Positions 1-64,000 of a DNA stretch of 64,000 bases are shown here, piece by piece. The notes beneath the pieces were generated by a model. That model ran no database searches. It was not told the origin of the DNA and worked only from the letters and a program-made list of their open reading frames with translations. Made by a program: the position numbers and the translations under genes. The first letter of the stretch is position 1. The number at the start of each line of letters is the position of its first letter. The stretch comes from Phycisphaerae bacterium (GTDB lineage: Bacteria > Planctomycetota > Phycisphaerae > Tepidisphaerales > Tepidisphaeraceae): contig JAICIO010000012.1 of the NCBI GenBank assembly GCA_025924315.1, positions 1 to 64,000 of the forward strand. Direction: 5' to 3'.

Positions 1-26
1 TAACCGGTGCGCTGAAGCGCACCCTA
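1..26. repeat. Intergenic palindrome, family B (partial copy at window edge)
   Basis: The first 26 bases match the right arm of the complete family B repeat at 26276-26351 (core GGTGCGCTGAAGCGCACC). The left arm, if present, lies outside the window. It sits at the 3' end of the DUF488 gene and overlaps its stop codon, matching the other copies, which also lie just beyond gene ends. Confidence 0.8.
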
Positions 27-629
27 CAAGAGATCACCGGGCGCGGGTTCGGGGGCGAAGAGGCCGTGGGAATCGACCTCCGCGGGATAGGTCACCGTCG
101 TTCCATCGACCTCCGCGAATTTCGGCAGCTTGTGCGGTGAAGCTTTTGTGGCGCTCATGATGTCGAGGACTTCCCATCCGCGGGCGAGCAGGGCGTCAGA
201 GATGAGCGAACGATGACAGCGCCAGGGCACCGCCTCGGCGCACATCGTCGTCGTTGGGATGCGACGCGCGAGCGCAATCAGCTCTTCGAGTGCGTCCGCG
301 AACGCGGGCGTTCGCATGAAGTCGGCATAGCCGCGGAAGCTTTCGTTACGCCACGCGAGGTTGATCGAGTGTTTATCGGGGCGACGACGCCCGCCGAGGG
401 ATTTGAAGGAGTGGTATTCAATGTCGGCGTTGGGCAATTCCTTCGCAAGATTCTCGTCGCTGAAATGCGGGTATCGCCGCGATTTTGGAATGAGCCTCAC
501 ATCGGCAACCGCGCGAACGCCGTGTGCGTTCAGGATTTCGATCAGCTCTTCGAACGTGCGCGTCGAGTGGCCGATCGTGAAGATTTTCGGCTTTTTCGGC
601 GCTCGTGAACTGGAACGTGTCTTTGGCAT
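24..629 (-). CDS. DUF488 family protein
   Basis: This encodes about 201 residues of the DUF488 family, small cytosolic proteins without an agreed function. The family signature IFTIGHST lies near the N-terminus, followed by VADVR, and MCAEAVPWRCHRSLI in the second half with the conserved Cys and Arg-Cys-His. The open frame extends upstream to 707, but the ATG at 627-629 gives a protein starting MPKTRSSS directly before the family core, so I prefer it. The stop overlaps a family B repeat. It reads away from the downstream DUF1275 gene. The family assignment is firm; the function is not known. Confidence 0.88.
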   Translation of the reverse strand: MPKTRSSSRAPKKPKIFTIGHSTRTFEELIEILNAHGVRAVADVRLIPKSRRYPHFSDENLAKELPNADIEYHSFKSLGGRRRPDKHSINLAWRNESFRGYADFMRTPAFADALEELIALARRIPTTTMCAEAVPWRCHRSLISDALLARGWEVLDIMSATKASPHKLPKFAEVDGTTVTYPAEVDSHGLFAPEPAPGDLL

Positions 630-773
630 GATCGCGTGATGTACGCTCGCGGTTTCGCAGATCGTAAGCGGATCGGTCTGCGAAACCGCAAGCGTTCTCC
701 GAAGCACTCGTCCATCCTACGACGGAATCGCACGCATTGTGCACGCTCGAATTGCCGATAAAACTCAAAGCCC

Positions 774-1955
774 ATGCTATCCGCCCGCGCTTATTCGTTT
801 CGCATGAAATCGCGCCTCGCGATTTCGCTTTCGTGGATCGCGGGATACACGAATGTATTCAGCCTGATCCTGCTCGGTGTGACGTCGTCGCACGCGACCG
901 GGAATTTCACGCACTTCGGGCAGATGGTCGTACAGGGGCAGTTCGATCATGTCACGTTTTACGCGGTGCTTTTGCTGAGCTTTCTGTTCGGCGCGGCCGC
1001 TTCCGGGTTGATGATGGAAGGCGCGCGGCTTCGCGGGATGCGATCGAAGTACATCCTTCCCCTAGCGGCGGAAGCGATCTTGCTCGCCGCGTTTTCATTC
1101 GGTGTGGAATTGGTGCAGGCGGGGCATCCGCTCACGGCGCCGATGCTTTATTGGATGAGCGCGCTGGCGGCGGGGGCGATGGGGTTGCAGAACGCGACGG
1201 TGACCTCGATCTCCGGCGCCGTAGTGCGCACGACGCATCTCACCGGCGTGACGACGGACCTCGGGCTCGAAGGGATGCAGCTGGTCCTTTGGTACTGGGA
1301 CCGCTGGCGTGCGGGCGGAAGCAATCGCGCCAAGCGACTGATCAAGACGGCGCGACGTCATCCGACGGCGCAGCGGGTCACGGTGCTGGCGAGCATCATC
1401 GGATCGTTTTTGTTTGGCGTGATGATCGGCACGCTGGTCAGCTTGCACTGGCCGGCGCTCGCGCTGATTCCGCCGGTGCTGTTTCTCGTGTTCATCACGA
1501 CGCTGGCGCTGCGCAAACCGATCGCGGACGTGCGCGAGCTGGATCTGCTTTCCGATCCCGAGCTGAAAATGTTCGGCATCGTGAAGTCGCTGTTGCCGGA
1601 TGGCGTGACGATTTTCCGACTCGCGCATCATCAAAGCTCCCGCGGACATTACGCCCCGAACTTCGAGCAGTGGCTCGATCGCGTTCCGCGTGCGGCGCGC
1701 GTGATCGTGCTGGCGCTCACGCCTTTTACGCGATTCGAGGCCAATTCCGCCCTCGCGTTCGCGGAGCTTGTGCGGACGCTGCACGCGGAGCATCGGCGAA
1801 TCATCCTCGCGGGCGTGCGCGCGGTGCATTACCGCGTGCTGGATCAGCACGGGGTAATGGAGCTCCTGGAGACGGAGGATTTGTGTCCGGATCTGGAATT
1901 TGCGATCGCGCGGGCGCTGGAAGTAAATCGCAGGCTGAGCGAGCTTGCGGCGTGA
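774..1955 (+). CDS. DUF1275 (YoaK-like) membrane protein with C-terminal STAS-like domain
   Basis: The protein has 393 residues. The first ~250 match the DUF1275/YoaK multi-helix membrane family, with the N-terminal SWIAGYTNVFSL and SHATGNFTH motifs and several hydrophobic helices. Residues ~265-390 are soluble and read like a STAS domain of SulP transporters: a strand with VIVLALTPFTRFEANSALAF, then IILAGVRAVHYRVL and a helix ending in EFAIARALEVN. Usual DUF1275 proteins are ~220-250 residues and lack this tail, so this appears to be a fusion. An internal ATG at 804 (MKSRLA) is an alternative start; neither start has a clear Shine-Dalgarno. The gene converges with the prepilin gene across a family A repeat. 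The transported substrate is unknown. Confidence 0.82.
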   Translation: MLSARAYSFRMKSRLAISLSWIAGYTNVFSLILLGVTSSHATGNFTHFGQMVVQGQFDHVTFYAVLLLSFLFGAAASGLMMEGARLRGMRSKYILPLAAEAILLAAFSFGVELVQAGHPLTAPMLYWMSALAAGAMGLQNATVTSISGAVVRTTHLTGVTTDLGLEGMQLVLWYWDRWRAGGSNRAKRLIKTARRHPTAQRVTVLASIIGSFLFGVMIGTLVSLHWPALALIPPVLFLVFITTLALRKPIADVRELDLLSDPELKMFGIVKSLLPDGVTIFRLAHHQSSRGHYAPNFEQWLDRVPRAARVIVLALTPFTRFEANSALAFAELVRTLHAEHRRIILAGVRAVHYRVLDQHGVMELLETEDLCPDLEFAIARALEVNRRLSELAA

Positions 1956-1974
1956 AACACGCCAGAGATAACCT

Positions 1975-2056
1975 TCAAGGCCGTCCCAGAGCGCAGCGCC
2001 GGGCGGCATTTTTCGCGTTCGATGCCGCCCGGCGCTTCGCTCTGGGTCGGCCTTGA
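1975..2056. repeat. Intergenic inverted repeat, family A, copy 1
   Basis: Arms 1975-2009 and 2022-2056 are 35 nt each and complementary at 33 positions, with a 12-nt loop. The core is GCGCCGGGCGGCAT. The element fills the gap between two convergent genes and could act as a bidirectional terminator. A related left arm is at 25146-25180. Confidence 0.85.
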
Positions 2057-2075
2057 GTGCTGCAAGCGCCGTCCT

Positions 2076-3011
2076 TTACTCCAACACCTTCCAAATGCGC
2101 GCGTCGCCCTTTGCGGTGCCGGCGTGCGAATCGCCGGTGAAGAGCGCCGACTTATGAGTCAGAGACACGTGACCATCGAAGAACAGCACATTGGCGTAGT
2201 TGTTGTTGCTGTGTCGCCAGGCGGTTGATCGGTAGATGTCTATTCCGTTTGTTTTGACGTCATGGCTCTCATGGACGATGTCGTAATTGCCTTCGTACCC
2301 TCGGATCGAATCGGCCTTGTTGGACACGCCGTGCATGTTGACGTTGATCCAGAGCGCGTCGCACATGAAGAGTTTCTCCGCGGGGCGCTTCACCTGGGCC
2401 GCTCGGTACCCGGCAAACGATCCATATTCATGCGCGGATGCCGGCGGATCGTTCAGTTTCCAATCCGCCTGCGGCGCTAACACGAGGTCCAACGACTGAC
2501 GAAGCCACAAGTGTGAATCGGTGTCCACGCCCTCGACGTTTATGCCGTAGGAGTAGTGCATCGGGCGCACATGGGCGTTTAATGGGGCATAATACGAGTA
2601 GTCGAAATACCATGCGCCGGGGCAATAACACGCGTCGGTCACATAATTGAAGATGATGTTCCCCTTGTTCGCGACGTCTTCCTGCGGAATCATCGGCTGC
2701 GCCATGCTCTTGCGGAATTCGTACATGCCCGGAAACGTGCGGTTGTAGTTGTACGCTAACATGCCCGATCCGGACGTATTCCCCCGCGCGCCCCAATAGC
2801 CCGGAAAATGCCATCCTCGGGTGAGGTTCACATATTGCGAATCCGCGATTCCGAGCTGCCGAAGGTTGTTTGCGCACTCAATCGTCTGCGCGGCGGCCTT
2901 CGCTTTGCCCAGAACGGGCAGAAGCATCGCCACGAGAACCGCGATGATGCCAATGACGACAAGGAGTTCAACGAGCGTGAAGGCGTGACGACGACCCGCG
3001 GGCGTGGGCAT
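2076..3011 (-). CDS. Prepilin-type N-terminal methylation-domain protein (planctomycete pseudopilin-like)
   Basis: The 311-residue protein begins with a short basic leader, then a prepilin cleavage/methylation segment ([20 protein letters not shown]) forming one hydrophobic helix at residues ~9-32. The residue before the Phe is Ala rather than the usual Gly. The C-terminal part has the DG-containing motif [10 protein letters not shown] typical of large secreted planctomycete pseudopilin-like proteins. The middle is rich in Tyr, Trp and Asn and gives no enzymatic signature. The start is supported by AGAGGGA a few bases upstream on the minus strand. It is divergent from the 3221 gene. Planctomycetes carry many paralogues and individual roles are mostly unknown; secretion-pilus or surface display is inferred. 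Confidence 0.85.
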
Positions 3012-3220
3012 GATTTCCCTCTTTTTGGAAGTGCACCCTAATCGGTGAATTTTCTCGCGGCGGCCAAGCCTCGTCGCAAGTTTCCCAATTCAGCCAGATC
3101 TTCCATAATTAGCTTCCGCACCATCAGATATGAATTGTACCCAATTTCCCCGAAAGGTGTTCCAAAATCTTTTCGATTCCGCTAGATTACGATCGCTCGT
3201 CTCGTCCCCGGGAGAAAATC

Positions 3221-4957
3221 ATGCGCAAAAAATCCGTACTTACCTCGTTGATCGCTCTATCTCTAAGCATCACCAGCGCTGCATTTGCGGCGAATGAATC
3301 CGCCTTCTGGAATGCTGCTTCGGGAGATTTCAACGATCCAACCAACTGGACCGGACCGTCAGGTTCGGTGGTTCCAAATGGATCGGGGATTGGCACGATC
3401 GGCAACGCCGGTGGCACGGGGGTCTTGGTGGGTGGGGCGACACTGTCGGGCACCGCATCGGTTGCTGGCATTACGGTTGGCTTCGGCGGGAATGCGCAAG
3501 GGTCGCTGGTGATTGACGGAGGTACTTTCTCGGCAACAGCCGGCACATTTGGTCTCGCTGGTGGCTCAGGCGGCACCCTGGTTCTTCAGAACAACGGCGT
3601 CGCCAACTTCGGCACCGGCAGCATGGATTTCGGTCGCGGAAGCGGCGTTGCGGTCGGCGCTGGAACATTTCTCATGACCAGCGGAACGTTCACACAGACG
3701 GGCGACATTTACTTCGGTGGGACTACCAGCACGGGCAACGCATCGAAGGGATATGGCAGTCAGTCCGGCGGAACGGCTACGATTACGACCGCGGGCACTA
3801 ATCTGCGAGTTGGCGCATCACAGAACTCGAGCACGACCGGTGGCCAAGGGACGTTCGCGCTTTCGGATGGCACCTTGAACATTCCGAGCACCAGCATCGG
3901 CCTTATCCTTGGAGACGGCGGCGGCTCTTTCGGTACTTTCCTGATGTCTGGCGGGACGCTCATTTTCCAGAACAAGGGCATCGACCTCGGGCGAAACAAC
4001 GGCAGCGGCTATGCCGCCTTCACCGCGGGCACCGTTTCGTCGGGCACGATCGGCATCGGCGGAAGTGCGCTGGCGTCAGTAGGCGGTAACGGCACGGGGA
4101 CGATGGTGGTTAGCGGCACCGCCAACATTACGATGACGTCTGGCAACAACCTCATTGTCGGCGCGCAACAGGGCAACAACGGTGCGTTGTCCAACGGAAC
4201 CTCCGCCGGAAGTTTGCTGATTCAGGGCGGGACGATGACGGTGAACAGCACGGCCTTCCTCGGCAGCGGCACGACCACCGCGGGAAGCTCAAAGATCGCG
4301 CAGGGAACTCTGCTCGTCAGCGGAGGGCTCTTCGCTGCGAACACGGTTCAACTCGGGCGAAACTTTACTTCGAGCGGATACTTCGGCCTTAGCGGCGGCC
4401 AGGCCAACATCAATAACTTCAACGGCCCGACCGATCCTAGCAGCACGGGCACGTTCGATTTCACGGGTGGAACTCTAAAGCTGCGCGACAGCAGCATCGA
4501 CGTGACAAACAACGGCGGAACGTTCAGCCCGGGTGGCAGCGGCGGGGTCGGGACCACCGGTTTTGCCGACAAGAGCTACACGCAGAATAGCGGCACGCTT
4601 TGGATCGACATCAACTCGGGCACGTTCGACACGATCACGACGGGCGCAGGCACGGCGAGCATCGCGGGAACGATTAATGTCGCGACGACCGACACACTGA
4701 CCGTCGGCCAGACATTCGACGTTCTCGTCGCAACCCTCGTCACGCTCGATCCGGGAACAGCCGTTACCGGCACCGACGGCGCGGGGCATCCGTTCAGCGC
4801 CAGCGTCGTGAATTCGGGAACGACGCTTGAACTCGCGGTGAATGATGTCCCCGAGCCCGCGGTGCTGTCGGGCAGCATTTTGACAGCGGCTTACTTACTC
4901 AAGCGACGGCATCGTCGCGGCGAGTTGAAACCGCCTCGCCGGCTGAGATGTGCGTAG
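3221..4957 (+). CDS. Secreted beta-repeat PEP-CTERM protein (autotransporter-repeat-like)
   Basis: The 578-residue protein has a signal peptide (MRKKSVLTSLIALSLSITSAAFA) and then FWNAASGDFNDPTNWTGPSG, a motif common at the start of autotransporter-like beta-strand-repeat proteins. The body is Gly/Thr/Ser/Asn-rich with recurring SGGT and GTGT strands, consistent with a right-handed beta-helix. The C-terminus is a PEP-CTERM tail: VPEPAVLSG, a hydrophobic stretch, then KRRHRR. An extra ~15 residues follow the basic cluster, which is unusual because the tail normally ends there. GGGAGA at ~3211 is the ribosome-binding site. A strong hairpin terminator follows. It is likely exported and anchored or released by an exosortase encoded elsewhere; the role is probably structural or adhesive. 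Confidence 0.85.
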   Translation: MRKKSVLTSLIALSLSITSAAFAANESAFWNAASGDFNDPTNWTGPSGSVVPNGSGIGTIGNAGGTGVLVGGATLSGTASVAGITVGFGGNAQGSLVIDGGTFSATAGTFGLAGGSGGTLVLQNNGVANFGTGSMDFGRGSGVAVGAGTFLMTSGTFTQTGDIYFGGTTSTGNASKGYGSQSGGTATITTAGTNLRVGASQNSSTTGGQGTFALSDGTLNIPSTSIGLILGDGGGSFGTFLMSGGTLIFQNKGIDLGRNNGSGYAAFTAGTVSSGTIGIGGSALASVGGNGTGTMVVSGTANITMTSGNNLIVGAQQGNNGALSNGTSAGSLLIQGGTMTVNSTAFLGSGTTTAGSSKIAQGTLLVSGGLFAANTVQLGRNFTSSGYFGLSGGQANINNFNGPTDPSSTGTFDFTGGTLKLRDSSIDVTNNGGTFSPGGSGGVGTTGFADKSYTQNSGTLWIDINSGTFDTITTGAGTASIAGTINVATTDTLTVGQTFDVLVATLVTLDPGTAVTGTDGAGHPFSASVVNSGTTLELAVNDVPEPAVLSGSILTAAYLLKRRHRRGELKPPRRLRCA

Positions 4958-4982
4958 CTCATATCGATGGCAGTGAACTTTT

Positions 4983-5017
4983 GAAAACGAGCCCGCGACC
5001 TTCGCGGGCTCGTTTTC
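4983..5017 (+). terminator. Rho-independent-type hairpin terminator
   Basis: A perfect 16-bp stem (4983-4998 with 5002-5017) closes a 3-nt loop. The stem core is CGAGCCCGCGA, and its base pairs A4 with T4 so that the 3' arm ends in TTTTC. It lies 26 nt past the stop of the PEP-CTERM gene and isolates it from the EPS locus. Confidence 0.85.
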
Positions 5018-5168
5018 GTTTCGGCAATCGATCGGGTTTGTAAGGCTCGTCACCCCGCACGCCTCATTTCTCGCGGGGATTTGGCTCATTCTCGAACTTA
5101 TCGGACCTGCAAGCCGTTTGGCTTATATCAAAGCCGTGATAGACTTCATGATCTGCCTGTCTGGGCTA

Positions 5169-5441
5169 GGCTCTGTCTCACGAATCAGCGGCCTCACGAT
5201 GGGCCGGAAAAGGCCCAGATACGAGGCGTCGCGACGAAGCGTATCAACGAAAAGATACTATGAGGAGCGACAACGAAGTAGATGGGCCTTTTCCGGCCCA
5301 CCTTCGGGCTTCACAGAATCGGCTCGTCTGCGTTGTTACGACCGCTCGAAGGGTCGTGTACTGACCCAGTACTCGCGGTCGTTCCTAGCATCCGAGCCGA
5401 TTCTGTGCCGTCGTGAGGCCGCTGCTTCGTGAGACAGAGCC
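5169..5441. mobile_element. MITE-like element with 31-bp terminal inverted repeats and nested stems
   Basis: Terminal arms 5169-5199 and 5411-5441 are complementary at 30 of 31 positions (GGCTCTGTCTCACGAA start). Inside are two further perfect inverted repeats: 5200-5217 with 5283-5300 (18 bp) and 5312-5326 with 5393-5407 (15 bp). The whole would fold as a three-way junction with two long branches. No transposase is encoded. It lies between a terminator and the first EPS gene, and its right end reaches into the open frame upstream of that gene's GTG start. A non-autonomous transposable element or a structured RNA are both possible. The flanking 4958-5168 contains nothing else I recognise beyond the terminator. 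Confidence 0.7.
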
Positions 5442-5466
5442 GCGTCCGGTGTTGTGGAGAGTGCGC

Positions 5467-7791
5467 GTGTCGGAACAATCGATCAATCCTATTCCTGCGC
5501 CGATTTTGCCGCCCAACGCCGGTCGATCCGGCGTGCGTGCGCAGCTTATCGAAACCGATGAGGAGCCGATCTACGCCGAGCTGCCTTCGATTGAAGCCGG
5601 GCGTTGGCGCGCGCTGCTGATCGTTCTCGCCATCGCGGCGCTGATCCCGTTCGTGCCGGTGTTGTTCAACGCATGGGTCTATCAGGACGAGCAGAATGTC
5701 ATCGGGAACACGTTTATCCAGGCGTGGATCGGACTGAAGTACATCTGGCGCCTGCCGCATCACTTCCCGCAGTTTTCGCCGCTCGGTTATTCGCTGCTGG
5801 TTCTCGAATGGTGGCGGTTCAAGGTGAATCCGCCGGGCTATCACGCGGTCAGCATCGTCCTTCACCTGATCAACGTTCTGCTGCTCTGGACGCTGCTGCG
5901 GGAACTCGAGCTTCCCGGTTCGTGGCTCGCCGCGCTGATCTTCGCGGTGCATCCGATCACGATCTCGAGCGTCGCATGGGCCTCGCGCCAGCCGACGCTG
6001 CTCGGCACAGGTTTGCTCCTGTTCAGCCTCATCGTCTACTGCCGTTACTGCGGACTGAATCCGAAGCCGGACGAACTTAGACGGTTGTTCCGCCTCCCCG
6101 AACGCCCCGCGCTCGTCTACACGCTGGCATTGGTGCTGCTTCTCCTTGCGATCAGCGCTTATCCGCTCACTGCCATCTTCCCGCTGATCGTGCTCGTTCT
6201 GATCTGGTGGGAACGCGGTGAAGTCGCGTGGAACGATATCAAGCCGCTCATCCCGCATCTGCTGATCGCGCTCGGCGTGCTCGTCGGCGCGATCGTGTTG
6301 CAGGTGAAGTTCGGCACCAACTCCGGCAATGCGATCTCTTCGCCGATCGAAGTCTCGCCGGTGGATCGCGTGCTCATCGCGGCGCACTCGATCTGGTTTT
6401 ATCTCTTGAAGATCGCGCTGCCGATCAAGCTGTCGTTCGCATATCCGACCTGGCAAACCGGCGTGTACTGGCCGATTGCTTACGTCATTGCGCTGCTCGC
6501 AGCCGTCGGCGCCATTTTCGTCTTTCGCGCGAAGCTCGGGCGCGGGTTTGTCGCGTCGGCGCTGCTCTTTCTGATTGCGGTGTTGCCGGTTGCGACGATC
6601 ATCGACCCGATCAGCCTGCGCAGCTCGTTCGTCGCGGATCAGCTGGCTTATCTCGCGGCGATGGCGCTCATTGTGCCGATCGTTTCAACGCTGGCCGAGC
6701 GCTACATTCCGAAGCATTTCTCGCCGACGTCGACCCGGCCGGGACCTTACGTCGCGATCGCGGTGGTGGTGCTCTTCGCCGCGTTATCGATCAATTACGC
6801 ACTCCAGTATCACGACTCGAAGAAGCTCTGGAACGACACGATCGACAAATACCCCGACGCCGTCGTCGCCTACGACGCCCTCGGCATGATGGAGGTAAAG
6901 GGCGAGTCGCCAGATCCGGCCAAAGCCGCGGATCATTTCCGCAAGGCGCTCGAGGTGAAGCCGCACGATCTCGTCGCGATGATCAATCTCGGCAATGCGT
7001 ATGCTCAGATTGGTCAGTGGGACCGCGCGGTCGGACAGTTCAAGATGGCCCAGGCCGCTCGACCGGATTCCCCGGAAGTTTACGCGGGTCTCGGCAAGCT
7101 CTATCTCGACAACGGCTACAGCACGCCTGCGGTCACTGAATACCAGAAAGCGATCGAACTCGATCCGCGCAATGACCAGCTGCTGGTGGATCTCGGCCGT
7201 GTGTACGAAAGCCGCGGCGAAAAAGACAAGGCAATCGATCAGTACCGCGCCGCGATCAAGATCAATCCGCGAAACATCTTCGCTCACAATTTCCTGGCCG
7301 TGCTTCTGTACTACAAAGGTCGCGACCTGGAGCTTGCGAAGAACTTTGACGCGGCCAAACCGATTTACGAAGAGGTCGCCAAAGAATTACAAACGGTGAA
7401 TGCGATCGACTCGGGCTACTTCCCAGTCTACATGAGCTCGGGCGCGATCCTGTCGAACATGGGCGCGTTCGCCAAAGCGGAGCTCGCGTTCCGCAACGCG
7501 GTTTATCTTCAGCCGGAAAGCGTCGAAGCGCGAACGAGCCTGGCGATGGTGGAGATCCGGTTGAAAAAGTTCGACGACGCAAAAACGCAGCTCGCCGAGG
7601 CGCTGCAGCTTAGCCCGCAGAATGCACGGGCGCACTTCTTCATGGGCTTGATCCTGCTTGAGGAGCACGACCGCGATGGCGCGTTGCAGCATCTGCGGCA
7701 GGCCGTGCAGCTCGATGCGCAGCAGCATGACGGAGCGATCGATCCGAACTATCTGAAGAAGCTCGACGAAGTGGCGAACATGAAACATTGA
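5467..7791 (+). CDS. TMTC-like polytopic membrane protein with C-terminal TPRs
   Basis: The 774-residue protein starts its EPS run. Residues ~40-450 are polytopic and resemble the PMT/TMTC-type glycosyltransferase fold: an early luminal WVYQDEQNVIGN segment, HFPQFSPLGYSLL, then ISIVLH-like helices and VHPITISSVAWASRQPTLLG. Residues ~475-770 are about eight TPR units (for example AKAADHFRKALEVKPHDL). In eukaryotes, TMTC proteins transfer O-mannose; here a lipid-linked-sugar transferase or scaffold for EPS assembly is inferred. The open frame extends back to 5413, but that part is MITE sequence. GTG at 5467 follows GTGGAGAG at a sensible distance, so I start there; GTG 5461 is an alternative. 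Confidence 0.78.
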   Translation: MSEQSINPIPAPILPPNAGRSGVRAQLIETDEEPIYAELPSIEAGRWRALLIVLAIAALIPFVPVLFNAWVYQDEQNVIGNTFIQAWIGLKYIWRLPHHFPQFSPLGYSLLVLEWWRFKVNPPGYHAVSIVLHLINVLLLWTLLRELELPGSWLAALIFAVHPITISSVAWASRQPTLLGTGLLLFSLIVYCRYCGLNPKPDELRRLFRLPERPALVYTLALVLLLLAISAYPLTAIFPLIVLVLIWWERGEVAWNDIKPLIPHLLIALGVLVGAIVLQVKFGTNSGNAISSPIEVSPVDRVLIAAHSIWFYLLKIALPIKLSFAYPTWQTGVYWPIAYVIALLAAVGAIFVFRAKLGRGFVASALLFLIAVLPVATIIDPISLRSSFVADQLAYLAAMALIVPIVSTLAERYIPKHFSPTSTRPGPYVAIAVVVLFAALSINYALQYHDSKKLWNDTIDKYPDAVVAYDALGMMEVKGESPDPAKAADHFRKALEVKPHDLVAMINLGNAYAQIGQWDRAVGQFKMAQAARPDSPEVYAGLGKLYLDNGYSTPAVTEYQKAIELDPRNDQLLVDLGRVYESRGEKDKAIDQYRAAIKINPRNIFAHNFLAVLLYYKGRDLELAKNFDAAKPIYEEVAKELQTVNAIDSGYFPVYMSSGAILSNMGAFAKAELAFRNAVYLQPESVEARTSLAMVEIRLKKFDDAKTQLAEALQLSPQNARAHFFMGLILLEEHDRDGALQHLRQAVQLDAQQHDGAIDPNYLKKLDEVANMKH

Positions 7792-7899
7792 ACCTGCTTA
7801 GAAGGTTCGCAACGTGCGGGAGCCCAGCGGCTCCGCCGCGCGTTCGAATTCGCTTTTGACGTCGAGTAATTTTGAAATAATCGTGCCGGAGAGACCCCC

Positions 7900-9171
7900 T
7901 TGTCGCACGAGCCGGTGAACATCTGCCATCTGGGCAAATATTATCCGCCTGCGCCAGGCGGAATCGAAACGCACGTGCAAACGCTCGCCCGCGCGCAGGC
8001 GAAGCTCGGCGTGAACGTGCGCGTCGTGTGCATCAACCATCAGATGCCGACGCGGGGCGCGAAGCAGCCGTGGCTTCGGCGCAGCGCCAACGAGACGGTT
8101 GAAGAGTACGACGGGCTCGTGAAAGTGACGCGCGTGGGACGAGCCACGAGCGTCGCGCGGCTCGACATCATCCCGGGCCTGCCGGCGGTGCTCGACGATC
8201 TGCAGCAGAGCAAGATCGACGTGCTGCATCTGCACACGCCGAATCCGACGATGCTCATTACCGTCGCGAGCCTGCGCTTGTCGGCGCCGCTGGTGATCAT
8301 GCATCACAGCGACATCGTGAAGCAGCGACTGCTCAAGCACATGATGGGCCCGTTCGAGCGACTGGCGTACGCCCGCGCCGCCGCGATTATCGCGAGCAGT
8401 GACGCGTACGCCCAGGGCTCCGCGATTCTGCAGAAGCACGCGGACAAGGTCGAAGCGCTGCCGATGGGCCTGGACCTCGAGCCGCTGCTGAATCCGTCGC
8501 CGGCCGCGCGCGAATACGCGGCGCGATTGAGGCAGGAGCACGGCGCTTTGCTGTGGCTCGCGGTCGGACGATTCGTTTATTACAAGGGCCTGCACACCGC
8601 CATCGAGGCGCTGCGCAACGTGCCGGGAAAACTGCTGATCGTCGGCGTCGGGCCGCTGGAAAACGAGCTGAAGCGCCAGGCGCAAAGCGCCGGCGTCGCG
8701 GATCGCATCGTCTGGTGCGGGCAGGCCGAGCCGCACGAATTGATCGGCGCGTATCACGCCGCCAAGGCCTTCTGGTTCCCGTCGACGCACAAGAGCGAAG
8801 CGTTCGGCCTGGTGCAGGTGGAAGCGATGGCGTGCGGGTGTCCGGTGATCAACACCGAGATCGAGGACAGCGGCGTGTCGTGGGTCAGCCAGCACGAGAA
8901 GACAGGACTGACCGTGCAGGTGAACGATGCCGCCGCGTTCGCTGCCGCCGCGAAGCGAATGATCGACGAACCGGGTTTGCGCGATCGCCTCTCCGCCGCC
9001 GCCGTCGAGCGCGCTAAGAGCGAGTTCGATTATTTAAAGATGGCCGAGCGAAGCCTGAGCCTCTACCGCCGCGTGTTGAATCGCAGCGCGAAGGTCGTCC
9101 AGGGAAATGAGCCCGCCGAACCGGATCTAGCGCAATGGGTGCGGCAGGTGCGACGGATGCAGGAGCACTGA
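7900..9171 (+). CDS. GT4 family glycosyltransferase
   Basis: The 423-residue protein has the two-domain GT-B layout. The N-terminal nucleotide-free domain carries the GKYYPPAPGGIETHV loop at residues 9-23. The C-terminal donor-binding domain has AVGRFVYYKGLHTAIEAL and the paired glutamates E300/E308 in SEAFGLVQVEAMACGCPVI. It likely transfers a sugar from a nucleotide donor to the lipid-linked EPS repeat unit at the inner membrane face. The start is TTG at 7900, with GGAGAG about 6 nt upstream; there is no in-frame ATG before the fold. Its stop overlaps the next start by one base, so the two are translationally coupled. The sugar specificity cannot be read from sequence. Confidence 0.88.
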   Translation: MSHEPVNICHLGKYYPPAPGGIETHVQTLARAQAKLGVNVRVVCINHQMPTRGAKQPWLRRSANETVEEYDGLVKVTRVGRATSVARLDIIPGLPAVLDDLQQSKIDVLHLHTPNPTMLITVASLRLSAPLVIMHHSDIVKQRLLKHMMGPFERLAYARAAAIIASSDAYAQGSAILQKHADKVEALPMGLDLEPLLNPSPAAREYAARLRQEHGALLWLAVGRFVYYKGLHTAIEALRNVPGKLLIVGVGPLENELKRQAQSAGVADRIVWCGQAEPHELIGAYHAAKAFWFPSTHKSEAFGLVQVEAMACGCPVINTEIEDSGVSWVSQHEKTGLTVQVNDAAAFAAAAKRMIDEPGLRDRLSAAAVERAKSEFDYLKMAERSLSLYRRVLNRSAKVVQGNEPAEPDLAQWVRQVRRMQEH

Positions 9172-10310
9172 TGCGGGTCTTGCATCTTTATGCAGGGAAT
9201 CTCTACGGCGGGATCGAGCGCTTGCTCGTGACGCTCTGGGGTTGCCAGCCGTATACTCCGAAGCTTGACTCCGAGTTCGCGCTTTGTTTCGAGGGGCGAC
9301 TCGCGAACGAACTGCGTGCCGCCGGCGCGACGGTGCATAATCTTGGATCGGTAAGAACCAGCCGCCCATGGACGGTGCTGGCCGCGCGACGTCGACTCGC
9401 GGATCTACTGCGACGTGAGCGGTACGACATTGCGATCTGCCATTCATTCTGGCCGCATGCAATGTTTTCAGGCGTTGCTCGCGCGGCCGGACTGCCTGTC
9501 GTGTTCTGGTTACACGGACAAACGACCGGAAAGCATTGGACCGAACGATGGGCGGCGCGGGCTCGGCCGGACGCTCTCATATGCGTGAGCAAGACGACTG
9601 CCGAAACCGCTCGGCTCGTGTTCCCCGACGTTGAGCCGAAAGTCATTTACGCTCCGCTTTCTGCGCCGCCGACCTTCACGCGTGAAGATCGCGCCGCGTG
9701 TCGTTCGGAATTTAAGACACCCGACGACGCGGTCGTCGTAATTCAAGTGAGCCGGATGGAACCGTGCAAAGGCCACGATCTGCACATCGAGGCAGTGGGA
9801 AAACTCAAAGACGATCCGCGGTGGGTTTGCTGGATGGTCGGTGGCGCGCAGCGGCCGGAAGAATTGGGAATCGAAAGTAGGGCGAAGCAGCGCGTCGCCG
9901 AGCTGGGGATCGAGGATCGCGTGAGATTCCTCGGGCAGCGCTCCGACGTCGCGCGACTCCTGGCGGCCGCGGATATTTATTGTCAGCCGAATCGCGGGCC
10001 GGAGGGATTCAGCATCGCGTTCGTGGAAGCGTGTCTCGCGAATTTGCCGCTCGTTTCCACGGCCATGGGCGGCGCCTTGGAAGTTGTCAACGAGCAGACC
10101 GGCGTCCTTGTGCCGCCCGACAACGTTGAGGCCTTGGCAACATCGCTCCGGCGACTCATCGCGGACGACAACCTGCGACGGCGCCTTGGCGACGGCGCTC
10201 GACGGCAGATCGAATCAATGTGCGATCCGGCGACGCAGATGGAAAAACTGGTCGACTTATGGGACGCGACGGCGGGATCAAAGATGCCGAAGGTCGCACA
10301 ATCGGTTTAA
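9171..10310 (+). CDS. GT4 family glycosyltransferase
   Basis: The 379-residue GT-B enzyme begins MRVLHLYAGNLYGGIERLL, the usual GT4 N-terminal strand and glycine loop. The C-terminal half has VIQVSRMEPCKGHDLHIEAV and E278/E286 in PEGFSIAFVEACLANLPLV. The open frame continues upstream to 9135, but ATG 9171 begins exactly at the first beta strand and shares its A with the preceding TGA, giving a one-base overlap. Predicted to be cytosolic or membrane-associated and to extend the EPS repeat unit. Donor and acceptor are unknown. Confidence 0.88.
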   Translation: MRVLHLYAGNLYGGIERLLVTLWGCQPYTPKLDSEFALCFEGRLANELRAAGATVHNLGSVRTSRPWTVLAARRRLADLLRRERYDIAICHSFWPHAMFSGVARAAGLPVVFWLHGQTTGKHWTERWAARARPDALICVSKTTAETARLVFPDVEPKVIYAPLSAPPTFTREDRAACRSEFKTPDDAVVVIQVSRMEPCKGHDLHIEAVGKLKDDPRWVCWMVGGAQRPEELGIESRAKQRVAELGIEDRVRFLGQRSDVARLLAAADIYCQPNRGPEGFSIAFVEACLANLPLVSTAMGGALEVVNEQTGVLVPPDNVEALATSLRRLIADDNLRRRLGDGARRQIESMCDPATQMEKLVDLWDATAGSKMPKVAQSV

Positions 10311-10477
10311 GTGGTAAACCGTTCTGGCAGCTTTTGTCTGGATTGAGGTTACGGTAAGAACCGGCGCCAGAGCAGTGGAGTATGTTGTACGGGCGATCCC
10401 GTGAGCCAGGGCTTTGTCGGAATCTCACACATTCGGGATACGAAAGCGCGATACGACGTGGCCGAAAGGAATAAACT

Positions 10478-11869
10478 GTGAGCCAGATTGCAACATCGAG
10501 TCCCGCGCTGTGGCAAGCACAGGATCGCGAATCGGCGACGAAAACGGCCGCGCCTGCAGGCAGTCGCTGGGGTTTCCTCGAATTCTTCATCATCGCGCAG
10601 GTTGTTCTGCCGGCGCTTCTCTATTTGCCCGGAACGCAATCGATTCGAATCGTGATCCGTATCGCGCCCTTTGCGCTGAGCCTCGCGGCGCTGGGGTGGG
10701 ACATGCTCAACCATCGCGAGAGGAAGTATCACCCGGCGTTCTACGTCTTGCTCCTGGCGATCCTGTACGTCGCAGCGATGATTTTCTCGCCGTCGACCAA
10801 TACGTTCCTCGCCGGGTTCGGGGAGACGATGTTGTATCTGTCGGTGCTCGCGCCGGTGATCTGGGTGACGCGATATGTGCGCGACGTTGAGCAGGTGAAC
10901 CGCATTCTGGCGATTCTGCTGGTCTGCAACGGAATCAACGCCTGTGTGGGGATCTTGCAGGTCGTCGATCCGCAAACCTGGTTGCCGAAGGAATTCTCGA
11001 GCGTCGTGATGAGCCAGTCGTCGGGTGCGCTCACCTATATGGGCCCAGACGGCCGCGAAATCGTTCGCCCGCCGGGGCTGAGCGATAACCCCGGCGCCGT
11101 GTGTGGTCCGGCAACGACCGCCGCGCTGCTTGGCCTCATCAACTGCGTGCGCCCAATGAAGACGCGCTGGAAGCTGTTCGGACTGCTGTTCGCGTTTGCC
11201 GGTATTGCCGCAGTGTTCCTCAGTCACGTCCGGACAAACATCCTCATCTTGGCGGGGATGGTCTTGGTCTACATGATCGCGCTGGTGGTACAAAAAGAGA
11301 TACCCAAAGCGGTCGCATTGGCCGCCATTGGCGTCGCAATGGTCGCGGGTTCGTTCTTCTTTGCGGCCATCCTCGGCGGCGGCGAGACCATCGATCGATT
11401 CGCGTCGCTTCTGGAAGATGATCCGACAAGCGTCTACTACTCGTCTGCTCGCGGTTACCAGCTGCAATATGACACCGCTGCCTATCTACAGGCGTATCCG
11501 ATGGGCGCGGGGCTCGGGCGATGGGGCATGATGCGCACCTACTTCGGCGACGAGAACAACCTCGCGTCGACGCCGATCTGGGCCGAACTGCAATACCCCG
11601 CCTGGGCGCTCGACGGCGGAATCGTCCTGCTCGTCCTCTACAACGTTGCCATCCTCATCAGCTTTGTTCAGGAGGCAAAGTTGACGGTTTCCAAGAACCG
11701 CAGGTTGCGCGACGTCGCGGCGGTTATCTTCGCGGCCAACTGCGGGACCATTGCGCTCATCTTCGGCTACACGCCCTTCACGACGCAGGTCGGACTGCAG
11801 TATTGGTTCCTCGGCGGCCTGCTCTTCGGCCTCATGCTCGCGCTCAAACGAAAGGGCGAGGTCGTATGA
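10478..11869 (+). CDS. O-antigen ligase/polymerase family protein (Wzy-like)
   Basis: The 463-residue integral membrane protein has about 10-12 hydrophobic segments starting at ~34 and a large periplasmic loop near the C-terminal third (around 300-350) with RGYQLQYDTAAYLQAYPMGAGLGRWG, the layout of the O-antigen ligase/Wzy superfamily (Wzy_C/O-antigen ligase type). Conserved Arg residues in the PPGLSDNPG loop and the GAGLGRWG segment fit polymerase function. The start is GTG 10478 with AAGGA 7 nt upstream. Its last four bases overlap the next gene (ATGA). It would polymerise flipped repeat units at the periplasmic face. A second family member lies at 38571, so which is polymerase and which is ligase is open. 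Confidence 0.8.
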   Translation: MSQIATSSPALWQAQDRESATKTAAPAGSRWGFLEFFIIAQVVLPALLYLPGTQSIRIVIRIAPFALSLAALGWDMLNHRERKYHPAFYVLLLAILYVAAMIFSPSTNTFLAGFGETMLYLSVLAPVIWVTRYVRDVEQVNRILAILLVCNGINACVGILQVVDPQTWLPKEFSSVVMSQSSGALTYMGPDGREIVRPPGLSDNPGAVCGPATTAALLGLINCVRPMKTRWKLFGLLFAFAGIAAVFLSHVRTNILILAGMVLVYMIALVVQKEIPKAVALAAIGVAMVAGSFFFAAILGGGETIDRFASLLEDDPTSVYYSSARGYQLQYDTAAYLQAYPMGAGLGRWGMMRTYFGDENNLASTPIWAELQYPAWALDGGIVLLVLYNVAILISFVQEAKLTVSKNRRLRDVAAVIFAANCGTIALIFGYTPFTTQVGLQYWFLGGLLFGLMLALKRKGEVV

Positions 11870-13047
11870 AGCCGTACCTGATCGTCGCGGCCGACTTCAC
11901 CAACCACGGGGGAATGGATTGGGCGAATTACGAACTGGCATGGCATCTCGCCGAGCGCGTCGGCGCGCCCGTGCATCTGGTTTCGTATCGCGTTTTACCT
12001 CCGCTTTGTGATCACAAGAATGTCACGTGGCACCGCGTCGCCAAGCCGCTCAACAGCTACACGCTGGGCGAATTCGTCATGCGGCGGACGGGGCGAAGAA
12101 TCGCGCAGGAGATCGCGGCCCAGGGCGGACGGGTCGTCGTCAACGGCGGCAACTGCAACTTCGGCGACATCAACTGGGTTCACGCCGTGCAGGACGCATG
12201 GGACTGCCGCGACGAACACGCGCCGCTGCTCTTTCGCTTGCGGCACCACTCGAACAAAAAAGTCGTCCGCAAGCAGGAGCGAGACGCCGTTCGCTCGGCG
12301 AAAATCGTGCTGACCAACTCCGATGCGGCGCGACAACAGATCATCGACGGCATCGGCATCCCGCCGCAGCGGGTGCATCGAGTTTATTACGGTACCGACC
12401 CGAACATCTTCAAACCCGCCAGCGACAGCGCGCGACAGGCGGCGCGCACGGCGCTCGGCTGGGCGCCGGATCGGCCGGTGGTGACGTTCATCGGCGCGCT
12501 CGGCCACGATCGCAACAAAGGTATCGATGTACTCTACGCCGCGTGGGAGAAGCTTTGCCGCGATCCGAATTGGAATGCGGATGCCGTGATCGTCGGCGGC
12601 GGGGCAGAAGTCGAGCTGTGGCGCGAGCGCGCGAAAGCCGCCGGCCTCGAGAATCGCTTCCGCATGATGGGCTTCACGAAGCGCGTGCCGGAAATTCTCG
12701 CGGGGGCCGACGCGCTCGTTTCGCCGACGCATTATGACGCGTACGGCCTCGGCGTTCACGAAGCGCTTTGCTGCGGGCTGCCCGCGTTTGTCACGCGCTC
12801 CGCCGGGATCGCCGAGCGTTATCCCGCGGATCTCCAGGACCTGCTGCTCGATAATCCACCCAGCGCTGACGATCTGGCCGCGAAGCTCAAGCGCTGGCAT
12901 TCGGCACAACCCGAGTTCCGCCAGCGGGTCGCGCATTTCAGCGATGAGCTGCGCCAGCGCACCTGGGCCGATATGTCCAGCGACATCGTCGCGCTGCTCG
13001 AACCGCAAACGAAACCATCCGCCGTCACTGAGGAAATCCTGGTATGA
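11866..13047 (+). CDS. GT4 family glycosyltransferase
   Basis: The 393-residue protein has a GT4 fold: an N-terminal domain starting MKPYLIVAADFTNHGGMDWANYELAWHL, and a C-terminal domain with VTFIGALGHDRNKGIDVLY. In the donor-site motif the first glutamate is replaced by Asp (YDAYGLGVHEALCCGLPAFV), while the second Glu is kept. ATG 11866 overlaps the previous stop as ATGA, and its own stop overlaps the next gene in the same way, so three genes in a row are tightly coupled. The reading frame is open further upstream, but that part is antiparallel-frame Wzy sequence. Substrate unknown. Confidence 0.87.
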   Translation: MKPYLIVAADFTNHGGMDWANYELAWHLAERVGAPVHLVSYRVLPPLCDHKNVTWHRVAKPLNSYTLGEFVMRRTGRRIAQEIAAQGGRVVVNGGNCNFGDINWVHAVQDAWDCRDEHAPLLFRLRHHSNKKVVRKQERDAVRSAKIVLTNSDAARQQIIDGIGIPPQRVHRVYYGTDPNIFKPASDSARQAARTALGWAPDRPVVTFIGALGHDRNKGIDVLYAAWEKLCRDPNWNADAVIVGGGAEVELWRERAKAAGLENRFRMMGFTKRVPEILAGADALVSPTHYDAYGLGVHEALCCGLPAFVTRSAGIAERYPADLQDLLLDNPPSADDLAAKLKRWHSAQPEFRQRVAHFSDELRQRTWADMSSDIVALLEPQTKPSAVTEEILV

Positions 13048-14012
13048 GCGAACGAATTCTGATCACCGGCGGCGCCGGGTTCATTGGCTGTCACCTCGCC
13101 GAGCGATTGCTCGACGCCGGCCATACTGTCACGTTGCTCGACAATCTATCGACCGGTCGATACGCCAACATCTCGCATCTGGAAGGGCGAAAGGGCGTCA
13201 CGGTCATTATCGATAGTGTGCTGAATGAACCACTGATGGAGCAGCTCATCCGCGAGAGCGATCAGGTCTATCACATGGCCAGCGCCGTCGGCGTGAAGCT
13301 GATCATGGAACAGCCGGTGAAGACGATCGAAACGATTTTCGGGGGAACTGACGTCGTGCTGCGTCACTGCTCCCGCTTCCGCAAGCGCGTCTTGATTCCG
13401 AGCACGAGCGAAGTGTACGGCAAAGGCGTTTCGGTTCCCTTCCGCGAAGACGATGACGTGCTCACCGGATCGACGAGCAAGCACCGCTGGGCGTATGCCT
13501 GCGCGAAATCGCTCGATGAATTCCTCTCACTGGCGCACTATAAAGAAACGCGCCTGCCGGTCGTCATCGTTCGTCTCTTCAACACCGTCGGCCCGCGGCA
13601 GACGGGACAGTACGGAATGGTCGTGCCACGCTTCGTGCAGGCGGCGCTCAAGAATGAAGATCTAATCGTTCACGGCGACGGCCAACAGTCCCGCTGTTTT
13701 GGTCACGTGAAGGACGTGGTGACGGGTCTCGCGAAGTGCCTGGAAGTTCCGCAGGCGTTCGGCCAGGTGATCAACATCGGCAACGAAGCGGAAGTGACCA
13801 TCAATCAACTCGCTCAGGCCTGCATCGACCTCACGCAGAGCAAGAGTAAAATCCAGCACATTCCGTACAGCGAAGCATACGGCGAAGGGTTTGAAGACAT
13901 GCGCCGCCGTGTGCCATCGCTCGAGAAGGCTCGCGCGCTCCTCGGGTATAAGCCGACGCTGACCCTGAACGACATCATCCGCGATGTCGCCGCGAGTCTG
14001 CGCGGGAACTGA
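13044..14012 (+). CDS. NAD-dependent epimerase/dehydratase (extended SDR), sugar-nucleotide type
   Basis: The 322-residue extended SDR carries the NAD-binding TGGAGFIG at residues 8-15, a serine motif STSEVYG, and the catalytic Y151-x-x-x-K155 pair in WAYACAKSLDE. PRQTGQYGMVVPRFV and VHGDGQQSRCFGHVKDVV are typical of UDP-sugar 4-epimerases and UDP-glucuronate decarboxylases. It should supply a modified nucleotide sugar for the neighbouring GTs. It shares four bases with the GT gene upstream, and the flippase gene starts 17 nt after it. The exact reaction cannot be chosen between epimerase, decarboxylase and dehydratase from sequence alone. Confidence 0.87.
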   Translation: MSERILITGGAGFIGCHLAERLLDAGHTVTLLDNLSTGRYANISHLEGRKGVTVIIDSVLNEPLMEQLIRESDQVYHMASAVGVKLIMEQPVKTIETIFGGTDVVLRHCSRFRKRVLIPSTSEVYGKGVSVPFREDDDVLTGSTSKHRWAYACAKSLDEFLSLAHYKETRLPVVIVRLFNTVGPRQTGQYGMVVPRFVQAALKNEDLIVHGDGQQSRCFGHVKDVVTGLAKCLEVPQAFGQVINIGNEAEVTINQLAQACIDLTQSKSKIQHIPYSEAYGEGFEDMRRRVPSLEKARALLGYKPTLTLNDIIRDVAASLRGN

Positions 14013-14029
14013 TCGCGACCGAGACGCCG

Positions 14030-15523
14030 ATGAACGAAATCCACGGCAAAGCGAAGCGCGGCATCAAAATGTTGATGGGCCGCCAGGTCCTGCTCCAGGT
14101 AACGGGCTTGTTCACCGGTATTATCCTGGCGCGCAAGCTCAGTCCGGCGGAGTTCGGCCTTTTCGCGATCGCCACGTTCCTCGTTCAGCTCTTCGCATTC
14201 TTCGGTGATTTCGGCCTGGCAGGATCTTTCATCCAGCGCGAGTCCGAGCCGACCGATTACGAGCGCAGCATCGCGTTCACCCTGCAGCAAATCCTCACCG
14301 TCATCATTGTCATCCTGCTCTGGATCACCGCGCCGTGGCTCGCGAGCTTCTATCCGAAAGCGCCACCCGAAACCGCGTGGCTCATTCGCGCGCTGGCGAT
14401 CGGGCTGTATCTTTCGTCCTGGCGCACCATGAGCGCGCTGCAACTCGAGCGGCATCTTCGCTATACCGAACTCGCGATTATCGAAGTAGTCGAGAATCTG
14501 ACCTACCAGGGCTTGGCGGTTGGCTTGGCGCTCACCGGTTACGGCGTGTGGAGCTTCGTCTGGGCCACCCTCGCGAAATCGGTTCTCGGCGCGCTCGGCA
14601 CATACTTCGCCTCGCCGTGGAAGGTCAATTTCGCGTACGAAGCGAAGATCGCCAAGGCGATCCTCCGATACGGTGTGCCGTTTCAGATCCAGGCGATTCT
14701 CAATCAGGTGAGTGCATGGGTGACGCCGGTGATCGTGGGCCCGCTGATTGGACCGGCGGCGGTGGGTTATCTCGGCTGGGCGTCGGCTCAAGGTCGCCGG
14801 CCGCTCATTCTCGTCGACAACGTGATGCGCGTCGCGTACCCGCACTTCGCGCGCATTCAGAGCGATCGCAAAGAAGTGATCCGCATCCTTCTTCGTTACA
14901 TCACGTATCTGCTGCTGCCGATGGGGCTCTGGTTTTCACTGATCGTGGTCGCGGCGCCGTCGGCGGTGACGTGGATTTATACCGATAAGTGGAACCCCGC
15001 GGTCGCCGCCCTGATGCTGTACGCCGCGGCGCTGGTGGTCGACTTGTTCCAATGGACAACCGGCGTGACGCTCAACGCCATTGGCGACGTCAGCTTCACG
15101 ACGAAGATCGTGTTGATTCGCGGCATCCTGAGCTTTGCGTTCGCGCTGCCGCTCTTGCATTTCATCGGATATAACGGCGTTCCGCTCGGCTATGTCGCGG
15201 CCAGCGCGCTCACCGCTCCGTTTTTGGTTCATCGGCTGGGCAGCGGAACGATTCGCAGAACGATCGCGAGCATCGCGTGGACGGCGGTTCCCGTCCCCGT
15301 GGCCATCCTGCTGGGCAGGCTTTCATTGCTGGTACCCGTAAATATCGTGCTCAAGACGTTCGTCTCCGCGGCGGTCGTCTGTGGCGCTTATGCGATGACT
15401 GCCTGGATGATCGCGCCGAGTGACGTCCGTGAAGTGATCATGCAATGGCTGCAGCGCATCTTGAGGAGCAAGCCCGCCGTGACGTTACCGCCGAGCGCCA
15501 TTAGCGAGCCGGCACAGGTCTAA
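14030..15523 (+). CDS. wzx: Polysaccharide flippase, Wzx/MOP superfamily
   Basis: The 497-residue protein has about 12-14 hydrophobic segments and the MOP-family N-terminal pattern: an amphipathic start, then a helix with GLFTGIILARKLSPAEFGLFAIATFLVQLFAFFGDFGL. The IQRE segment after the second helix (SFIQRESEP) is common in WzxC-type flippases. It would move lipid-linked repeat units across the inner membrane. Its stop overlaps the next GT start by one base. The flippase assignment is strong; the transported oligosaccharide is not known. Confidence 0.86.
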   Translation: MNEIHGKAKRGIKMLMGRQVLLQVTGLFTGIILARKLSPAEFGLFAIATFLVQLFAFFGDFGLAGSFIQRESEPTDYERSIAFTLQQILTVIIVILLWITAPWLASFYPKAPPETAWLIRALAIGLYLSSWRTMSALQLERHLRYTELAIIEVVENLTYQGLAVGLALTGYGVWSFVWATLAKSVLGALGTYFASPWKVNFAYEAKIAKAILRYGVPFQIQAILNQVSAWVTPVIVGPLIGPAAVGYLGWASAQGRRPLILVDNVMRVAYPHFARIQSDRKEVIRILLRYITYLLLPMGLWFSLIVVAAPSAVTWIYTDKWNPAVAALMLYAAALVVDLFQWTTGVTLNAIGDVSFTTKIVLIRGILSFAFALPLLHFIGYNGVPLGYVAASALTAPFLVHRLGSGTIRRTIASIAWTAVPVPVAILLGRLSLLVPVNIVLKTFVSAAVVCGAYAMTAWMIAPSDVREVIMQWLQRILRSKPAVTLPPSAISEPAQV

Positions 15524-16632
15524 TGATCCGAAGCTCGACCACAGCCATCGTCAGTTGTCCCGCGCCGTACGGTTCGGGTGGGCTGGGCCAGCATCTGGCC
15601 GAAGTCGTCGAGGGCCTGCGCGCGGATCACGAGCTGGCCGGATATTTTTGCGCGAAGCCACTCGCCGCAGATCTCGCTGCGGGAATTGGCTGGCCCGTTG
15701 AAGACCGCATACTGCATTGGCGATTGAAGTACACCCCCGCGCGGTTCGATCCCGGTCGGCGAGCATTTCTGGCCTTCGATCGATTCGATCGTAAGGTCGC
15801 TGCTGCACTCTCGAGAAAAGCGGACACTTTCTATGCGTTCGTCGGCGCCGCTCGAGAAACCTTCATCCGCGCCCGGAAATTGGGTTTTTCCACGCTCGCG
15901 CTCATCGCGGCGAACAGCCATGTGGATAACGTGGTCGCGCAGCACAAAAAGGCCTATTCGCGCCATCCGTACGAATCGAGCTGGTTGAACGAAGCCCATC
16001 GGAAAAAGACGCTCAGGGAGTACGAGCTGGCGGATCGAATTTACGTCGCCTCGCGATACACGGAGCATTCGTTTTTGCAACGTGGATTCCCCGCATCGAA
16101 GCTCGTTTACAAACCACTGGCACCGAATCCGCGGTTTGCGGAAGCAGCGAAGTCGCGCATCGAGCGGCCAAACGACGACGGCGTATTCCGCGTCGTTTGC
16201 GTCGGCAGTGTGACCGTTGGCAAAGGCATACCGGTGCTTATCGAAGCGTTTTCCCGCTTCAACTCGATGCCGGCCGAGCTGATCCTCGTCGGCGGAAGTT
16301 CTTCGCGAGGCATGGCACGCTACATGCGAAAAGTTTTGCACGACGATCCCCGAATTAGCATCCAGCCGGGCGATCCGTTGCCGCACCTCATGACCGCAGA
16401 TGTTTGTGTCCACCCAACATGGGAAGACGGATTCGCCTATGCTTCGATGGAAGCACTGGCCGCCGGCGTTCCGGTGATCGTTACAGATCAGACGGGAATG
16501 AAGGACTTCGTTCGCGAAGGCGAGAACGGTTTCATTATTCCCGCTGGAGACGTCGACGCCCTGATCGATCGACTGGAGGCGATTGCGCGCACCGGGCCGT
16601 TCGCGTGCGACGGGAAGGTCGTAAGCCGATGA
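15523..16632 (+). CDS. GT4 family glycosyltransferase
   Basis: The 369-residue GT-B enzyme starts with APYGSGGLGQHLAEVVEGL. The donor domain has CVGSVTVGKGIPVLIEAF and a variant catalytic pair D302/E310 in EDGFAYASMEALAAGVPVIV, where Asp takes the place of the first Glu. ATG 15523 shares a base with the flippase stop (TAATG), and its own end overlaps the next start as ATGA. It belongs to the uninterrupted EPS transcription unit. Confidence 0.87.
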   Translation: MIRSSTTAIVSCPAPYGSGGLGQHLAEVVEGLRADHELAGYFCAKPLAADLAAGIGWPVEDRILHWRLKYTPARFDPGRRAFLAFDRFDRKVAAALSRKADTFYAFVGAARETFIRARKLGFSTLALIAANSHVDNVVAQHKKAYSRHPYESSWLNEAHRKKTLREYELADRIYVASRYTEHSFLQRGFPASKLVYKPLAPNPRFAEAAKSRIERPNDDGVFRVVCVGSVTVGKGIPVLIEAFSRFNSMPAELILVGGSSSRGMARYMRKVLHDDPRISIQPGDPLPHLMTADVCVHPTWEDGFAYASMEALAAGVPVIVTDQTGMKDFVREGENGFIIPAGDVDALIDRLEAIARTGPFACDGKVVSR

Positions 16633-17849
16633 GAATCGCCCATTTCATGCCGAACATCTGGGAACCCGGCGGCATTGCGTCTTACATCGCGCGTGTTGGC
16701 GCGATGCAGCAGGCGGATGGTCATCAAGTGCTGTACTTGGATTACGAGGCGCACCGAAGCGCAACAACGCTGGCTGATCGCGAGACGCACTATGTTTCCG
16801 ACGACGCGGATCTGCTTGCCGCGACCAAGCGCTTATCGCTGGATCTGCTGCACACGCATACTTTGGTGAACGGTCTGGAGCGCGTTCCCGTGCCATGCGT
16901 TCGAACGGTTCACGGCCATCAACCGTTTTGCCCAAGCGCATCTCGATTTCTGAAACGGTGGTCTAAACCCTGCGATCGAGCGTACAGCCCTCTCGGCTGT
17001 GCGTGGGGTCATTTCGTGGACCATTGCGGCAGCATTCGTCCGGCGGAGTTCCTCGCCGGGTTCGCGAGAACGAAGCAGGAGATGAAGGGTCTGAGCGCCG
17101 TATGGGTAACGACCGACAGTGATTTCATCCGAACGCAGATGCTTCGATCGGGTTATGACCCCTCGCGAATCGTCGCAATGAACATGCCCGTGCCGGAGAC
17201 GGCCCGCGCAGTGCCGCTCACGAAGGAGGGCCCGCCGCGGATGCTGTACGCAGGGCGGATTGTGCCGTCGAAGGGTGTGGATTCTCTGATCAAAGCACTG
17301 CGGCACGTGCGAACGGACGTCAAGCTTGATATCGCGGGCTCTGGCCCACATGAGGAAAATATCCGCAAGCTGATTCGGCGCGAGAACCTCGAATCGCGTG
17401 TGACTCTGCATGGCTGGTGCGATAGCGCGCGGGTTGATCAATTGCTGCGCGAAGCACGTGCTCTGATCTTTCCCTCAATCTGGCACGAGCCGGGTGGAAC
17501 CTCGGCATTCGAAGCGATGATGCAGGCGCGACCGGTGATCTGTTCGCGCGTGGGCGGGATGCCGGAAGTGGTCATTCACGGTGAAACTGGATTGCTCTAT
17601 CCGCCCGGCGATGAAAAAGCGCTCGCTGCCGCGATCGATCAACTCGCCGGTAGTTGGGAGCAGGCTGCCAGATTAGGAACGCAGGCGCGCGAGTACGTGA
17701 TGTCCAGGTACACCTTGCGATTGCACGTCGACCAACTGGCAAAGGTCTACGACACGTGCATTGCCGATTTCGCGTCGCGGCGCAAGGCGGGGCGCGATTC
17801 GTTGCCCGAAGGCGCGGCGGATGCCGCGGCCCTTTCACGCAACTCTTAG
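16629..17849 (+). CDS. GT4 family glycosyltransferase
   Basis: The 406-residue protein begins MRIAHFMPNIWEPGGIASYI, a typical GT4 opening loop. The middle has a Cys/His-rich insert (HGHQPFCPSASRFLKRW, CDRAYSPLGCAWGHFVDHC), which occurs in a subset of GT4 enzymes and may bind a metal. The donor domain has YAGRIVPSKGVDSLIKAL and HEPGGTSAFEAMMQARPVI with the two glutamates. An open frame extends to 16404, but ATG 16629 forms an ATGA overlap with the previous gene and begins at the first strand. Substrate unknown. Confidence 0.87.
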   Translation: MRIAHFMPNIWEPGGIASYIARVGAMQQADGHQVLYLDYEAHRSATTLADRETHYVSDDADLLAATKRLSLDLLHTHTLVNGLERVPVPCVRTVHGHQPFCPSASRFLKRWSKPCDRAYSPLGCAWGHFVDHCGSIRPAEFLAGFARTKQEMKGLSAVWVTTDSDFIRTQMLRSGYDPSRIVAMNMPVPETARAVPLTKEGPPRMLYAGRIVPSKGVDSLIKALRHVRTDVKLDIAGSGPHEENIRKLIRRENLESRVTLHGWCDSARVDQLLREARALIFPSIWHEPGGTSAFEAMMQARPVICSRVGGMPEVVIHGETGLLYPPGDEKALAAAIDQLAGSWEQAARLGTQAREYVMSRYTLRLHVDQLAKVYDTCIADFASRRKAGRDSLPEGAADAAALSRNS

Positions 17850-17952
17850 CCGATGACGGATTGCGGAGCATTTTATGGATCATTTTGAGTCGCCCCAAGC
17901 GTCCCCGAGCGGCCTGATCCAATCTGAGTGACGATTCCCTCGATCCCTTCCG

Positions 17953-19092
17953 ATGCCGCCGAACGTCTGGGCCATCCTCACAGGAGAATATCCACCCGAT
18001 CTCGGCGGGGTTGCCGATTACACGCGCATCGTCGCGGAAGCGCTCGTGGAGACGGGGGATGAAGTTCACGTCTGGACGCCGTCCACCGCTTCAGCGCCGC
18101 CGCCATATCGTGGCGGCGTCTGCGTGCATCCGCTGCCGGATCGCTATTCGCCGAAAAGCCTGCTGCGGTTGCAGCGCGAGATCTCTTTGCTTCCACAGCG
18201 GCATCGGTTGCTGCTCCAGTACACGCCCAACGCCTTTGGAATGCTGGGGACGAATTATCTGTTCGCGTTGTGGCTTGCGGCACAGCGTGTTCGGCCGTCA
18301 ATCATGTTCCATGAACTGTACATGCCGCTCACGCGGAATCAGCCGACGAAGTACAACGCGCTCGCCGTCGCGCAGCGGATAATGCTGGCGCTGCTCATGC
18401 AATCCGCCGAGCGCGCGTTTGTGTCGATCCCGACGTGGGGAAAGCAACTTGAGTCGTACGGCGACGGGCAATCGATCCAGTGGCTGCCAATCTTCAGCAA
18501 CATCGGCCGGGAGTTCGACCTGAACCGCCGGGATGCAGTTCGCGAAACATACCTTCGCGGCGGAGGCGGCCTTCTCCTGGGCCATTTCGGAACGTACGGA
18601 GCGCTCATTTCAAACCTGCTGATGGAGCTCATTGCGCCGATGCTGGAGCGTGACGCCCGCCGTCGCTGGTTGCTCATGGGTTCCGGCAGCGAGGCATTCG
18701 CGGCGAAGGTTGTGCAATCGCATCCCGATCTGGTGAGCCGTGTTCACGCGACCGGCACTTTGGAACGGGGCGAACTTGCGGCGCATCTGTCCGCGTGCGA
18801 TCTGTTGATCCAGCCGTATCCCGACGGTGTGAGCACACGCCGTGGAAGCCTCATCGCGGGGATGTGTCTGGGCGTGCCGACGGTCTCGCCGGTCGGGGCG
18901 TTGTCCGAGCCGTTCTGGTGGGAGAAGAAACCTATCCTCGTCGCGCCCGAGCCGACCGGTGCGGCGCTGCTTACCGCGGCGGAGCGGGCGCTGGCCGATC
19001 CGGCGCTTCGTGCCGAGGCGGGCCGTAAGGCGCGGGACTTCTACGAGCAAAATCTTGACGTCAGGCACACGATCGCAGCGCTTCGGGCTTAA
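17953..19092 (+). CDS. GT4-like glycosyltransferase with divergent donor motif
   Basis: The 379-residue protein has the GT4 N-terminal loop LTGEYPPDLGGVADYTRIV and a C-terminal Rossmann-like domain (LLGHFGTYGALISNLLMELI). The usual E-x7-E segment is replaced by YPDGVSTRRGSLIAGMCLGVPTVS, so the first glutamate is missing and the second position is not Glu. This matches a GT4 subgroup with an RRGSL motif, but activity should be considered less certain than in its neighbours. It begins 103 nt after the previous gene, the largest gap in this part of the run. Confidence 0.8.
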   Translation: MPPNVWAILTGEYPPDLGGVADYTRIVAEALVETGDEVHVWTPSTASAPPPYRGGVCVHPLPDRYSPKSLLRLQREISLLPQRHRLLLQYTPNAFGMLGTNYLFALWLAAQRVRPSIMFHELYMPLTRNQPTKYNALAVAQRIMLALLMQSAERAFVSIPTWGKQLESYGDGQSIQWLPIFSNIGREFDLNRRDAVRETYLRGGGGLLLGHFGTYGALISNLLMELIAPMLERDARRRWLLMGSGSEAFAAKVVQSHPDLVSRVHATGTLERGELAAHLSACDLLIQPYPDGVSTRRGSLIAGMCLGVPTVSPVGALSEPFWWEKKPILVAPEPTGAALLTAAERALADPALRAEAGRKARDFYEQNLDVRHTIAALRA

Positions 19093-19107
19093 CCGTTTTG
19101 TATCGTC

Positions 19108-20409
19108 GTGAAGAGAAGAATCCTCGCGTGCGTGGTATTAGACGCGTTTGACTTCTTTGAATTGCGCTTCGATTATGAGGGACTGCGCCCGCGGCCGCTC
19201 CGCGCACGACCGATAACCGTGACTCAGACCACGCCCATTCCGACTCAATCGACCGCGCCTGCCGCGCTGAAAAAACCGCGGCTGGCCGTCCTTTCGGACT
19301 ACCTGGAAGAGAACTGGGTGAGCATGGAGGTTGTCGCTGACATGCTTGCGGATGCGCTGAAACAATATTACTCGGATCGCTGCGAAGTCGTACAAATACG
19401 CCCGCAATTTCGACGGCGATTCAGCTCGCTGTCGACGAATAAATTCGCCACCAACTTTGATCGGCTGCTCAACCGTCACCACGATTATCTGAACTACCTG
19501 AAGGAAATCGTTCCGAACTTTGATTACTTCCACATCGCCGATCACAGCTACGCCGCGCTGGCGCACGTGCTTCCACCGGAGCGAACTGGCGTCCTCTGTC
19601 ACGACCTCGATGCGTTTCGCTCGATCCTTAAGCCGCGGCAGGAAAAGCGCCCGCTCTGGTATCGCATGATGGCCAAACGCATTCTCAATGGCATGCGTCG
19701 CGCGGCGATCGTGTTTTATCACACGGATGAAGTGGCGCGCGAAATCATTCAGCACAACCTGGTGGATCCGGCGCGCGTGTGTAAGGCGTCGCCGGGCGTC
19801 TCGCCGGAATTCAAGGCGACTCCGCCGGAATCCGGCGAATCGCTGGTGCTCGACAACGTGCGCGGCCGGCCGTATCTGCTGCACGTCGGCAGCTGTATCG
19901 CGCGCAAGCGCATCGACATCCTCCTGAATGTCTTCGCCGCACTCCGCACAAATTTCCCTGAGCTGCTGCTCGTAAAGGTCGGCGGCGAGTTCACCTCCGA
20001 ACATCAGGCAATCATCACTCGCAACGTTCTCGAACCTTCGATCGTGCACATGCAGGGACTCGACCGCGAATCGCTCGCGACGCTCTATCGCCACGCTCAG
20101 TTAGTGCTGCAGCCGAGCGACGCGGAGGGTTTTGGTCTTCCCGTGATCGAGGCCCTCGCCTGCGGCGCGGTGATCGTCGCAAGCGACATTCCGGTGCTGA
20201 AGGAGGTCGGCGCCGACGCCGCAGTGTTTGCGCCGGTTGGCGATGCCGCCGCGTGGATTTCCGTCGTGCAGCGATTGCTGTCGGATCCCACGAAGGTTCC
20301 GCCGCGCGAGCGCCGGCTTGAATGGGCCGCCAAGTTCTCGTGGCAAAATCAGGCGAAGACGATTCTCGATGCGTATTCGGCTTTGCCGACGCGTAACACG
20401 GGGGGCTAA
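19108..20409 (+). CDS. GT4 family glycosyltransferase
   Basis: The 433-residue open frame begins at GTG 19108. The GT fold only starts near residue 50 (RLAVLSDYLEENWVSMEVVADML), so GTG 19219 (start of a 396-residue version, VTQTTPIPTQ) is equally plausible. The C-terminal domain has LLHVGSCIARKRIDILLNVF and E340/E348 in AEGFGLPVIEALACGAVIV. An IVPNFDYFHIADHSYA segment in the N-terminal domain holds the acceptor-side aspartate/histidine. The gene ends 3 nt before the GHMP kinase ATG. Confidence 0.85.
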   Translation: MKRRILACVVLDAFDFFELRFDYEGLRPRPLRARPITVTQTTPIPTQSTAPAALKKPRLAVLSDYLEENWVSMEVVADMLADALKQYYSDRCEVVQIRPQFRRRFSSLSTNKFATNFDRLLNRHHDYLNYLKEIVPNFDYFHIADHSYAALAHVLPPERTGVLCHDLDAFRSILKPRQEKRPLWYRMMAKRILNGMRRAAIVFYHTDEVAREIIQHNLVDPARVCKASPGVSPEFKATPPESGESLVLDNVRGRPYLLHVGSCIARKRIDILLNVFAALRTNFPELLLVKVGGEFTSEHQAIITRNVLEPSIVHMQGLDRESLATLYRHAQLVLQPSDAEGFGLPVIEALACGAVIVASDIPVLKEVGADAAVFAPVGDAAAWISVVQRLLSDPTKVPPRERRLEWAAKFSWQNQAKTILDAYSALPTRNTGG

Positions 20410-20412
20410 TCG

Positions 20413-21480
20413 ATGAGCAACCAACCGCCCGCTCTCCGGGTCATCAACACCGCTGCGCCGATTCGCATTTGCGACAACGGCGGATGGACCGACACCTGGT
20501 TCGCTGAATACGGCAACGTCTTCAACATCGCCGTGTATCCGTACGCCGAAGTGCAAATGCGCGTCTTCCGCCGGCAGGACGTTCAATCGCGCATCACGAT
20601 CCATGCCGAGAATTACGGCCAGCGCTACGTCATCGAAAAGCCGCACGGAACCTATTCGAAGCATCCCTTGCTCGAAGCCGCGTTCGAATACATGCACATC
20701 CCCGAGGACGTCGCGATCGAAGTGTCGATCTTCAGCGAAGCGCCCGCGGGTTGCTCGACCGGAACAAGCGCGGCGGTCAGCGTTGCACTCATCGGCGCGC
20801 TCGACTGCCTCACGCCCGCCCGGATGACGCCCTACGAGCTCGCGACCGCGGCCCACAAGATCGAGACCGAATTGCTGAAGCAGCAATGCGGCATTCAGGA
20901 CCAGCTCGCCTCATCCTTCGGCGGAATCAACTTCATCGAGATGACGAAATATCCGCAGGCGACGGTTCATCCGATCACGCTGCCGAATTCGTTGTGGTGG
21001 GAACTCGAGCGGCGGCTTTCGCTGATTTACGTCGGCCATGCGCACAGCTCGTCGGCGGTGCATCAGAAAGTGATCCAGGAGCTGGAAGGCGCGGGCCCCG
21101 AGGCCGCCAAGCTTAAGCCGTTGCGCGAGACCGCGCAGATGGCGCGCAGCGCGCTGGTCGCCGGCGACTTCGCCGAGTTCGGGCAGTCCATGGTGCTCAA
21201 CACTGAAGCCCAGCGCCAGTTGCATCCCGAACTAATCGGCCCCGATCACCGCGCGATTATCGAAATCGCCAAAGCGCACGGCGCCATTGGTTACAAGGTG
21301 AACGGCGCCGGCGGCGACGGCGGTTCCGTCACCGTCCTCTCCGACGCCTCCGCCACCAACAAACGCGAAATGTTGCAGGAAGTACAGCGCGTCAATCCCC
21401 ACTACCAGCAGATCCCCATCTACCTAAGCCGCTTCGGCCTCCGCGTCTGGGAAAGCGGAAATTCGCAACAAACGCGTTAA
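20413..21480 (+). CDS. GHMP-family sugar kinase (heptose-7-phosphate kinase / fucokinase-like)
   Basis: The 355-residue protein has all three GHMP motifs: an N-terminal substrate segment APIRICDNGGWTDTW, the ATP-binding motif at residues 111-121 (PAGCSTGTSAA), and C-terminal VNGAGGDGGSVTVL. The overall sequence is closest in style to D-glycero-D-manno-heptose 7-phosphate kinases (HddA). It would phosphorylate C1 of a sugar before nucleotide activation. No heptose isomerase, phosphatase or guanylyltransferase is in the window, so the sugar could instead be fucose-like. A GGGGG run upstream of ATG 20413 is the ribosome-binding site. It is the last plus-strand gene of the first EPS run. Confidence 0.82.
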   Translation: MSNQPPALRVINTAAPIRICDNGGWTDTWFAEYGNVFNIAVYPYAEVQMRVFRRQDVQSRITIHAENYGQRYVIEKPHGTYSKHPLLEAAFEYMHIPEDVAIEVSIFSEAPAGCSTGTSAAVSVALIGALDCLTPARMTPYELATAAHKIETELLKQQCGIQDQLASSFGGINFIEMTKYPQATVHPITLPNSLWWELERRLSLIYVGHAHSSSAVHQKVIQELEGAGPEAAKLKPLRETAQMARSALVAGDFAEFGQSMVLNTEAQRQLHPELIGPDHRAIIEIAKAHGAIGYKVNGAGGDGGSVTVLSDASATNKREMLQEVQRVNPHYQQIPIYLSRFGLRVWESGNSQQTR

Positions 21481-21518
21481 TACGTGCCCCTCTTGATCCG
21501 CGCGCCATATGTCATCTT

Positions 21519-21544
21519 GTAGGGTGCGCTGAAGCGCACCCTAC
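21519..21544. repeat. Intergenic palindrome, family B, compact copy
   Basis: GTAGGGTGCGCT and AGCGCACCCTAC are perfect 12-nt arms around a 2-nt loop. The same core occurs at 1-26 and 26276-26351. The copy lies between two convergent genes, so a bidirectional terminator role is possible. Confidence 0.85.
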
Positions 21545-21566
21545 ACCGCGCGAGATTAATCTTCGT

Positions 21567-21627
21567 AGGTCCGGCTTTGCCGGACATTTTGCATTTCTCA
21601 CAGGCGATGTCCGGCGGAGCCGGACCT
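21567..21627. repeat. Intergenic inverted repeat, family I
   Basis: Arms 21567-21587 and 21607-21627 are complementary at 19 of 21 positions (AGGTCCGGC start) with a 19-nt spacer. Each arm is also nearly palindromic (GTCCGGC...GCCGGAC). It lies directly after the family B copy in the same convergent gap. Confidence 0.8.
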
Positions 21628-21633
21628 GCTCGA

Positions 21634-23052
21634 TCAATTCGCGAGGGGGCGTCGAAAGATTCGCTCTACTGCGTCGGCGATGGAAATGCCCGCCTCGTTT
21701 TGCTTCAGCGCCATCGACACGTATTGCTCGATCTTTCGGAAGTGATCGACGTACGCGTGCTTCTTCTTGAAGCGGCCGTGGGCGAAGTCCTCTGTGACGA
21801 AACCCGCGGCGGCGCCGGCGGTGGGGCCGGCGATGACGAAGAACAGCTCCGCCAGCTGCGGCATCTCGCGGATGATGGGTAATGCTCCGAGAGCGGCGCC
21901 GAGTCCCGCGCCGAGCACGGCGGGAAGGCGAATGCGCCGCCACACCGACACCGCGAGCGATTCGCGCTCGCTTTCCTGGATCAATTTTCGCCAGGCGCCT
22001 TTGAACAGCGTCTCCTGAAACTCCGCGAATTCATCGGGCGTCATCTCCTGCAGAAAGCGCTCCTGCGGCGAATGCTCCGCCGCGATTTTGCAGAACGATC
22101 GGCTGCACATCTTCTGCGCTTCGATCAGCAAATCTTCGGGACGCTCGCCTTCCGTGTTGAGCAGGATCGAGATGCCCAGCGGAACTGACGCGAGCGACGT
22201 GTCGAACACCGACGGCTCGCCCTCGGGCAATTTAAACTTGTTCATCTCCGCGAGCTTGGCCATCAGGTAACGCCAGAACAGCATCACCTGCGCGCCCTTG
22301 AGATCTTCGATGGAGCCGTCGGCCAGATAAGCCGCATCTTTCTTCCCGGCGAGTGAGTTGATGTAGTTGATGCGGAAGCGATTCACGAGGCCGGAGGCGA
22401 TCTTTCCCTTCGCTTCGCCCTGAGCTTCGCGCAATTTTTTCGCGGCCGTCGGAAGAAGATCACCGCACTCCGGCTCTGCGAGCAAGAGCGCCGCGACGCA
22501 CTTCGATCCGCGATAGGTTTCCTTTCCTTTGCCCGCGGCGTCAACGATGCCACTCGCGATCTCTTTGCGAACCCCATCGCCTGCGCCTTCTGCAGCGCGC
22601 GTCAGATCGGATTCGAAGCGATCGACTCCATCCGGGAGCGGTCTTTCCTTGTCGTACGCGGAGGGATCATCAAGAAAGTGCTGGATGCTGAGGCTCGCCG
22701 TCTCGCCGGCCTCCTTGAAGAGCCCGGGCAGCTCTTCGGGCGAAGGTTTGATCGGCTCGATTCCGAGCGGCACGCCCGCGTCGCGGCTCAAGCGCTCGCG
22801 GCTCGCGTTCAACTTTTCCAGGTCTTTCGGCGGAAGCAGCCCGTCGATGAACATCCCATTCGACATCGCGATCGATTCGAGCAACATGAGCACGTTCGCC
22901 AACTCCGATGGCTTGATCGGCTTCCGGCCAACGGCTTCGCCTTTCTCGTCAATCCCAAAGAATGACCCAAACGCGCCGCTCAGCGAGCGCTGGTTGAACG
23001 CAAGCGGTCCAACGAATTTCTGAGGTCGAGAGGCGGGCATGTTGTTTTCCAT
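21634..23052 (-). CDS. Conserved-type hypothetical protein with C-terminal hydrophobic segment
   Basis: I do not recognise this 472-residue protein. It is mostly helical and acidic. Residues ~410-450 form two Gly/Ala-rich hydrophobic segments (VLGAGLGAALGALPII and FFVIAGPTAGAAAGFV), suggesting membrane insertion near the C-terminus. It has no signal peptide and no obvious catalytic motif. The frame is open to 23397, but that part would overlap the divergent asparagine-synthase gene. ATG 23052 is preceded by GGGGAGA at the right distance, so I start there. It is the only minus-strand gene inside the first EPS stretch and shares a 116-nt divergent intergenic region with asnB. Confidence 0.7.
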   Translation of the reverse strand: MENNMPASRPQKFVGPLAFNQRSLSGAFGSFFGIDEKGEAVGRKPIKPSELANVLMLLESIAMSNGMFIDGLLPPKDLEKLNASRERLSRDAGVPLGIEPIKPSPEELPGLFKEAGETASLSIQHFLDDPSAYDKERPLPDGVDRFESDLTRAAEGAGDGVRKEIASGIVDAAGKGKETYRGSKCVAALLLAEPECGDLLPTAAKKLREAQGEAKGKIASGLVNRFRINYINSLAGKKDAAYLADGSIEDLKGAQVMLFWRYLMAKLAEMNKFKLPEGEPSVFDTSLASVPLGISILLNTEGERPEDLLIEAQKMCSRSFCKIAAEHSPQERFLQEMTPDEFAEFQETLFKGAWRKLIQESERESLAVSVWRRIRLPAVLGAGLGAALGALPIIREMPQLAELFFVIAGPTAGAAAGFVTEDFAHGRFKKKHAYVDHFRKIEQYVSMALKQNEAGISIADAVERIFRRPLAN

Positions 23053-23131
23053 TGGTCTCCCCGAAGACTCGGTGAATGTTGTCAGGAATATAACCGTCGT
23101 GTTCGCGTCGCGCTCAGAAATGCCGTGCGAT

Positions 23132-23159
23132 TCCACAACGGCTCTCAAGGTTCTACAAT
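23132..23159 (+). promoter_or_regulatory. Candidate sigma70-type promoter for the asnB-like gene
   Basis: TCCACA at 23132-23137 and TACAAT at 23154-23159 are separated by 16 nt and match the -35 and -10 boxes at 4 and 5 of 6 positions. Transcription would begin only a few bases before ATG 23169, which has no Shine-Dalgarno, so the mRNA may be leaderless. Confidence 0.4.
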
Positions 23160-23168
23160 CAGCCACAC

Positions 23169-25124
23169 ATGTGTGGCATTGCGGGCTTGATCGGGGTTTC
23201 GCCGGAGGTCGCGCGCGAGGTTGCGCCGCGGTTGCTGGCGGCGCTGCGCCATCGCGGGCCGGATGATTCGGGGATTCAGGAAGTGCCGGATCCGGAGGCG
23301 AAGGCGCCCCCGGCCGTTTTGGTTCACGCGCGATTGTCGATTCTCGATCTCTCGCCGGCCGGGCATCAGCCGATGCAGGATCATCCGGCCGATCCAAGCG
23401 AAAAGCCGAACTGGATCGTGTTCAACGGCGAGATCTTCAACTTCGCCGAGCTCCATCCCGAGCTGCGCGAGCGCGGCTGGCCGTGCCGATCGCGCTGCGA
23501 CACGGAAGTGATCCTCAACGCGTATCGCGTGTGGGGCGAATCGTGCGTCGAACAATTTCGCGGAATGTTCGCGTGGTGCCTGATGGACAGCGAGCAGGGC
23601 ATCGCGTGGTTCTGCCGCGATCGACTCGGCATCAAGCCGCTTTATTTTTGCCGACCGGAAGGCGGCGGGCTGATCTTCGCTTCCGAAGTGCGCACGATCC
23701 TCGCGGCCGGTCCGGCGCTCGTCACGCCGCGCGTGTCGCGCACGGCGCTCGAAAGTTTTCTCGCGCAGGGCGCCGTCTTCGGATACCAGAGCATCATTGA
23801 TGGCATCCAGCTGCTCGAGCCGGGTGAGTCGATGTTCACCGACTGGTCCGGCAACATCATTTCGCGGCGGAAGTACTGGCAGATCCCGAGCGTGGCGGAA
23901 GATGGAAATGGTTGGCATGGCAGTCATGCTCGAACGAAGGCGGTTGAGGAACTCGCATCGACACTGCGCAAGGCCGTCGATCTGCGGATGATCTCGGATG
24001 TGCCGCTCGGCCTGTTTCTCTCCGGCGGAATCGATTCGGGCGGACTTGCCGCCGTTGCAACGGAAGTGGCCGATCACGACGTGCAGACGATCAGCATCGG
24101 ATTCGATCAGCCGGAGTTCGACGAGACGGACGCCGCCCGCGCGGTGGCGGCGCAGCTTGGCACAAAGCATCGCGCGATTCAGTTGACTGGGCAGGACATG
24201 CTGAGCCAGCTGCCGAAGGTGCTGGCCGCGATCGATCAGCCAACCGTCGACGGGTTCAACACGTACTTCGTCTCCGGCGCCGCGCGAAAGGCGGGGCTCA
24301 CGGTCGCGCTGAGCGGCCTCGGCGGCGACGAGCTCTTCGGCGGATACGCAAGCTTCACCGACGTCCCGCGCGCCCTGAAGTGGCGCAATCGTCTGCGCTG
24401 GACCGGGCAGGGCGGGATCGATCTTCTCGCCGAGCTATTCCGAAAATCCGGGCGGCGCAGCGCGGTGAAAGCGGCCGAGATGCTCGCGCGCGATCCATCG
24501 GTCGTGCAGATGTACTTCCTTCGTCGCGAGCTGTTTCTTCGCCCGGAGCGCCGCGAACTTCATCTTCTTCCCGAAGGCAGCGACCCGACCAGCGGCATGC
24601 CGACCGCGACGGTGGCCGAGCTTGTGAAGCAGACGCAATCGCTCGACGTGGCGAACCAGTTGTCGCGTTTAGAATCAACGGCTTACATGCGCCACATGCT
24701 GCTGCGCGACGCGGATGTGTTCAGCATGATTCACGGCCTCGAAGTGCGCGTGCCGCTGCTCGATCACAAACTCGTCGAGCTGACGGCGACGATGCCTGGC
24801 GAGTGGAAGCGCTCGGACCCGCGGCCCAAGCCGTTGCTGATCGATGCGGTCGGTCCGCGCCTGCCGTCCAGCGTTTACACGATGCCGAAGAAAGGCTTCA
24901 CGTTCCCCTGGGCCGCATGGCTTCGTGGCCCGCTCCAGCAGCGCGCCGCCGTTGCGATGAACCACGCGAGCGTGTGGTCCGAGCTGGGCCTGCATCCCAG
25001 CGCACCCCCGAGGCTCTGGCGCCGCTTCCTCAGCGGCGACCGCCGCGTCTCCGCGCTTCAGGTCCTGGCGATGGTCGTCCTCGAAGACTTCGCGACGCGT
25101 CACAAGCTCCGCAGTCCGAGGTAA
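23169..25124 (+). CDS. asnB: Glutamine-hydrolysing asparagine synthase family amidotransferase
   Basis: The 651-residue protein starts MCGIAGLIG, leaving Cys2 as the N-terminal nucleophile of a class II glutaminase domain (RHRGPDDSG at ~28-36, NGEIFNF, DRLGIKPLYF). The C-terminal synthetase domain has the ATP-pyrophosphatase loop SGGIDSGG at residues 285-292 and LSGLGGDELFGGY. In EPS loci such proteins often amidate a uronic acid or a sugar-linked carboxylate rather than making free asparagine; that role is inferred from the neighbours. It follows the divergent hypothetical gene and is trailed by a family A repeat. Confidence 0.9.
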   Translation: MCGIAGLIGVSPEVAREVAPRLLAALRHRGPDDSGIQEVPDPEAKAPPAVLVHARLSILDLSPAGHQPMQDHPADPSEKPNWIVFNGEIFNFAELHPELRERGWPCRSRCDTEVILNAYRVWGESCVEQFRGMFAWCLMDSEQGIAWFCRDRLGIKPLYFCRPEGGGLIFASEVRTILAAGPALVTPRVSRTALESFLAQGAVFGYQSIIDGIQLLEPGESMFTDWSGNIISRRKYWQIPSVAEDGNGWHGSHARTKAVEELASTLRKAVDLRMISDVPLGLFLSGGIDSGGLAAVATEVADHDVQTISIGFDQPEFDETDAARAVAAQLGTKHRAIQLTGQDMLSQLPKVLAAIDQPTVDGFNTYFVSGAARKAGLTVALSGLGGDELFGGYASFTDVPRALKWRNRLRWTGQGGIDLLAELFRKSGRRSAVKAAEMLARDPSVVQMYFLRRELFLRPERRELHLLPEGSDPTSGMPTATVAELVKQTQSLDVANQLSRLESTAYMRHMLLRDADVFSMIHGLEVRVPLLDHKLVELTATMPGEWKRSDPRPKPLLIDAVGPRLPSSVYTMPKKGFTFPWAAWLRGPLQQRAAVAMNHASVWSELGLHPSAPPRLWRRFLSGDRRVSALQVLAMVVLEDFATRHKLRSPR

Positions 25125-25145
25125 TCCATTCTGATTTTCCTCCCC

Positions 25146-25247
25146 TCAAGGCCGGCCCAGAGCAAAGCGCCGGGCGGCATCGCGCCGTGCGACCGAAACG
25201 AGAAGAGTGCCGCCTCCGGGCGCGCCGGCACTCTGGGAAGGCCTTGA
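25146..25247. repeat. Intergenic inverted repeat, family A, divergent copy
   Basis: The left arm 25146-25180 differs from the left arm of the copy at 1975 at only a few positions. The right side (~25207-25247) pairs at its outer and some inner parts but is degenerate. It begins 22 nt after the asnB stop, a likely terminator position. Confidence 0.7.
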
Positions 25248-25369
25248 ACGCTGGCTTGGCTTCGTTTTGTATTTTCAACCGGCCAACGCGATCGGAACCG
25301 CCGAGGCAGCGAGAAGCGCCGAATCCGCCGAGAGTTACGATCTCGTGGGTTCGTTTGTCATTCGCGCCT

Positions 25370-25425
25370 GAACGAACGTTTCGGAACATTTTGGAACATC
25401 ACGGAACGTCGGTAAACGTTCGTTC
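25370..25425. promoter_or_regulatory. Inverted repeat with internal GGAACRT repeats, candidate operator
   Basis: Perfect 12-bp arms (GAACGAACGTTT at 25370-25381, AAACGTTCGTTC at 25414-25425) enclose three spaced copies of GGAACAT/GGAACGT. It lies 250 nt upstream of the PEP-CTERM gene at 25675. The remainder of 25248-25674 shows no gene that I can support. The symmetric layout suggests cooperative binding by a regulator, but no cognate protein is identifiable. Confidence 0.45.
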
Positions 25426-25674
25426 GATGATTGCAGACGCAACCACCTCCCTCCTTTTCTACGCGGAGTAGACCAGCTCGCTCGCCGGTTCCGCTCTGAC
25501 TTTCACCGTAGCCCATCCGCCCGCAAAAATCCGCGGAAAAAAGTTTGTTTTTCGGGTTTGCGACCGATTGGAATCCGCCTCACATCCGGCTACGTTCTTC
25601 CCTCTGGGTGCATCGCTGAATCACCGATTCTTGCGATGGTGTTCACTTCAGTAGTTCAGGCAAGGGAGGAGCCT

Positions 25675-26271
25675 ATGTCCCGTTCACGAATACGTTCAAT
25701 CGCAGTGATCGTCTGCGCGGCGGTCGCGTCGGTTTCTGCTTCCGCGGTCAACGTCAGCTTTTCCATCAACGGCGATTCCGACACCGTCGACATGAGCGAT
25801 GGTCTCACCGCGGATGTGTCGGTCAGTGGCAACACAGACAGCGTTGACCTCACGCCCGGCGTGGAGACAGATGTCTTCCTGCAAGGCGGAGAAGTGGATC
25901 TGTTTCAGGGCGACGATGCCACCGGACAAGGCTCCTTCGACCAGACGTTGTCGATTACTTCACCGAGCGCAACCCCGACGTCGCGATCGATCTCGCAGGA
26001 CATCTTCGTCACCACATACGGGGCTACCCCGTTCGATTCCGGCTCCGCCGATGTTCAGCTCACCGGAGCGCCGCCGGTGCAATTCGATCTTGGCAGTTTC
26101 ACGCTGACGGTGACGCCCACCGGTGGCGTTCGAAATGGGCAAACCAATACAGACTTTTTCTACTCCAACGACGCGACGTTTCTGCTGACGCCAACGCCGG
26201 AACCGACGTGCGCCGCGCTGATGATGATCGGAGCCGGCGCGCTTCTCACGCGACGACGCAACCACCGGTGA
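25675..26271 (+). CDS. Small secreted PEP-CTERM protein
   Basis: The 198-residue protein has a signal peptide (MSRSRIRSIAVIVCAAVASVSASA), a Thr/Ser/Asp-rich beta-type body with DSDTVDMSDG and DSVDLTPG repeats, and a C-terminal sorting tail TPEPTCAALMMIGAGALLTRRRNHR. AAGGGAGGAG ends 3 nt before ATG 25675 and fixes the start, although the frame is open to 25558. PEP-CTERM proteins are exported and processed by an exosortase and are typical of EPS-producing bacteria. No catalytic motif is visible; a matrix or surface role is inferred. It converges with the GH99-like gene across a family B repeat. Confidence 0.83.
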   Translation: MSRSRIRSIAVIVCAAVASVSASAVNVSFSINGDSDTVDMSDGLTADVSVSGNTDSVDLTPGVETDVFLQGGEVDLFQGDDATGQGSFDQTLSITSPSATPTSRSISQDIFVTTYGATPFDSGSADVQLTGAPPVQFDLGSFTLTVTPTGGVRNGQTNTDFFYSNDATFLLTPTPEPTCAALMMIGAGALLTRRRNHR

Positions 26272-26275
26272 GTTC

Positions 26276-26351
26276 GTAGGGTGCGCTTCAGCGCACCGGT
26301 TATTCATCGCGCGCGGGGAACGAATAACCGGTGCGCTGAAGCGCACCCTAC
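26276..26351. repeat. Intergenic inverted repeat, family B, full copy
   Basis: Perfect 30-nt arms (26276-26305, 26322-26351; GTAGGGTGCGC outer end) enclose a 16-nt loop. Each arm also contains the smaller GGTGCGCT/AGCGCACC palindrome. It lies 4 nt past one stop and 13 nt past the other in a convergent pair. Confidence 0.9.
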
Positions 26352-26364
26352 GCATGCAATAGGG

Positions 26365-28293
26365 TTACTGTTTCCAAATGCATCGATAGTTGAACCGCCG
26401 ATTCGGCGCGGTGTCGCCGCTCGTGCAGAGGGAGATCGGATCTTTCAAATCGGACGGGTTGTCGGCCCATTTGAAGTCGAACGTGCAGGCGGGATCTACG
26501 AGCCGAAGCAGCTTGCGCGGGACTGAGATTTCTAAACCATTTCCGCTCGCGCGAAAGTTCAGCTTGGCGACTTCCACCCACGGATGCTCGGGCGATTTGG
26601 CGTCGTAATGCATCAGCGTCGTCGTCTTACCGTCGATGACGTTCTCGTTGATCAGGTAGTCGTAGCCGTACCAGCCGGTGCTGGAATTCTTGTCCGCGTC
26701 GATCAGCAGGAGCATCCAGTTCCTGTCGGTGTGATTGGTGAGCGGCTGGCGCGTTTCGGCGTAGAAGTAGACATTGTCGGAATCGAACGCGACTTTGGCG
26801 GTCGTGATATCGTTGCGGCCGGAGTTGTTGGTGTAGTGCAATCCGCCGTAGCCGTTGTAGTCGCGATGGATCGTGTCGCCGATCGTGTCGCGGTATTCGG
26901 TGGTGATGGATTTCCAATCCGCGAAGTCGCCGTCGATGTTGATTTTGTTTTCGCCTGTGAGCTCGGGGATCGGCCGTGCGCCTTTGTAGCGGCGCAGGTT
27001 CTCGGCCATCTGCATGTAGTAGTTGTCGGTGTATCCACCCTTCATCGGCGAGATCGTGCGGTTGAACTCCGCGTTGTATTGATCGACGAAAAAGTACGTG
27101 CTTTGCCTTCGCATGAAGCCGGTTGTTTCGCGATTCTTTCCCGGCTGATATTTGCCGGCGGTCCACTCATTCCAGTCGTTGAGATACAAGAATTCCGGAT
27201 CCGCCTTGATCGCCTCGTCCCAGCGCTCCTGGAAATAGATGCCGTATCCTTCCGGATGCTCGACCGTTTTGCCCAGCCAGGGCACGAGCGTGGGCACCGG
27301 CAAATCGAACTCGTTAAGCTGCGGCTCGCCATACTGCCGCGACCACGATTTGCCGACGAGGCTGGCGGGATGCTGCGCGGGCGTGACCGCGAACTCCTCG
27401 CGCTTGCCTTGATGCGTTGCAGCGAGCGACACGGGATCCATCGCCTTCACCTTTGCATCGCCGAGGTCGTAACCGAAGCTCCAGTTGTCTTCGGTGCCGA
27501 CGAAGCGCTTCCCCGCCCACTTGTAATAACCCCACCACATGTTCCGCAGCGTGAAGAACGATTTCACTTCCGGCGAATAATCCCTCACGCCTTTGTTCTT
27601 CCCGTTCGCATCGACCGCAGGATTGGCGTTGTAGAGCAGCAGAGGTTTGCCATCCCAATCGAACCACAGATCTTTGTATTGCTGCGTTTTGTAAATCCGA
27701 TCGTACAGATCCCGCACGACCTGGATCACCGGCCCATTGAACGCCCAGAAACAGAACTTCGGAACCTTGTTTCCCTCGGCCTTCATCTTCTCCATCGTCG
27801 AGAAGACGACCTTCCACTGATCCCAGTAACAAACGGCGTTGGTCACATCCATGATGAGCACGTCAACGCCGGCATCGGAAAGCATCGACATGTCGTGGCG
27901 GATGACGTACTCGTCTGAACTGAGGAAATACCCGACCTCCGGCTCGCCCCAGTGATAGGAGCCTTCAGTCCAGTGCGGATCCTTCGCATTCAGTCGCGCC
28001 TCCGGATGCGCACCCAGCACCTTGCTTACATCCGCCTGATATGGGCTCTTCAGATGAGCGAGGTTGTCCGTGTGCCAGGTGATGTAAAAAATCCCCGCGA
28101 CGCGACGGTGATCATTTTTGGGCGGTCCAACCTGCGACGAATCGGGCATCGTGCGGCCAAGCGCGTCGGTGCCGACCCAGGTGTCGGAATAGAGATCACG
28201 AATCGTTCCGTCCTGCGCACGAATCGAAAGTGAAAGGGATGTCAGAAGGCAGAGCAGTAACGCGACCAGATGCTTCCTCTCCATGGGAAGCAT
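26365..28293 (-). CDS. Secreted GH71/GH99-like glycoside hydrolase with C-terminal CBM9-like domain
   Basis: The ~642-residue protein has a signal peptide (MERKHLVALLLCLLTSLSLSIRAQ). The N-terminal domain reads like a GH71/GH99-type barrel: AGIFYITWHTD, LSDAGVDVLIMDVTN, KFCFWAFNGPVIQ, KPLLLYN, and LYLNDWNEWTAGKY, the last matching the conserved NEW segment of GH99-like enzymes. A C-terminal beta domain (~495-640; INIDGDFADWKSITTEYRD, NVYFYAETRQPL) resembles CBM9-type domains. It would act outside the cytoplasm on alpha-linked glycans, possibly trimming the EPS itself. ATG 28293 overlaps the GNAT stop as TAATG; ATG 28284 is the alternative start. Substrate unproven. Confidence 0.75.
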   Translation of the reverse strand: MLPMERKHLVALLLCLLTSLSLSIRAQDGTIRDLYSDTWVGTDALGRTMPDSSQVGPPKNDHRRVAGIFYITWHTDNLAHLKSPYQADVSKVLGAHPEARLNAKDPHWTEGSYHWGEPEVGYFLSSDEYVIRHDMSMLSDAGVDVLIMDVTNAVCYWDQWKVVFSTMEKMKAEGNKVPKFCFWAFNGPVIQVVRDLYDRIYKTQQYKDLWFDWDGKPLLLYNANPAVDANGKNKGVRDYSPEVKSFFTLRNMWWGYYKWAGKRFVGTEDNWSFGYDLGDAKVKAMDPVSLAATHQGKREEFAVTPAQHPASLVGKSWSRQYGEPQLNEFDLPVPTLVPWLGKTVEHPEGYGIYFQERWDEAIKADPEFLYLNDWNEWTAGKYQPGKNRETTGFMRRQSTYFFVDQYNAEFNRTISPMKGGYTDNYYMQMAENLRRYKGARPIPELTGENKINIDGDFADWKSITTEYRDTIGDTIHRDYNGYGGLHYTNNSGRNDITTAKVAFDSDNVYFYAETRQPLTNHTDRNWMLLLIDADKNSSTGWYGYDYLINENVIDGKTTTLMHYDAKSPEHPWVEVAKLNFRASGNGLEISVPRKLLRLVDPACTFDFKWADNPSDLKDPISLCTSGDTAPNRRFNYRCIWKQ

Positions 28294-28850
28294 TACCACG
28301 GCCAAGGGGAAACGTTTGATTTGACGAGCGAATCGCGCACCTGCATCCACGCTTCGGTGGCGCGATTGGTAGTGAGGTCCGGAGCGAATCCGAAATCGAG
28401 ATAGAGCTGAATCGCGCCGATGCGACCGGTGGACGTCGCGAGCATGGCGCTGTCGTGCCATTGGGAGAGGCGGTGGAGGGCGTAACTCAAGCCCGCACGC
28501 GCGAGCCCGCGGCGCTGGTAGGCGCGGCGGGTCGCGACCCAGTGGATTCTTCCGGCGGGGAGGTTTGTTTCGGCGCGGTTGTACCAGGCGCTGATCGTCG
28601 AGACGGCGTGGCCGTCCGTCGTTTCGATGAGATAGCAGCGGTCGCGAATCGCCGCGAGATCGTCGCCGAATTCTTTGAGGAAGAGGTCGTCGGTGATTTC
28701 GACAAAGGGTTCGGCATCACGCTCGATGTCGGTCCAGAGGGGAATGTCGGCTTCGGTCATTGGGCGGATGCGGAAACCGTCGGGGATGGGCACGAGCGGG
28801 ATGTCTCGCAGGTGCGCGCGGATCATGCGGACGTCGATGTTCTCGGGCAT
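28293..28850 (-). CDS. GNAT family N-acetyltransferase
   Basis: The 185-residue protein has the GNAT fold: FRIRPMTEADIPLW at the N-terminal strand, then IHWVATRRAYQRRGLARAGLSYALHRL with the acetyl-CoA binding R/Q-x-x-G-x-A/G pattern, and IGAIQLYLDFGFAPD at the C-terminus. The frame is open to 28913; ATG 28850 (MPENIDVRMI) is preferred because upstream sequence belongs to an intergenic repeat. Its stop is shared with the downstream hydrolase start, so the two are coupled. The acyl acceptor is unknown; a sugar amine is possible given the setting. Confidence 0.8.
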   Translation of the reverse strand: MPENIDVRMIRAHLRDIPLVPIPDGFRIRPMTEADIPLWTDIERDAEPFVEITDDLFLKEFGDDLAAIRDRCYLIETTDGHAVSTISAWYNRAETNLPAGRIHWVATRRAYQRRGLARAGLSYALHRLSQWHDSAMLATSTGRIGAIQLYLDFGFAPDLTTNRATEAWMQVRDSLVKSNVSPWPW

Positions 28851-28880
28851 CGATGAAGATTGTAGAGAACGATCGCTTCG

Positions 28881-28954
28881 CGTGTAGCCGGCGAGCGTGC
28901 TCGCCTTTCGCATTCGAGCGCCAGGAAACGGCTAGCAAGCTCGCCGGCTACGCA
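28881..28954. repeat. Intergenic inverted repeat, family H
   Basis: Arms 28881-28905 and 28930-28954 are complementary at about 21 of 25 positions, with the core TAGCCGGCGAGC. The element lies between divergent genes and extends into the leader of the GT at 29064. Confidence 0.75.
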
Positions 28955-29063
28955 CGGAGCGGAGGCGAATGCCGGCTCGCGCGGGGCGAGCTCGCGCGGT
29001 TAAATGAATGGCTTGCCTCGATTGTGTTTCACCACCGCCTGCGATACATCCGTCAGCCGACGC

Positions 29064-30284
29064 ATGCGAATTGTCTTCCTGAATCCGGTGGGCGTGCTCG
29101 GCGGCGGCGAGCGGTCGCTGCTCGATCTCATTGCCGCGATTCGTGGGACGGAGCCGGCGGTCGAGATGCACGTCATCGTGGGGACCGACGGTCCGCTCGT
29201 GGCGCACGCGCAGGAACTGGGCGCGGTGGTTCACGTGCTGGCGATGCCGAACACGATGACCGAGCTGGGCGACAGCACATTGCGCGGTGGGAAGATTTCG
29301 ACGGCGATGGGATTGGCGATGCGGGGGATTCGGTCGGCCAATCCATTTCGACGTTACCTACGCGAACTTCGCCGCACGCTTCGCCGGCTCGAGCCTTCGA
29401 TCATTCATTCCAACGGGATCAAGACGCATCTGCTGGCGCGGCTCGCGGCGCCGAAGGGCGTGCCGGTGATCTGGCACATTCGCGATTTCGTCAGCACGCG
29501 GCCGCTCGTGCGGCGGATGCTCGGGCTCGCGATCAATGATCGCGTGACGCTGATTGCGAATTCGCGAGCGGTCGCGAGCGACGTTACGAAAGTGCTCTCG
29601 GGCGCGCGCGACGTTGAAGTCGTTTACAATGCGATCGACACCGATGCATTCAGCCCGGCCGCCGGGAATCCGCAGTGGCTGGACCAACTCGCGGGATTCG
29701 AGCCCGCGAGCGGCGACATCGTTCGCGTCGGATTGATTGCGACGTTTGCCCGATGGAAGGGCCAGGACCTGTTCATCGATGCGACAGCGAGGTTGCTCAC
29801 AGAACATCCGCGGTTGGACGCGAGATTTTTCATCATCGGCGGGCCGATTTATCGGACCAGCGGATCGCAGTTTTCACTCGATGAACTGCGCCAGCGTGTC
29901 AGCGAAAAGGGCGTCACAGAAAAGATTGGGTTCGTACCGTTCCAAAAGAGCCCAGCGGAGGTCTATCGCGCACTGGATGTGGTGGTGCACGCCAGCACCA
30001 TGCCCGAGCCGTTTGGTCGGACGATTGTTGAGGCAATGAGCTGCGCAAGAGCGGTGATCGTCTCGAATGCCGGTGGGGCGGCCGAGCTGTTCGAGGACGA
30101 GCAAAACGCCTTGGGAGTCGCGCCAAATGACATTCCGGCGTTGTCGCAGGCGATGAGGCGATTGATCGAGGATCCGGGGCTGCGGGAACGCCTCGGAAAC
30201 GCTGGTCGAACCGCGGCGGAGGAACGTTTTAACCGCATGCGGCTGGGCTCGGGGATGCTGGCCACTTATCGTAAGCTATTGTAA
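29064..30284 (+). CDS. GT4 family glycosyltransferase
   Basis: The 406-residue GT-B protein begins MRIVFLNPVGVLGGGERSLLDLIAAI. The donor domain has VGLIATFARWKGQDLFIDAT and E315/E323 in PEPFGRTIVEAMSCARAVIV. A longer frame begins at 29004, but that part overlaps the repeat-containing leader and adds a Cys-rich stretch unlike the family, so ATG 29064 is used. It is separated from the main EPS run by the PEP-CTERM and GH99-like genes and is followed by the microprotein gene. Confidence 0.87.
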   Translation: MRIVFLNPVGVLGGGERSLLDLIAAIRGTEPAVEMHVIVGTDGPLVAHAQELGAVVHVLAMPNTMTELGDSTLRGGKISTAMGLAMRGIRSANPFRRYLRELRRTLRRLEPSIIHSNGIKTHLLARLAAPKGVPVIWHIRDFVSTRPLVRRMLGLAINDRVTLIANSRAVASDVTKVLSGARDVEVVYNAIDTDAFSPAAGNPQWLDQLAGFEPASGDIVRVGLIATFARWKGQDLFIDATARLLTEHPRLDARFFIIGGPIYRTSGSQFSLDELRQRVSEKGVTEKIGFVPFQKSPAEVYRALDVVVHASTMPEPFGRTIVEAMSCARAVIVSNAGGAAELFEDEQNALGVAPNDIPALSQAMRRLIEDPGLRERLGNAGRTAAEERFNRMRLGSGMLATYRKLL

Positions 30285-30452
30285 ATAAACGGATTACCTT
30301 GCCGCGCTTAACCATGCCTCAGGCACAAACTGCGCTATTTTTTGTTTGACGGAAGGTTTTCGGTTCGGTAGGTTTATGCACGCTACGTGGGTGGTCCCCG
30401 TCGGTGTCGGACTGCCAAGCGGGCTTGTGGGTGGAAATCTCAATATTTGTTC

Positions 30453-30480
30453 TTGACGTCGCGGATAAAAATCCGAGAAT
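30453..30480 (+). promoter_or_regulatory. Weak candidate promoter upstream of the microprotein gene
   Basis: TTGACG at 30453-30458 matches the -35 box at 5 of 6 positions. GAGAAT at 30475-30480, 16 nt later, matches the -10 box at 4 of 6. It would give a short leader containing the GGAGGT ribosome-binding site. Confidence 0.35.
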
Positions 30481-30508
30481 GCCAGGAATCCTTTGGAGGT
30501 AGCGGAAA

Positions 30509-30640
30509 ATGAAGAAAGTGCTTCTTATCGCTCTCGTGGCCTTCGGGCTCGGCGCCATGTTCGTTCAATCGGCGCATGCCGCACGCGGCACGCTGACGAG
30601 TCCGTATCGTCCGCCGGTGAAGACGCCGACCGCTGGCTGA
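30509..30640 (+). CDS. 43-residue secreted microprotein
   Basis: The reading frame encodes 43 residues starting MKKVLLIALVAFGLGAMFVQ and ending in a proline-rich tail with SPYRPPVKTPTAG. Residues 1-25 are a textbook signal peptide with cleavage likely after AHA, leaving an ~18-residue mature peptide rich in Pro, Thr and basic residues. A perfect GGAGGT lies 8 nt before the ATG. It is too short for most gene callers. It sits alone between a GT gene and the leader of the tyrosine kinase gene. I do not recognise a family. Retention as a signal-anchored membrane peptide is the alternative. Confidence 0.65.
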   Translation: MKKVLLIALVAFGLGAMFVQSAHAARGTLTSPYRPPVKTPTAG

Positions 30641-31164
30641 GCAATCGTCACTAACGTGGCAGCTTAGTCCAATCCAGCCAAACCTGATCTGACTGCACAA
30701 TGCAAGCAGGGACGGTCTGGTTGTGAAGCGCAACAATTTGAGGGAAGGGTGACCCGTCCGATTCGTCGGATCGGAGCCCATTGAAACACCGTTTCTACCG
30801 CTGCGAGTGGGCTCCTTGCTCAGGCTTGCACCGGTGGACACGGTGTTTGCTTTTTAGTACATGACACGTTGTGCGTGTGGCGCCGGCGGCTATTCGGCGC
30901 AGTCGCAATTTGCATTTTTGAATTTGCTTTGTCGTATCGGCGTGCAATGTTGTAAGTGGTTTGGAGGAAATGCCACTTCACCTTTCCTGCCAGACCGCGG
31001 CCCATTTTTTCGGGCGGAAATGATGCGCGAGCCTGAAACGTTTCTCAGAAATCGATAGAACAAGTTTTCGCTGGAACCGTATCTCGATGACGTCGGGTTA
31101 TGCGCGAGGTCTCATCGGCCTCGCCGTCGCCGTTCTGGATAGTCGCCTTTCTGGATAAATCGCT
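30641..31164 (+). ncRNA. Long leader of the kinase gene with candidate structured RNA / attenuator
   Basis: This 524-nt region has no supportable gene. Between 30710 and 30855 several helices can form: GGACGG 30710-30715 with CCGTCC 30754-30759; a hairpin TCCGA-TTCG-TCGGA at 30757-30770; GGAGCCCA 30773-30780 with TGGGCTCC 30808-30815; and AAACACCGT 30784-30792 with ACGGTGTTT 30840-30848. The last two interleave, so they form a pseudoknot or are alternatives. The final arm is followed by a T-run (CTTTTTAG), resembling an attenuator ~310 nt upstream of ATG 31165. No known riboswitch class was recognised. Confidence 0.4.
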
Positions 31165-33372
31165 ATGACCGGATTCAACCGCAATACGTCGATGGAGTAT
31201 CGTCCCCCGGAACAGCCCCACCCGCAGGACCCGAACCAGGAAGCGCATCGCCGCAATCCGCTCCGCGGAATCTGGCAACAGCGCTGGATCGTCGTGGGCA
31301 TGCTGATCGTGGCCATGGCCGCGGGCGTGATCTACATCCTCCGCGCCACGCCGATCTACCAGAGCGCGTCGCGCATCTCGATCGATCAGAACGGCACGCG
31401 CGTGGTTCGCGACATCGATGGCTATGTTGGACCGAATCCGAACTTCCTCGTCACGCAGTGCCAGATCATCAAGTCGCGCGCGATTCTCGGCCCCGTCGCC
31501 GAGCGCGCCGACGTCAAGCAGATGGCGTGCTTCGCCGCGAACAAGGAAAACTTCGTCGGCTACCTGCAAAGCAAGATCTACGCCGAGCCCGGCCGTCGTG
31601 ACGACATCATCACCGTCGCCGTGAAGACGACCTCCGCGGACGAAGCCGCTCAGCTCACCAACTTCGTCGTCGAGTCGTACCAGGACTTCCTCACCAAGCA
31701 GAAGAAGAATGTCGCGAGCGAGACGCTGAAGGCGTTGCGGGATCAGAAGAACGCGATCGACGAGGAGTATGATAAAACCGTCCTGGCGAAGAAGGACTTC
31801 CAGCAGAAGAACAGTCTCTTTTCGTTCTCCGACGGGTCTGTGAACCCAACGTACACGCGCCTGAACGAACTGATGAGCGCTAAGACGCGCAATTCGATCG
31901 AGATGTACGAAGCGCAGGACAACTACGACCAGGCCAAGCAGGCCATGAACGATCCCGCCAAGATGGAGTTGCTGCTGGACACGCTTCCGAATCGTTCGGC
32001 CAGTTACGAGATCAAGCGCGACATGCGCGACCAGCAAATGAAGCTCGCCGGCATGCAGGGCAGCTACCTGCCCGGCTCGACGATGCTCTCCGGCGCCCAG
32101 TCCATGCTGAAACAGCTCGCCGAAGAAATGCAGGAAGAAGACAAGAAGCTTGCCACCGCTTACCTCGCCGAAACCGAGCGGAAGTATAAGGCGTGCATGA
32201 CCTTGGATGGCCAGCTTTCCAAGGACATTGGCGAGCAACAACATCTCGTGCTCGACTTCAACGGCAAGGCGGCGGAATTCCAGGCCCTTGAAAGCCGCAT
32301 TCAAAGCCTGATGCGCCGCTCGGACGACTACGAAATGCAGATCCGCGGCATCAATCTGACCGAAGACGTTTCGCCGATGACGGTGAACGTGCTTGAAATG
32401 GCTCAGCCCGATCCAATCGCGGTCGAGCCGGACCAGGCAAAGATCATGTTCCAGGCGCTGCTCGCGGGTCTGGCGCTCGGTGTTGGCCTCGGCTGGCTGC
32501 GTGACATCACCGATCAGCGGTTGCGTTCGGCCGACGAAATCAAGGCGGTCGTCAATCTCCCGATCCTCGGCGTTGTCCCCCACATCCAGCATGCCCGCAC
32601 GCCGTCGCTCCGCGGAATGCAGCTGCACAACGATCCGATGTCGGACGTCGCGGAAGCGTATCGTACGATTCGCACGGCGGTGTACTTCGGCGTGCCGCAT
32701 GGCACTGCCAAGACTCTGCTCGTCACCAGCCCCGCCCCCGGTGACGGCAAGACGACGCTCGCCAGCAACCTGGCCATCGCGATGGCGCAGGCCGGCAACA
32801 AGATCCTGCTCGTCGACGCTGACTTCCGAAAGCCGATGCAGCACAAGATCTTCGAACTCGAAAAGAAGATCGGTCTCTCCAGCGTGCTCGCCGGCGAAGC
32901 GGATCTCGCTCACGCGATCCACAAGACCGCCGTGAACGGCCTCGAAGTTTTGCCGTGCGGACCGATCCCGGCCAACCCGTCGGAAATTCTCAACAGTCAA
33001 ATGTTCGCCGATGTCCTCAGCGATCTGGTGACCCGTTACGATCACGTGGTGATCGACAGCCCGCCGGTCATGCCGGTGACCGACGCCCGCATTCTGGCGG
33101 CTTCGTGCGACTGCACGATCCTCGCGCTGCGAGCCGAGAAGAGCACCCGCAAGAGCGCCGTCTACGCTCGCGACACGCTCCGCGCCGTCGGCAGCCGAAT
33201 CCTCGGTGTCGTCGTCAACGATGTGCCGCGCAAGAAGGGCATCTACGGTTACTACTACACCGAAGCCGAGGTCTACACCTACGGCTACGGCGCATCGAAT
33301 CGCAAGGGCGCCAACGGCGCGAAGTCCAAGACCAACGGCGCCGAAACGGCTCCGGCGAAGGAACTGGTCTAA
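31165..33372 (+). CDS. wzc: Polysaccharide co-polymerase / tyrosine autokinase (Wzz-Wzc type)
   Basis: The 735-residue protein combines a Wzz chain-length domain with a BY-kinase. A first membrane helix lies at ~40-62 (IVVGMLIVAMAAGVIYIL), followed by a long periplasmic coiled region and a second helix at ~430-448. The cytoplasmic kinase has Walker A at ~522-531 (SPAPGDGKTT), Walker A' (LLVDADFRKP) and Walker B at ~628 (VVIDSPPV). A C-terminal tyrosine cluster at ~692-709 (seven Tyr) is the expected autophosphorylation site. It controls EPS chain length and export with its phosphatase, here probably the PHP-type protein at 37789. The C-terminal ~25 residues after the Tyr cluster are Lys/Ala/Asn-rich. 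A strong terminator follows. Confidence 0.9.
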   Translation: MTGFNRNTSMEYRPPEQPHPQDPNQEAHRRNPLRGIWQQRWIVVGMLIVAMAAGVIYILRATPIYQSASRISIDQNGTRVVRDIDGYVGPNPNFLVTQCQIIKSRAILGPVAERADVKQMACFAANKENFVGYLQSKIYAEPGRRDDIITVAVKTTSADEAAQLTNFVVESYQDFLTKQKKNVASETLKALRDQKNAIDEEYDKTVLAKKDFQQKNSLFSFSDGSVNPTYTRLNELMSAKTRNSIEMYEAQDNYDQAKQAMNDPAKMELLLDTLPNRSASYEIKRDMRDQQMKLAGMQGSYLPGSTMLSGAQSMLKQLAEEMQEEDKKLATAYLAETERKYKACMTLDGQLSKDIGEQQHLVLDFNGKAAEFQALESRIQSLMRRSDDYEMQIRGINLTEDVSPMTVNVLEMAQPDPIAVEPDQAKIMFQALLAGLALGVGLGWLRDITDQRLRSADEIKAVVNLPILGVVPHIQHARTPSLRGMQLHNDPMSDVAEAYRTIRTAVYFGVPHGTAKTLLVTSPAPGDGKTTLASNLAIAMAQAGNKILLVDADFRKPMQHKIFELEKKIGLSSVLAGEADLAHAIHKTAVNGLEVLPCGPIPANPSEILNSQMFADVLSDLVTRYDHVVIDSPPVMPVTDARILAASCDCTILALRAEKSTRKSAVYARDTLRAVGSRILGVVVNDVPRKKGIYGYYYTEAEVYTYGYGASNRKGANGAKSKTNGAETAPAKELV

Positions 33373-33399
33373 GCAGTTCCTGCAACTTCGAATCGAAAG

Positions 33400-33437
33400 A
33401 AACCGCGAGCGACGCAATGTCGCTCGCGGTTTTTCTT
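33400..33437 (+). terminator. Rho-independent terminator after wzc
   Basis: A perfect 14-bp stem (33400-33413 with 33419-33432, core CCGCGAGCGAC) closes a 5-nt loop and is followed by a T-rich tract TTTTTCTTTT. It lies 28 nt after the stop codon. Confidence 0.9.
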
Positions 33438-33733
33438 TTAGGCATTCGGTGCTCCCACTACGGCGATTCGACCACCTTCAGCAAGAACATAAGAGCGTGC
33501 GAGAAAATTATTGCGGCGCGCGAAAAGATGCGCTCTTTTCTGTTGTAAGTCTGCTCGCGCATCTATAGCGTTTGTTCAAGATCCAATCTCAAGGTGATGA
33601 GACCGGATCGCGCGGGGACATCGCTGATCATCGTCTGCGACAACGCACAACAGCCTGCCTCGCCAGCGCTGGCGTCTTCAGCCCCCGTTGATCATCTTTC
33701 AGGCACTTTGTCTCGCGGGCTTGAGGAGTTCTT
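33438..33733. other. Intergenic region without supportable gene
   Basis: Together with the terminator this completes a ~360-nt gap between wzc and the peroxidase gene. It contains a perfect 14-bp palindrome CGCCAGCGCTGGCG at 33661-33674. A 104-codon frame at 33594-33908 overlaps the peroxidase in another frame and has no family features. The sequence from ~33650 into the start of the next gene looks repeat-like, but no second copy is in this window. Confidence 0.5.
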
Positions 33734-35164
33734 ATGTTGCGTCGTAATGCCGGGCGAAGCGCGCGCCACACTGGCTTGCGCCTCGGGTTCATGTGTCTGG
33801 TTGCGGTCATTGCCTTTACAGCGTCGTCCGCTCATTCCGGCGCGAAAAAAGCGCCGGCTTTCATCGACGCGGTTGACCCAAGTGGAGTGCTTCGCACGGT
33901 CGCCGTAGACGGTAGCGGGCTCGACCTGCAGGGTCCGTTTTTTCAGAGTCTCGGGACGAACGGCCGCAGCTGCGGAACCTGCCACGTCGCCTCGACGGGT
34001 TGGAGCCTCTCGCCGAGCGAAGTGCGGGAGCGGTTCAAGAAAACCAACGGGCTCGATCCACTCTTTCGAGTGGTCGACGGCGCGAATTCGCCGCACAGCA
34101 ACGTCTCAACGCTCGCGGCGCGGCGCAATGCGTACAGCATGCTGCTGAGCCGCGGCGTGATTCGCGTGGGGATACCGATTCCTCCGAACGCCGAATTTGA
34201 GCTGGCCGCGGTCGATGATCCGTATCATTACGCGAGCGCGTCGGAATTGTCGCTCTTTCGACGGCCGCTGCCTTCAACGAATCTGCGCTTTCTAACCACC
34301 GTCATGTGGGATGGACGCGAGTCGTACGGTCCGCTCGGCACGACCGCGATTGCCTCCGATGCCACCCCGGAGCAAAACGCCGATGCGCTGCTCAGCGATC
34401 TGACGCACCAGGCGCGCGATGCGACGCTGGGCCACGCGCAGGGTACGTCGATCAGCGATTCATTGGCGGAGGCGCTCGCGCGGTTCGAGATAAATCTTGC
34501 CACCGCGCAGCAGAACGATCGCTTCGCCGGCAATCTCGATTCACACGGCGCCCTCGGTGGACCGGATAATCTTGCCGATGAGCCATTTTACGTGACGATC
34601 AACGACGTGCTCGGCGCCGACATGATGGGCCGGCCGTTCGAGTCGAGCTCAATGACGCTGTTCGACAAATGGCAGAAGTCGCACAACCCCCACCAGGCCG
34701 CCATCGCGCGCGGCGCCGCGATCTTCAGCGCGATGCGCATCAAGATCACCGGCGTCGCCGGACTGAACGACGACCTCGGCCAAACCACGATCATTGGCTC
34801 GTGCACGAGTTGCCACGACGCGCCGAACGTCGGCAATCATTCGGTTGGTCTTCCGATCGACATCGGCGTGACCGATGAGTCTCGGCGTACGCCCGACATG
34901 CCGCTCTACACGCTGCGAAACCTATCCACCGGCGACATACGAAGGACCACCGACCCCGGCCGCGCGCTGCTCACCGGAAAATGGAAAGACATCGGCAAGT
35001 TCAAAGGCCCCATCCTGCGCGGCCTCGCCGCCCGCGCACCCTATTTCCACGACGGCTCGGCCGAAACCCTCGACGACGTCGTCGATTTCTACGACACGCG
35101 ATTCAACATCGGCCTGACCGAGCAGGAAAAGGACGATTTGGTCGCCTTCCTGAGTGCGCTATAG
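33734..35164 (+). CDS. Di-haem cytochrome c peroxidase / MauG-family protein
   Basis: The 476-residue protein has an N-terminal signal segment (helix ~15-32, MCLVAVIAFTASSAHS) and two CxxCH haem sites: C80-x-x-C83-H84 and C357-x-x-C360-H361. RGLAARAPYFHDGSAETLDDVVDFY near the C-terminus is the hallmark of the CcpA/MauG family. It would reduce peroxide or carry out a haem-based oxidation in the periplasm. ATG 33791 is an alternative start. It stands alone, without an obvious electron-donor gene nearby, and is not clearly linked to EPS. Confidence 0.87.
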   Translation: MLRRNAGRSARHTGLRLGFMCLVAVIAFTASSAHSGAKKAPAFIDAVDPSGVLRTVAVDGSGLDLQGPFFQSLGTNGRSCGTCHVASTGWSLSPSEVRERFKKTNGLDPLFRVVDGANSPHSNVSTLAARRNAYSMLLSRGVIRVGIPIPPNAEFELAAVDDPYHYASASELSLFRRPLPSTNLRFLTTVMWDGRESYGPLGTTAIASDATPEQNADALLSDLTHQARDATLGHAQGTSISDSLAEALARFEINLATAQQNDRFAGNLDSHGALGGPDNLADEPFYVTINDVLGADMMGRPFESSSMTLFDKWQKSHNPHQAAIARGAAIFSAMRIKITGVAGLNDDLGQTTIIGSCTSCHDAPNVGNHSVGLPIDIGVTDESRRTPDMPLYTLRNLSTGDIRRTTDPGRALLTGKWKDIGKFKGPILRGLAARAPYFHDGSAETLDDVVDFYDTRFNIGLTEQEKDDLVAFLSAL

Positions 35165-35208
35165 CGGGCCACCGGGAGGCCGGCGCGTACTACCGCCTGA
35201 CTCTTTTG

Positions 35209-35217
35209 TGCTATAAT
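35209..35217 (+). promoter_or_regulatory. Extended -10 promoter for the toxin-antitoxin pair
   Basis: TGCTATAAT is a perfect -10 box with the TGn extension. No good -35 is visible, as is usual for extended -10 promoters. Transcription would start ~8 nt before ATG 35232, giving an almost leaderless message. Confidence 0.6.
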
Positions 35218-35231
35218 CGGTAGCTTCGCCA

Positions 35232-35417
35232 ATGACCGCTAAACAGCAGGCACAAGAAGTCCTCCAGACCTTGCCGGACGACTGCTCAATGGAGCAGATC
35301 CAGTATCACCTCTACGTCGCCGAACTCATCCGCCACCGTGTCGAAACCGCCGACAATGAACCGTCGATTCCTCATCAAGAAGTGAAGAAGCGACTGGAAA
35401 AATGGCTCATCAAATAG
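35232..35417 (+). CDS. Small antitoxin-like protein
   Basis: The 61-residue protein is Gln/Glu-rich and predicted fully helical (AQEVLQTLPDDCSMEQIQYHLYVAELIRHRVE), then HQEVKKRLEKWL. The LPDDCSMEQIQYHLYV stretch is typical of small antitoxins paired with ParE/RelE toxins. It lies directly upstream of, and overlaps by 16 nt, the toxin gene at 35402, the normal antitoxin-first order. It should neutralise the toxin and repress the shared promoter. No clear DNA-binding motif is visible at this length. Confidence 0.75.
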   Translation: MTAKQQAQEVLQTLPDDCSMEQIQYHLYVAELIRHRVETADNEPSIPHQEVKKRLEKWLIK

Positions 35418-35707
35418 GGTGGCATCCCGAGGCGTACAAGGAGCTAGACGCCATCGCGCAGCATATCGCGCGCGATTCAGAGAAATATGCTGCCATAGTC
35501 GTCACGCGCATCGTGGCTGCTGGCGACGACCTGGAACGATTCCCGCGCATTGGACGGCGCGTGCCGGAATGGGACGATGATTCGATTCGCGAACGGATCG
35601 TCGGAAACTACAGACTGATTTATCGCATCAAAGATGAGAAGGTTCTCATCATCGCCGTGGTTCACGGCGCACGTCTTCTTGATGATTCGATTTCGACGCG
35701 TGTGTAG
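35402..35707 (+). CDS. ParE/RelE-type toxin
   Basis: The 101-residue protein has the ParE/RelE fold pattern: WHPEAYKELDAIAQHIARDSEKYA at the N-terminal helices, DLERFPRIGRRVPEW, then the beta strands IRERIVGNYRLIYRI and VLIIAVVHGARLL. The RxxxxxxYRLIYR and VxHGAR pieces are characteristic. ParE members poison gyrase and RelE members cleave mRNA; which applies here is not decided by sequence. The overlap with the antitoxin gene implies translational coupling. The pair sits between the peroxidase and PhyH genes and may stabilise this locus. Confidence 0.85.
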   Translation: MAHQIGWHPEAYKELDAIAQHIARDSEKYAAIVVTRIVAAGDDLERFPRIGRRVPEWDDDSIRERIVGNYRLIYRIKDEKVLIIAVVHGARLLDDSISTRV

Positions 35708-35754
35708 CGTGGATGACCGCTTGCGATTTCGCGGCCGTTGTTTACGGTTGCGTT

Positions 35755-36582
35755 ATGTCTTTGGCGGTGCCGACTCTCTCGCCCAAGTCTCCCCGCGCCG
35801 AAGAAATAGTTCGGAGTTCTCTGGATGACCTCGGCTTCGTCGTGGTCGAAGACGCTTATGCACCCGATGAGCTGAAATCGCTTCGGAATGGGATTTTGGA
35901 TCTCGAATCGCGGGCCACGACGGATGAAAAAAGTTTCGTTTACCAGGGCGATCACCTTTGGGCGATCTGGAATTTGTATGAGCTCACGCCTTCGCTGATG
36001 CGACTGGCGATCGTGCCGGACGCGTTTCGGCTGGCGGCCATCTATCTCGGCGAGCCGGTTCATTTCTGCCGCGCGACGATGATGAAGAAAGCGCCCGGTG
36101 GCACCGCGACGGTCGATTGGCATCAGGATACCTCGGCGGCGGTCGAGCGCGATTTGGGCGATGCGGATTCGTCAGGAATCCGGGACGGCGTCCCACATCG
36201 GCGGGTCTCGAGCGATGTGCTCGATCGCATGCTGGTCGCGCGAATCAACGTCGAGCCGCAATACGCGGACGGCGGATGTCTGCAGGTCATTCCCGGCTCG
36301 CACAAGTGGGGGAAGATTCCGTTCGAAGAAGTGAAGCAGCGCGCCGCGCAATCGCAGCCGATGCTTTGTCCGGTGCCGGAAGGAAGCATTCTCTTTTATC
36401 GTCCACTGCTCGCGCACGCCTCGGGCCCGAACACGCGGACCGATCCCAATCATCAGCGGCGCGTGATTCACAACGAGTTTCGGGCGGCGTCGATCAAGCC
36501 GACCGCCGCGGTCGATTGGTTCCCATGGAAACACGGCGCGGTGTGCGCGTCCGACGGCGTGACGTTTTCTGTTACACGGTGA
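35755..36582 (+). CDS. Phytanoyl-CoA dioxygenase (PhyH) family protein
   Basis: The 275-residue protein has the Fe(II)/2-oxoglutarate oxygenase core: H123-x-D125 in VDWHQDTSA and distal H221 in LLAHASGPN, with RRVIHNEFRA downstream for 2-oxoglutarate binding. LQVIPGSHKWG is a strong PhyH signature. The frame opens at 35713, but ATG 35755 (MSLAVPTLS) is the better start because the upstream residues are unrelated to the family. It ends 6 nt before the alpha/beta hydrolase gene, so the two are likely cotranscribed. PhyH proteins in planctomycetes are numerous and their substrates are mostly unknown. Confidence 0.85.
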   Translation: MSLAVPTLSPKSPRAEEIVRSSLDDLGFVVVEDAYAPDELKSLRNGILDLESRATTDEKSFVYQGDHLWAIWNLYELTPSLMRLAIVPDAFRLAAIYLGEPVHFCRATMMKKAPGGTATVDWHQDTSAAVERDLGDADSSGIRDGVPHRRVSSDVLDRMLVARINVEPQYADGGCLQVIPGSHKWGKIPFEEVKQRAAQSQPMLCPVPEGSILFYRPLLAHASGPNTRTDPNHQRRVIHNEFRAASIKPTAAVDWFPWKHGAVCASDGVTFSVTR

Positions 36583-36588
36583 AATCGC

Positions 36589-37773
36589 ATGAGCGAACTT
36601 CAAATCCCGAACGTTCCGATGCATGAGATCGAAGCGCCCGAGGGCGCCGGGCATCCGCGGCCGGTGGATCCGACGCGCGTCGATGCACATCGCAAGGCGA
36701 CGTATCTCTCGTACGAAGCATTTCTGCGGCAAAAGCTTGGCGAACTCGATCGCGAGCGGCCGGCGCAGTGGCAGCGCGATTACAGCAGCATCGCGGCGTA
36801 TGAAAAATCGATCGAGCCGATGCGAGGGCGACTGCAGAAGATGTTTGGCTTCTGGATCGACCCGGCGGATCGAGCGCCCCTGAATGTACGTTCGATCGAG
36901 AAGCTCGAAGAGACGAGTAAGTACACAGCGCAGCGCATGCGGCTGGAGATTCTGCCAGGCCTCGAAACCTACGCGATCGAAATCATTCCCAAAGGCGGCG
37001 CGACGCGCGGTGGATTGCTGGCGCAGCACGGCTACGCCGGCTCGCCCGAAATGGTCTGCGGATTTACTTCGACCGCGAATGACAAGGATTACGCGTATCG
37101 CTCGCTCGGTATCCGCGCCGCCGAGCGCGGCTTTCACGTCGTCGCCGTCTTTCATCCGTTCGCCTACGGTACGACGAGCGACGTGTGCGATGCGAAGCTT
37201 CCCGGCTTCGAGCATCATTCGATCAGCTACGGCCGCAATCGTCTCAACCGCATGTGCACGATGCTCGGCGGAACGCTCTTCGGCCTGGACATGATGGCGA
37301 GTTCGCGCGGGGTTGACTTGCTTACGCGCGCCGTTGGCGATCGCATCGGAATGTACGGCCTTTCGCAGGGCGGGATGTCCGCACTCTACTTGCCCGCGCT
37401 CGATCCACGCATCAAAGCGTCGGTCTCCGCGGCGTATTTCAACTGGCGGTTTGTGAAGTTGCTCGGCCCGACGCGCGCGACGTGCTATCTCGACTGGACC
37501 GACGAAGGCCAATTCTTCAGCGACGTCGTCCGGGCATTTTCCGATTGTGACGTCGTCTCGCTGATCGCCCCCCGCGCGTTCGCAGTGGAAGCCGGAATTC
37601 ACGACGGCGCGGTGGATTTCGAAAAGGCGTATGCGGAATTCGAACGGGCGCGCGTGCATTACGACAAACTGGGATTGTCAAAACGGATCGAGTTTATCGG
37701 TCACGCGGAAGGACACGTCAGCGCCACAAGGCGGGCGATGGAGTTCCTCGAAGAAAACGTCCAGCCACGGTAA
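36589..37773 (+). CDS. Alpha/beta hydrolase, acetyl-xylan-esterase / dienelactone-hydrolase type
   Basis: The 394-residue protein has a helical N-terminal cap of ~110 residues, then an alpha/beta hydrolase core: GLLAQHGYAGSPEMV, nucleophile S259 in MYGLSQGGMSAL, PRAFAVEAGIHDGAV with the likely acid, and GHAEGHVS with the catalytic histidine. No signal peptide is present, so it acts in the cytosol. A protein of similar design lies at 46007. It probably removes an ester group from a carbohydrate, which is an inference from fold and context. The PHP phosphatase gene follows after 15 nt. Confidence 0.8.
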   Translation: MSELQIPNVPMHEIEAPEGAGHPRPVDPTRVDAHRKATYLSYEAFLRQKLGELDRERPAQWQRDYSSIAAYEKSIEPMRGRLQKMFGFWIDPADRAPLNVRSIEKLEETSKYTAQRMRLEILPGLETYAIEIIPKGGATRGGLLAQHGYAGSPEMVCGFTSTANDKDYAYRSLGIRAAERGFHVVAVFHPFAYGTTSDVCDAKLPGFEHHSISYGRNRLNRMCTMLGGTLFGLDMMASSRGVDLLTRAVGDRIGMYGLSQGGMSALYLPALDPRIKASVSAAYFNWRFVKLLGPTRATCYLDWTDEGQFFSDVVRAFSDCDVVSLIAPRAFAVEAGIHDGAVDFEKAYAEFERARVHYDKLGLSKRIEFIGHAEGHVSATRRAMEFLEENVQPR

Positions 37774-37788
37774 GATTGCACCCACTCG

Positions 37789-38574
37789 ATGAATGGCGTT
37801 GAACTTTCGTTTCCGCAGCGGATGAGGCTGGAGCGCTTTAAATGTGCCCAGTCGGTCGATCTGCATTGTCATTGCCTGCCGGGCGTGGATGACGGTCCGG
37901 CCGATCTCGAGGAGGCGCTGGCGCTGTGCCGCACGCTGGTGCGCGACGGCTTCACGAAAGTCATCGCGACGCCGCATCAGCTGGGCCGATGGGACGGCGA
38001 AAACTTTCCGGAAGACGTTCGCAAGGGCGTGAAGGATCTGCAGACGCATCTCGACGCCCACAAGATCCCGCTGACCATTCTGCCCGGCGGGGAAGTGCGC
38101 GTCGACGAACGCATCCCGAAACTGCTCGAAACCGATCGCATCTCGACGCTCGGCGACACGAAAAAATATCTGCTGCTCGAACTGCCCAGCACGCTGGTGA
38201 TGGATCCCGATCTGCTGATGCAGCATCTCTTTGCGACCGGCCTGCACATCGTGCTGGCTCACTGCGAGCGCTACGAATTTCTCTTCCGCAACATCGCGTC
38301 GGTCGAAAAGTGGATCGAGAAGGGCACGATCCTTCAGGTGAACGCCGGGAGTCTGACCGGCGCGTTCGGCCCCGGTTCGCAAAACGCCGCGTGGGAATGG
38401 ATCCGCCGAGGTTGGATTTCGGTCGTCGCGACCGATGCGCACAGTCTCGGCACGCGGCGCCCGCGAATGACCGAAGCGATCGACCTGATCGCTGAGCGCT
38501 GTGGCGAAGAAGCCGCGGGACGAATGTGCGTCATCAATCCATCCAAGCTCGCTGACGGGGAAGAACTGACGTGA
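37789..38574 (+). CDS. CpsB/YwqE-type PHP-family protein-tyrosine phosphatase
   Basis: The 261-residue protein carries the PHP metal motif D24-L-H26-C-H28-C-LPGVDDGP near the N-terminus, then VIATPHQLGRW, LLELPS, VLAHCERYEF and a final VATDAHSLGTRRPRM, all matching the manganese-dependent CpsB/YwqE phosphatases that dephosphorylate the EPS tyrosine kinase. It is therefore the expected partner of the autokinase at 31165. Gram-negative EPS systems more often use a low-molecular-weight phosphatase (Wzb). Its last four bases overlap the GTG of the following polymerase-like gene. Confidence 0.88.
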   Translation: MNGVELSFPQRMRLERFKCAQSVDLHCHCLPGVDDGPADLEEALALCRTLVRDGFTKVIATPHQLGRWDGENFPEDVRKGVKDLQTHLDAHKIPLTILPGGEVRVDERIPKLLETDRISTLGDTKKYLLLELPSTLVMDPDLLMQHLFATGLHIVLAHCERYEFLFRNIASVEKWIEKGTILQVNAGSLTGAFGPGSQNAAWEWIRRGWISVVATDAHSLGTRRPRMTEAIDLIAERCGEEAAGRMCVINPSKLADGEELT

Positions 38575-41132
38575 CCGAAACTCGCTCCAAATCGCGACCG
38601 CCCGGTCAGCTCCGCGTGATGTTCGAGCCGGGCGACGAGATCAACACGATCTGGGACCGGATCATCTTCTGGACGGTCGCCGCGATGATCCTGGTGCTGC
38701 CGTTTTGTTTTGGCGTTCCGCCGGATTATGCATGGGCGGAAACCATCTTCATGATCGGCGCCGCCACGATGGGCATCGCTTACGCGATGAAGCTGATCAC
38801 CCACCGCGATCAGCAGATGCATTGGTCGCCGACGTACATTCCGATCGCGATTTTTCTGCTGCTGTGTGCGCTGCAGATGGTTCCGTTGCCCGCGAGCATC
38901 GTGAACGTGCTTTCGCCGGCGACGCTCAAGCTGCGCACGGACCTGATGCACGACATCCCCGGATCGGCGGAACGATTGCGCAGCCTGCCACTCACGTTTT
39001 ATCTCGAGAATTCGATTCGCCAGATTCGGCTGCTCTTCTCGGTTGCGGTGGTGTTCGTCGTGACGCTGAATTCCTTTCGCCGGCTCGATCAGATCAAAAA
39101 ACTTGTGATGGTGATCGCGTGCGTCGGCGGATTCATCGCGCTGATCGCGCTGCTGCAGGACATCACGCACACCGACAAAATCCTGTGGATGGATAAGCCG
39201 GCCGACGAGCCGTTCTACATCGCGCGTGCGGGCCCATTTCGCAATCACAGCCACTTCAGTCACTACATGAACCTGTGCCTCGGCGCGGCACTGGCGATCG
39301 CGCTGCTGAATTACAAGCAAACGGTTCGCGGGGCGTACAGCGCCATGAAAGATCGGCTGGCGGCGATCGAATATCAGATGCTGTTCGGCGCGATGGCCGT
39401 GATCGGGCTGTGCGCGCTGGCGATCATCTTTTCGACCTCGCGCAGCGGGATGGCCGCGCTGGCCGTCTCGGGAACGATTGCGATTGTGATGATCGCCTAC
39501 AAGCAGCGCCTGGGGATCGTCCGCACCGGTGCGGGGATTCTTGCGCTGCTCGTGCTCGGGACGGCGCTCGTGCTCGCGTCTCCGTCGGTTCGTGAGAGTT
39601 TTACGGAACTATCGGGCCGCTCATACAGCGTGAAAGAGCGGTCGCAGATCATTTCGGCGCTGCCCGCGCAGTGGAAGCAGTATCCGGTTGTCGGCACGGG
39701 CCTCGGCGCGTTTGAAGTCGTCTTTCCACTCTTCGACGTTTCGCGGCAGGAGCGCATGGCGACGCACGCCGAGGATGAGTACGCGCAGCTCATGACCGAG
39801 ACCGGCGCGATCGGCGTGCTCATGGCGCTGCTATTCATCGCGATCGTCCTGTGGAGCTACTTCAAGGTGGTGCGCAAAGGCTCGTCCGACGCGGCCGCGA
39901 TCGCGATTGGGCTGGGGTATGGCGTGCTCGCGGTGCTGATTCAAAGCGCATTCGATTTCGGCCAGCATTTGATGGCGAATGCGACGTTGATGGCCGTCAC
40001 GTGCGCGCTGCTCCTGAACCTTCGACAGATCCATCGTCGCGCCGCCGAGGCGGAGGAATCGTCGCGACCCGGAAACGTTCCGCTGCGTGCGATCGGCTTG
40101 ATTGCAATGGCGGGCGTTTTCGCCGTCTCCATCGTGGGCGGGGTGCGTACGTCGATCGCGCAAAACAGTTGGAAGAAGGCCGAGGCAGTCGAAGATCGGC
40201 TGCGGCTCCTTCACTGGCAGGCGGACAAGCCGATCTTCGCGGAAGCGCTCGACGCCGCGAGTCGCGCCGTGAGGTTCTCGCCGCACAATGTCGAGTATCG
40301 TCACTGGCTGAATGTGTATCGCTGGTACGCCGGGGCGATGGATTTGCCTCACGAGAAGAACGGCACCGTGAGCAACGGCCCGCAGCTTGAGAAGTTCGTC
40401 GCCACGCTGGTGGACGATCTGAATGATGCGCGATGGCTTTGCCCGACCTATGCGCCGAACTACGCGCAGATCGGCTGGTACGAAAGCTTCCAGCTCGAGC
40501 GCGACAGCGGCGGAGACTACATTCGGACCGCGTATCGGCTTTCGCCGAATGATCCGTCGATTGTGATGTGGGCGGGCGAGCAGGAAGCGTTCGACGGTCA
40601 CAACGATCGATCTGCAGAGCTGCTCAATCGCGCGATGGTGCTCGACGCTTATCTGATTCCCAGCGTGATGGATTTTTATCTATATGAGATGAAACGCCCG
40701 GACCTGGCGCTCGCGGCGGCGCGGGGCAAGCTCAATCCGATGCAAACGCTCGAGATGCGGCTGAACGATTCGAAGCAGGCGCCCGATATTCTCGCGACCG
40801 TCCGAAAGGAATTGCGCGAAATGTATCTGCAGGAGGCTGCCAAGCCGAAGCCGGATCCGTATCTCGTCGCGCTCGCCGCCGATGCCGAGCATCGCGCGGG
40901 CAACAACAAACACGCGATCGAACTGTACCGTCAGGCGCTGACGATCAATTACGGCGACGTCGGATCGCGATTGTTGTTGGCGCGTCTGCTGCTCGACACG
41001 GGCGACCTCGAGGGCGCCAAGCGCGAAGCGCAGATCTGCCTGCGCCTGCAACCGCACATGGCCGAAGCGGAGCAGATCATCGCGAAGCTGTCGCAGAGCG
41101 AGGAACCTGCCACCCGGACCGGGGCTGAATAA
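38571..41132 (+). CDS. O-antigen ligase-family membrane protein with C-terminal TPR-like region
   Basis: The 853-residue protein has ~10-12 membrane helices in residues ~30-530, including the O-antigen-ligase segment FRNHSHFSHYMNLCLG and the periplasmic loop ending GTGLGAFEVVFPLFDVSRQER. Residues ~540-850 are soluble and helical with TPR-like units (AELLNRAMVLDAYLIPSVMDFYL; AIELYRQALTINYGDVGSRLLLARLLLDTGDLEGAKREA). It starts at GTG 38571 in a GTGA overlap with the phosphatase. Ligase or polymerase activity is inferred from fold; the TPR part may dock other assembly proteins. Confidence 0.82.
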   Translation: MTETRSKSRPPGQLRVMFEPGDEINTIWDRIIFWTVAAMILVLPFCFGVPPDYAWAETIFMIGAATMGIAYAMKLITHRDQQMHWSPTYIPIAIFLLLCALQMVPLPASIVNVLSPATLKLRTDLMHDIPGSAERLRSLPLTFYLENSIRQIRLLFSVAVVFVVTLNSFRRLDQIKKLVMVIACVGGFIALIALLQDITHTDKILWMDKPADEPFYIARAGPFRNHSHFSHYMNLCLGAALAIALLNYKQTVRGAYSAMKDRLAAIEYQMLFGAMAVIGLCALAIIFSTSRSGMAALAVSGTIAIVMIAYKQRLGIVRTGAGILALLVLGTALVLASPSVRESFTELSGRSYSVKERSQIISALPAQWKQYPVVGTGLGAFEVVFPLFDVSRQERMATHAEDEYAQLMTETGAIGVLMALLFIAIVLWSYFKVVRKGSSDAAAIAIGLGYGVLAVLIQSAFDFGQHLMANATLMAVTCALLLNLRQIHRRAAEAEESSRPGNVPLRAIGLIAMAGVFAVSIVGGVRTSIAQNSWKKAEAVEDRLRLLHWQADKPIFAEALDAASRAVRFSPHNVEYRHWLNVYRWYAGAMDLPHEKNGTVSNGPQLEKFVATLVDDLNDARWLCPTYAPNYAQIGWYESFQLERDSGGDYIRTAYRLSPNDPSIVMWAGEQEAFDGHNDRSAELLNRAMVLDAYLIPSVMDFYLYEMKRPDLALAAARGKLNPMQTLEMRLNDSKQAPDILATVRKELREMYLQEAAKPKPDPYLVALAADAEHRAGNNKHAIELYRQALTINYGDVGSRLLLARLLLDTGDLEGAKREAQICLRLQPHMAEAEQIIAKLSQSEEPATRTGAE

Positions 41133-41150
41133 CACGCTGGATCCGAATTG

Positions 41151-42662
41151 ATGCGCATGAAAGAACCGCCCCCGCAGCCAGTGCTGTCGCATGAATCAGC
41201 CGGAAAGCTTCCCCCGCTGCGCCAGCGCCGGTGGCACGCCGGCGCACTCACGTACACGTATCCTGCGCTCATTTCGCTGTTCTTCTGGCTGTTGTGGGGC
41301 GATTTCGCGCTGAACATGAAGGAGCGATCCGGCCCGCCGACGCTCCAGCTGTTGCTCAAGAAATATCACGCATCCGATCTCGTGCTGGCGCTGCTCATTA
41401 CGAGCCTGCCGCAGGCAATGGCGCTCTTCATCACGCCGGTGGTCAGCTACCACAGCGACCGACTTCAGACCCGCTGGGGCCGGCGCATTCCGTTTATTCT
41501 CGCGACGACTCCGCTCGCGGTGCTCGCGCTGCTCGGGCTGGCTTACAGCCCGGTGCTCGGTCACGCACTCGCGAGCCTGTTGCACATCCGCAGCCAAGAC
41601 GCGGCGATCATCACGTCGTTCGGCATCTTCTGGGCGATCTTCGAGCTGTGCACGATCGTCGGCGCGGCGGTCGTCTTGCCCGGATTGATCAACGACGTCG
41701 TCCCGCGCGAATTGCTCGGGCGGTTCTACGGAATGTTCCGGGCGGTGAGCCTCGGCGCGGGGATGCTGTTCAACTGGTATCTGCTGAAGAGCGTCGAAGA
41801 GCATTACGTCCTTCTCTTTATCCTGATCGCGGTGCTGTACGCCGTGAGCTTTACGTTGATGTGCCTGAAGGTGCGCGAGCCGGATTATTCGCAAGAGATC
41901 TCGAAGGAGGACATTGCCGTGGCGGAGACGCATGCGGCGCCTGCGACGGGGGAACTGGTAGCGACGGGCGCTACTCCGGCCGCCGGTCCATCGGATGCGG
42001 TTCCTCCAACTGCGTCTCGGATGGGTGGATTCTGGGCGGCCGTTCGCACGTACTTCCGGGAATGTTTCGGCCATTCGTACTACTTCTGGTTTTTCGGCAG
42101 CTTTGCGCTCGCGGCAATGGCGTTCACACCGATCAACACATTCAGCATTCCGTTTGCTCAATCCATCAAGATGAATATGGCCACTTACGGAAAGCTTTCT
42201 GCCATTCAGCTCTTCGTTTCCCTGATTCAGGCTTATCCGATCGGTTGGCTTTGCGATCGCTTTCATCCGCTGCGGATCACAATGCTGTCACTGGCGCTCT
42301 ATGCGATCTCGACGCTCGTGGCGTTCCTCTTCGTGCGCACGCCGTTCAGCTTTGGCATCGCTCATGTCGTCTGCGGGTCTTGCGCCGGCTTCTGGCTGAC
42401 GGCGACGGCGCCGCTCGGGCCGGCGCTGCTTCCTCGGTCGCGTTTTGCGCAGTTTCTCAGCGCCAACCACATCTGCACTGCGACGGGTGTTCTGCTCTTC
42501 GGGGCCGTTGTCGGATGGTTTCTCGACGTGGTTCACCATCAGTACCATTTCATCTATCTTTGGGCGTGCTTGCTCATCACCAGTTCCCTGGTCGTCACGT
42601 TCGTGTTGCATCGCCGATTTATGAAATACGGCGGGCCTAAGGGCTATGTCGCGCCGGAGTAG
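41151..42662 (+). CDS. MFS sugar transporter (GPH/sucrose-symporter-like)
   Basis: The 503-residue protein has ~12 hydrophobic helices. The loop after helix 2-3 reads YHSDRLQTRWGRRIPFIL, the MFS/GPH signature D-x-x-x-x-R-x-G-R-R. LLGRFYGMFRAVSLGAG and a Ser/Ala/Pro-rich central loop of ~50 residues divide two halves. It begins the carbohydrate uptake region and probably imports a small sugar or oligosaccharide with a cation. TTG 41148 and ATG 41157 are alternative starts. A 73-nt gap separates it from the binding-protein gene. Confidence 0.83.
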   Translation: MRMKEPPPQPVLSHESAGKLPPLRQRRWHAGALTYTYPALISLFFWLLWGDFALNMKERSGPPTLQLLLKKYHASDLVLALLITSLPQAMALFITPVVSYHSDRLQTRWGRRIPFILATTPLAVLALLGLAYSPVLGHALASLLHIRSQDAAIITSFGIFWAIFELCTIVGAAVVLPGLINDVVPRELLGRFYGMFRAVSLGAGMLFNWYLLKSVEEHYVLLFILIAVLYAVSFTLMCLKVREPDYSQEISKEDIAVAETHAAPATGELVATGATPAAGPSDAVPPTASRMGGFWAAVRTYFRECFGHSYYFWFFGSFALAAMAFTPINTFSIPFAQSIKMNMATYGKLSAIQLFVSLIQAYPIGWLCDRFHPLRITMLSLALYAISTLVAFLFVRTPFSFGIAHVVCGSCAGFWLTATAPLGPALLPRSRFAQFLSANHICTATGVLLFGAVVGWFLDVVHHQYHFIYLWACLLITSSLVVTFVLHRRFMKYGGPKGYVAPE

Positions 42663-42735
42663 TTCGCAATCGGGATGATGCCGAGTTGCAAATTGACATC
42701 GGAAGCCGCGAAGGATAAACGCGTCTCTCAATCGC

Positions 42736-44055
42736 ATGCGCGACCGATCGCACGTTTCATCCCGCCGGGAATTCCTGCGTCAAACCGCGGCGCTTGCGCT
42801 CGCCGCGGCGGTGGGATGCGATGACCGCGAGCAGGATTTGCCGGGGCAGACGACGCTCGATTTCTATACCTACGCCACGCCGGAATTCCTTGCGCTTTTC
42901 CGCGATCAACTGATCCCGGGTTTTGAAAAAGCCAACCCGAACGTTCACGTGCGCTCCAACGAAAGCCTCGGCGACGCGGGCTATGACGCAAAGCTGCTGA
43001 CGCTCATCGCGGGGAAGCTGGCGCCCGATCTCTTTCACGTCACGCAGCAGAATTTTCCGTTTTACGCCGCCAAGGGAATCCTTCAGCCGCTCGATGACCT
43101 TCTTGCGCAGGACACGGATCTGCATGCGGACGATTTCTTTCCGCAGGTGATGGAGGGGATGCGGTTCCAGGGAAAGCTCTATGGTCTGCCAAGCGATTTC
43201 TCGACGATCATCATGTTCTACAACAAGGACCTGTTCGATCGCTCTCGCGTCCCGTACCCGCGGGAAGATTGGACGTGGGACGACTATTTGGACACCGCGA
43301 AGGCGTTGACCAAAGATTTAGATAACGATGGGCTGCCGGATGTGTATGGGACACTTGTGGAGACGGCGTACAACCGTTGGCCGGCGTGGGTTTGGGCGAA
43401 CGGTGGGAACATTCTTAATAAGGAGCTGACGCGCTGCGAGATGGATTCGCCGGAATCAATCGGCGCGCTGCAATGGTATCTCGACCTCGCGATGAAATAT
43501 CACGTTTCTCCGCGGATGGATCAGCGGATGGGGCAGGACGCGGAAGATCTTTTCGCGGCGCAGCGCGTGGCGATGCAGGCGGACAGCCGATACGGCTACA
43601 AGCGTTTTCGCCGCGACGGCGGTGTGCCGTTCAAATTTGACGTTTGTCCGATGCCGAAAGGAAAAACGCGCGCAACGACGTTCATCTGGGGTGGAAACTG
43701 CATTCTCAAATCGACGAAGCACCCGAAGGAGTCGTGGGAATTTCTGAAGTTTATGTCCGGCCCGCCGGGCGCCGCGATTAACCTTGCGATGGGCAATGCG
43801 CTGCCCGCGTATCGCAAGGCGGCCGAGCAGGCAATCGCGAACAGCAAAAGCGATCCGCTGCTGCCGGAGCACGATCATTATTTCCTCGACGCGGTGAGTT
43901 ATGGGCGCATCGCGCCGAATCCGCCGCAATATGCGAATTACGTCGATGCGATGGATGATTTCGAAGACGCGCTGCTGCATGGTTCGTCGGTCGCCGACGC
44001 CTGCCGGGACTTCACGAAAAACGTGAATCAGCTGCTCAACTCGGGGGTCTTTTGA
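42736..44055 (+). CDS. ABC sugar transporter substrate-binding protein (family 1)
   Basis: The 439-residue protein starts with a Tat-like signal (SSRREFLRQTAALALAAAVGC), where the final AVGC also fits a lipobox, so it is likely a lipoprotein. The mature part matches family 1 solute-binding proteins: LIPGFEKANPNVHV, GKLAPDLFHV, YGLPSDFSTIIMFYNKDLF, WTWDDYLDTAKALTKD and TTFIWGGNCILKSTKHPKESWEFLKFM. It would capture a sugar for the two permeases that follow. Its stop shares a base with the first permease ATG. Confidence 0.88.
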   Translation: MRDRSHVSSRREFLRQTAALALAAAVGCDDREQDLPGQTTLDFYTYATPEFLALFRDQLIPGFEKANPNVHVRSNESLGDAGYDAKLLTLIAGKLAPDLFHVTQQNFPFYAAKGILQPLDDLLAQDTDLHADDFFPQVMEGMRFQGKLYGLPSDFSTIIMFYNKDLFDRSRVPYPREDWTWDDYLDTAKALTKDLDNDGLPDVYGTLVETAYNRWPAWVWANGGNILNKELTRCEMDSPESIGALQWYLDLAMKYHVSPRMDQRMGQDAEDLFAAQRVAMQADSRYGYKRFRRDGGVPFKFDVCPMPKGKTRATTFIWGGNCILKSTKHPKESWEFLKFMSGPPGAAINLAMGNALPAYRKAAEQAIANSKSDPLLPEHDHYFLDAVSYGRIAPNPPQYANYVDAMDDFEDALLHGSSVADACRDFTKNVNQLLNSGVF

Positions 44056-44984
44056 TGACGGCCGCCGACGCAGCGCGCGTGACGTTCAAACCAAAGCGAA
44101 CCGATCGCGAAAAGCGCGAAGCGTGGGCGGCGCTTGTCTTCCTTTCGCCGTGGATCATCGGGTTCATCGTCTTCATCGCCGGCCCGATGATTGCTTCATT
44201 GATCCTCAGCTGTTGCCGTTGGGACATGCTCAGTCCCGCCCATTGGATCGGCCTGGCGAATTATCGCGAGATGGCGCACGATCCGATGGTCCACAAATCG
44301 CTCGCGAACACGATCGTCTATGCGGCGATGTACATTCCCGGATCGATCATCACCTCGCTGCTGCTGGCGATCCTGCTGAACCAGAAGCTGCCGGGGATGC
44401 GGATCTTCCGGACGATTTTCTATCTGCCCACGCTTACGCAGGGCGTTGCGACGTTCGTGCTGTGGAGCGTGGTGTTTGAGCCGGAGATTGGCCTGTTCAA
44501 TCGCGTGCTGCGGCCGATCACGCATCTGTTCGGCTACGAACCTCCGCGATGGTTGAACGATCCGGCGTGGGCCAAGCCCGCGCTGGTGATTATGGCGGTG
44601 TGGGGCGTCGGCGGGATGATGCTGATTTTCCTCGCCGGGCTTCAAAACATTCCCGAGCAACTGTATGAAGCCGCGGAAATCGACGGCGCAAATCGGTGGC
44701 GCCGGTTTCTGAACGTCACGCTCCCGATGCTTTCGCCGGTCATTTTCTTCAACACGAACCTGACCACGATCGCGAGCTTTCGCGTGTTCGACGCGGCATT
44801 CGTGCTGACCAATGGCGGGCCGTCCAAGTCAACCTTGTTCTTTGTGTTCTACCTGTTCAACGAGGCCTTTCGGCATTTCAACATGGGATACGCTTCGGCG
44901 TTGGCGTGGTTGCTCTTCGCGATCGTGCTCGCGCTGACGGTCATTCAGGTGCGCTTCGGACAGAAGTGGGTGCACTATGGATAG
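44055..44984 (+). CDS. ABC sugar transporter permease (MalF/UgpA type)
   Basis: The 309-residue protein has six hydrophobic segments and the conserved EAA loop near residues 210-235 (EQLYEAAEIDGANRWRRFLNVTLPML), which contacts the transporter ATPase. The first helix begins at ~30 (FLSPWIIGFIVFIAGPMIASL). TTG 44052 is a competing start, but ATG 44055 has the one-base overlap with the binding-protein gene. It overlaps the second permease gene by 8 nt. Confidence 0.88.
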   Translation: MTAADAARVTFKPKRTDREKREAWAALVFLSPWIIGFIVFIAGPMIASLILSCCRWDMLSPAHWIGLANYREMAHDPMVHKSLANTIVYAAMYIPGSIITSLLLAILLNQKLPGMRIFRTIFYLPTLTQGVATFVLWSVVFEPEIGLFNRVLRPITHLFGYEPPRWLNDPAWAKPALVIMAVWGVGGMMLIFLAGLQNIPEQLYEAAEIDGANRWRRFLNVTLPMLSPVIFFNTNLTTIASFRVFDAAFVLTNGGPSKSTLFFVFYLFNEAFRHFNMGYASALAWLLFAIVLALTVIQVRFGQKWVHYG

Positions 44985-45855
44985 ACGCCGCCCGCTCTCC
45001 GTGACCATTCGCTACATTGTGCTGATTGCACTTGGGGTGGTTTTCGCGTTTCCATTCATCTGGATGGTCGGTACCTCGCTCACCGCGCCCAGCGAAATCC
45101 TGGCGAAGGATCGGCCCGTGATTCCGGCGCATCCGCAGTGGGAGAATTACAAGAAGGCGTGGACGGCGATCCCCGTCAATACGGATCTGTTCGGCCGGCC
45201 GGCGCAGGATTTTCCTGCGTTTGCGATTTTTGCGCGAAATACTGTCACCGTCGCGGTCCTTTGCATGATCGGCCAGACGCTCACCGCCGCGATGGTGGCT
45301 TACGCGTTTGCGCGATTGCGTTTTCCCTTTCGCGAGCCGCTCTTCCTGCTGGTGCTCAGCACGATGATGCTTCCGCCGCAGGTCACGATGATCCCGACCT
45401 TCATCATGTGGGCGATTCCGGGCTGGATCGACAGCCTCAAGCCGCTGATTATCCCGTCCTTCTTCGGTGGCGGGGCGTTCTTTATCTTCCTCTTGCGGCA
45501 GTTTTTCCTCACGATCCCAAAAGAGCTGGAGGAGGCCGCCACGATCGACGGATGCGGGCCATTTCGCATCTTCTGGAACGTGATCGTTCCCCTGAGCAAG
45601 CCGGCGCTTGCGACCGTGGCGCTCTTCAGCTTTATTGGCAGCTGGAACGATTTTCTCGGCCCGCTGATCTACACACAGAGCATCGAAAAGAAGACACTGG
45701 CGGTCGGATTGAACGCATTTAAGACGCTCCTCGGAACGCAACCGCACCTGCTGATGGCGGCGAGCGTGGCGATGCTCGTGCCGATTCTGGTGATTTTCTT
45801 TTTTGCGCAGAAGTATTTCGTGCAGAGCGTCGTGACGACGGGTGTGAAAGGATGA
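44977..45855 (+). CDS. ABC sugar transporter permease (MalG/UgpE type)
   Basis: The 292-residue protein has six hydrophobic segments, an N-terminal helix with FAFPFIWMVGTSLTAPSEI typical of the family, and the EAA loop EELEEAATIDGCGPFRIFWNVIVPLSKPAL. It pairs with the upstream permease. No ABC ATPase gene follows: the next gene is a hydrolase, so the ATPase must be encoded elsewhere, as known for MsmK/UgpC-type shared ATPases. A tandem repeat region begins at its stop codon. Confidence 0.88.
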   Translation: MDRRRPLSVTIRYIVLIALGVVFAFPFIWMVGTSLTAPSEILAKDRPVIPAHPQWENYKKAWTAIPVNTDLFGRPAQDFPAFAIFARNTVTVAVLCMIGQTLTAAMVAYAFARLRFPFREPLFLLVLSTMMLPPQVTMIPTFIMWAIPGWIDSLKPLIIPSFFGGGAFFIFLLRQFFLTIPKELEEAATIDGCGPFRIFWNVIVPLSKPALATVALFSFIGSWNDFLGPLIYTQSIEKKTLAVGLNAFKTLLGTQPHLLMAASVAMLVPILVIFFFAQKYFVQSVVTTGVKG

Positions 45856-45994
45856 GAAGCCAGGAGCCAGAAGCCAGAAGCCAGTAGAAAAGACAAAAGC
45901 AGCGTCCCGTCTTTGCCTTTCTTCTGGCTTCTGGCTACTGGCTACTGGCTACTGGCTACTGGCTACTGGCTACTGGCTACTGGCTACTGGCTAC
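45856..45994 (+). repeat. Nine tandem copies of TGGCTAC with an opposing copy upstream
   Basis: Nine perfect copies of the 7-mer TGGCTAC occupy 45932-45994. Just upstream, 45856-45887 carries the reverse-strand relative (AGAAGCCAGAAGCCAGTAG), so the two blocks can pair (AGCCAGAAGCCAG with CTGGCTTCTGGCT at ~45924-45936). The tract ends against GAGGA, the ribosome-binding site of the gene at 46007. Confidence 0.9.
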
Positions 45995-46006
45995 TGAGGA
46001 TTTCCT

Positions 46007-47119
46007 ATGTCATTTCTCTGGTACTGGCCCACGGGTGGATGGGATGTCGACAAGTGGAAGAAGAATCATCCATGGGAGCCCATCCATAGCGAACAATCCG
46101 AACACAAGGAACTGATCCCGCTCACGTGGTCCGGCATGACTGCCGACCAATGGAACGGCCAGCGCGAGCGATGGAAGAAGATCAGCGATCAGATCCTCGG
46201 CAAGGTCTCCGACAAACCCGCAAGCCCTCAGAAGTGGGAGTTTCTGAACGACGCGTTCGAGCGTGGCGGCGACAAGCCGATCATCATGCGGCGCCTGCGC
46301 TATCAGCTTACGCCGGAGGAGTGGGGTTACGCGTGGCTGCTCACGCCGAAGGATGAACGGAGTGTTCGACCCGCCGTCATCGCGCTGCATCAAACCGCGA
46401 TTCAGGGAAAGAACGAAGCCGTCGGGATCGAGAATATTCCGGGCGATCCGGGCGGTGTTTCGTATGGGCTGTATGTCGCGCAAGCCGGCTTTACGGTTCT
46501 CGCGCCCGATGCGATTGCTTTCGGCGAGCGCGCCGCGGAGCACAGCAACGCGTTTTACCGCTCGGCCGACGATTTCTTCGCGAAAGAATCCGACGGCTCG
46601 GTCATGGGCAAGATGATTTTCGACGTCTCGCGGGCCATCGACATGCTCGAGCAGATGCCGGAGATCGACAAGACGCGGATCGGTTGTATTGGCCACTCGC
46701 ACGGCGGCTACGGCACGATCTTCGCCGCGATGTACGAGCGGCGGATCAAGGCGGCGGTTGTATCTTGTGGCTTCACAACACTGCGCACAGACCTGCATCC
46801 CGAGCGCTGGTGGCGAATGACGGCTCTGATGCCGCGGCTGGGCTTTTACGAAGGCCACATCGAGCAGACGCCCATCGATTATCACATCTGGCTGTCGCTC
46901 ATCGCGCCCACCCCGCTGTTCATCTCCGCGGGGCTCAAGGACCAGATTTTTCCGGGGACGGACAACGTTCCGAAGATCATGGAGATGCTGAAAGGCGTGT
47001 GGGACTTGTATGGCGCCGGCGACAAGCTGCGCTCCAACGTCTTCGAAGGCCCACACAACTTCCCGAAAGACTCGCGCGATCGGGCGATTGAGCTGCTAAA
47101 AGAAGTGCTTGGAACCTGA
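46007..47119 (+). CDS. Alpha/beta hydrolase, dienelactone-hydrolase type
   Basis: The 370-residue protein has an N-terminal ~110-residue cap (WPTGGWDVDKWKKNHPWEPIHS), then the hydrolase core: RPAVIALHQTA, nucleophile S231 in GCIGHSHGGYGTIFA, PTPLFISAGLKDQIF with the acid, and VFEGPHNFP with the histidine. No signal peptide. It resembles the hydrolase at 36589 in layout and length. GAGGA at 45996-46000 serves as ribosome-binding site directly after the tandem repeats. It likely cleaves a carbohydrate ester taken up by the neighbouring transporter; this is an inference from position. Confidence 0.8.
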   Translation: MSFLWYWPTGGWDVDKWKKNHPWEPIHSEQSEHKELIPLTWSGMTADQWNGQRERWKKISDQILGKVSDKPASPQKWEFLNDAFERGGDKPIIMRRLRYQLTPEEWGYAWLLTPKDERSVRPAVIALHQTAIQGKNEAVGIENIPGDPGGVSYGLYVAQAGFTVLAPDAIAFGERAAEHSNAFYRSADDFFAKESDGSVMGKMIFDVSRAIDMLEQMPEIDKTRIGCIGHSHGGYGTIFAAMYERRIKAAVVSCGFTTLRTDLHPERWWRMTALMPRLGFYEGHIEQTPIDYHIWLSLIAPTPLFISAGLKDQIFPGTDNVPKIMEMLKGVWDLYGAGDKLRSNVFEGPHNFPKDSRDRAIELLKEVLGT

Positions 47120-47121
47120 AC

Positions 47122-47175
47122 GTGACACGCCGCGGCGTGCTGGCGGCGTATGCGCGGGCTAAAAGCCCGTGTCAC
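47122..47175. repeat. Intergenic inverted repeat before the sulfatase
   Basis: Outer arms GTGACACG (47122-47129) and CGTGTCAC (47168-47175) enclose a smaller hairpin CGGGCT-AAA-AGCCCG (47155-47169). It lies in the 68-nt gap between hydrolase and sulfatase genes and can be read through in frame by the longer sulfatase frame. Confidence 0.7.
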
Positions 47176-47187
47176 AGTGAGGCTGAA

Positions 47188-49167
47188 ATGTCATTCAACG
47201 TTTTTCTCGTCGTTCTTCTTTCGCTTCTATCGCTTCCGCTCTTCGCTGCGGAGAAGAAGCCGAACGTGTTGTTCATCCTCTGCGATGACCTCGGCTACGG
47301 CGATCTCGGCGTGCTCTATCAGAATGCACGAGCGAAGGACGGCAAGCCCGCGCACGGCACGCCCAACATCGATCAGATGGCGGTGGACGGGCTGATCCTC
47401 CGTCAGCATTACTGCGCCGCCCCGGTGTGCGCGCCCTCACGCGGATCGCTCATGACAGGCCAATCCCAGGGCCACTGCGCGATTCGCGACAATGAGTTCG
47501 ATAAGCCGATTCCGCCGGGCGTGATGACGCTCGGCGAAATGCTGAAGCAGGCCGGTTACCACACCATCGCCATTGGGAAGTGGGGCCTCGGCGGGCATAA
47601 GGATTCTGATTTTCCCAGCCATCCGCTCAAGCGCGGATTTGATGAATTCTTCGGCTTCATGCTGCACCGCGACGGGCACGTTTATTACCACGACAAAGAG
47701 CATCCGCTGTGGGAAAACTCGACCGACGTCGGCGCAAAATATGAAAACGTCTACTCGACGGATCTCTTTACCGCGCGCGCGAAAAAGTACATCACCGATC
47801 ACGAAGCGCAGCATCCGGACCAGCCGTTCTTCATGTACCTCGCGTACACCGCGGTGCATGCGGAGCTGAATGTGCCGGGCGAGCCTTATCCAAAAGGGGC
47901 AGGAAAATCCGGCGGGCTGCAATGGCCGCTTGCGCCGACGCCGAAGACGCGCGACACGTACATCTATCCCGATTATGCCGAGCAGAAATCATGGAACGAA
48001 CCGATGAAGCGGTACGCGACGATGGCTCGGCGGATGGATGATTGCGTCGGCGATATTCGCCAGGTGCTCAAGGACCTGAAGATCGACCAGGACACGCTGA
48101 TCATCTTCAGCAGCGACAATGGGCCCGCGAATGAAGGCGGCGGCGATCCGCGGTTCTTCTCGTCGTGGGGTCCGTTTGACGGGTTCAAGCGCGACGTGTG
48201 GGAAGGCGGCGAGCGCGAGCCGACTCTCGCCGTCTGGCCGGGTCAGATCAAGCCGGGGCGCATCTCGGATCTGCCGAGCGCGCAGTACGACTGGATGCCG
48301 ACGCTCGCGGATGTCGCGCAGCTTCCGATCCCGGCCCAGACGGACGGTGTTTCACTTCTGCCGACGCTGCTGGACACCGGCAAGCAGGTTCCACATCCGT
48401 ACATTTACGTCGAGTACCTCCACAAGGGCGGGAGCGCTGCGAGCAAAGACGTTTTCGCCCGCAAAGGCGTGACCGGCCGCGGACAGCAGCAGATCGTCCG
48501 CATCGGCGATTACGTCGGCGTGCGCGTGCAGATCAAAGAGCCGTCCGATCCCCTGCGGCTTTACAACGTGATGAAGGACCCACACGAGGATCACAACCTT
48601 GCGAGCGATCCATCGCACGCGGATTTGTTGAAACAGATGACGGACCTGCTCGTGACGGCGCGCCGGCCGGATGCCGAAGCAAAGCGGCCGTACGACGACG
48701 TGCCCATGCCGGCGGTGAAGGTCGAGCATCTCGTGAAGGGTGAGTTGAAAATCGAGACATTCGATGGCGATTGGCCTTGGACGCCTGATTTCACGACCCT
48801 CAAGCCGAGTGACGTGGGCGGGATCAAAGGGATTCTCTGGCCACCCAAAGACAAGAACACACCGTTCGGCCTCCGTTTTACGGGGTATCTTTCTGTGCCC
48901 AAAGATGGGGAATACACTTTCAAGGGCGTGTCAGATCAGGGACTGCATCTCTGGTTACACGATGCCCGAATTATCGATTGCGATCACTGCAACGGTGAGA
49001 TCACCGCCAAGGTGCGTTTGGCCGCCGGGTTTCACCCACTTCGTATCGCGTACAACCACCGTAAAGGCGATCCGATGCTCGTCATTCGTTATTCAGGTCC
49101 GGACTTAAAGGAGCAAGATCTCTCGGAGCCCGCTTTTGCGCGTGATCCTGATGCGAAGATAAAGTGA
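47188..49167 (+). CDS. Secreted sulfatase with C-terminal PA14-like domain
   Basis: The 659-residue protein has a signal peptide (MSFNVFLVVLLSLLSLPLFA) and a type I sulfatase domain: PNVLFILCDDLGYGDLG with metal-binding Asp pairs, the formylglycine motif C81-A-P-S-R85 in APVCAPSRGSLMTG, GKWGLGGH, and FSSDNGP. Residues ~551-650 form a PA14-like beta domain (FGLRFTGYLSVPKDGEYTFKGVSDQGLHLWL) that may bind carbohydrate. It needs the formylglycine-generating enzyme, not seen in this window. The frame is open to 47122, but the upstream part is repeat sequence and GAGG precedes ATG 47188. It probably desulfates an exogenous polysaccharide. Confidence 0.9.
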   Translation: MSFNVFLVVLLSLLSLPLFAAEKKPNVLFILCDDLGYGDLGVLYQNARAKDGKPAHGTPNIDQMAVDGLILRQHYCAAPVCAPSRGSLMTGQSQGHCAIRDNEFDKPIPPGVMTLGEMLKQAGYHTIAIGKWGLGGHKDSDFPSHPLKRGFDEFFGFMLHRDGHVYYHDKEHPLWENSTDVGAKYENVYSTDLFTARAKKYITDHEAQHPDQPFFMYLAYTAVHAELNVPGEPYPKGAGKSGGLQWPLAPTPKTRDTYIYPDYAEQKSWNEPMKRYATMARRMDDCVGDIRQVLKDLKIDQDTLIIFSSDNGPANEGGGDPRFFSSWGPFDGFKRDVWEGGEREPTLAVWPGQIKPGRISDLPSAQYDWMPTLADVAQLPIPAQTDGVSLLPTLLDTGKQVPHPYIYVEYLHKGGSAASKDVFARKGVTGRGQQQIVRIGDYVGVRVQIKEPSDPLRLYNVMKDPHEDHNLASDPSHADLLKQMTDLLVTARRPDAEAKRPYDDVPMPAVKVEHLVKGELKIETFDGDWPWTPDFTTLKPSDVGGIKGILWPPKDKNTPFGLRFTGYLSVPKDGEYTFKGVSDQGLHLWLHDARIIDCDHCNGEITAKVRLAAGFHPLRIAYNHRKGDPMLVIRYSGPDLKEQDLSEPAFARDPDAKIK

Positions 49168-49216
49168 TGCGCCCCTCGCACGATCGTGATATGATCCCGC
49201 CAACCACGGGGTGCAA

Positions 49217-49903
49217 ATGCGAAAGCTTCATGTCTCGATCGTCGCGATCATGGTGCTGGCGGTTTGCGTCGCGCACGCCAAGGAGAAAAAAGGCGACGAC
49301 AAGATCGATCCCGAAACGCAGAAGCTCCGCGATGAGTTCGGAATCGCACGCCTGTTGTTCCTCAAGCAAGTTGCCAAGGACGCGGAGCTCGATTCCTCCA
49401 CGCGCGACGCCCTCGTGAAAGTTTGCGACGACACGCGCGACGGTCTCCTCGCCGCGGTCGATCAGGAAAAGAACCAGCCGAGCGAAGAGGAGGATCGCAA
49501 GCAAACCATTGCCGATCTCGCTCAAAAGTTCAGCGACGATGCTCAGAATGCGATGCAGAGCGATTCGAAAGCGCCGGACGCAATCAAGAAACAGGTCGCG
49601 CGGCTCACGTACGAGCTGGAACTGATTCGCAAAGAACAAATCCTCGACAAGATGGGCGATCTTGATCTGAGCGAAGAACAAAAATCCGCCATCGACGGAA
49701 TCGTGAGCGAGACAAAGAAGAAGGTGAAAACCAGCACCGCGGATGCCGTCATGAAGGATGAGCAGGCGATGACGGCGCTGCTCGACGCGCGAAAGAAAAT
49801 CAACGAGAAGCTGGAAGACGAGCAGAAAACGCAGTGGAAAAAGTACGTCGCGGATCATGCGAACGAAAAGCGAACGCCCGCGGGATTTAATGCTCGATCC
49901 TAA
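49217..49903 (+). CDS. Small secreted helical protein, unknown function
   Basis: The 228-residue protein has a signal peptide (MRKLHVSIVAIMVLAVCVAHA) and a mature part that is almost wholly helical and highly charged, with many Lys, Glu and Asp residues and heptad-like spacing (AIKKQVARLTYELELIRKEQI). DLDLSEEQKSAIDGIV near residue 150 resembles the LTxxQ-type motif of periplasmic Spy-like chaperones, but only loosely. GTG 49211 is an alternative start. It follows the sulfatase by 49 nt and precedes a family C repeat. A structural or chaperone role is a guess. Confidence 0.65.
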   Translation: MRKLHVSIVAIMVLAVCVAHAKEKKGDDKIDPETQKLRDEFGIARLLFLKQVAKDAELDSSTRDALVKVCDDTRDGLLAAVDQEKNQPSEEEDRKQTIADLAQKFSDDAQNAMQSDSKAPDAIKKQVARLTYELELIRKEQILDKMGDLDLSEEQKSAIDGIVSETKKKVKTSTADAVMKDEQAMTALLDARKKINEKLEDEQKTQWKKYVADHANEKRTPAGFNARS

Positions 49904-49906
49904 TTC

Positions 49907-49980
49907 GGGAGGGCGAGGCTCCTGCCGAGCCGTTTCCCTCTGCGAAACCGCAAGCGGCTCGGCGGGAGCCTCGCCCTCCC
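49907..49980. repeat. Intergenic inverted repeat, family C
   Basis: Arms 49907-49932 and 49955-49980 are complementary at 25 of 26 positions (GGGAGGGCGAGGCTCC start) with a 22-nt loop. It begins 3 nt after a stop codon, so a terminator function is likely. Confidence 0.88.
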
Positions 49981-50029
49981 AAACACTCTGGAAGTGCGTT
50001 CGACATTGCGGTATCAGTAGCGGTCTATC

Positions 50030-51736
50030 ATGAACGCTCAAACTGCCTGGCCGCTTGGTGTCTGCATCTTTCCCGAAGTCGATCTCAACAAGGCTCGCTC
50101 GGTCAATTACCCCAAATACTTGGGCGAAATCATTCACCACGCCGGCGTGTGTCACACGCCGGTGAAGTTCGATGAGATTGAATCGAAGCTGAGCGAGGTG
50201 CGAATCCTGCTCACGATCGGCGAGCGCCCGTTTCCCGACGGCGTGAAGACGAAGCTGAAGACTTGGCTTGAGGCCGGCGGACAGTGGATCAGCATCGCGG
50301 GGGTGTGCGGGATGGAAGACACCATCGGCGTGTCGCTCCCCCCGGCATATCAGGGCTTTGGCGCTGGCCTGCGAACACTCGGCGAAGGTTATCTCGACAT
50401 CAAAGATAAATCGCACCCGACCGTCGGTCACATCTCGCGGCCGCTGCATTTCTTCAGCGGGATTTCTCTCAAGACAAACGGCGCGAAGATCATCGCGACG
50501 GCGCAAGATGCGCACGGGCGCGCCACGGACACGCCCGCGATCGTCGAACGCGCGGTCGGCAAGGGAAAGATCACGCTCATCGCGATCGATCTCACGGGAA
50601 CGGTCGTTTACATCCAGCAGGGCCACGGCATCACGCGCGATGGTGTGCCGGCGCCGGACGGAACTGCGCCGATCACCGACGCGGTCCTGAAAACCGGTGA
50701 CGGTGGGGTGCTCGACTGGATCTTCGACCGCGAGCCGGTGCCGGGTGTTGATGGGCTGCAATGTTTTCTCAATCCGATCGCGGATCAGTGGCGCGAAGTG
50801 CTGCTGCGAGCGATCTTCCAGGCGGCGGTTGAGACGAAGACCGAACTGCCGCTGCTGTGGCTTTATCCGCGGAATTTGCCGGCCGTCGGAACGATGTCGC
50901 ACGACACCGATCAAAACGTCCCCGAGTTCGGCCGCAAGCTCCTCGAAACCGTGAACAAGGCCGGCATCAAGACGACGTGGTGCACGATTCTTCCCGGTTA
51001 TGCGAAAGCGTTCATGGAAGAGCTGAAGGCCGATGGACAGGAGCTGGCGACGCATTACGATTCGATGACCGAAGGCCTGCCGTGGTGCAAAGAGCAGGTC
51101 GATCGGCAGTTCAACGAGCTGAAAGAACTCTTCGGCGAGCAGCCGGTTACGAACAAGAACCATTACCTCCGCTGGCAGGGCGACTGCGAGTTCTTCGAGT
51201 GGTGCGAAGAGCACGGCATCGAGATGGATCAGTCGAAGGGCGCGAGCAAGACCGGCGAGGCGGGCTACAATTTTGGCACGTGCCATCCGTATTTCCCGAT
51301 CACGTTCGAGAACCGCATGCTGAACGTGCTCGAACTGTGCACGCCGACGCAGGACCTCGGCGGGGTGTTCGCGCCGCATGCGCTGTTCGAGCCGCTGCTG
51401 AAGACGGTAGTGAAAAATCACGGTGTGCTACACCTGCTCTATCACCCGCATCACATCGAAAAACCCGGCGTGATCGATTCGATCCTCGACGCCGCCAGAC
51501 GCGGAAAAGAAAGTGGCATGGAATGGTGGACCGGCCGGCAGATTAATACGTGGGAACGCGCGCGGCGCAGGGCGAAATGGACGAATTCCGGAACAAAGAT
51601 CAAAGCGAGCGCCGCGCTGAAAGACGCGACAATCCTCCGCCTTTCGCCAGGCGGGAAGGGCGACACGAAGCGCTGGGGCTTCACCTTCACCGCGGCGATC
51701 ATGCAGATCAATGAGAACCAAGAAATCGCGATTTGA
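50030..51736 (+). CDS. Polysaccharide-deacetylase-like protein with N-terminal amidotransferase-like domain
   Basis: The 568-residue protein has no signal peptide. Residues ~1-245 resemble the beta-rich, glutaminase-like fold found in trehalose-utilisation-type proteins (GQWISIAGVCGM, AVGKGKITLIAIDLTGTV). Residues ~270-510 contain a NodB-like core: the metal motif TMSHDTDQNVPEFGRKLLE, AGIKTTWCTILPGY, QELATHYDS and LHLLYHPHHIEKPG, where an Asp and two His lie as in polysaccharide deacetylases. It may remove acyl groups from uronic or amino sugars. The heparinase-like gene begins 26 nt before its stop. The deacetylase fold is fairly secure, the activity less so. Confidence 0.68.
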   Translation: MNAQTAWPLGVCIFPEVDLNKARSVNYPKYLGEIIHHAGVCHTPVKFDEIESKLSEVRILLTIGERPFPDGVKTKLKTWLEAGGQWISIAGVCGMEDTIGVSLPPAYQGFGAGLRTLGEGYLDIKDKSHPTVGHISRPLHFFSGISLKTNGAKIIATAQDAHGRATDTPAIVERAVGKGKITLIAIDLTGTVVYIQQGHGITRDGVPAPDGTAPITDAVLKTGDGGVLDWIFDREPVPGVDGLQCFLNPIADQWREVLLRAIFQAAVETKTELPLLWLYPRNLPAVGTMSHDTDQNVPEFGRKLLETVNKAGIKTTWCTILPGYAKAFMEELKADGQELATHYDSMTEGLPWCKEQVDRQFNELKELFGEQPVTNKNHYLRWQGDCEFFEWCEEHGIEMDQSKGASKTGEAGYNFGTCHPYFPITFENRMLNVLELCTPTQDLGGVFAPHALFEPLLKTVVKNHGVLHLLYHPHHIEKPGVIDSILDAARRGKESGMEWWTGRQINTWERARRRAKWTNSGTKIKASAALKDATILRLSPGGKGDTKRWGFTFTAAIMQINENQEIAI

Positions 51737-54700
51737 AGAAAAAGATGTGTCGCGAAGGCGCGAAGAAGCGCGAAGGTTCGCGAAGGAAAGATTTAATTGC
51801 TTTTCTTCGCGAACCTTCGCGTTCCTTTGCGTCTTCGCGATATCTATTTTGTTCAGCGCAACGGCTCACGCGGATGACGTGCTGATCGTTCGCCAGCCGA
51901 AATATCCGCCGAAGACCCAGCGGATGTTGCTCACCGATGCGCAGATTCAGCAGGCGCGCGAGAACGTCAAAAAATATCCCGCCGCAAAGAAACTGGCGGA
52001 TCAAATCATTAAGCAAGCCGACGAATGGGCGGCGTGGGATGACGACAAGCTCATCGCCTTGCTGCCGGATGCGCGCACGCCGCGTGCATTTGCGGTCTCG
52101 GCGTCCGGTTGTCCGATCTGCGGGAAGAAGATTCTTGAAAAAGGCGGAGATTACGCGTGGATCGTCGATCCGCACAATCCGCTGCATATTACGTGTCCGG
52201 TCGATCACACAACGTTTCCGAACAAGGACTATCCCGACGATGGCTGGGGCTGGAAGGACCCGAAGACCGGCGAAAAGTTCTGGTTCGTCGCGTATGCGAA
52301 TCACTGGTTGATTCAAGGCAAACTCGTGCCGGGCCTCGCCGCGATGGCGCAGGCGTACATTCTCACCGGCGATAAAAAATACGCGCACAAGTCCGCGGTC
52401 ATCATTCACCGCATCGCGCAGATTTACCCGGCGATGGATTATGTGAAGCAGTCGCGTTACGGCGAGATGATGCGCGCCCGTGGCGAGGACTATCCCGGCA
52501 AGATCGTCAACCACATCTGGGAATGCGCCCTCGCGGGCAGCATCGCGACGTCATACGACTACATTTTCGACGCGATCGATTCCGACTCCGAGCTGCAGAA
52601 AGAGACCGGCAAGTCCGGCGCGCAGCTTCGCACGTTTATCGACGCGAATTTTCTCGAAGACGCGATTGAAGCGATCTACGACGGAAAAATTCGCGGGAAC
52701 TTCGGGATGCATCAGCGCGCGATGGTGGAGATCGGCCTGACGCGACAGTTCGGCGAGCAGAAGAAATGGTTCAGCGATCTGATGGACAAGAGCACATGGA
52801 GCCCGCAGATGCTCGGCCTGCGCTACGCCCTCTACAACGAGGTGTATCGCGATGGTTTTCCCAGTGAAACTTCGCCGGGCTACAACTCGATCTGGGTGAG
52901 TTCGCTCGCCGATTATGGCGATCTGCTCGCCAAGGCGGGGCAGGATGTGTTCGCGCTCTCGCGCACGCGGCGAATGTTCGATAGTGCGATCGATCAGGTG
53001 TGCGCGCGATGCAAGACGCCGTCGCTCGGCGACGCAGGCGACGTCTACGGCGACATCATCGGCCGTGGAATCGGCACGTATCAAGTCGCATATCGGCATT
53101 ACAACGATCCGCGCTACGCGACATTCCTCGCCAGCGCCGGCGCGGATGGCGACGCTGGCTTCACGACGTTTCAATCGCTCTTCTACCCGCCGATTGAAGC
53201 GCAAACGAAGCAGTTGCAACCACAACCCAGCCGCGTTTTCGACGGCTACGGCATGGCGATTCTCAACAACAAAGCCGACGACACGGCGATGTCCCTCTAT
53301 TACGGCTACAAAGCCGGGCACGGCCATTTCGATCGCCTCGGGTTTGAGCTGTTCGCAAACGGCCAATCGATGATGCCGGATCTCGGGTATCCCGACGCGA
53401 TGAACGATTTCGTGCCGGGAATTTACACGTGGTCGAAGAACACGATCGCGCACAACACGGTGGTCGTCGACGCGCATGAGCAACCGCAAAACGTTCACGG
53501 CACGGTCGAGCTGTTTGCGGATGGCCCCTTCGCGCGCGTGATGGACATCTCCGCCGACGGAACTTACCCGCAGTGCAGCAAGTATCGCCGCGCGGTGATC
53601 ATGGTCGATGCCGATCCGCAACATAGCTACTTCGTCGATATTTTCACCGTCGCCGGCGGCAAGGAGCACGATTATTCACTGCATGGGCCGCCCGGTAAAT
53701 TCGAAATGATCGGCGGTGAGTGGACCGATCCCGCCAAAGGCACGCTCGCGGGTGAAGATGTTCCGCTAGGCAGGATCTACGATGACGAAAAGCTTGAAAA
53801 GAACGGCGCGAAGCTCGGCTACGGCAGTTACACGGGCTCCGGATTTCAGCATCTTTTCAATGTCCAGAAGCTGAAGTCGCCGAGCGATTGGATCGCACAG
53901 TACACGCACGCGAAGGACAAGAAGGCCAAGCTCCGCATCCGGGTGCTCGATGCCCCGGATCAACAGATCATACTCGCAGACGCGCACGTCTCGCCCGCGA
54001 AGCATCCCGAGCTGATCAAGTATCTGATTGCGCGGCGCACGGGCGAAAACATCGAGAGCCGGTTCGTGTCGGTGTTGGAACCGTATCGCGATGAGCCATT
54101 CATCGACCACATCGAACGTCACGACTCGACGATTCGCATTTATCGCGCGGCGGGGACTTATGATTCCGTGAGCTACGACTGCGATCAACACGAGTTTTCG
54201 GTGAAGACAGTTGATGCATCGTCGCACGTGCTGCGCCAGTGGCATGTCGTGATGTCGAAACCGATCGGCCACGTCACATCGATTGATGCGCAAAAGAATC
54301 AGTTGCGCGTGCTGCTTGATGAGAACGCGAAGGTCGATGCGGATTCCTTCGTCGGCCGAGTCGCGCACTTCGAGAATGATCTTCGTCGCACCGTCCATCC
54401 AATCGCCGATGCCAGGCGTGACGGAAACGAGATCGTGCTCACAACGCGCGACGATCTCATCGTCGGGCGCGCGAACATCACGAAGGTCAATGGCCAGGCG
54501 CTCGAAACGGATACCGCGCTGCCGTTGCCGATCTATCGCGGGGCGACAATCGCGAGCGATTCATACCAACCGCTCGCGGTTGTTGACGACATTCCCGGTG
54601 GCGTCGTAAGGGCGGAGAAGACGATAAAGACGGTCCAGCCTGTCATTTCCGTGAAACCGGGTGAAAAAGTATGGTTGCTCGACGTGGGTCTCAATGATCG

Positions 54701-54743
54701 CGTGGAGTTACCGGTCACCACTTCCTCTTCCGCGCCAAAGTGA
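51711..54743 (+). CDS. Secreted heparinase II/III-like polysaccharide lyase
   Basis: The 1010-residue protein has the heparinase II/III layout: an alpha-toroid of ~500 residues (NHIWECALAGSIATSYDYIFDAI; NEVYRDGFPSETSPGYNSIW), then beta-sandwich domains starting with GHGHFDRLGFELFANGQSMMPDLGY, the conserved His-rich segment of the family. CPICGKKI and CPVDH upstream may be a zinc site. It should cleave a uronate-containing polysaccharide outside the cytoplasm. Its first ~45 codons are read from an inverted repeat (51750-51840) which supplies an Arg-rich n-region and the hydrophobic core TFAFLCVFAIS before the cleavage site AHA. ATG 51711 overlaps the upstream gene by 26 nt; GTG 51747 is an alternative. 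Confidence 0.8.
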   Translation: MRTKKSRFEEKDVSRRREEARRFAKERFNCFSSRTFAFLCVFAISILFSATAHADDVLIVRQPKYPPKTQRMLLTDAQIQQARENVKKYPAAKKLADQIIKQADEWAAWDDDKLIALLPDARTPRAFAVSASGCPICGKKILEKGGDYAWIVDPHNPLHITCPVDHTTFPNKDYPDDGWGWKDPKTGEKFWFVAYANHWLIQGKLVPGLAAMAQAYILTGDKKYAHKSAVIIHRIAQIYPAMDYVKQSRYGEMMRARGEDYPGKIVNHIWECALAGSIATSYDYIFDAIDSDSELQKETGKSGAQLRTFIDANFLEDAIEAIYDGKIRGNFGMHQRAMVEIGLTRQFGEQKKWFSDLMDKSTWSPQMLGLRYALYNEVYRDGFPSETSPGYNSIWVSSLADYGDLLAKAGQDVFALSRTRRMFDSAIDQVCARCKTPSLGDAGDVYGDIIGRGIGTYQVAYRHYNDPRYATFLASAGADGDAGFTTFQSLFYPPIEAQTKQLQPQPSRVFDGYGMAILNNKADDTAMSLYYGYKAGHGHFDRLGFELFANGQSMMPDLGYPDAMNDFVPGIYTWSKNTIAHNTVVVDAHEQPQNVHGTVELFADGPFARVMDISADGTYPQCSKYRRAVIMVDADPQHSYFVDIFTVAGGKEHDYSLHGPPGKFEMIGGEWTDPAKGTLAGEDVPLGRIYDDEKLEKNGAKLGYGSYTGSGFQHLFNVQKLKSPSDWIAQYTHAKDKKAKLRIRVLDAPDQQIILADAHVSPAKHPELIKYLIARRTGENIESRFVSVLEPYRDEPFIDHIERHDSTIRIYRAAGTYDSVSYDCDQHEFSVKTVDASSHVLRQWHVVMSKPIGHVTSIDAQKNQLRVLLDENAKVDADSFVGRVAHFENDLRRTVHPIADARRDGNEIVLTTRDDLIVGRANITKVNGQALETDTALPLPIYRGATIASDSYQPLAVVDDIPGGVVRAEKTIKTVQPVISVKPGEKVWLLDVGLNDRVELPVTTSSSAPK
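51750..51840. repeat. Inverted repeat, family G, translated in frame
   Basis: Arms 51750-51790 and 51800-51840 are complementary at 36 of 41 positions, with GCGAAGGTTCGCGAAG inside. The 9-nt loop is AT-rich. The whole element lies inside the N-terminal coding part of the heparinase-like gene: the left arm codes for an Arg-rich stretch, the right arm for SSRTFAFLCVFA. Confidence 0.88.
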
Positions 54744-54781
54744 TTTTCCCAACACACATCGGTCTGGCCGCGATCGCTCGT

Positions 54782-54801
54782 ATTTGAAAATGTTTTCAAA
54801 T
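54782..54801. promoter_or_regulatory. Perfect palindrome, candidate regulator site
   Basis: ATTTGAAAA-TG-TTTTCAAAT is a perfect 9-bp inverted repeat with a 2-nt spacer in otherwise GC-rich surroundings. It lies 3 nt before the candidate -35 box of the following PEP-CTERM gene, a position typical of activators. No copy was noticed elsewhere in the window. Confidence 0.5.
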
Positions 54802-54804
54802 GTC

Positions 54805-54834
54805 TTGCGGCCTTGCCGAGCGGTTGAGTATAAA
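54805..54834 (+). promoter_or_regulatory. Candidate promoter of the third PEP-CTERM gene
   Basis: TTGCGG (54805-54810) and TATAAA (54829-54834) are spaced by 18 nt. Transcription would begin ~35 nt before ATG 54879. Confidence 0.4.
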
Positions 54835-54878
54835 TCAGACGCATTCACATCTGTTTGTTTCGAAGAGGAGAAACTGCG

Positions 54879-56150
54879 ATGACCGGATTCAATGCACGTC
54901 GCCGCGCAATTCGCGCGGTCGTTTCGGTCGCGGCTGCGACCGCGGCCGCGATGGTTGCTCAATCGACACACGCTGCGCCGTTCAGCGGGGGCGTGATCGT
55001 TGCGCGCATGGGCGGGACCGATACATTCGGCGGCGCGGCAAGCGCACCGGCGGCCACGGGCACACAGATCTTTCTCGATGAATTCTCGCTCGATGGGACC
55101 GGTTCAACGCCCATTCAAACGATCGCGCTGCCGACGACAGACGGCACCGGTGGGCAGAAAGGAATCGTCGATGCCGGGAGCTCGAACAACGCCGGGTACG
55201 TGAACCGAACGGGTGACGGCGGATCGGTCGTGATCAGCGGATACGACGTCGGCGTCGGAAATGCCGTTGGTGGAGTCGCAACAACGAACCTTCGTATCTT
55301 CGGGCGGGTCGACGCTTCAGGCGCCGTCGACACGTCCACCGGATATTCGCAGGACGGCTCGCCGAACAACAACGCATCCCTCCGCAGCGCCTCGGCGAGC
55401 GGAAACAATTATTACGCGGGCACAGCGAATAGTGCGGCGACGACGCGCTATATCAATACACCGGGGGCGATTGACTCTGCGACGGACGGCGTCGGCGGCG
55501 GGCAGGTGCGTACGATCGGTATCTTCGGCGGACGCCTCTTTACCACCATCACCACCACGTTCTCGTCGGTGAAGGACACTGCAACGGGCGGGTTGCCGGT
55601 TGGTCCTGCCTCGCAGAACACGACCAGCACTTTCACGATTGCCAGCAGCAACAACGAACAGTTCGCGATGGCCGATCTCGATCCGAACGTCAACTTCGAC
55701 GGGACCGGACTCGACACTTTGTATATGTCCGACCTCGGAGCGGTTGCCGGGACGGTCAATCCGGCGGGACCTGCTGAGTCCGGCGGTGGGCTACAGAAAT
55801 ATACCTGGAATGGCACGAGTTGGGTGCTTCAGTACACCTTGAATCAGGGCCTTTCCACCGCGGCTACGGACCGCACTTCCGGCGGGATTGAGGGCGTCGC
55901 TTTCGTTGGCGTCGATGACAGTGGCAATCCAATCCTCTTCGCGACCACTGTATCGACGGCCGCGGTCGGCAATGCATTGATGCGAATCGTGGACAGCGGA
56001 GCGGCTTCGTCGAGCTTCACGCTGGTGGCCAATTCTCCGACCAACACGATGTTCCGAGGCGTCGCCGCTCCATTGCCCGAACCGACCGGTTGTGGGTTGC
56101 TCGGCTTAGGCGCTTTCGGTTTATTGCGCCGCCGGCGCCGGGCGCGCTAA
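54879..56150 (+). CDS. Secreted PEP-CTERM protein
   Basis: The 423-residue protein has a signal peptide (RRRAIRAVVSVAAATAAAMVAQSTHA), a Thr/Ser/Gly/Asn-rich beta body with GGVIVARMGGTDTFGG and QFAMADLDPNVNFDGTGLDTLYMSDL segments, and a C-terminal tail LPEPTGCGLLGLGAFGLLRRRRRAR. AAGAGGAG 9 nt before ATG 54879 fixes the start, although the frame is open to 54855. The body may be a beta-propeller. It is the third PEP-CTERM protein in the window. It is transcribed separately from its neighbours, judging by its own promoter-like region. Confidence 0.82.
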   Translation: MTGFNARRRAIRAVVSVAAATAAAMVAQSTHAAPFSGGVIVARMGGTDTFGGAASAPAATGTQIFLDEFSLDGTGSTPIQTIALPTTDGTGGQKGIVDAGSSNNAGYVNRTGDGGSVVISGYDVGVGNAVGGVATTNLRIFGRVDASGAVDTSTGYSQDGSPNNNASLRSASASGNNYYAGTANSAATTRYINTPGAIDSATDGVGGGQVRTIGIFGGRLFTTITTTFSSVKDTATGGLPVGPASQNTTSTFTIASSNNEQFAMADLDPNVNFDGTGLDTLYMSDLGAVAGTVNPAGPAESGGGLQKYTWNGTSWVLQYTLNQGLSTAATDRTSGGIEGVAFVGVDDSGNPILFATTVSTAAVGNALMRIVDSGAASSSFTLVANSPTNTMFRGVAAPLPEPTGCGLLGLGAFGLLRRRRRAR

Positions 56151-56309
56151 ACCGCGAAATTCGTGCAAAAAACAGGTCAGCGATGTTGGTCAAACGCCTC
56201 GTCGGCGTTACGCTTCATCATTCGCCGTTTTACGATACACTCTTAGCTTCGGTGTGCCGCTCGTCCATCACTCGAGCGCCAAACGTTCACTATCGAACAA
56301 GGATCCATC

Positions 56310-57578
56310 ATGACCACCACTGCCGCTCCACAACAGGAAACGACCTTCACGCTTCGCCCGCGACCCAAGCTCGGACTCGGCTCCGCGATCATTGGACGCG
56401 AGGAAGAAGCACTCGTGCTCGACGTGATTCGTCGCAAGGAGCCGTTCCGGTATTACGGCCACAACCCCGACGCGCCGCCGCCCATGGCCGCGACGCTCGA
56501 AAAGGAATTCGCCGCCAAGATCGGCATGAAGTACGCCCTGTGCGTGACGAGCGGCACCGCGGCGCTGGAAGTCGCGCTCGGCGCGCTCGGCATCGGTCCC
56601 GGTGACGAAGTGATTGTCCCCGCCTGGAGCTGGATCTCCTGTTACACCGCGATCGTGCGCGTGGGCGCGCTTCCGGTCCTCGCGGAGATCAACGACACCA
56701 TGTGCCTCGCGCCCGGCGAGATCACGCGACTGAAAACGCCGCGCACCAAGGCCGCGCTTGTCATTCATTACCAGGGCGTCTCCGCGGAGATGGATGAGCT
56801 GCTCGCTGAGGCAAAACAGGCCGGCATTCACCTCGTCGAAGACTGCTGCGAAAGCATGAACGCGACCTACAAGGGCAAGCAGACCGGCAGCATGGGACCG
56901 ATCAACTGCTTCAGCTACCAGAACAATAAGTTCATGACGAGCGGCGAGGGCGGGGCGATTGTCACCAATGATCCGAAGCTGTACGAGCGGGCGGTTCGCT
57001 TCCACGACATCGGCCAGATGCGCGCGTATCACGCGAACATCGTAAAACCAACCGAAGCGGCGTTCCCGGGCGATCAGTTCCGCATCACGGAGCTGCAGGC
57101 GGCCATGGCGCTGGCTCAGTTGCGCAAGACGGACTACATCAAGGCGCACTGCCGCAAGCTGTCGGCGCATATTCTTTCGGGCATTCAGGATCTCAAAGAT
57201 CTTAAGCTCCGCCGAATTCCGGATCCGACCGGCGATACCGGCATCGAGATCTACATGTCGCTTCCGACGAATCCACTGGCGATCGAGTTCCGAAATCGCC
57301 TCAATGCGCTGAACGTCAACTGCAACAAGACGACCGGAACGTACATGCAGTACGAGCGCGACTATGTGAAGAGCGGCCAAACTCACGCGCCCGGCGCCAA
57401 TCCGTATCCCAAGGGCGGAACCTGGCCGGCGAAAGGCTACCGCAAGGAAGATTTCCCGAAGACGGAAGAAATGATCCCGAAGCTCATCGCGCTGCCGCTC
57501 GGCATGCTCTACACCGAAGAAGACGCCGACTACATTGCATCCGCCGTAAGACACGTGCACCGCGACTTGCTCGGATGA
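56310..57578 (+). CDS. DegT/DnrJ/EryC1/StrS-family aminotransferase
   Basis: The 422-residue PLP enzyme has the family pattern: CVTSGTAALEVALGALGIGPGDEVIVPAWSW, LVEDCCESMNATYKGKQTGSMG and the PLP lysine K207 in SYQNNKFMTSGEGGAIVTN. GEGG after the lysine resembles scyllo-inositol and amino-sugar aminotransferases. AAGGAT precedes ATG 56310. It would move an amino group between glutamine/glutamate and a keto-sugar or keto-inositol. A second family member follows after a repeat. In this degradative setting the reverse, deaminating direction is possible. Confidence 0.88.
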   Translation: MTTTAAPQQETTFTLRPRPKLGLGSAIIGREEEALVLDVIRRKEPFRYYGHNPDAPPPMAATLEKEFAAKIGMKYALCVTSGTAALEVALGALGIGPGDEVIVPAWSWISCYTAIVRVGALPVLAEINDTMCLAPGEITRLKTPRTKAALVIHYQGVSAEMDELLAEAKQAGIHLVEDCCESMNATYKGKQTGSMGPINCFSYQNNKFMTSGEGGAIVTNDPKLYERAVRFHDIGQMRAYHANIVKPTEAAFPGDQFRITELQAAMALAQLRKTDYIKAHCRKLSAHILSGIQDLKDLKLRRIPDPTGDTGIEIYMSLPTNPLAIEFRNRLNALNVNCNKTTGTYMQYERDYVKSGQTHAPGANPYPKGGTWPAKGYRKEDFPKTEEMIPKLIALPLGMLYTEEDADYIASAVRHVHRDLLG

Positions 57579-57592
57579 TTTCGATTTTCATC

Positions 57593-57723
57593 CCCTCTCC
57601 CTGAAAGGGAGAGGGTTAGGGTGAGGTGGGCGCGGTAGTTCGAGCGGTACCTTTTCGCGAATCGACACGAGTCAACTCTCACGCTCGACCCTCACCTCCA
57701 CCCTCTCCCTTTCAGGGAGAGGG
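57593..57723. repeat. Pair of opposed palindromes, family E
   Basis: CCCTCTCCCTGAAAGGGAGA at 57593 and its inverted counterpart at 57701-57723 are each nearly self-complementary 23-mers, and the flanking GGTGAGG/CCTCACC also pair. The right end (AGGGAGAGGGGGAAAG) lies at ribosome-binding distance from ATG 57738 and probably provides its Shine-Dalgarno. Confidence 0.85.
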
Positions 57724-57737
57724 GGAAAGATTTGCAA

Positions 57738-58988
57738 ATGACGATCTCCACCGAAGATCTCCCCGCCTTCGCGGGTGGAAAGCCCGCGAAGACGACGCCC
57801 TTCGCCAAAGAGAAACGCTACGGCGACGCGGAGCTTCAGCAGCTGAAAGAAGCGCTCGACCAGGGCACGCTCTTTTACGCGCAAGGCAAGAAGGTCAAAA
57901 CGCTCGAAGAGCAGTTCGCCAAGCACCACGGCGCCAAGCACGCCATCGCCTGCACCAGTGGGACCGCCGCGATCCATAGCGCGATGATGGCCGTCGGGAT
58001 CTCGCCCGGCGATGAGGTCATCGTTCCGCCGATCACCGACATGGGCTCGATCGTCCCTGTTTTATTCCAGGGTGCGATCCCCGTCTTCGCGGATCTCGAT
58101 CCGAAAAGTTACGTGATGACCGCGCAGACAATCGAGAAATGCATCACGCCGAAAACGCGTGCGGTGCTCGCGGTGCATTTGTGGGGCAACGCGTGTGATC
58201 TCGGCGCGATCAAAAAACTGTGCGACGATCGCAAGCTCACGCTGCTCGAAGATTGTGCCCAGGCGTTCGGCTGCAAGTACGACGGCAAATGCGTGGGCAA
58301 CTTCGGCGCCGTCGGCTGCTACAGCTACAACGAATTCAAGCACATCTCGACCGGCGACGGCGGGATGACCATCACCAACGACGACGATCTCGCGAAGAAA
58401 TTGCGCCTCGCGACAGACAAGTGTTACGACCGCTCCCCGAACGCGAAGATGCGCCAGGCGACGTTCCTCGCCGCCAATTACCGCATGACCGAGTTGCAAG
58501 GCGCCGTCGGCATCGCGCAGCTGGCGAAACTCGATTCGATCGTCGAGCGACGCCAAAAGTGGTGCGCAAAACTCACCGAGCAGATCACCGGCCTGCCCGG
58601 CATCACGCTGCCAAAGGTGACCGACAAGTGCGACCCGTCGTGGTGGTTCTATATGGTGCGCGTCGAGCCGGAAGTGCTCGGCGCAACGGCCGACGAATTC
58701 GTACAGGCAATGCACAAAGAAGGCGTGCCGATGGGCGCGCACTACATCGGCGAGCCGATCTACGCGTATCCGCTGTTCCAGCATCACAGCGCGTTCGATC
58801 ACGCGGAGCATCCATTCAACGCGCGCGTCTACAAGAAAGCCGATTGCCCCGAGGCCGAGAAGATCCTGCAGACCTGCTGCATGCTGTCGATCAACGAGGC
58901 GTACACGGACGACGATCTCGAGGGCACCGTGCGCGCCTTCAATAAAGTCGTGAACTATCTCCACCAGAAACGCGGGCTGAAGGGATGA
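57738..58988 (+). CDS. DegT/DnrJ/EryC1/StrS-family aminotransferase, second copy
   Basis: The 416-residue protein has AIACTSGTAAIHSAMMAVGISPGDEVIVPP, LLEDCAQAFGCKYDGKCVG and PLP lysine K201 in SYNEFKHISTGDGGMTITN. It is clearly different from the 56310 protein (for example, it has GDGG in place of GEGG), so the pair likely acts on different intermediates or forms a heteromeric step. TTG 57732 is a competing start. Its stop lies in an ATGATG overlap with the next gene. Confidence 0.88.
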   Translation: MTISTEDLPAFAGGKPAKTTPFAKEKRYGDAELQQLKEALDQGTLFYAQGKKVKTLEEQFAKHHGAKHAIACTSGTAAIHSAMMAVGISPGDEVIVPPITDMGSIVPVLFQGAIPVFADLDPKSYVMTAQTIEKCITPKTRAVLAVHLWGNACDLGAIKKLCDDRKLTLLEDCAQAFGCKYDGKCVGNFGAVGCYSYNEFKHISTGDGGMTITNDDDLAKKLRLATDKCYDRSPNAKMRQATFLAANYRMTELQGAVGIAQLAKLDSIVERRQKWCAKLTEQITGLPGITLPKVTDKCDPSWWFYMVRVEPEVLGATADEFVQAMHKEGVPMGAHYIGEPIYAYPLFQHHSAFDHAEHPFNARVYKKADCPEAEKILQTCCMLSINEAYTDDDLEGTVRAFNKVVNYLHQKRGLKG

Positions 58989-60832
58989 TGGTACGCATCG
59001 CGCATTGTCATCCTGAGCGCAGCGAAGGATCTCGGGACCGGACGCGTCGTCCGATATCGAGATCCTTCGCTGCGCTCAGGATGACAGTAGTGCTGCTGGC
59101 AGTCCTGGTGGCGGGGGCGCTTCGCGCCGACGAGTTGAGGTTCAAACAAGCCTTCCTCCCGCACCTCGTCCGCGGGATGAGTGACATTCTTAAGAGCTTC
59201 AACCCCGATACCGGCCACTTCGGCGAAGGCGTCTGGATCGTGACCGATCAAAACGTCGTCTTCACCCTCGCCGCCGCCTGGTCGTACAAGAGCGACGACA
59301 ATCCCTACTATCACGACGCAAAAGTATTAAATGCAATCATCGCCGGCGGGGATGCACTGATCGCGGCTCAAGATCAAAACGGCATGTGGGAGTTCCGCAA
59401 GAAGGACAACTCCACCTGGGGTCAGATTTACATGCCGTGGACGTACTCGCGATGGATCCGCGCGTACGGCATCATTCGCGATGCGATGCCGGCTGAGAAA
59501 CGCGCGGCGTGGGAGAAGGCGATCACGAGAGGTGTGGAAGGAATGATCCGCACCGAGCTGGTGAAGGACAAAATCGAAAACATTCCGACGCACGACTCGA
59601 TGGCCGTTTACCACTTCGGCCAATTGATGAACCGCGACGACTACAAGTCCGCCGCGACGGCGTATCTCGACAAGGTTTTCGCGGCCCAGAGTCCCGACGG
59701 TTTCTGGTCGGAGAATTTCGGCCCGGTGGTGAACTACAACTTGGTGTATGTCGATGCGATCGGCGTGTATTATGCGATGTCGCACGATCCGAAGGCGAAG
59801 GAAGCGCTACGGCGCGCCGCGATCTATCACTCGAACTTTACCTATCCCGATGGCTCGGAAGTGGCGACCGTCGACGAGCGAAATCCTTATCACAAGTCGA
59901 TCGTGATGCCGAATGTCGGATTCACCTTCTCGCCCGAGGGCCGCGGGTTTATCGAGCATGAGCTCAAGCTGCTGGAAGGCAAGCCCATCGGCGCGGAAAT
60001 GGCTGCGTCGTATCTGCTCTATGGTGAAAAAGGCGAGGCAACCCCGCCGCCGAGCGAACAGCCGCACTATCAGCACATGATCGGCGATGCCACGAACGGC
60101 GCGCTGATCCATCGCGACGGCCAATGGTTCGTCTGCATGAGCAGCTACCATCCGCCGCCCACATTCAAGCTCGTCAACCTCGCGGTGGTGCTGAAGGGCG
60201 ATCCGTTCACGGTACTGCCGTTTACCAGCGTGCCGAGCACGCGGTGGATTCAGGATCGCCAGAATTTCGTCAGCCTCTTCAACGACAAGACCGGCCTGAT
60301 CCTCGGCGGCGGAAACACGAAAATGCAGCCGCTGTGGAGCACGTTCACCGTCGGCGATGTAAGCAAGCTTCATCACACGCCCGGCGATCAGAATCCGAAT
60401 TTCTTCCCGAAGCCCGGGCTGCTGCACATGCCGACCGATGCGCACCTGGACGCCGACGATTTGCAGCTCGATCTCACGTACTACGAAACGAAATGCCATG
60501 TGCGCGTCGATACGAGTTCGCCCAACCAGGCGACGCTCACGTACTGGATCGACGACCTCCCTCCGCAGGGTGCCAGCGCGCACGTGCCGCTGCTCGTTGA
60601 TCCAAAGACGATCGTCGCCAACATTGCACGCGCAAACGACGCCGATCACTTAACGCACCGGGGATGGCGCATCAGCGTCCCGCGCGGTGCATCGCTCGAA
60701 TATCCGGTCCCGCCGCACAATCCTTACACAAAAGACGGGCACATCGATTCGCCGGACGAGGCGCGTTGCGTGATGACCCTGCCGTTTACGCCGGCCGTTC
60801 GCAAATACCAGATCACCGTGGAAGTGCCGTGA
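58985..60832 (+). CDS. Secreted alpha-toroid/beta-sandwich lyase-like protein
   Basis: The protein reads like a polysaccharide lyase of the alpha-toroid plus beta-sandwich type: an N-terminal helical half (MSDILKSFNPDTGHFGEGVW, NGMWEFRKKDNSTWGQIYMPWTYSRWIRAYG, THDSMAVYHFGQLM) and a C-terminal beta half from ~380. The exact family was not recognised. ATG 58985 overlaps the previous stop as ATGA, the junction type used repeatedly here. The next ~32 codons run through a perfect inverted repeat and give an Arg-rich n-region, then VVLLAVLVAGALRA as the signal-peptide core. ATG 59081 inside the repeat would give a 583-residue form lacking positive charge at its start. It is followed by a GTGA overlap with the SDR gene. 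Confidence 0.72.
   Translation: MMVRIAHCHPERSEGSRDRTRRPISRSFAALRMTVVLLAVLVAGALRADELRFKQAFLPHLVRGMSDILKSFNPDTGHFGEGVWIVTDQNVVFTLAAAWSYKSDDNPYYHDAKVLNAIIAGGDALIAAQDQNGMWEFRKKDNSTWGQIYMPWTYSRWIRAYGIIRDAMPAEKRAAWEKAITRGVEGMIRTELVKDKIENIPTHDSMAVYHFGQLMNRDDYKSAATAYLDKVFAAQSPDGFWSENFGPVVNYNLVYVDAIGVYYAMSHDPKAKEALRRAAIYHSNFTYPDGSEVATVDERNPYHKSIVMPNVGFTFSPEGRGFIEHELKLLEGKPIGAEMAASYLLYGEKGEATPPPSEQPHYQHMIGDATNGALIHRDGQWFVCMSSYHPPPTFKLVNLAVVLKGDPFTVLPFTSVPSTRWIQDRQNFVSLFNDKTGLILGGGNTKMQPLWSTFTVGDVSKLHHTPGDQNPNFFPKPGLLHMPTDAHLDADDLQLDLTYYETKCHVRVDTSSPNQATLTYWIDDLPPQGASAHVPLLVDPKTIVANIARANDADHLTHRGWRISVPRGASLEYPVPPHNPYTKDGHIDSPDEARCVMTLPFTPAVRKYQITVEVP
59006..59086. repeat. Perfect inverted repeat, family D, translated in frame
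   Basis: Arms 59006-59033 and 59059-59086 are complementary at 28 of 28 positions (TGTCATCCTGAGCGCAGCGA start). In the reading frame of the following gene they code for CHPERSEGSR and RSFAALRMT, and the right arm contains the alternative ATG at 59081. Confidence 0.92.
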
Positions 60833-61860
60833 GCCAAAAACAAATCAAGGACGTTGAACAACTCGAAGAAATGCTCAGCCGCCCGAGTGACGCCGCGATT
60901 GCCGCGATGTCGCGCTTGCAAGGCGATGTGATCGTGCTCGGCGTCGCGGGGAAGATGGGGCCGACGCTGGCGCGGATGATCGTTCGCGCGAGTGAAGCCG
61001 CCAACGTCAAACGCAAAGTCATCGGCGTCGCGCGATTCAGCAATCCGACCGAACAGAGCAAGCTCGACTTCGCGGGCGTGCAGACGATCAAGGCAGATCT
61101 GCTCGATCAAGCGCAGCTCGACAAGCTGCCGGATGCGCCCAACGTCGTCTACATGGCGGGAATGAAGTTCGGCTCGACTGGGAACGAAGCGCTCACGTGG
61201 GCGATGAACAGTTATCTGCCCGGAATGGTTTCGAAAAAATATCAGAAGAGCAAAATCGTCGCGTTCTCGACGGGCAATGTGTACGGGCTTTCGCCGATCG
61301 CGCGGGGCGGATCGCTCGAAGCGGATGCGCTCAATCCGATCGGCGATTACGCGATGAGCTGCCTTGGTCGCGAGCGGATCTTCGAACATTTCAGCCGAAC
61401 GCTGCACATTCCGATGGCGATGATTCGCCTGAATTACGCGACGGAAATGCGCTACGGCGTGCTGGTCGATCTCGCCCAGCGCGTGTGGAAGAACGAAGAG
61501 ATCGACGTGTCGATGGGCACGATGAACGCGATCTGGCAGGCCGACGCGAACGCGATGACGATCGCGGCGTTCGATCATGTGTCGTCGCCGCCGTTCCTCT
61601 TGAACGTCGCGGGGCCGGAGCTTTTGAGCATGCGCGCAGCGGCCCTCGCATTCGGTCGGCTGATGAAAAAAGACGTGCGAATCGTCGGCGAAGAGTCGAG
61701 CGATTCGCTCATCAGCAACGGCCAGTTGGGTCACAAGCTGTACGGCTATCCGCGCGTCCCCGCCGGGCAGATGATTGACTGGATCGCCGACTGGGTCATG
61801 CGCGGCGGGGAGAACATCAACAAACCCACCCATTTCGAAGCGCGCGACGGAAAATATTGA
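60829..61860 (+). CDS. NAD-dependent epimerase/dehydratase-like (extended SDR) protein lacking the catalytic lysine
   Basis: The 343-residue protein has the Rossmann segment VIVLGVAGKMGPTLARMIVRAS at ~33-54, a serine motif FSTGNVYGL, and a Tyr in GDYAMSCLGRERIFEHF. At the lysine position of Y-x-x-x-K stands Cys, so the usual catalytic pair is incomplete. PGGSL-like RGGSLEAD and MRLNYATEMRYGVLVDLA-type segments still support the family. GTG 60829 forms a GTGA overlap with the lyase-like gene, pointing to coupled translation and a shared pathway. It may be a modified oxidoreductase or a non-catalytic relative. Confidence 0.78.
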   Translation: MSQKQIKDVEQLEEMLSRPSDAAIAAMSRLQGDVIVLGVAGKMGPTLARMIVRASEAANVKRKVIGVARFSNPTEQSKLDFAGVQTIKADLLDQAQLDKLPDAPNVVYMAGMKFGSTGNEALTWAMNSYLPGMVSKKYQKSKIVAFSTGNVYGLSPIARGGSLEADALNPIGDYAMSCLGRERIFEHFSRTLHIPMAMIRLNYATEMRYGVLVDLAQRVWKNEEIDVSMGTMNAIWQADANAMTIAAFDHVSSPPFLLNVAGPELLSMRAAALAFGRLMKKDVRIVGEESSDSLISNGQLGHKLYGYPRVPAGQMIDWIADWVMRGGENINKPTHFEARDGKY

Positions 61861-61945
61861 ACCGCAGATACACGCGGATGAACGCAGATGAAGAAATTGT
61901 CTATGTTCTTGTCCTATCTGCATGTATCTGCGTTCATCTGCGGTT
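61860..61945. repeat. Imperfect inverted repeat, family F, overlapping a gene start
   Basis: Outer arms AACCGCAGAT (61860-61869) and ATCTGCGGTT (61936-61945) pair perfectly; inner parts (GAACGCAGAT with ATCTGCGTTC) are related. The ATG at 61888 of the next gene lies inside the left arm, and the right arm codes for signal-peptide residues. Confidence 0.8.
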
Positions 61946-64000
61946 TCATTTCGTTTTCTGTGCGCGCCGCGGATGACGATCTGAAACTCCCGCCGGGGTT
62001 TCGTGGGGAGATGCTCTACTCAGTGCCGCGCGAGAAGCAGGGCTCGTGGGTTTCGATGACGCACGATCCGAAAGGGCGGCTTATCGCGTCCGATCAATTC
62101 GGTCCGCTGTATCGCATTACGCCCGGCGAGAGCGCCGCCACCACCAAAGTTGAAAAGCTCAACCTCGCGCTCGGTCACGCGCACGGTTTGTCCTACGCCA
62201 AGAGCAGCTTGTTTGCGGTGGTGAACGGCGCGCTGCCGGATGGTCGCCCGGCGGGGCTGTATCGCGCGATCTCGCACGACGACGGCGACACGTTCGACGC
62301 GCCGCAGCTTCTGCTCGCATTCAAAGACCGCAACGGCAACGTCGCCGCGGGTGAGCACGGCCCCCATGGCGTTCGCATCGCGCCCGATGGCACGCTCTAC
62401 ATCATCGCGGGAAATTTCACGCAGATTCCCGAGCATATCCTGCCCGATTCGCCCGCGAAGAACTGGAACGAGGAGCTGCTGCTTCCGCGGATGACGGATC
62501 ACCTCGATGCGACGACGATGGCGCCCGGCGGATGGGTCGCGACTTCCCGCGACGACGGCAAAACGTGGCGGCTGCTCTGCACGGGACTCCGCAATTCGTA
62601 CGACCTCGACTTCACCGACGACGGCGAGCCGATCACCTTCGACAGCGACATGGAATGGGACGTCGGCGCGCCGTGGTATCGCCCCACACGGATCACGCAC
62701 CTCGTAAGCGGAGGCGAGTATGGCTGGCGAAACGGCTCGGCGAAGTGGCGAGCGGATTATCCCGATACGCTTCCGCCGGTGCTGAACGTCGGCCTCGCAT
62801 CGCCAACAGGCGTGACCTTCGGACGTGGGCTGAAATTTCCCGCGAAATATCAGCAGGCGTTCTTCATGGCCGACTGGGCGTACGGCCGGATCTTCATGGC
62901 CACGCTCGATGCGCATCCGCGCGTCGAAGTTTTCGCATCCAAGCGGCCGTTTCCGGTGACGAGCCTCGTGGTCAACACAGATGGCGCGCTTTACACGATC
63001 ACTGGCGGCCGCGGCGTGCAATCGGAGCTCTGGCGATTCTCCTACGTTGGATCCGCGTCCACATCGCCCACGTTGCCGCTAATTGGAAGTTTCCCGCTGC
63101 TCACCGAGTTGGAGAGCTTTCACGGACACGTCGATCCAAAGGCGGTCGACGTCGCGTGGCCGTATTTGTCCCATGCGGATGCAACCATCCGGTTCGCTGC
63201 GCGCGTCGCAATCGAGTGGCAGCCTGTGGCGACGTGGCAGGAGCGCGCGCTGACAGAGACGAACTCGCAGCGTGCCGCGCTCGCAATGATCGGGTTGTGT
63301 CGATGCGCGGACAAATCGCTTCAGCCGCGAATTCTCAAAAGGCTGAATCAATTATTCGACGCGCGATCGCAGAACACGGACTTGCTGACCATCCTCCGCG
63401 GATATGAGCTGTGCTTCATTCGCATGGGCGCGCCATCGACTGAGCTCGCGGCGGAAGTGGAAAAACGTCTCGACGCGCTCTATCCAAACTCGCCCTATCC
63501 GCTTGAGGTCTGCCAGCTGCTCGCGTATCTGCACGACCCGAAGCTCGTCACCAAAACGATTCCGCTGCTCGCGACCGCGACCGCAGAGGATCAGCTTGGG
63601 TACGCGACGACGCTGCGGCTGGTGAAGGACGGCTGGTCGATCGACGATCGCCGCGCGTTCTTCCACTGGCTCAACCAGGCCGAGACGCATCTCGTCGGCG
63701 CGTTCAATCTACCGCTGTTTCTTCAGCAAATTCGTAACGACGCGATCGCGACGCTCTCGCCCGAAGAGAAAGCGCAGCTCGGTTCGCTGATCGACGCGCC
63801 GGTGAAGGCCGCGACCGTGCAAAAGCCGCGGCGGTTTGTGCGGCATTGGACGTATGAGGACTTGCTGCCTCTCGTCGAAGCGCGACAGCATGGCCGATCG
63901 TTCGAGAACGGAAAATCCGCGTTCGAATCGCTCTCGTGTTTGCAGTGTCATCGATTTGGCGAGGCGGGTGGGGATGTCGGTCCACTGCTTACGGTGGTCG
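61888..64000 (+). CDS. PVC-type haem-binding CxxCH protein, truncated at window end
   Basis: At least 704 codons run off the right edge. The N-terminus has a signal peptide (MKKLSMFLSYLHVSAFICGF) with cleavage near RAADDD. Residues ~30-390 form a beta-propeller of the planctomycete membrane-bound dehydrogenase type (LPPGFRGEMLYSVP, HGPHGVRIAPDGTLYIIAGN, GLRNSYDLDFTDDGE, SGGEYGWRNG). A helical region follows, and the haem motif C684-x-x-C687-H688 lies in LSCLQCHRFGEAGGDVGPLL. Such proteins oxidise or bind carbohydrates or alcohols and pass electrons outward. The start ATG lies within repeat F. It is the last gene of the 56-64 kb run. Confidence 0.85.
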   Translation, partial: MKKLSMFLSYLHVSAFICGFISFSVRAADDDLKLPPGFRGEMLYSVPREKQGSWVSMTHDPKGRLIASDQFGPLYRITPGESAATTKVEKLNLALGHAHGLSYAKSSLFAVVNGALPDGRPAGLYRAISHDDGDTFDAPQLLLAFKDRNGNVAAGEHGPHGVRIAPDGTLYIIAGNFTQIPEHILPDSPAKNWNEELLLPRMTDHLDATTMAPGGWVATSRDDGKTWRLLCTGLRNSYDLDFTDDGEPITFDSDMEWDVGAPWYRPTRITHLVSGGEYGWRNGSAKWRADYPDTLPPVLNVGLASPTGVTFGRGLKFPAKYQQAFFMADWAYGRIFMATLDAHPRVEVFASKRPFPVTSLVVNTDGALYTITGGRGVQSELWRFSYVGSASTSPTLPLIGSFPLLTELESFHGHVDPKAVDVAWPYLSHADATIRFAARVAIEWQPVATWQERALTETNSQRAALAMIGLCRCADKSLQPRILKRLNQLFDARSQNTDLLTILRGYELCFIRMGAPSTELAAEVEKRLDALYPNSPYPLEVCQLLAYLHDPKLVTKTIPLLATATAEDQLGYATTLRLVKDGWSIDDRRAFFHWLNQAETHLVGAFNLPLFLQQIRNDAIATLSPEEKAQLGSLIDAPVKAATVQKPRRFVRHWTYEDLLPLVEARQHGRSFENGKSAFESLSCLQCHRFGEAGGDVGPLLTVV

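Follow-up and report, generated by a model that had tools for sequence, protein, structure and literature searches.

The window analysed here, a 64,000-nt stretch of a Phycisphaerae contig, carries palindromes at the 5′ ends of three plus-strand genes. The first of these genes encodes a heparinase II/III-like, predicted exported protein (51711..54743; PF07940, E 2e-14) and holds palindrome G within the part coding for the N-terminus; the gene upstream of it (50030..51736, plus strand) ends with a stop codon that lies 26 nt into the heparinase gene, immediately 5′ of G. Palindrome D lies in the gene for a lyase-like, predicted exported protein (58985..60832), directly downstream of a plus-strand DegT/DnrJ aminotransferase gene (57732..58988; PF01041, E 7e-98), and the N-terminus of the lyase-like protein reads MMVRIAH, then D, then VVLLAVLVAGALRADE; a Pfam search assigned this protein to no family. 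Palindrome F starts at the stop codon of a plus-strand NAD-dependent epimerase gene (60829..61860) and reaches into a gene (61888..64000) that extends past the end of the window and whose product has the signal peptide MKKLSMFLSYLHVSAFICGFISFSVRA. A Pfam search with this product was without match as well, and "PVC-type haem protein" is the name it was given in a sequence-only reading of the window. Elsewhere in the window, between two genes, GGCTACT heptamers form an array at positions 45846-46004 and are accompanied by an inverted partner.

That reading had described three inverted repeats in frame with these genes, and all three are present, both in the sequence and in the predicted folds. 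On the plus strand, the arms of G (51740-51790/51800-51850) are 51 nt long and 82% complementary, those of D (59006-59044/59048-59086) 39 nt and 92%, and those of F (61860-61889/61916-61945) 30 nt and 80%. Predicted RNA fold energies of G, D and F are -74.8, -71.6 and -38.3 kcal/mol (z = -12.5, -14.4 and -6.3 against shuffled sequence), far stronger than in the shuffled controls, and the palindromes are thus not a product of chance.

The claim that each repeat runs in frame through the gene start needs to be qualified. All three are in frame, but the left arm of F does no more than end in the ATG at 61888, so that the translated part of F is only the loop and the right arm (MKKLSMFLSYLHVSAFICG). 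In G, translated as ...DVSRRREEARRFAKERFNCFSSRTFAFLCVFAI, the right arm supplies part of the hydrophobic core (51740..51850), as had been proposed. The only in-frame starts above this core are ATG 51711 and an alternative GTG 51747 at the edge of the repeat, and no in-frame start below G yields a signal peptide; the whole palindrome must therefore be translated if the protein is exported. For D, a role of an arm in coding for the core was not borne out. The 79 nt of the window copy together with a T/A flank make 27 codons (HPERSEGSRDRTRRPISRSFAALRMT), in which the arm provides an n-region or a start. The right arm terminates in an in-frame ATG at 59081 (MTVVLLAVLVAGALRADE), and the hairpin could thus be untranslated, lying upstream of the true start; the role of D in the window may perhaps be just the donation of this new ATG.

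All three palindromes belong to families that are dispersed through the 6.57-Mb genome. There are about 150 copies of D (allowing three mismatches at most, its arm matches the genome 148 times forward and 149 times in reverse, against 0 times for a reversed D pattern used as control), about 60 of F (63 and 62 arm matches) and at least 40 of G (106 candidate places, 69 scored matches). We examined about 100 stretches around copies, calling genes by codon usage after training on the window. The distinct copies that could be placed in context were 102 of D, 52 of F and 41 of G, and about 100 of the roughly 150 D copies are thus covered. All three families are in the main ordinary intergenic repeats (76/102, 32/52 and 38/41 intergenic copies for D, F and G). 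D is mostly 79 nt long (81 nt with the T/A flank), has MITE-like terminal inverted repeats (GTCATCC/GGATGAC) at its ends and is stop-free throughout in one frame of three. The D superfamily is found across many phyla, and D is absent from most relatives examined. Copies of D also terminate genes, where GTCATCCTGA gives the neighbour its stop codon (L140, L040, L048 and L071), and the relative G025 has a longer D-type element, represented by about 67 arms that lie about 165 nt apart.

A genome-wide count against random placement revealed an excess of D at signal peptides, all of which are here predicted, by an in-house rule. At 13 of the 62 junctions of D with gene 5′ ends, the open frame (HPERSEGS...RSFAALRMT) runs straight into a hydrophobic core, against a random expectation of 2.85%, obtained by simulating insertion near 377 control gene starts (binomial p 1.8e-8). 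Examples are MT/VIALVFVTTLIARGDE (L155), MT/ICAVLFVMGTVARAQ (L006), MT/LLTCLVVGKVRAAPA (L007), MT/ILTVLLAGVVRAES (L017), MT/AFAGFLSVLMGC (L050, a lipoprotein-type signal) and MT/VVLLAVLVAGALRADE (the lyase-like gene of the window), with neither a native start nor a charged n-region between D and the core. Because a 79-nt copy is open in one phase only, the shared frame of these cases is explained. The core abuts the repeat in 13/58 cases in the open phase and in 7/127 in the other two (p 0.0014), where the automatic phase-0 set includes L008 (edge outside the gene frame) and L127 (an internal insertion) and leaves out the single-arm copies L141 and L026, and the other-phase count includes one true case, the 80-nt copy L042. 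Genes in the other two phases have a full signal peptide of their own some distance away, or none. Since many of them thus carry a complete signal peptide downstream, signal-peptide frequency as such differs less between phases (p = 0.07), and it is the direct contact of core and repeat that is informative. Only one of the D copies examined lies well inside a gene (L127 1117-1192, in frame in a 568-aa protein), and it follows a WLARR stretch and precedes a hydrophobic, probably transmembrane, segment, a context that resembles a signal peptide.

These junctions might be a matter of chance and gene calling, with intergenic repeats that happen to precede genes and open frames that were extended into them. 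Most copies are indeed intergenic, and extended starts are easily called through an element that is open in one frame. Nevertheless, we regard this explanation as highly improbable: the core directly adjoins the repeat, the junctions exceed those of random insertion, homologs show that an n-region belongs at the position of the repeat, and starts below the repeats, as the data already indicate, give no complete signal peptide.

A more serious alternative is that D only donates a start codon, its terminal ATG replacing a lost one, while the palindrome forms a 5′ untranslated hairpin with a possible part in controlling expression. An in-frame ATG, that of ..GGATGAC, does lie two codons 5′ of the core in 12-13 D cases; in all of these, however, the frame is also open to an upstream start, and MT plus core would lack a positive n-region residue. 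Moreover, L042 (D), L084 (G) and, most likely, L232 (the sister element D′, described below) need translation through the palindrome to have a signal peptide; none of the three has an equivalent inner ATG, and in F the core itself is coded by the right arm. We consider start donation alone quite possible, if somewhat short of an even chance.

The sequences on either side of D point instead to insertion into signal peptides that already existed. When the D flanks are joined, 10/11 two-armed N-terminal cases give a complete signal peptide whose start is in frame, for example MKRAI/VIALVFVTTLIARGDE, MRKGWPTLA/LLTCLVVGKVRAAPA, MMVRIAH/VVLLAVLVAGALRADE, MLRV/FITLALVTANRAFAA and MRSRKDQMPPR/AFAGFLSVLMGC, whereas the left flanks of the remaining D copies do the same in 29-50%. 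The displaced n-region is usually kept upstream of D, as in MKRAI/D/VIALVFVTTLIARGDE. Among 26 relatives, 11 of the 13 D-hit genes have homologs with an ordinary short signal peptide directly before the same mature sequence. The window's other two genes give a similar picture: the heparinase ortholog in the relative G020 has a 22-aa signal peptide without the repeat (MKSISRIAIILSSLLPLVASAAPA), and homologs of the haem protein have ordinary signal peptides. The proposal that genes were inserted next to repeats is contradicted both by the n-regions displaced 5′ of the repeat and by the ordinary signal peptides of the relatives. At the 82 D junctions searched for target-site duplication, a further feature of MITEs, direct repeats of 2-6 bp are not in excess, and insertion is therefore deduced from the flanks and the relatives rather than from a transposition scar.

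For F and G the pattern is anecdotal. Four F copies supply a hydrophobic core, namely MKKLSMFLSYLHVSAFICGFISFSVRA in the window, where the right arm had been noted before to code for YLHVSAFICG, MKRSFLICVHLCASAVPLICIG/C, MNTDKHRLVKALVLPSVFICVHLWFPLSSARA and MNHLRSSVFICGFLLFCSAIHA; G has one clean case at a signal peptide, the heparinase-like gene. The idea that palindromes are repeatedly co-opted as signal-peptide sequence is thus partly upheld, by the D excess, the four F cases and the one G case, but most copies are intergenic and D does not code for the core. In another genus (G004, L518), a homolog of a D-hit gene has half an F element, LSVFICIHLWF, without the left arm, as its core.

It could be argued from the four F-derived cores, and from the G004 homolog, that such elements were positively selected for better or more diverse export signals or for translation control of exported proteins. 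The insertions are not conserved in most relatives, though, and the same data are explained by tolerance, so that we think positive domestication very unlikely; tolerated insertion is the simpler account.

A 68-nt sister of D, here called D′ (GTCATGCTGAGGTACTCCGAAGCATCT), occurs in about 104 copies in the relative G020, whose ortholog of the window lyase has D′ at the corresponding boundary (MMKASMFKK/RHPEVLRRIWVWVRRCFGLPQHD/TLLVLIALIVTFLPAVARAQ). Between the present genome (G000) and G020, which represent two genera of one family, three D/D′ site pairs have orthologous genes on both sides (gene junctions L138/L329, L001/L232 and L010/L320), two of them at signal peptides. This points to a hot spot or else to insertions of long standing that have followed the repeat family of their own genome. 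Sites conserved through targeting, through ancestral insertion with homogenisation or through regulation could make the overlap with signal peptides secondary, and it is in line with this possibility that signal-peptide genes make up 52% of D-adjacent genes and 29% of controls (p 0.0007). Most copies, however, are not common to both genomes, and the relatives mostly lack D and have unmodified signal peptides in these genes. We therefore hold this explanation to be unlikely, and the enrichment would be due to what selection tolerates, not to insertion aimed at these sites.

The association with signal peptides does not extend to D in general. Among 140 D edges in other phyla, the 33 same-frame open edges included no convincing signal-peptide case (13/58 in the present genome versus 0/33, p 0.003). 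The pattern thus belongs to the present lineage, perhaps because of the copy number there and the many exported proteins (the 29% of control genes above, by the same rule).

Taken together, we find it probable that these elements insert recurrently where the n-region meets the hydrophobic core, and that they are tolerated there because n-regions are permissive. In the Sec pathway, n-regions vary freely provided that they are positively charged, and the boundary is tolerant because positive charge is all that the n-region needs. D, F and G would be short palindromic repeats of a REP/MITE-like, non-autonomous type, dispersed over the genome presumably by transposition and persisting mostly between genes, while selection would remove most coding insertions except where a protein tolerates about 27 extra residues. 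An in-frame insertion of D would leave the ancestral start and n-region upstream and keep the core and cleavage site, and its open frame would bring an arginine-rich stretch and, immediately 5′ of the core, an ATG as a second possible start. The loop and right arm of F may act similarly, reading as a hydrophobic core (SVFICVHLWF, SAFICGF), and G in the window would lengthen the n-region and supply part of the core. The proteins are presumably exported, and the starts they use are predicted ones.

Our data also bear on what might move these elements. D, F and G resemble REP/RAYT and TIR/TIRYT repeats, which are multi-copy palindromes, mostly intergenic, in genomes that include those of PVC bacteria (PMC3733652). 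D, however, starts with GTCA, whereas the REP tag is GTAG or CGTC, and a Y1/RAYT transposase was rejected as the mover of D, since no D or F lies within 1.5 kb of any of the 10 Y1 loci in the genome, which show one loose G-like match (L523). Another palindrome family, GTAGGGTSCGCTTCAGCGSACCGGTTATTC (window 26275-26352, 1-27 and 21518-21544; L520 1317-1345 and 2045-2073), forms 29-nt terminal inverted repeats around the Y1 transposase gene of L520 and probably has a TIRYT-type mover of its own.

The closest precedents are the Rickettsia palindromic elements and a signal peptide in Yersinia. As reviewed in PMC10969869 and PMC2229807, the Rickettsia elements (RPE; Ogata et al. 2000, 2002) are several short palindrome families of about 105-150 bp, found in frame in unrelated protein genes, many for conserved metabolic proteins. 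D, F and G are of the same kind: multi-copy palindromic elements, in frame in otherwise conserved genes and absent from orthologs. The present elements differ in being 68-93 nt long, unrelated in sequence and concentrated at the n/h boundary, and their peptide, if the protein is exported, would go with the cleaved signal peptide. In Yersinia, an RU-2 (YPAL) repeat makes up residues 1-30 of YPO1552, which has a predicted signal peptide at 1-41, a single case that was viewed as a possible new gene (Delihas 2007, PMC2759123). There too a repeat-derived N-terminus lies in a predicted signal peptide, but here the arrangement is recurrent, in predicted exported proteins that have homologs without the repeat. 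Our literature search, mainly of papers open without subscription, found no report of recurrent n/h-boundary insertion, and a search for the translated repeat strings returned nothing relevant; single cases are thus already known, and genome-wide recurrence at signal peptides was not found in the literature searched.

One practical consequence is that HPERSEGS or RSFAALRMT at protein N-termini is repeat-derived, and start calls there need caution. We tentatively suggest, as an idea that may well not hold, that several unrelated families of this lineage share one niche, the n-region being a safe harbour for mobile elements and an ongoing source of export signals. If this is true, open-frame insertion at the n/h boundary would be neutral or useful, and repeats would serve as material for rebuilding export signals. 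It would also give a testable account of which parts of a protein can harmlessly take up mobile DNA.
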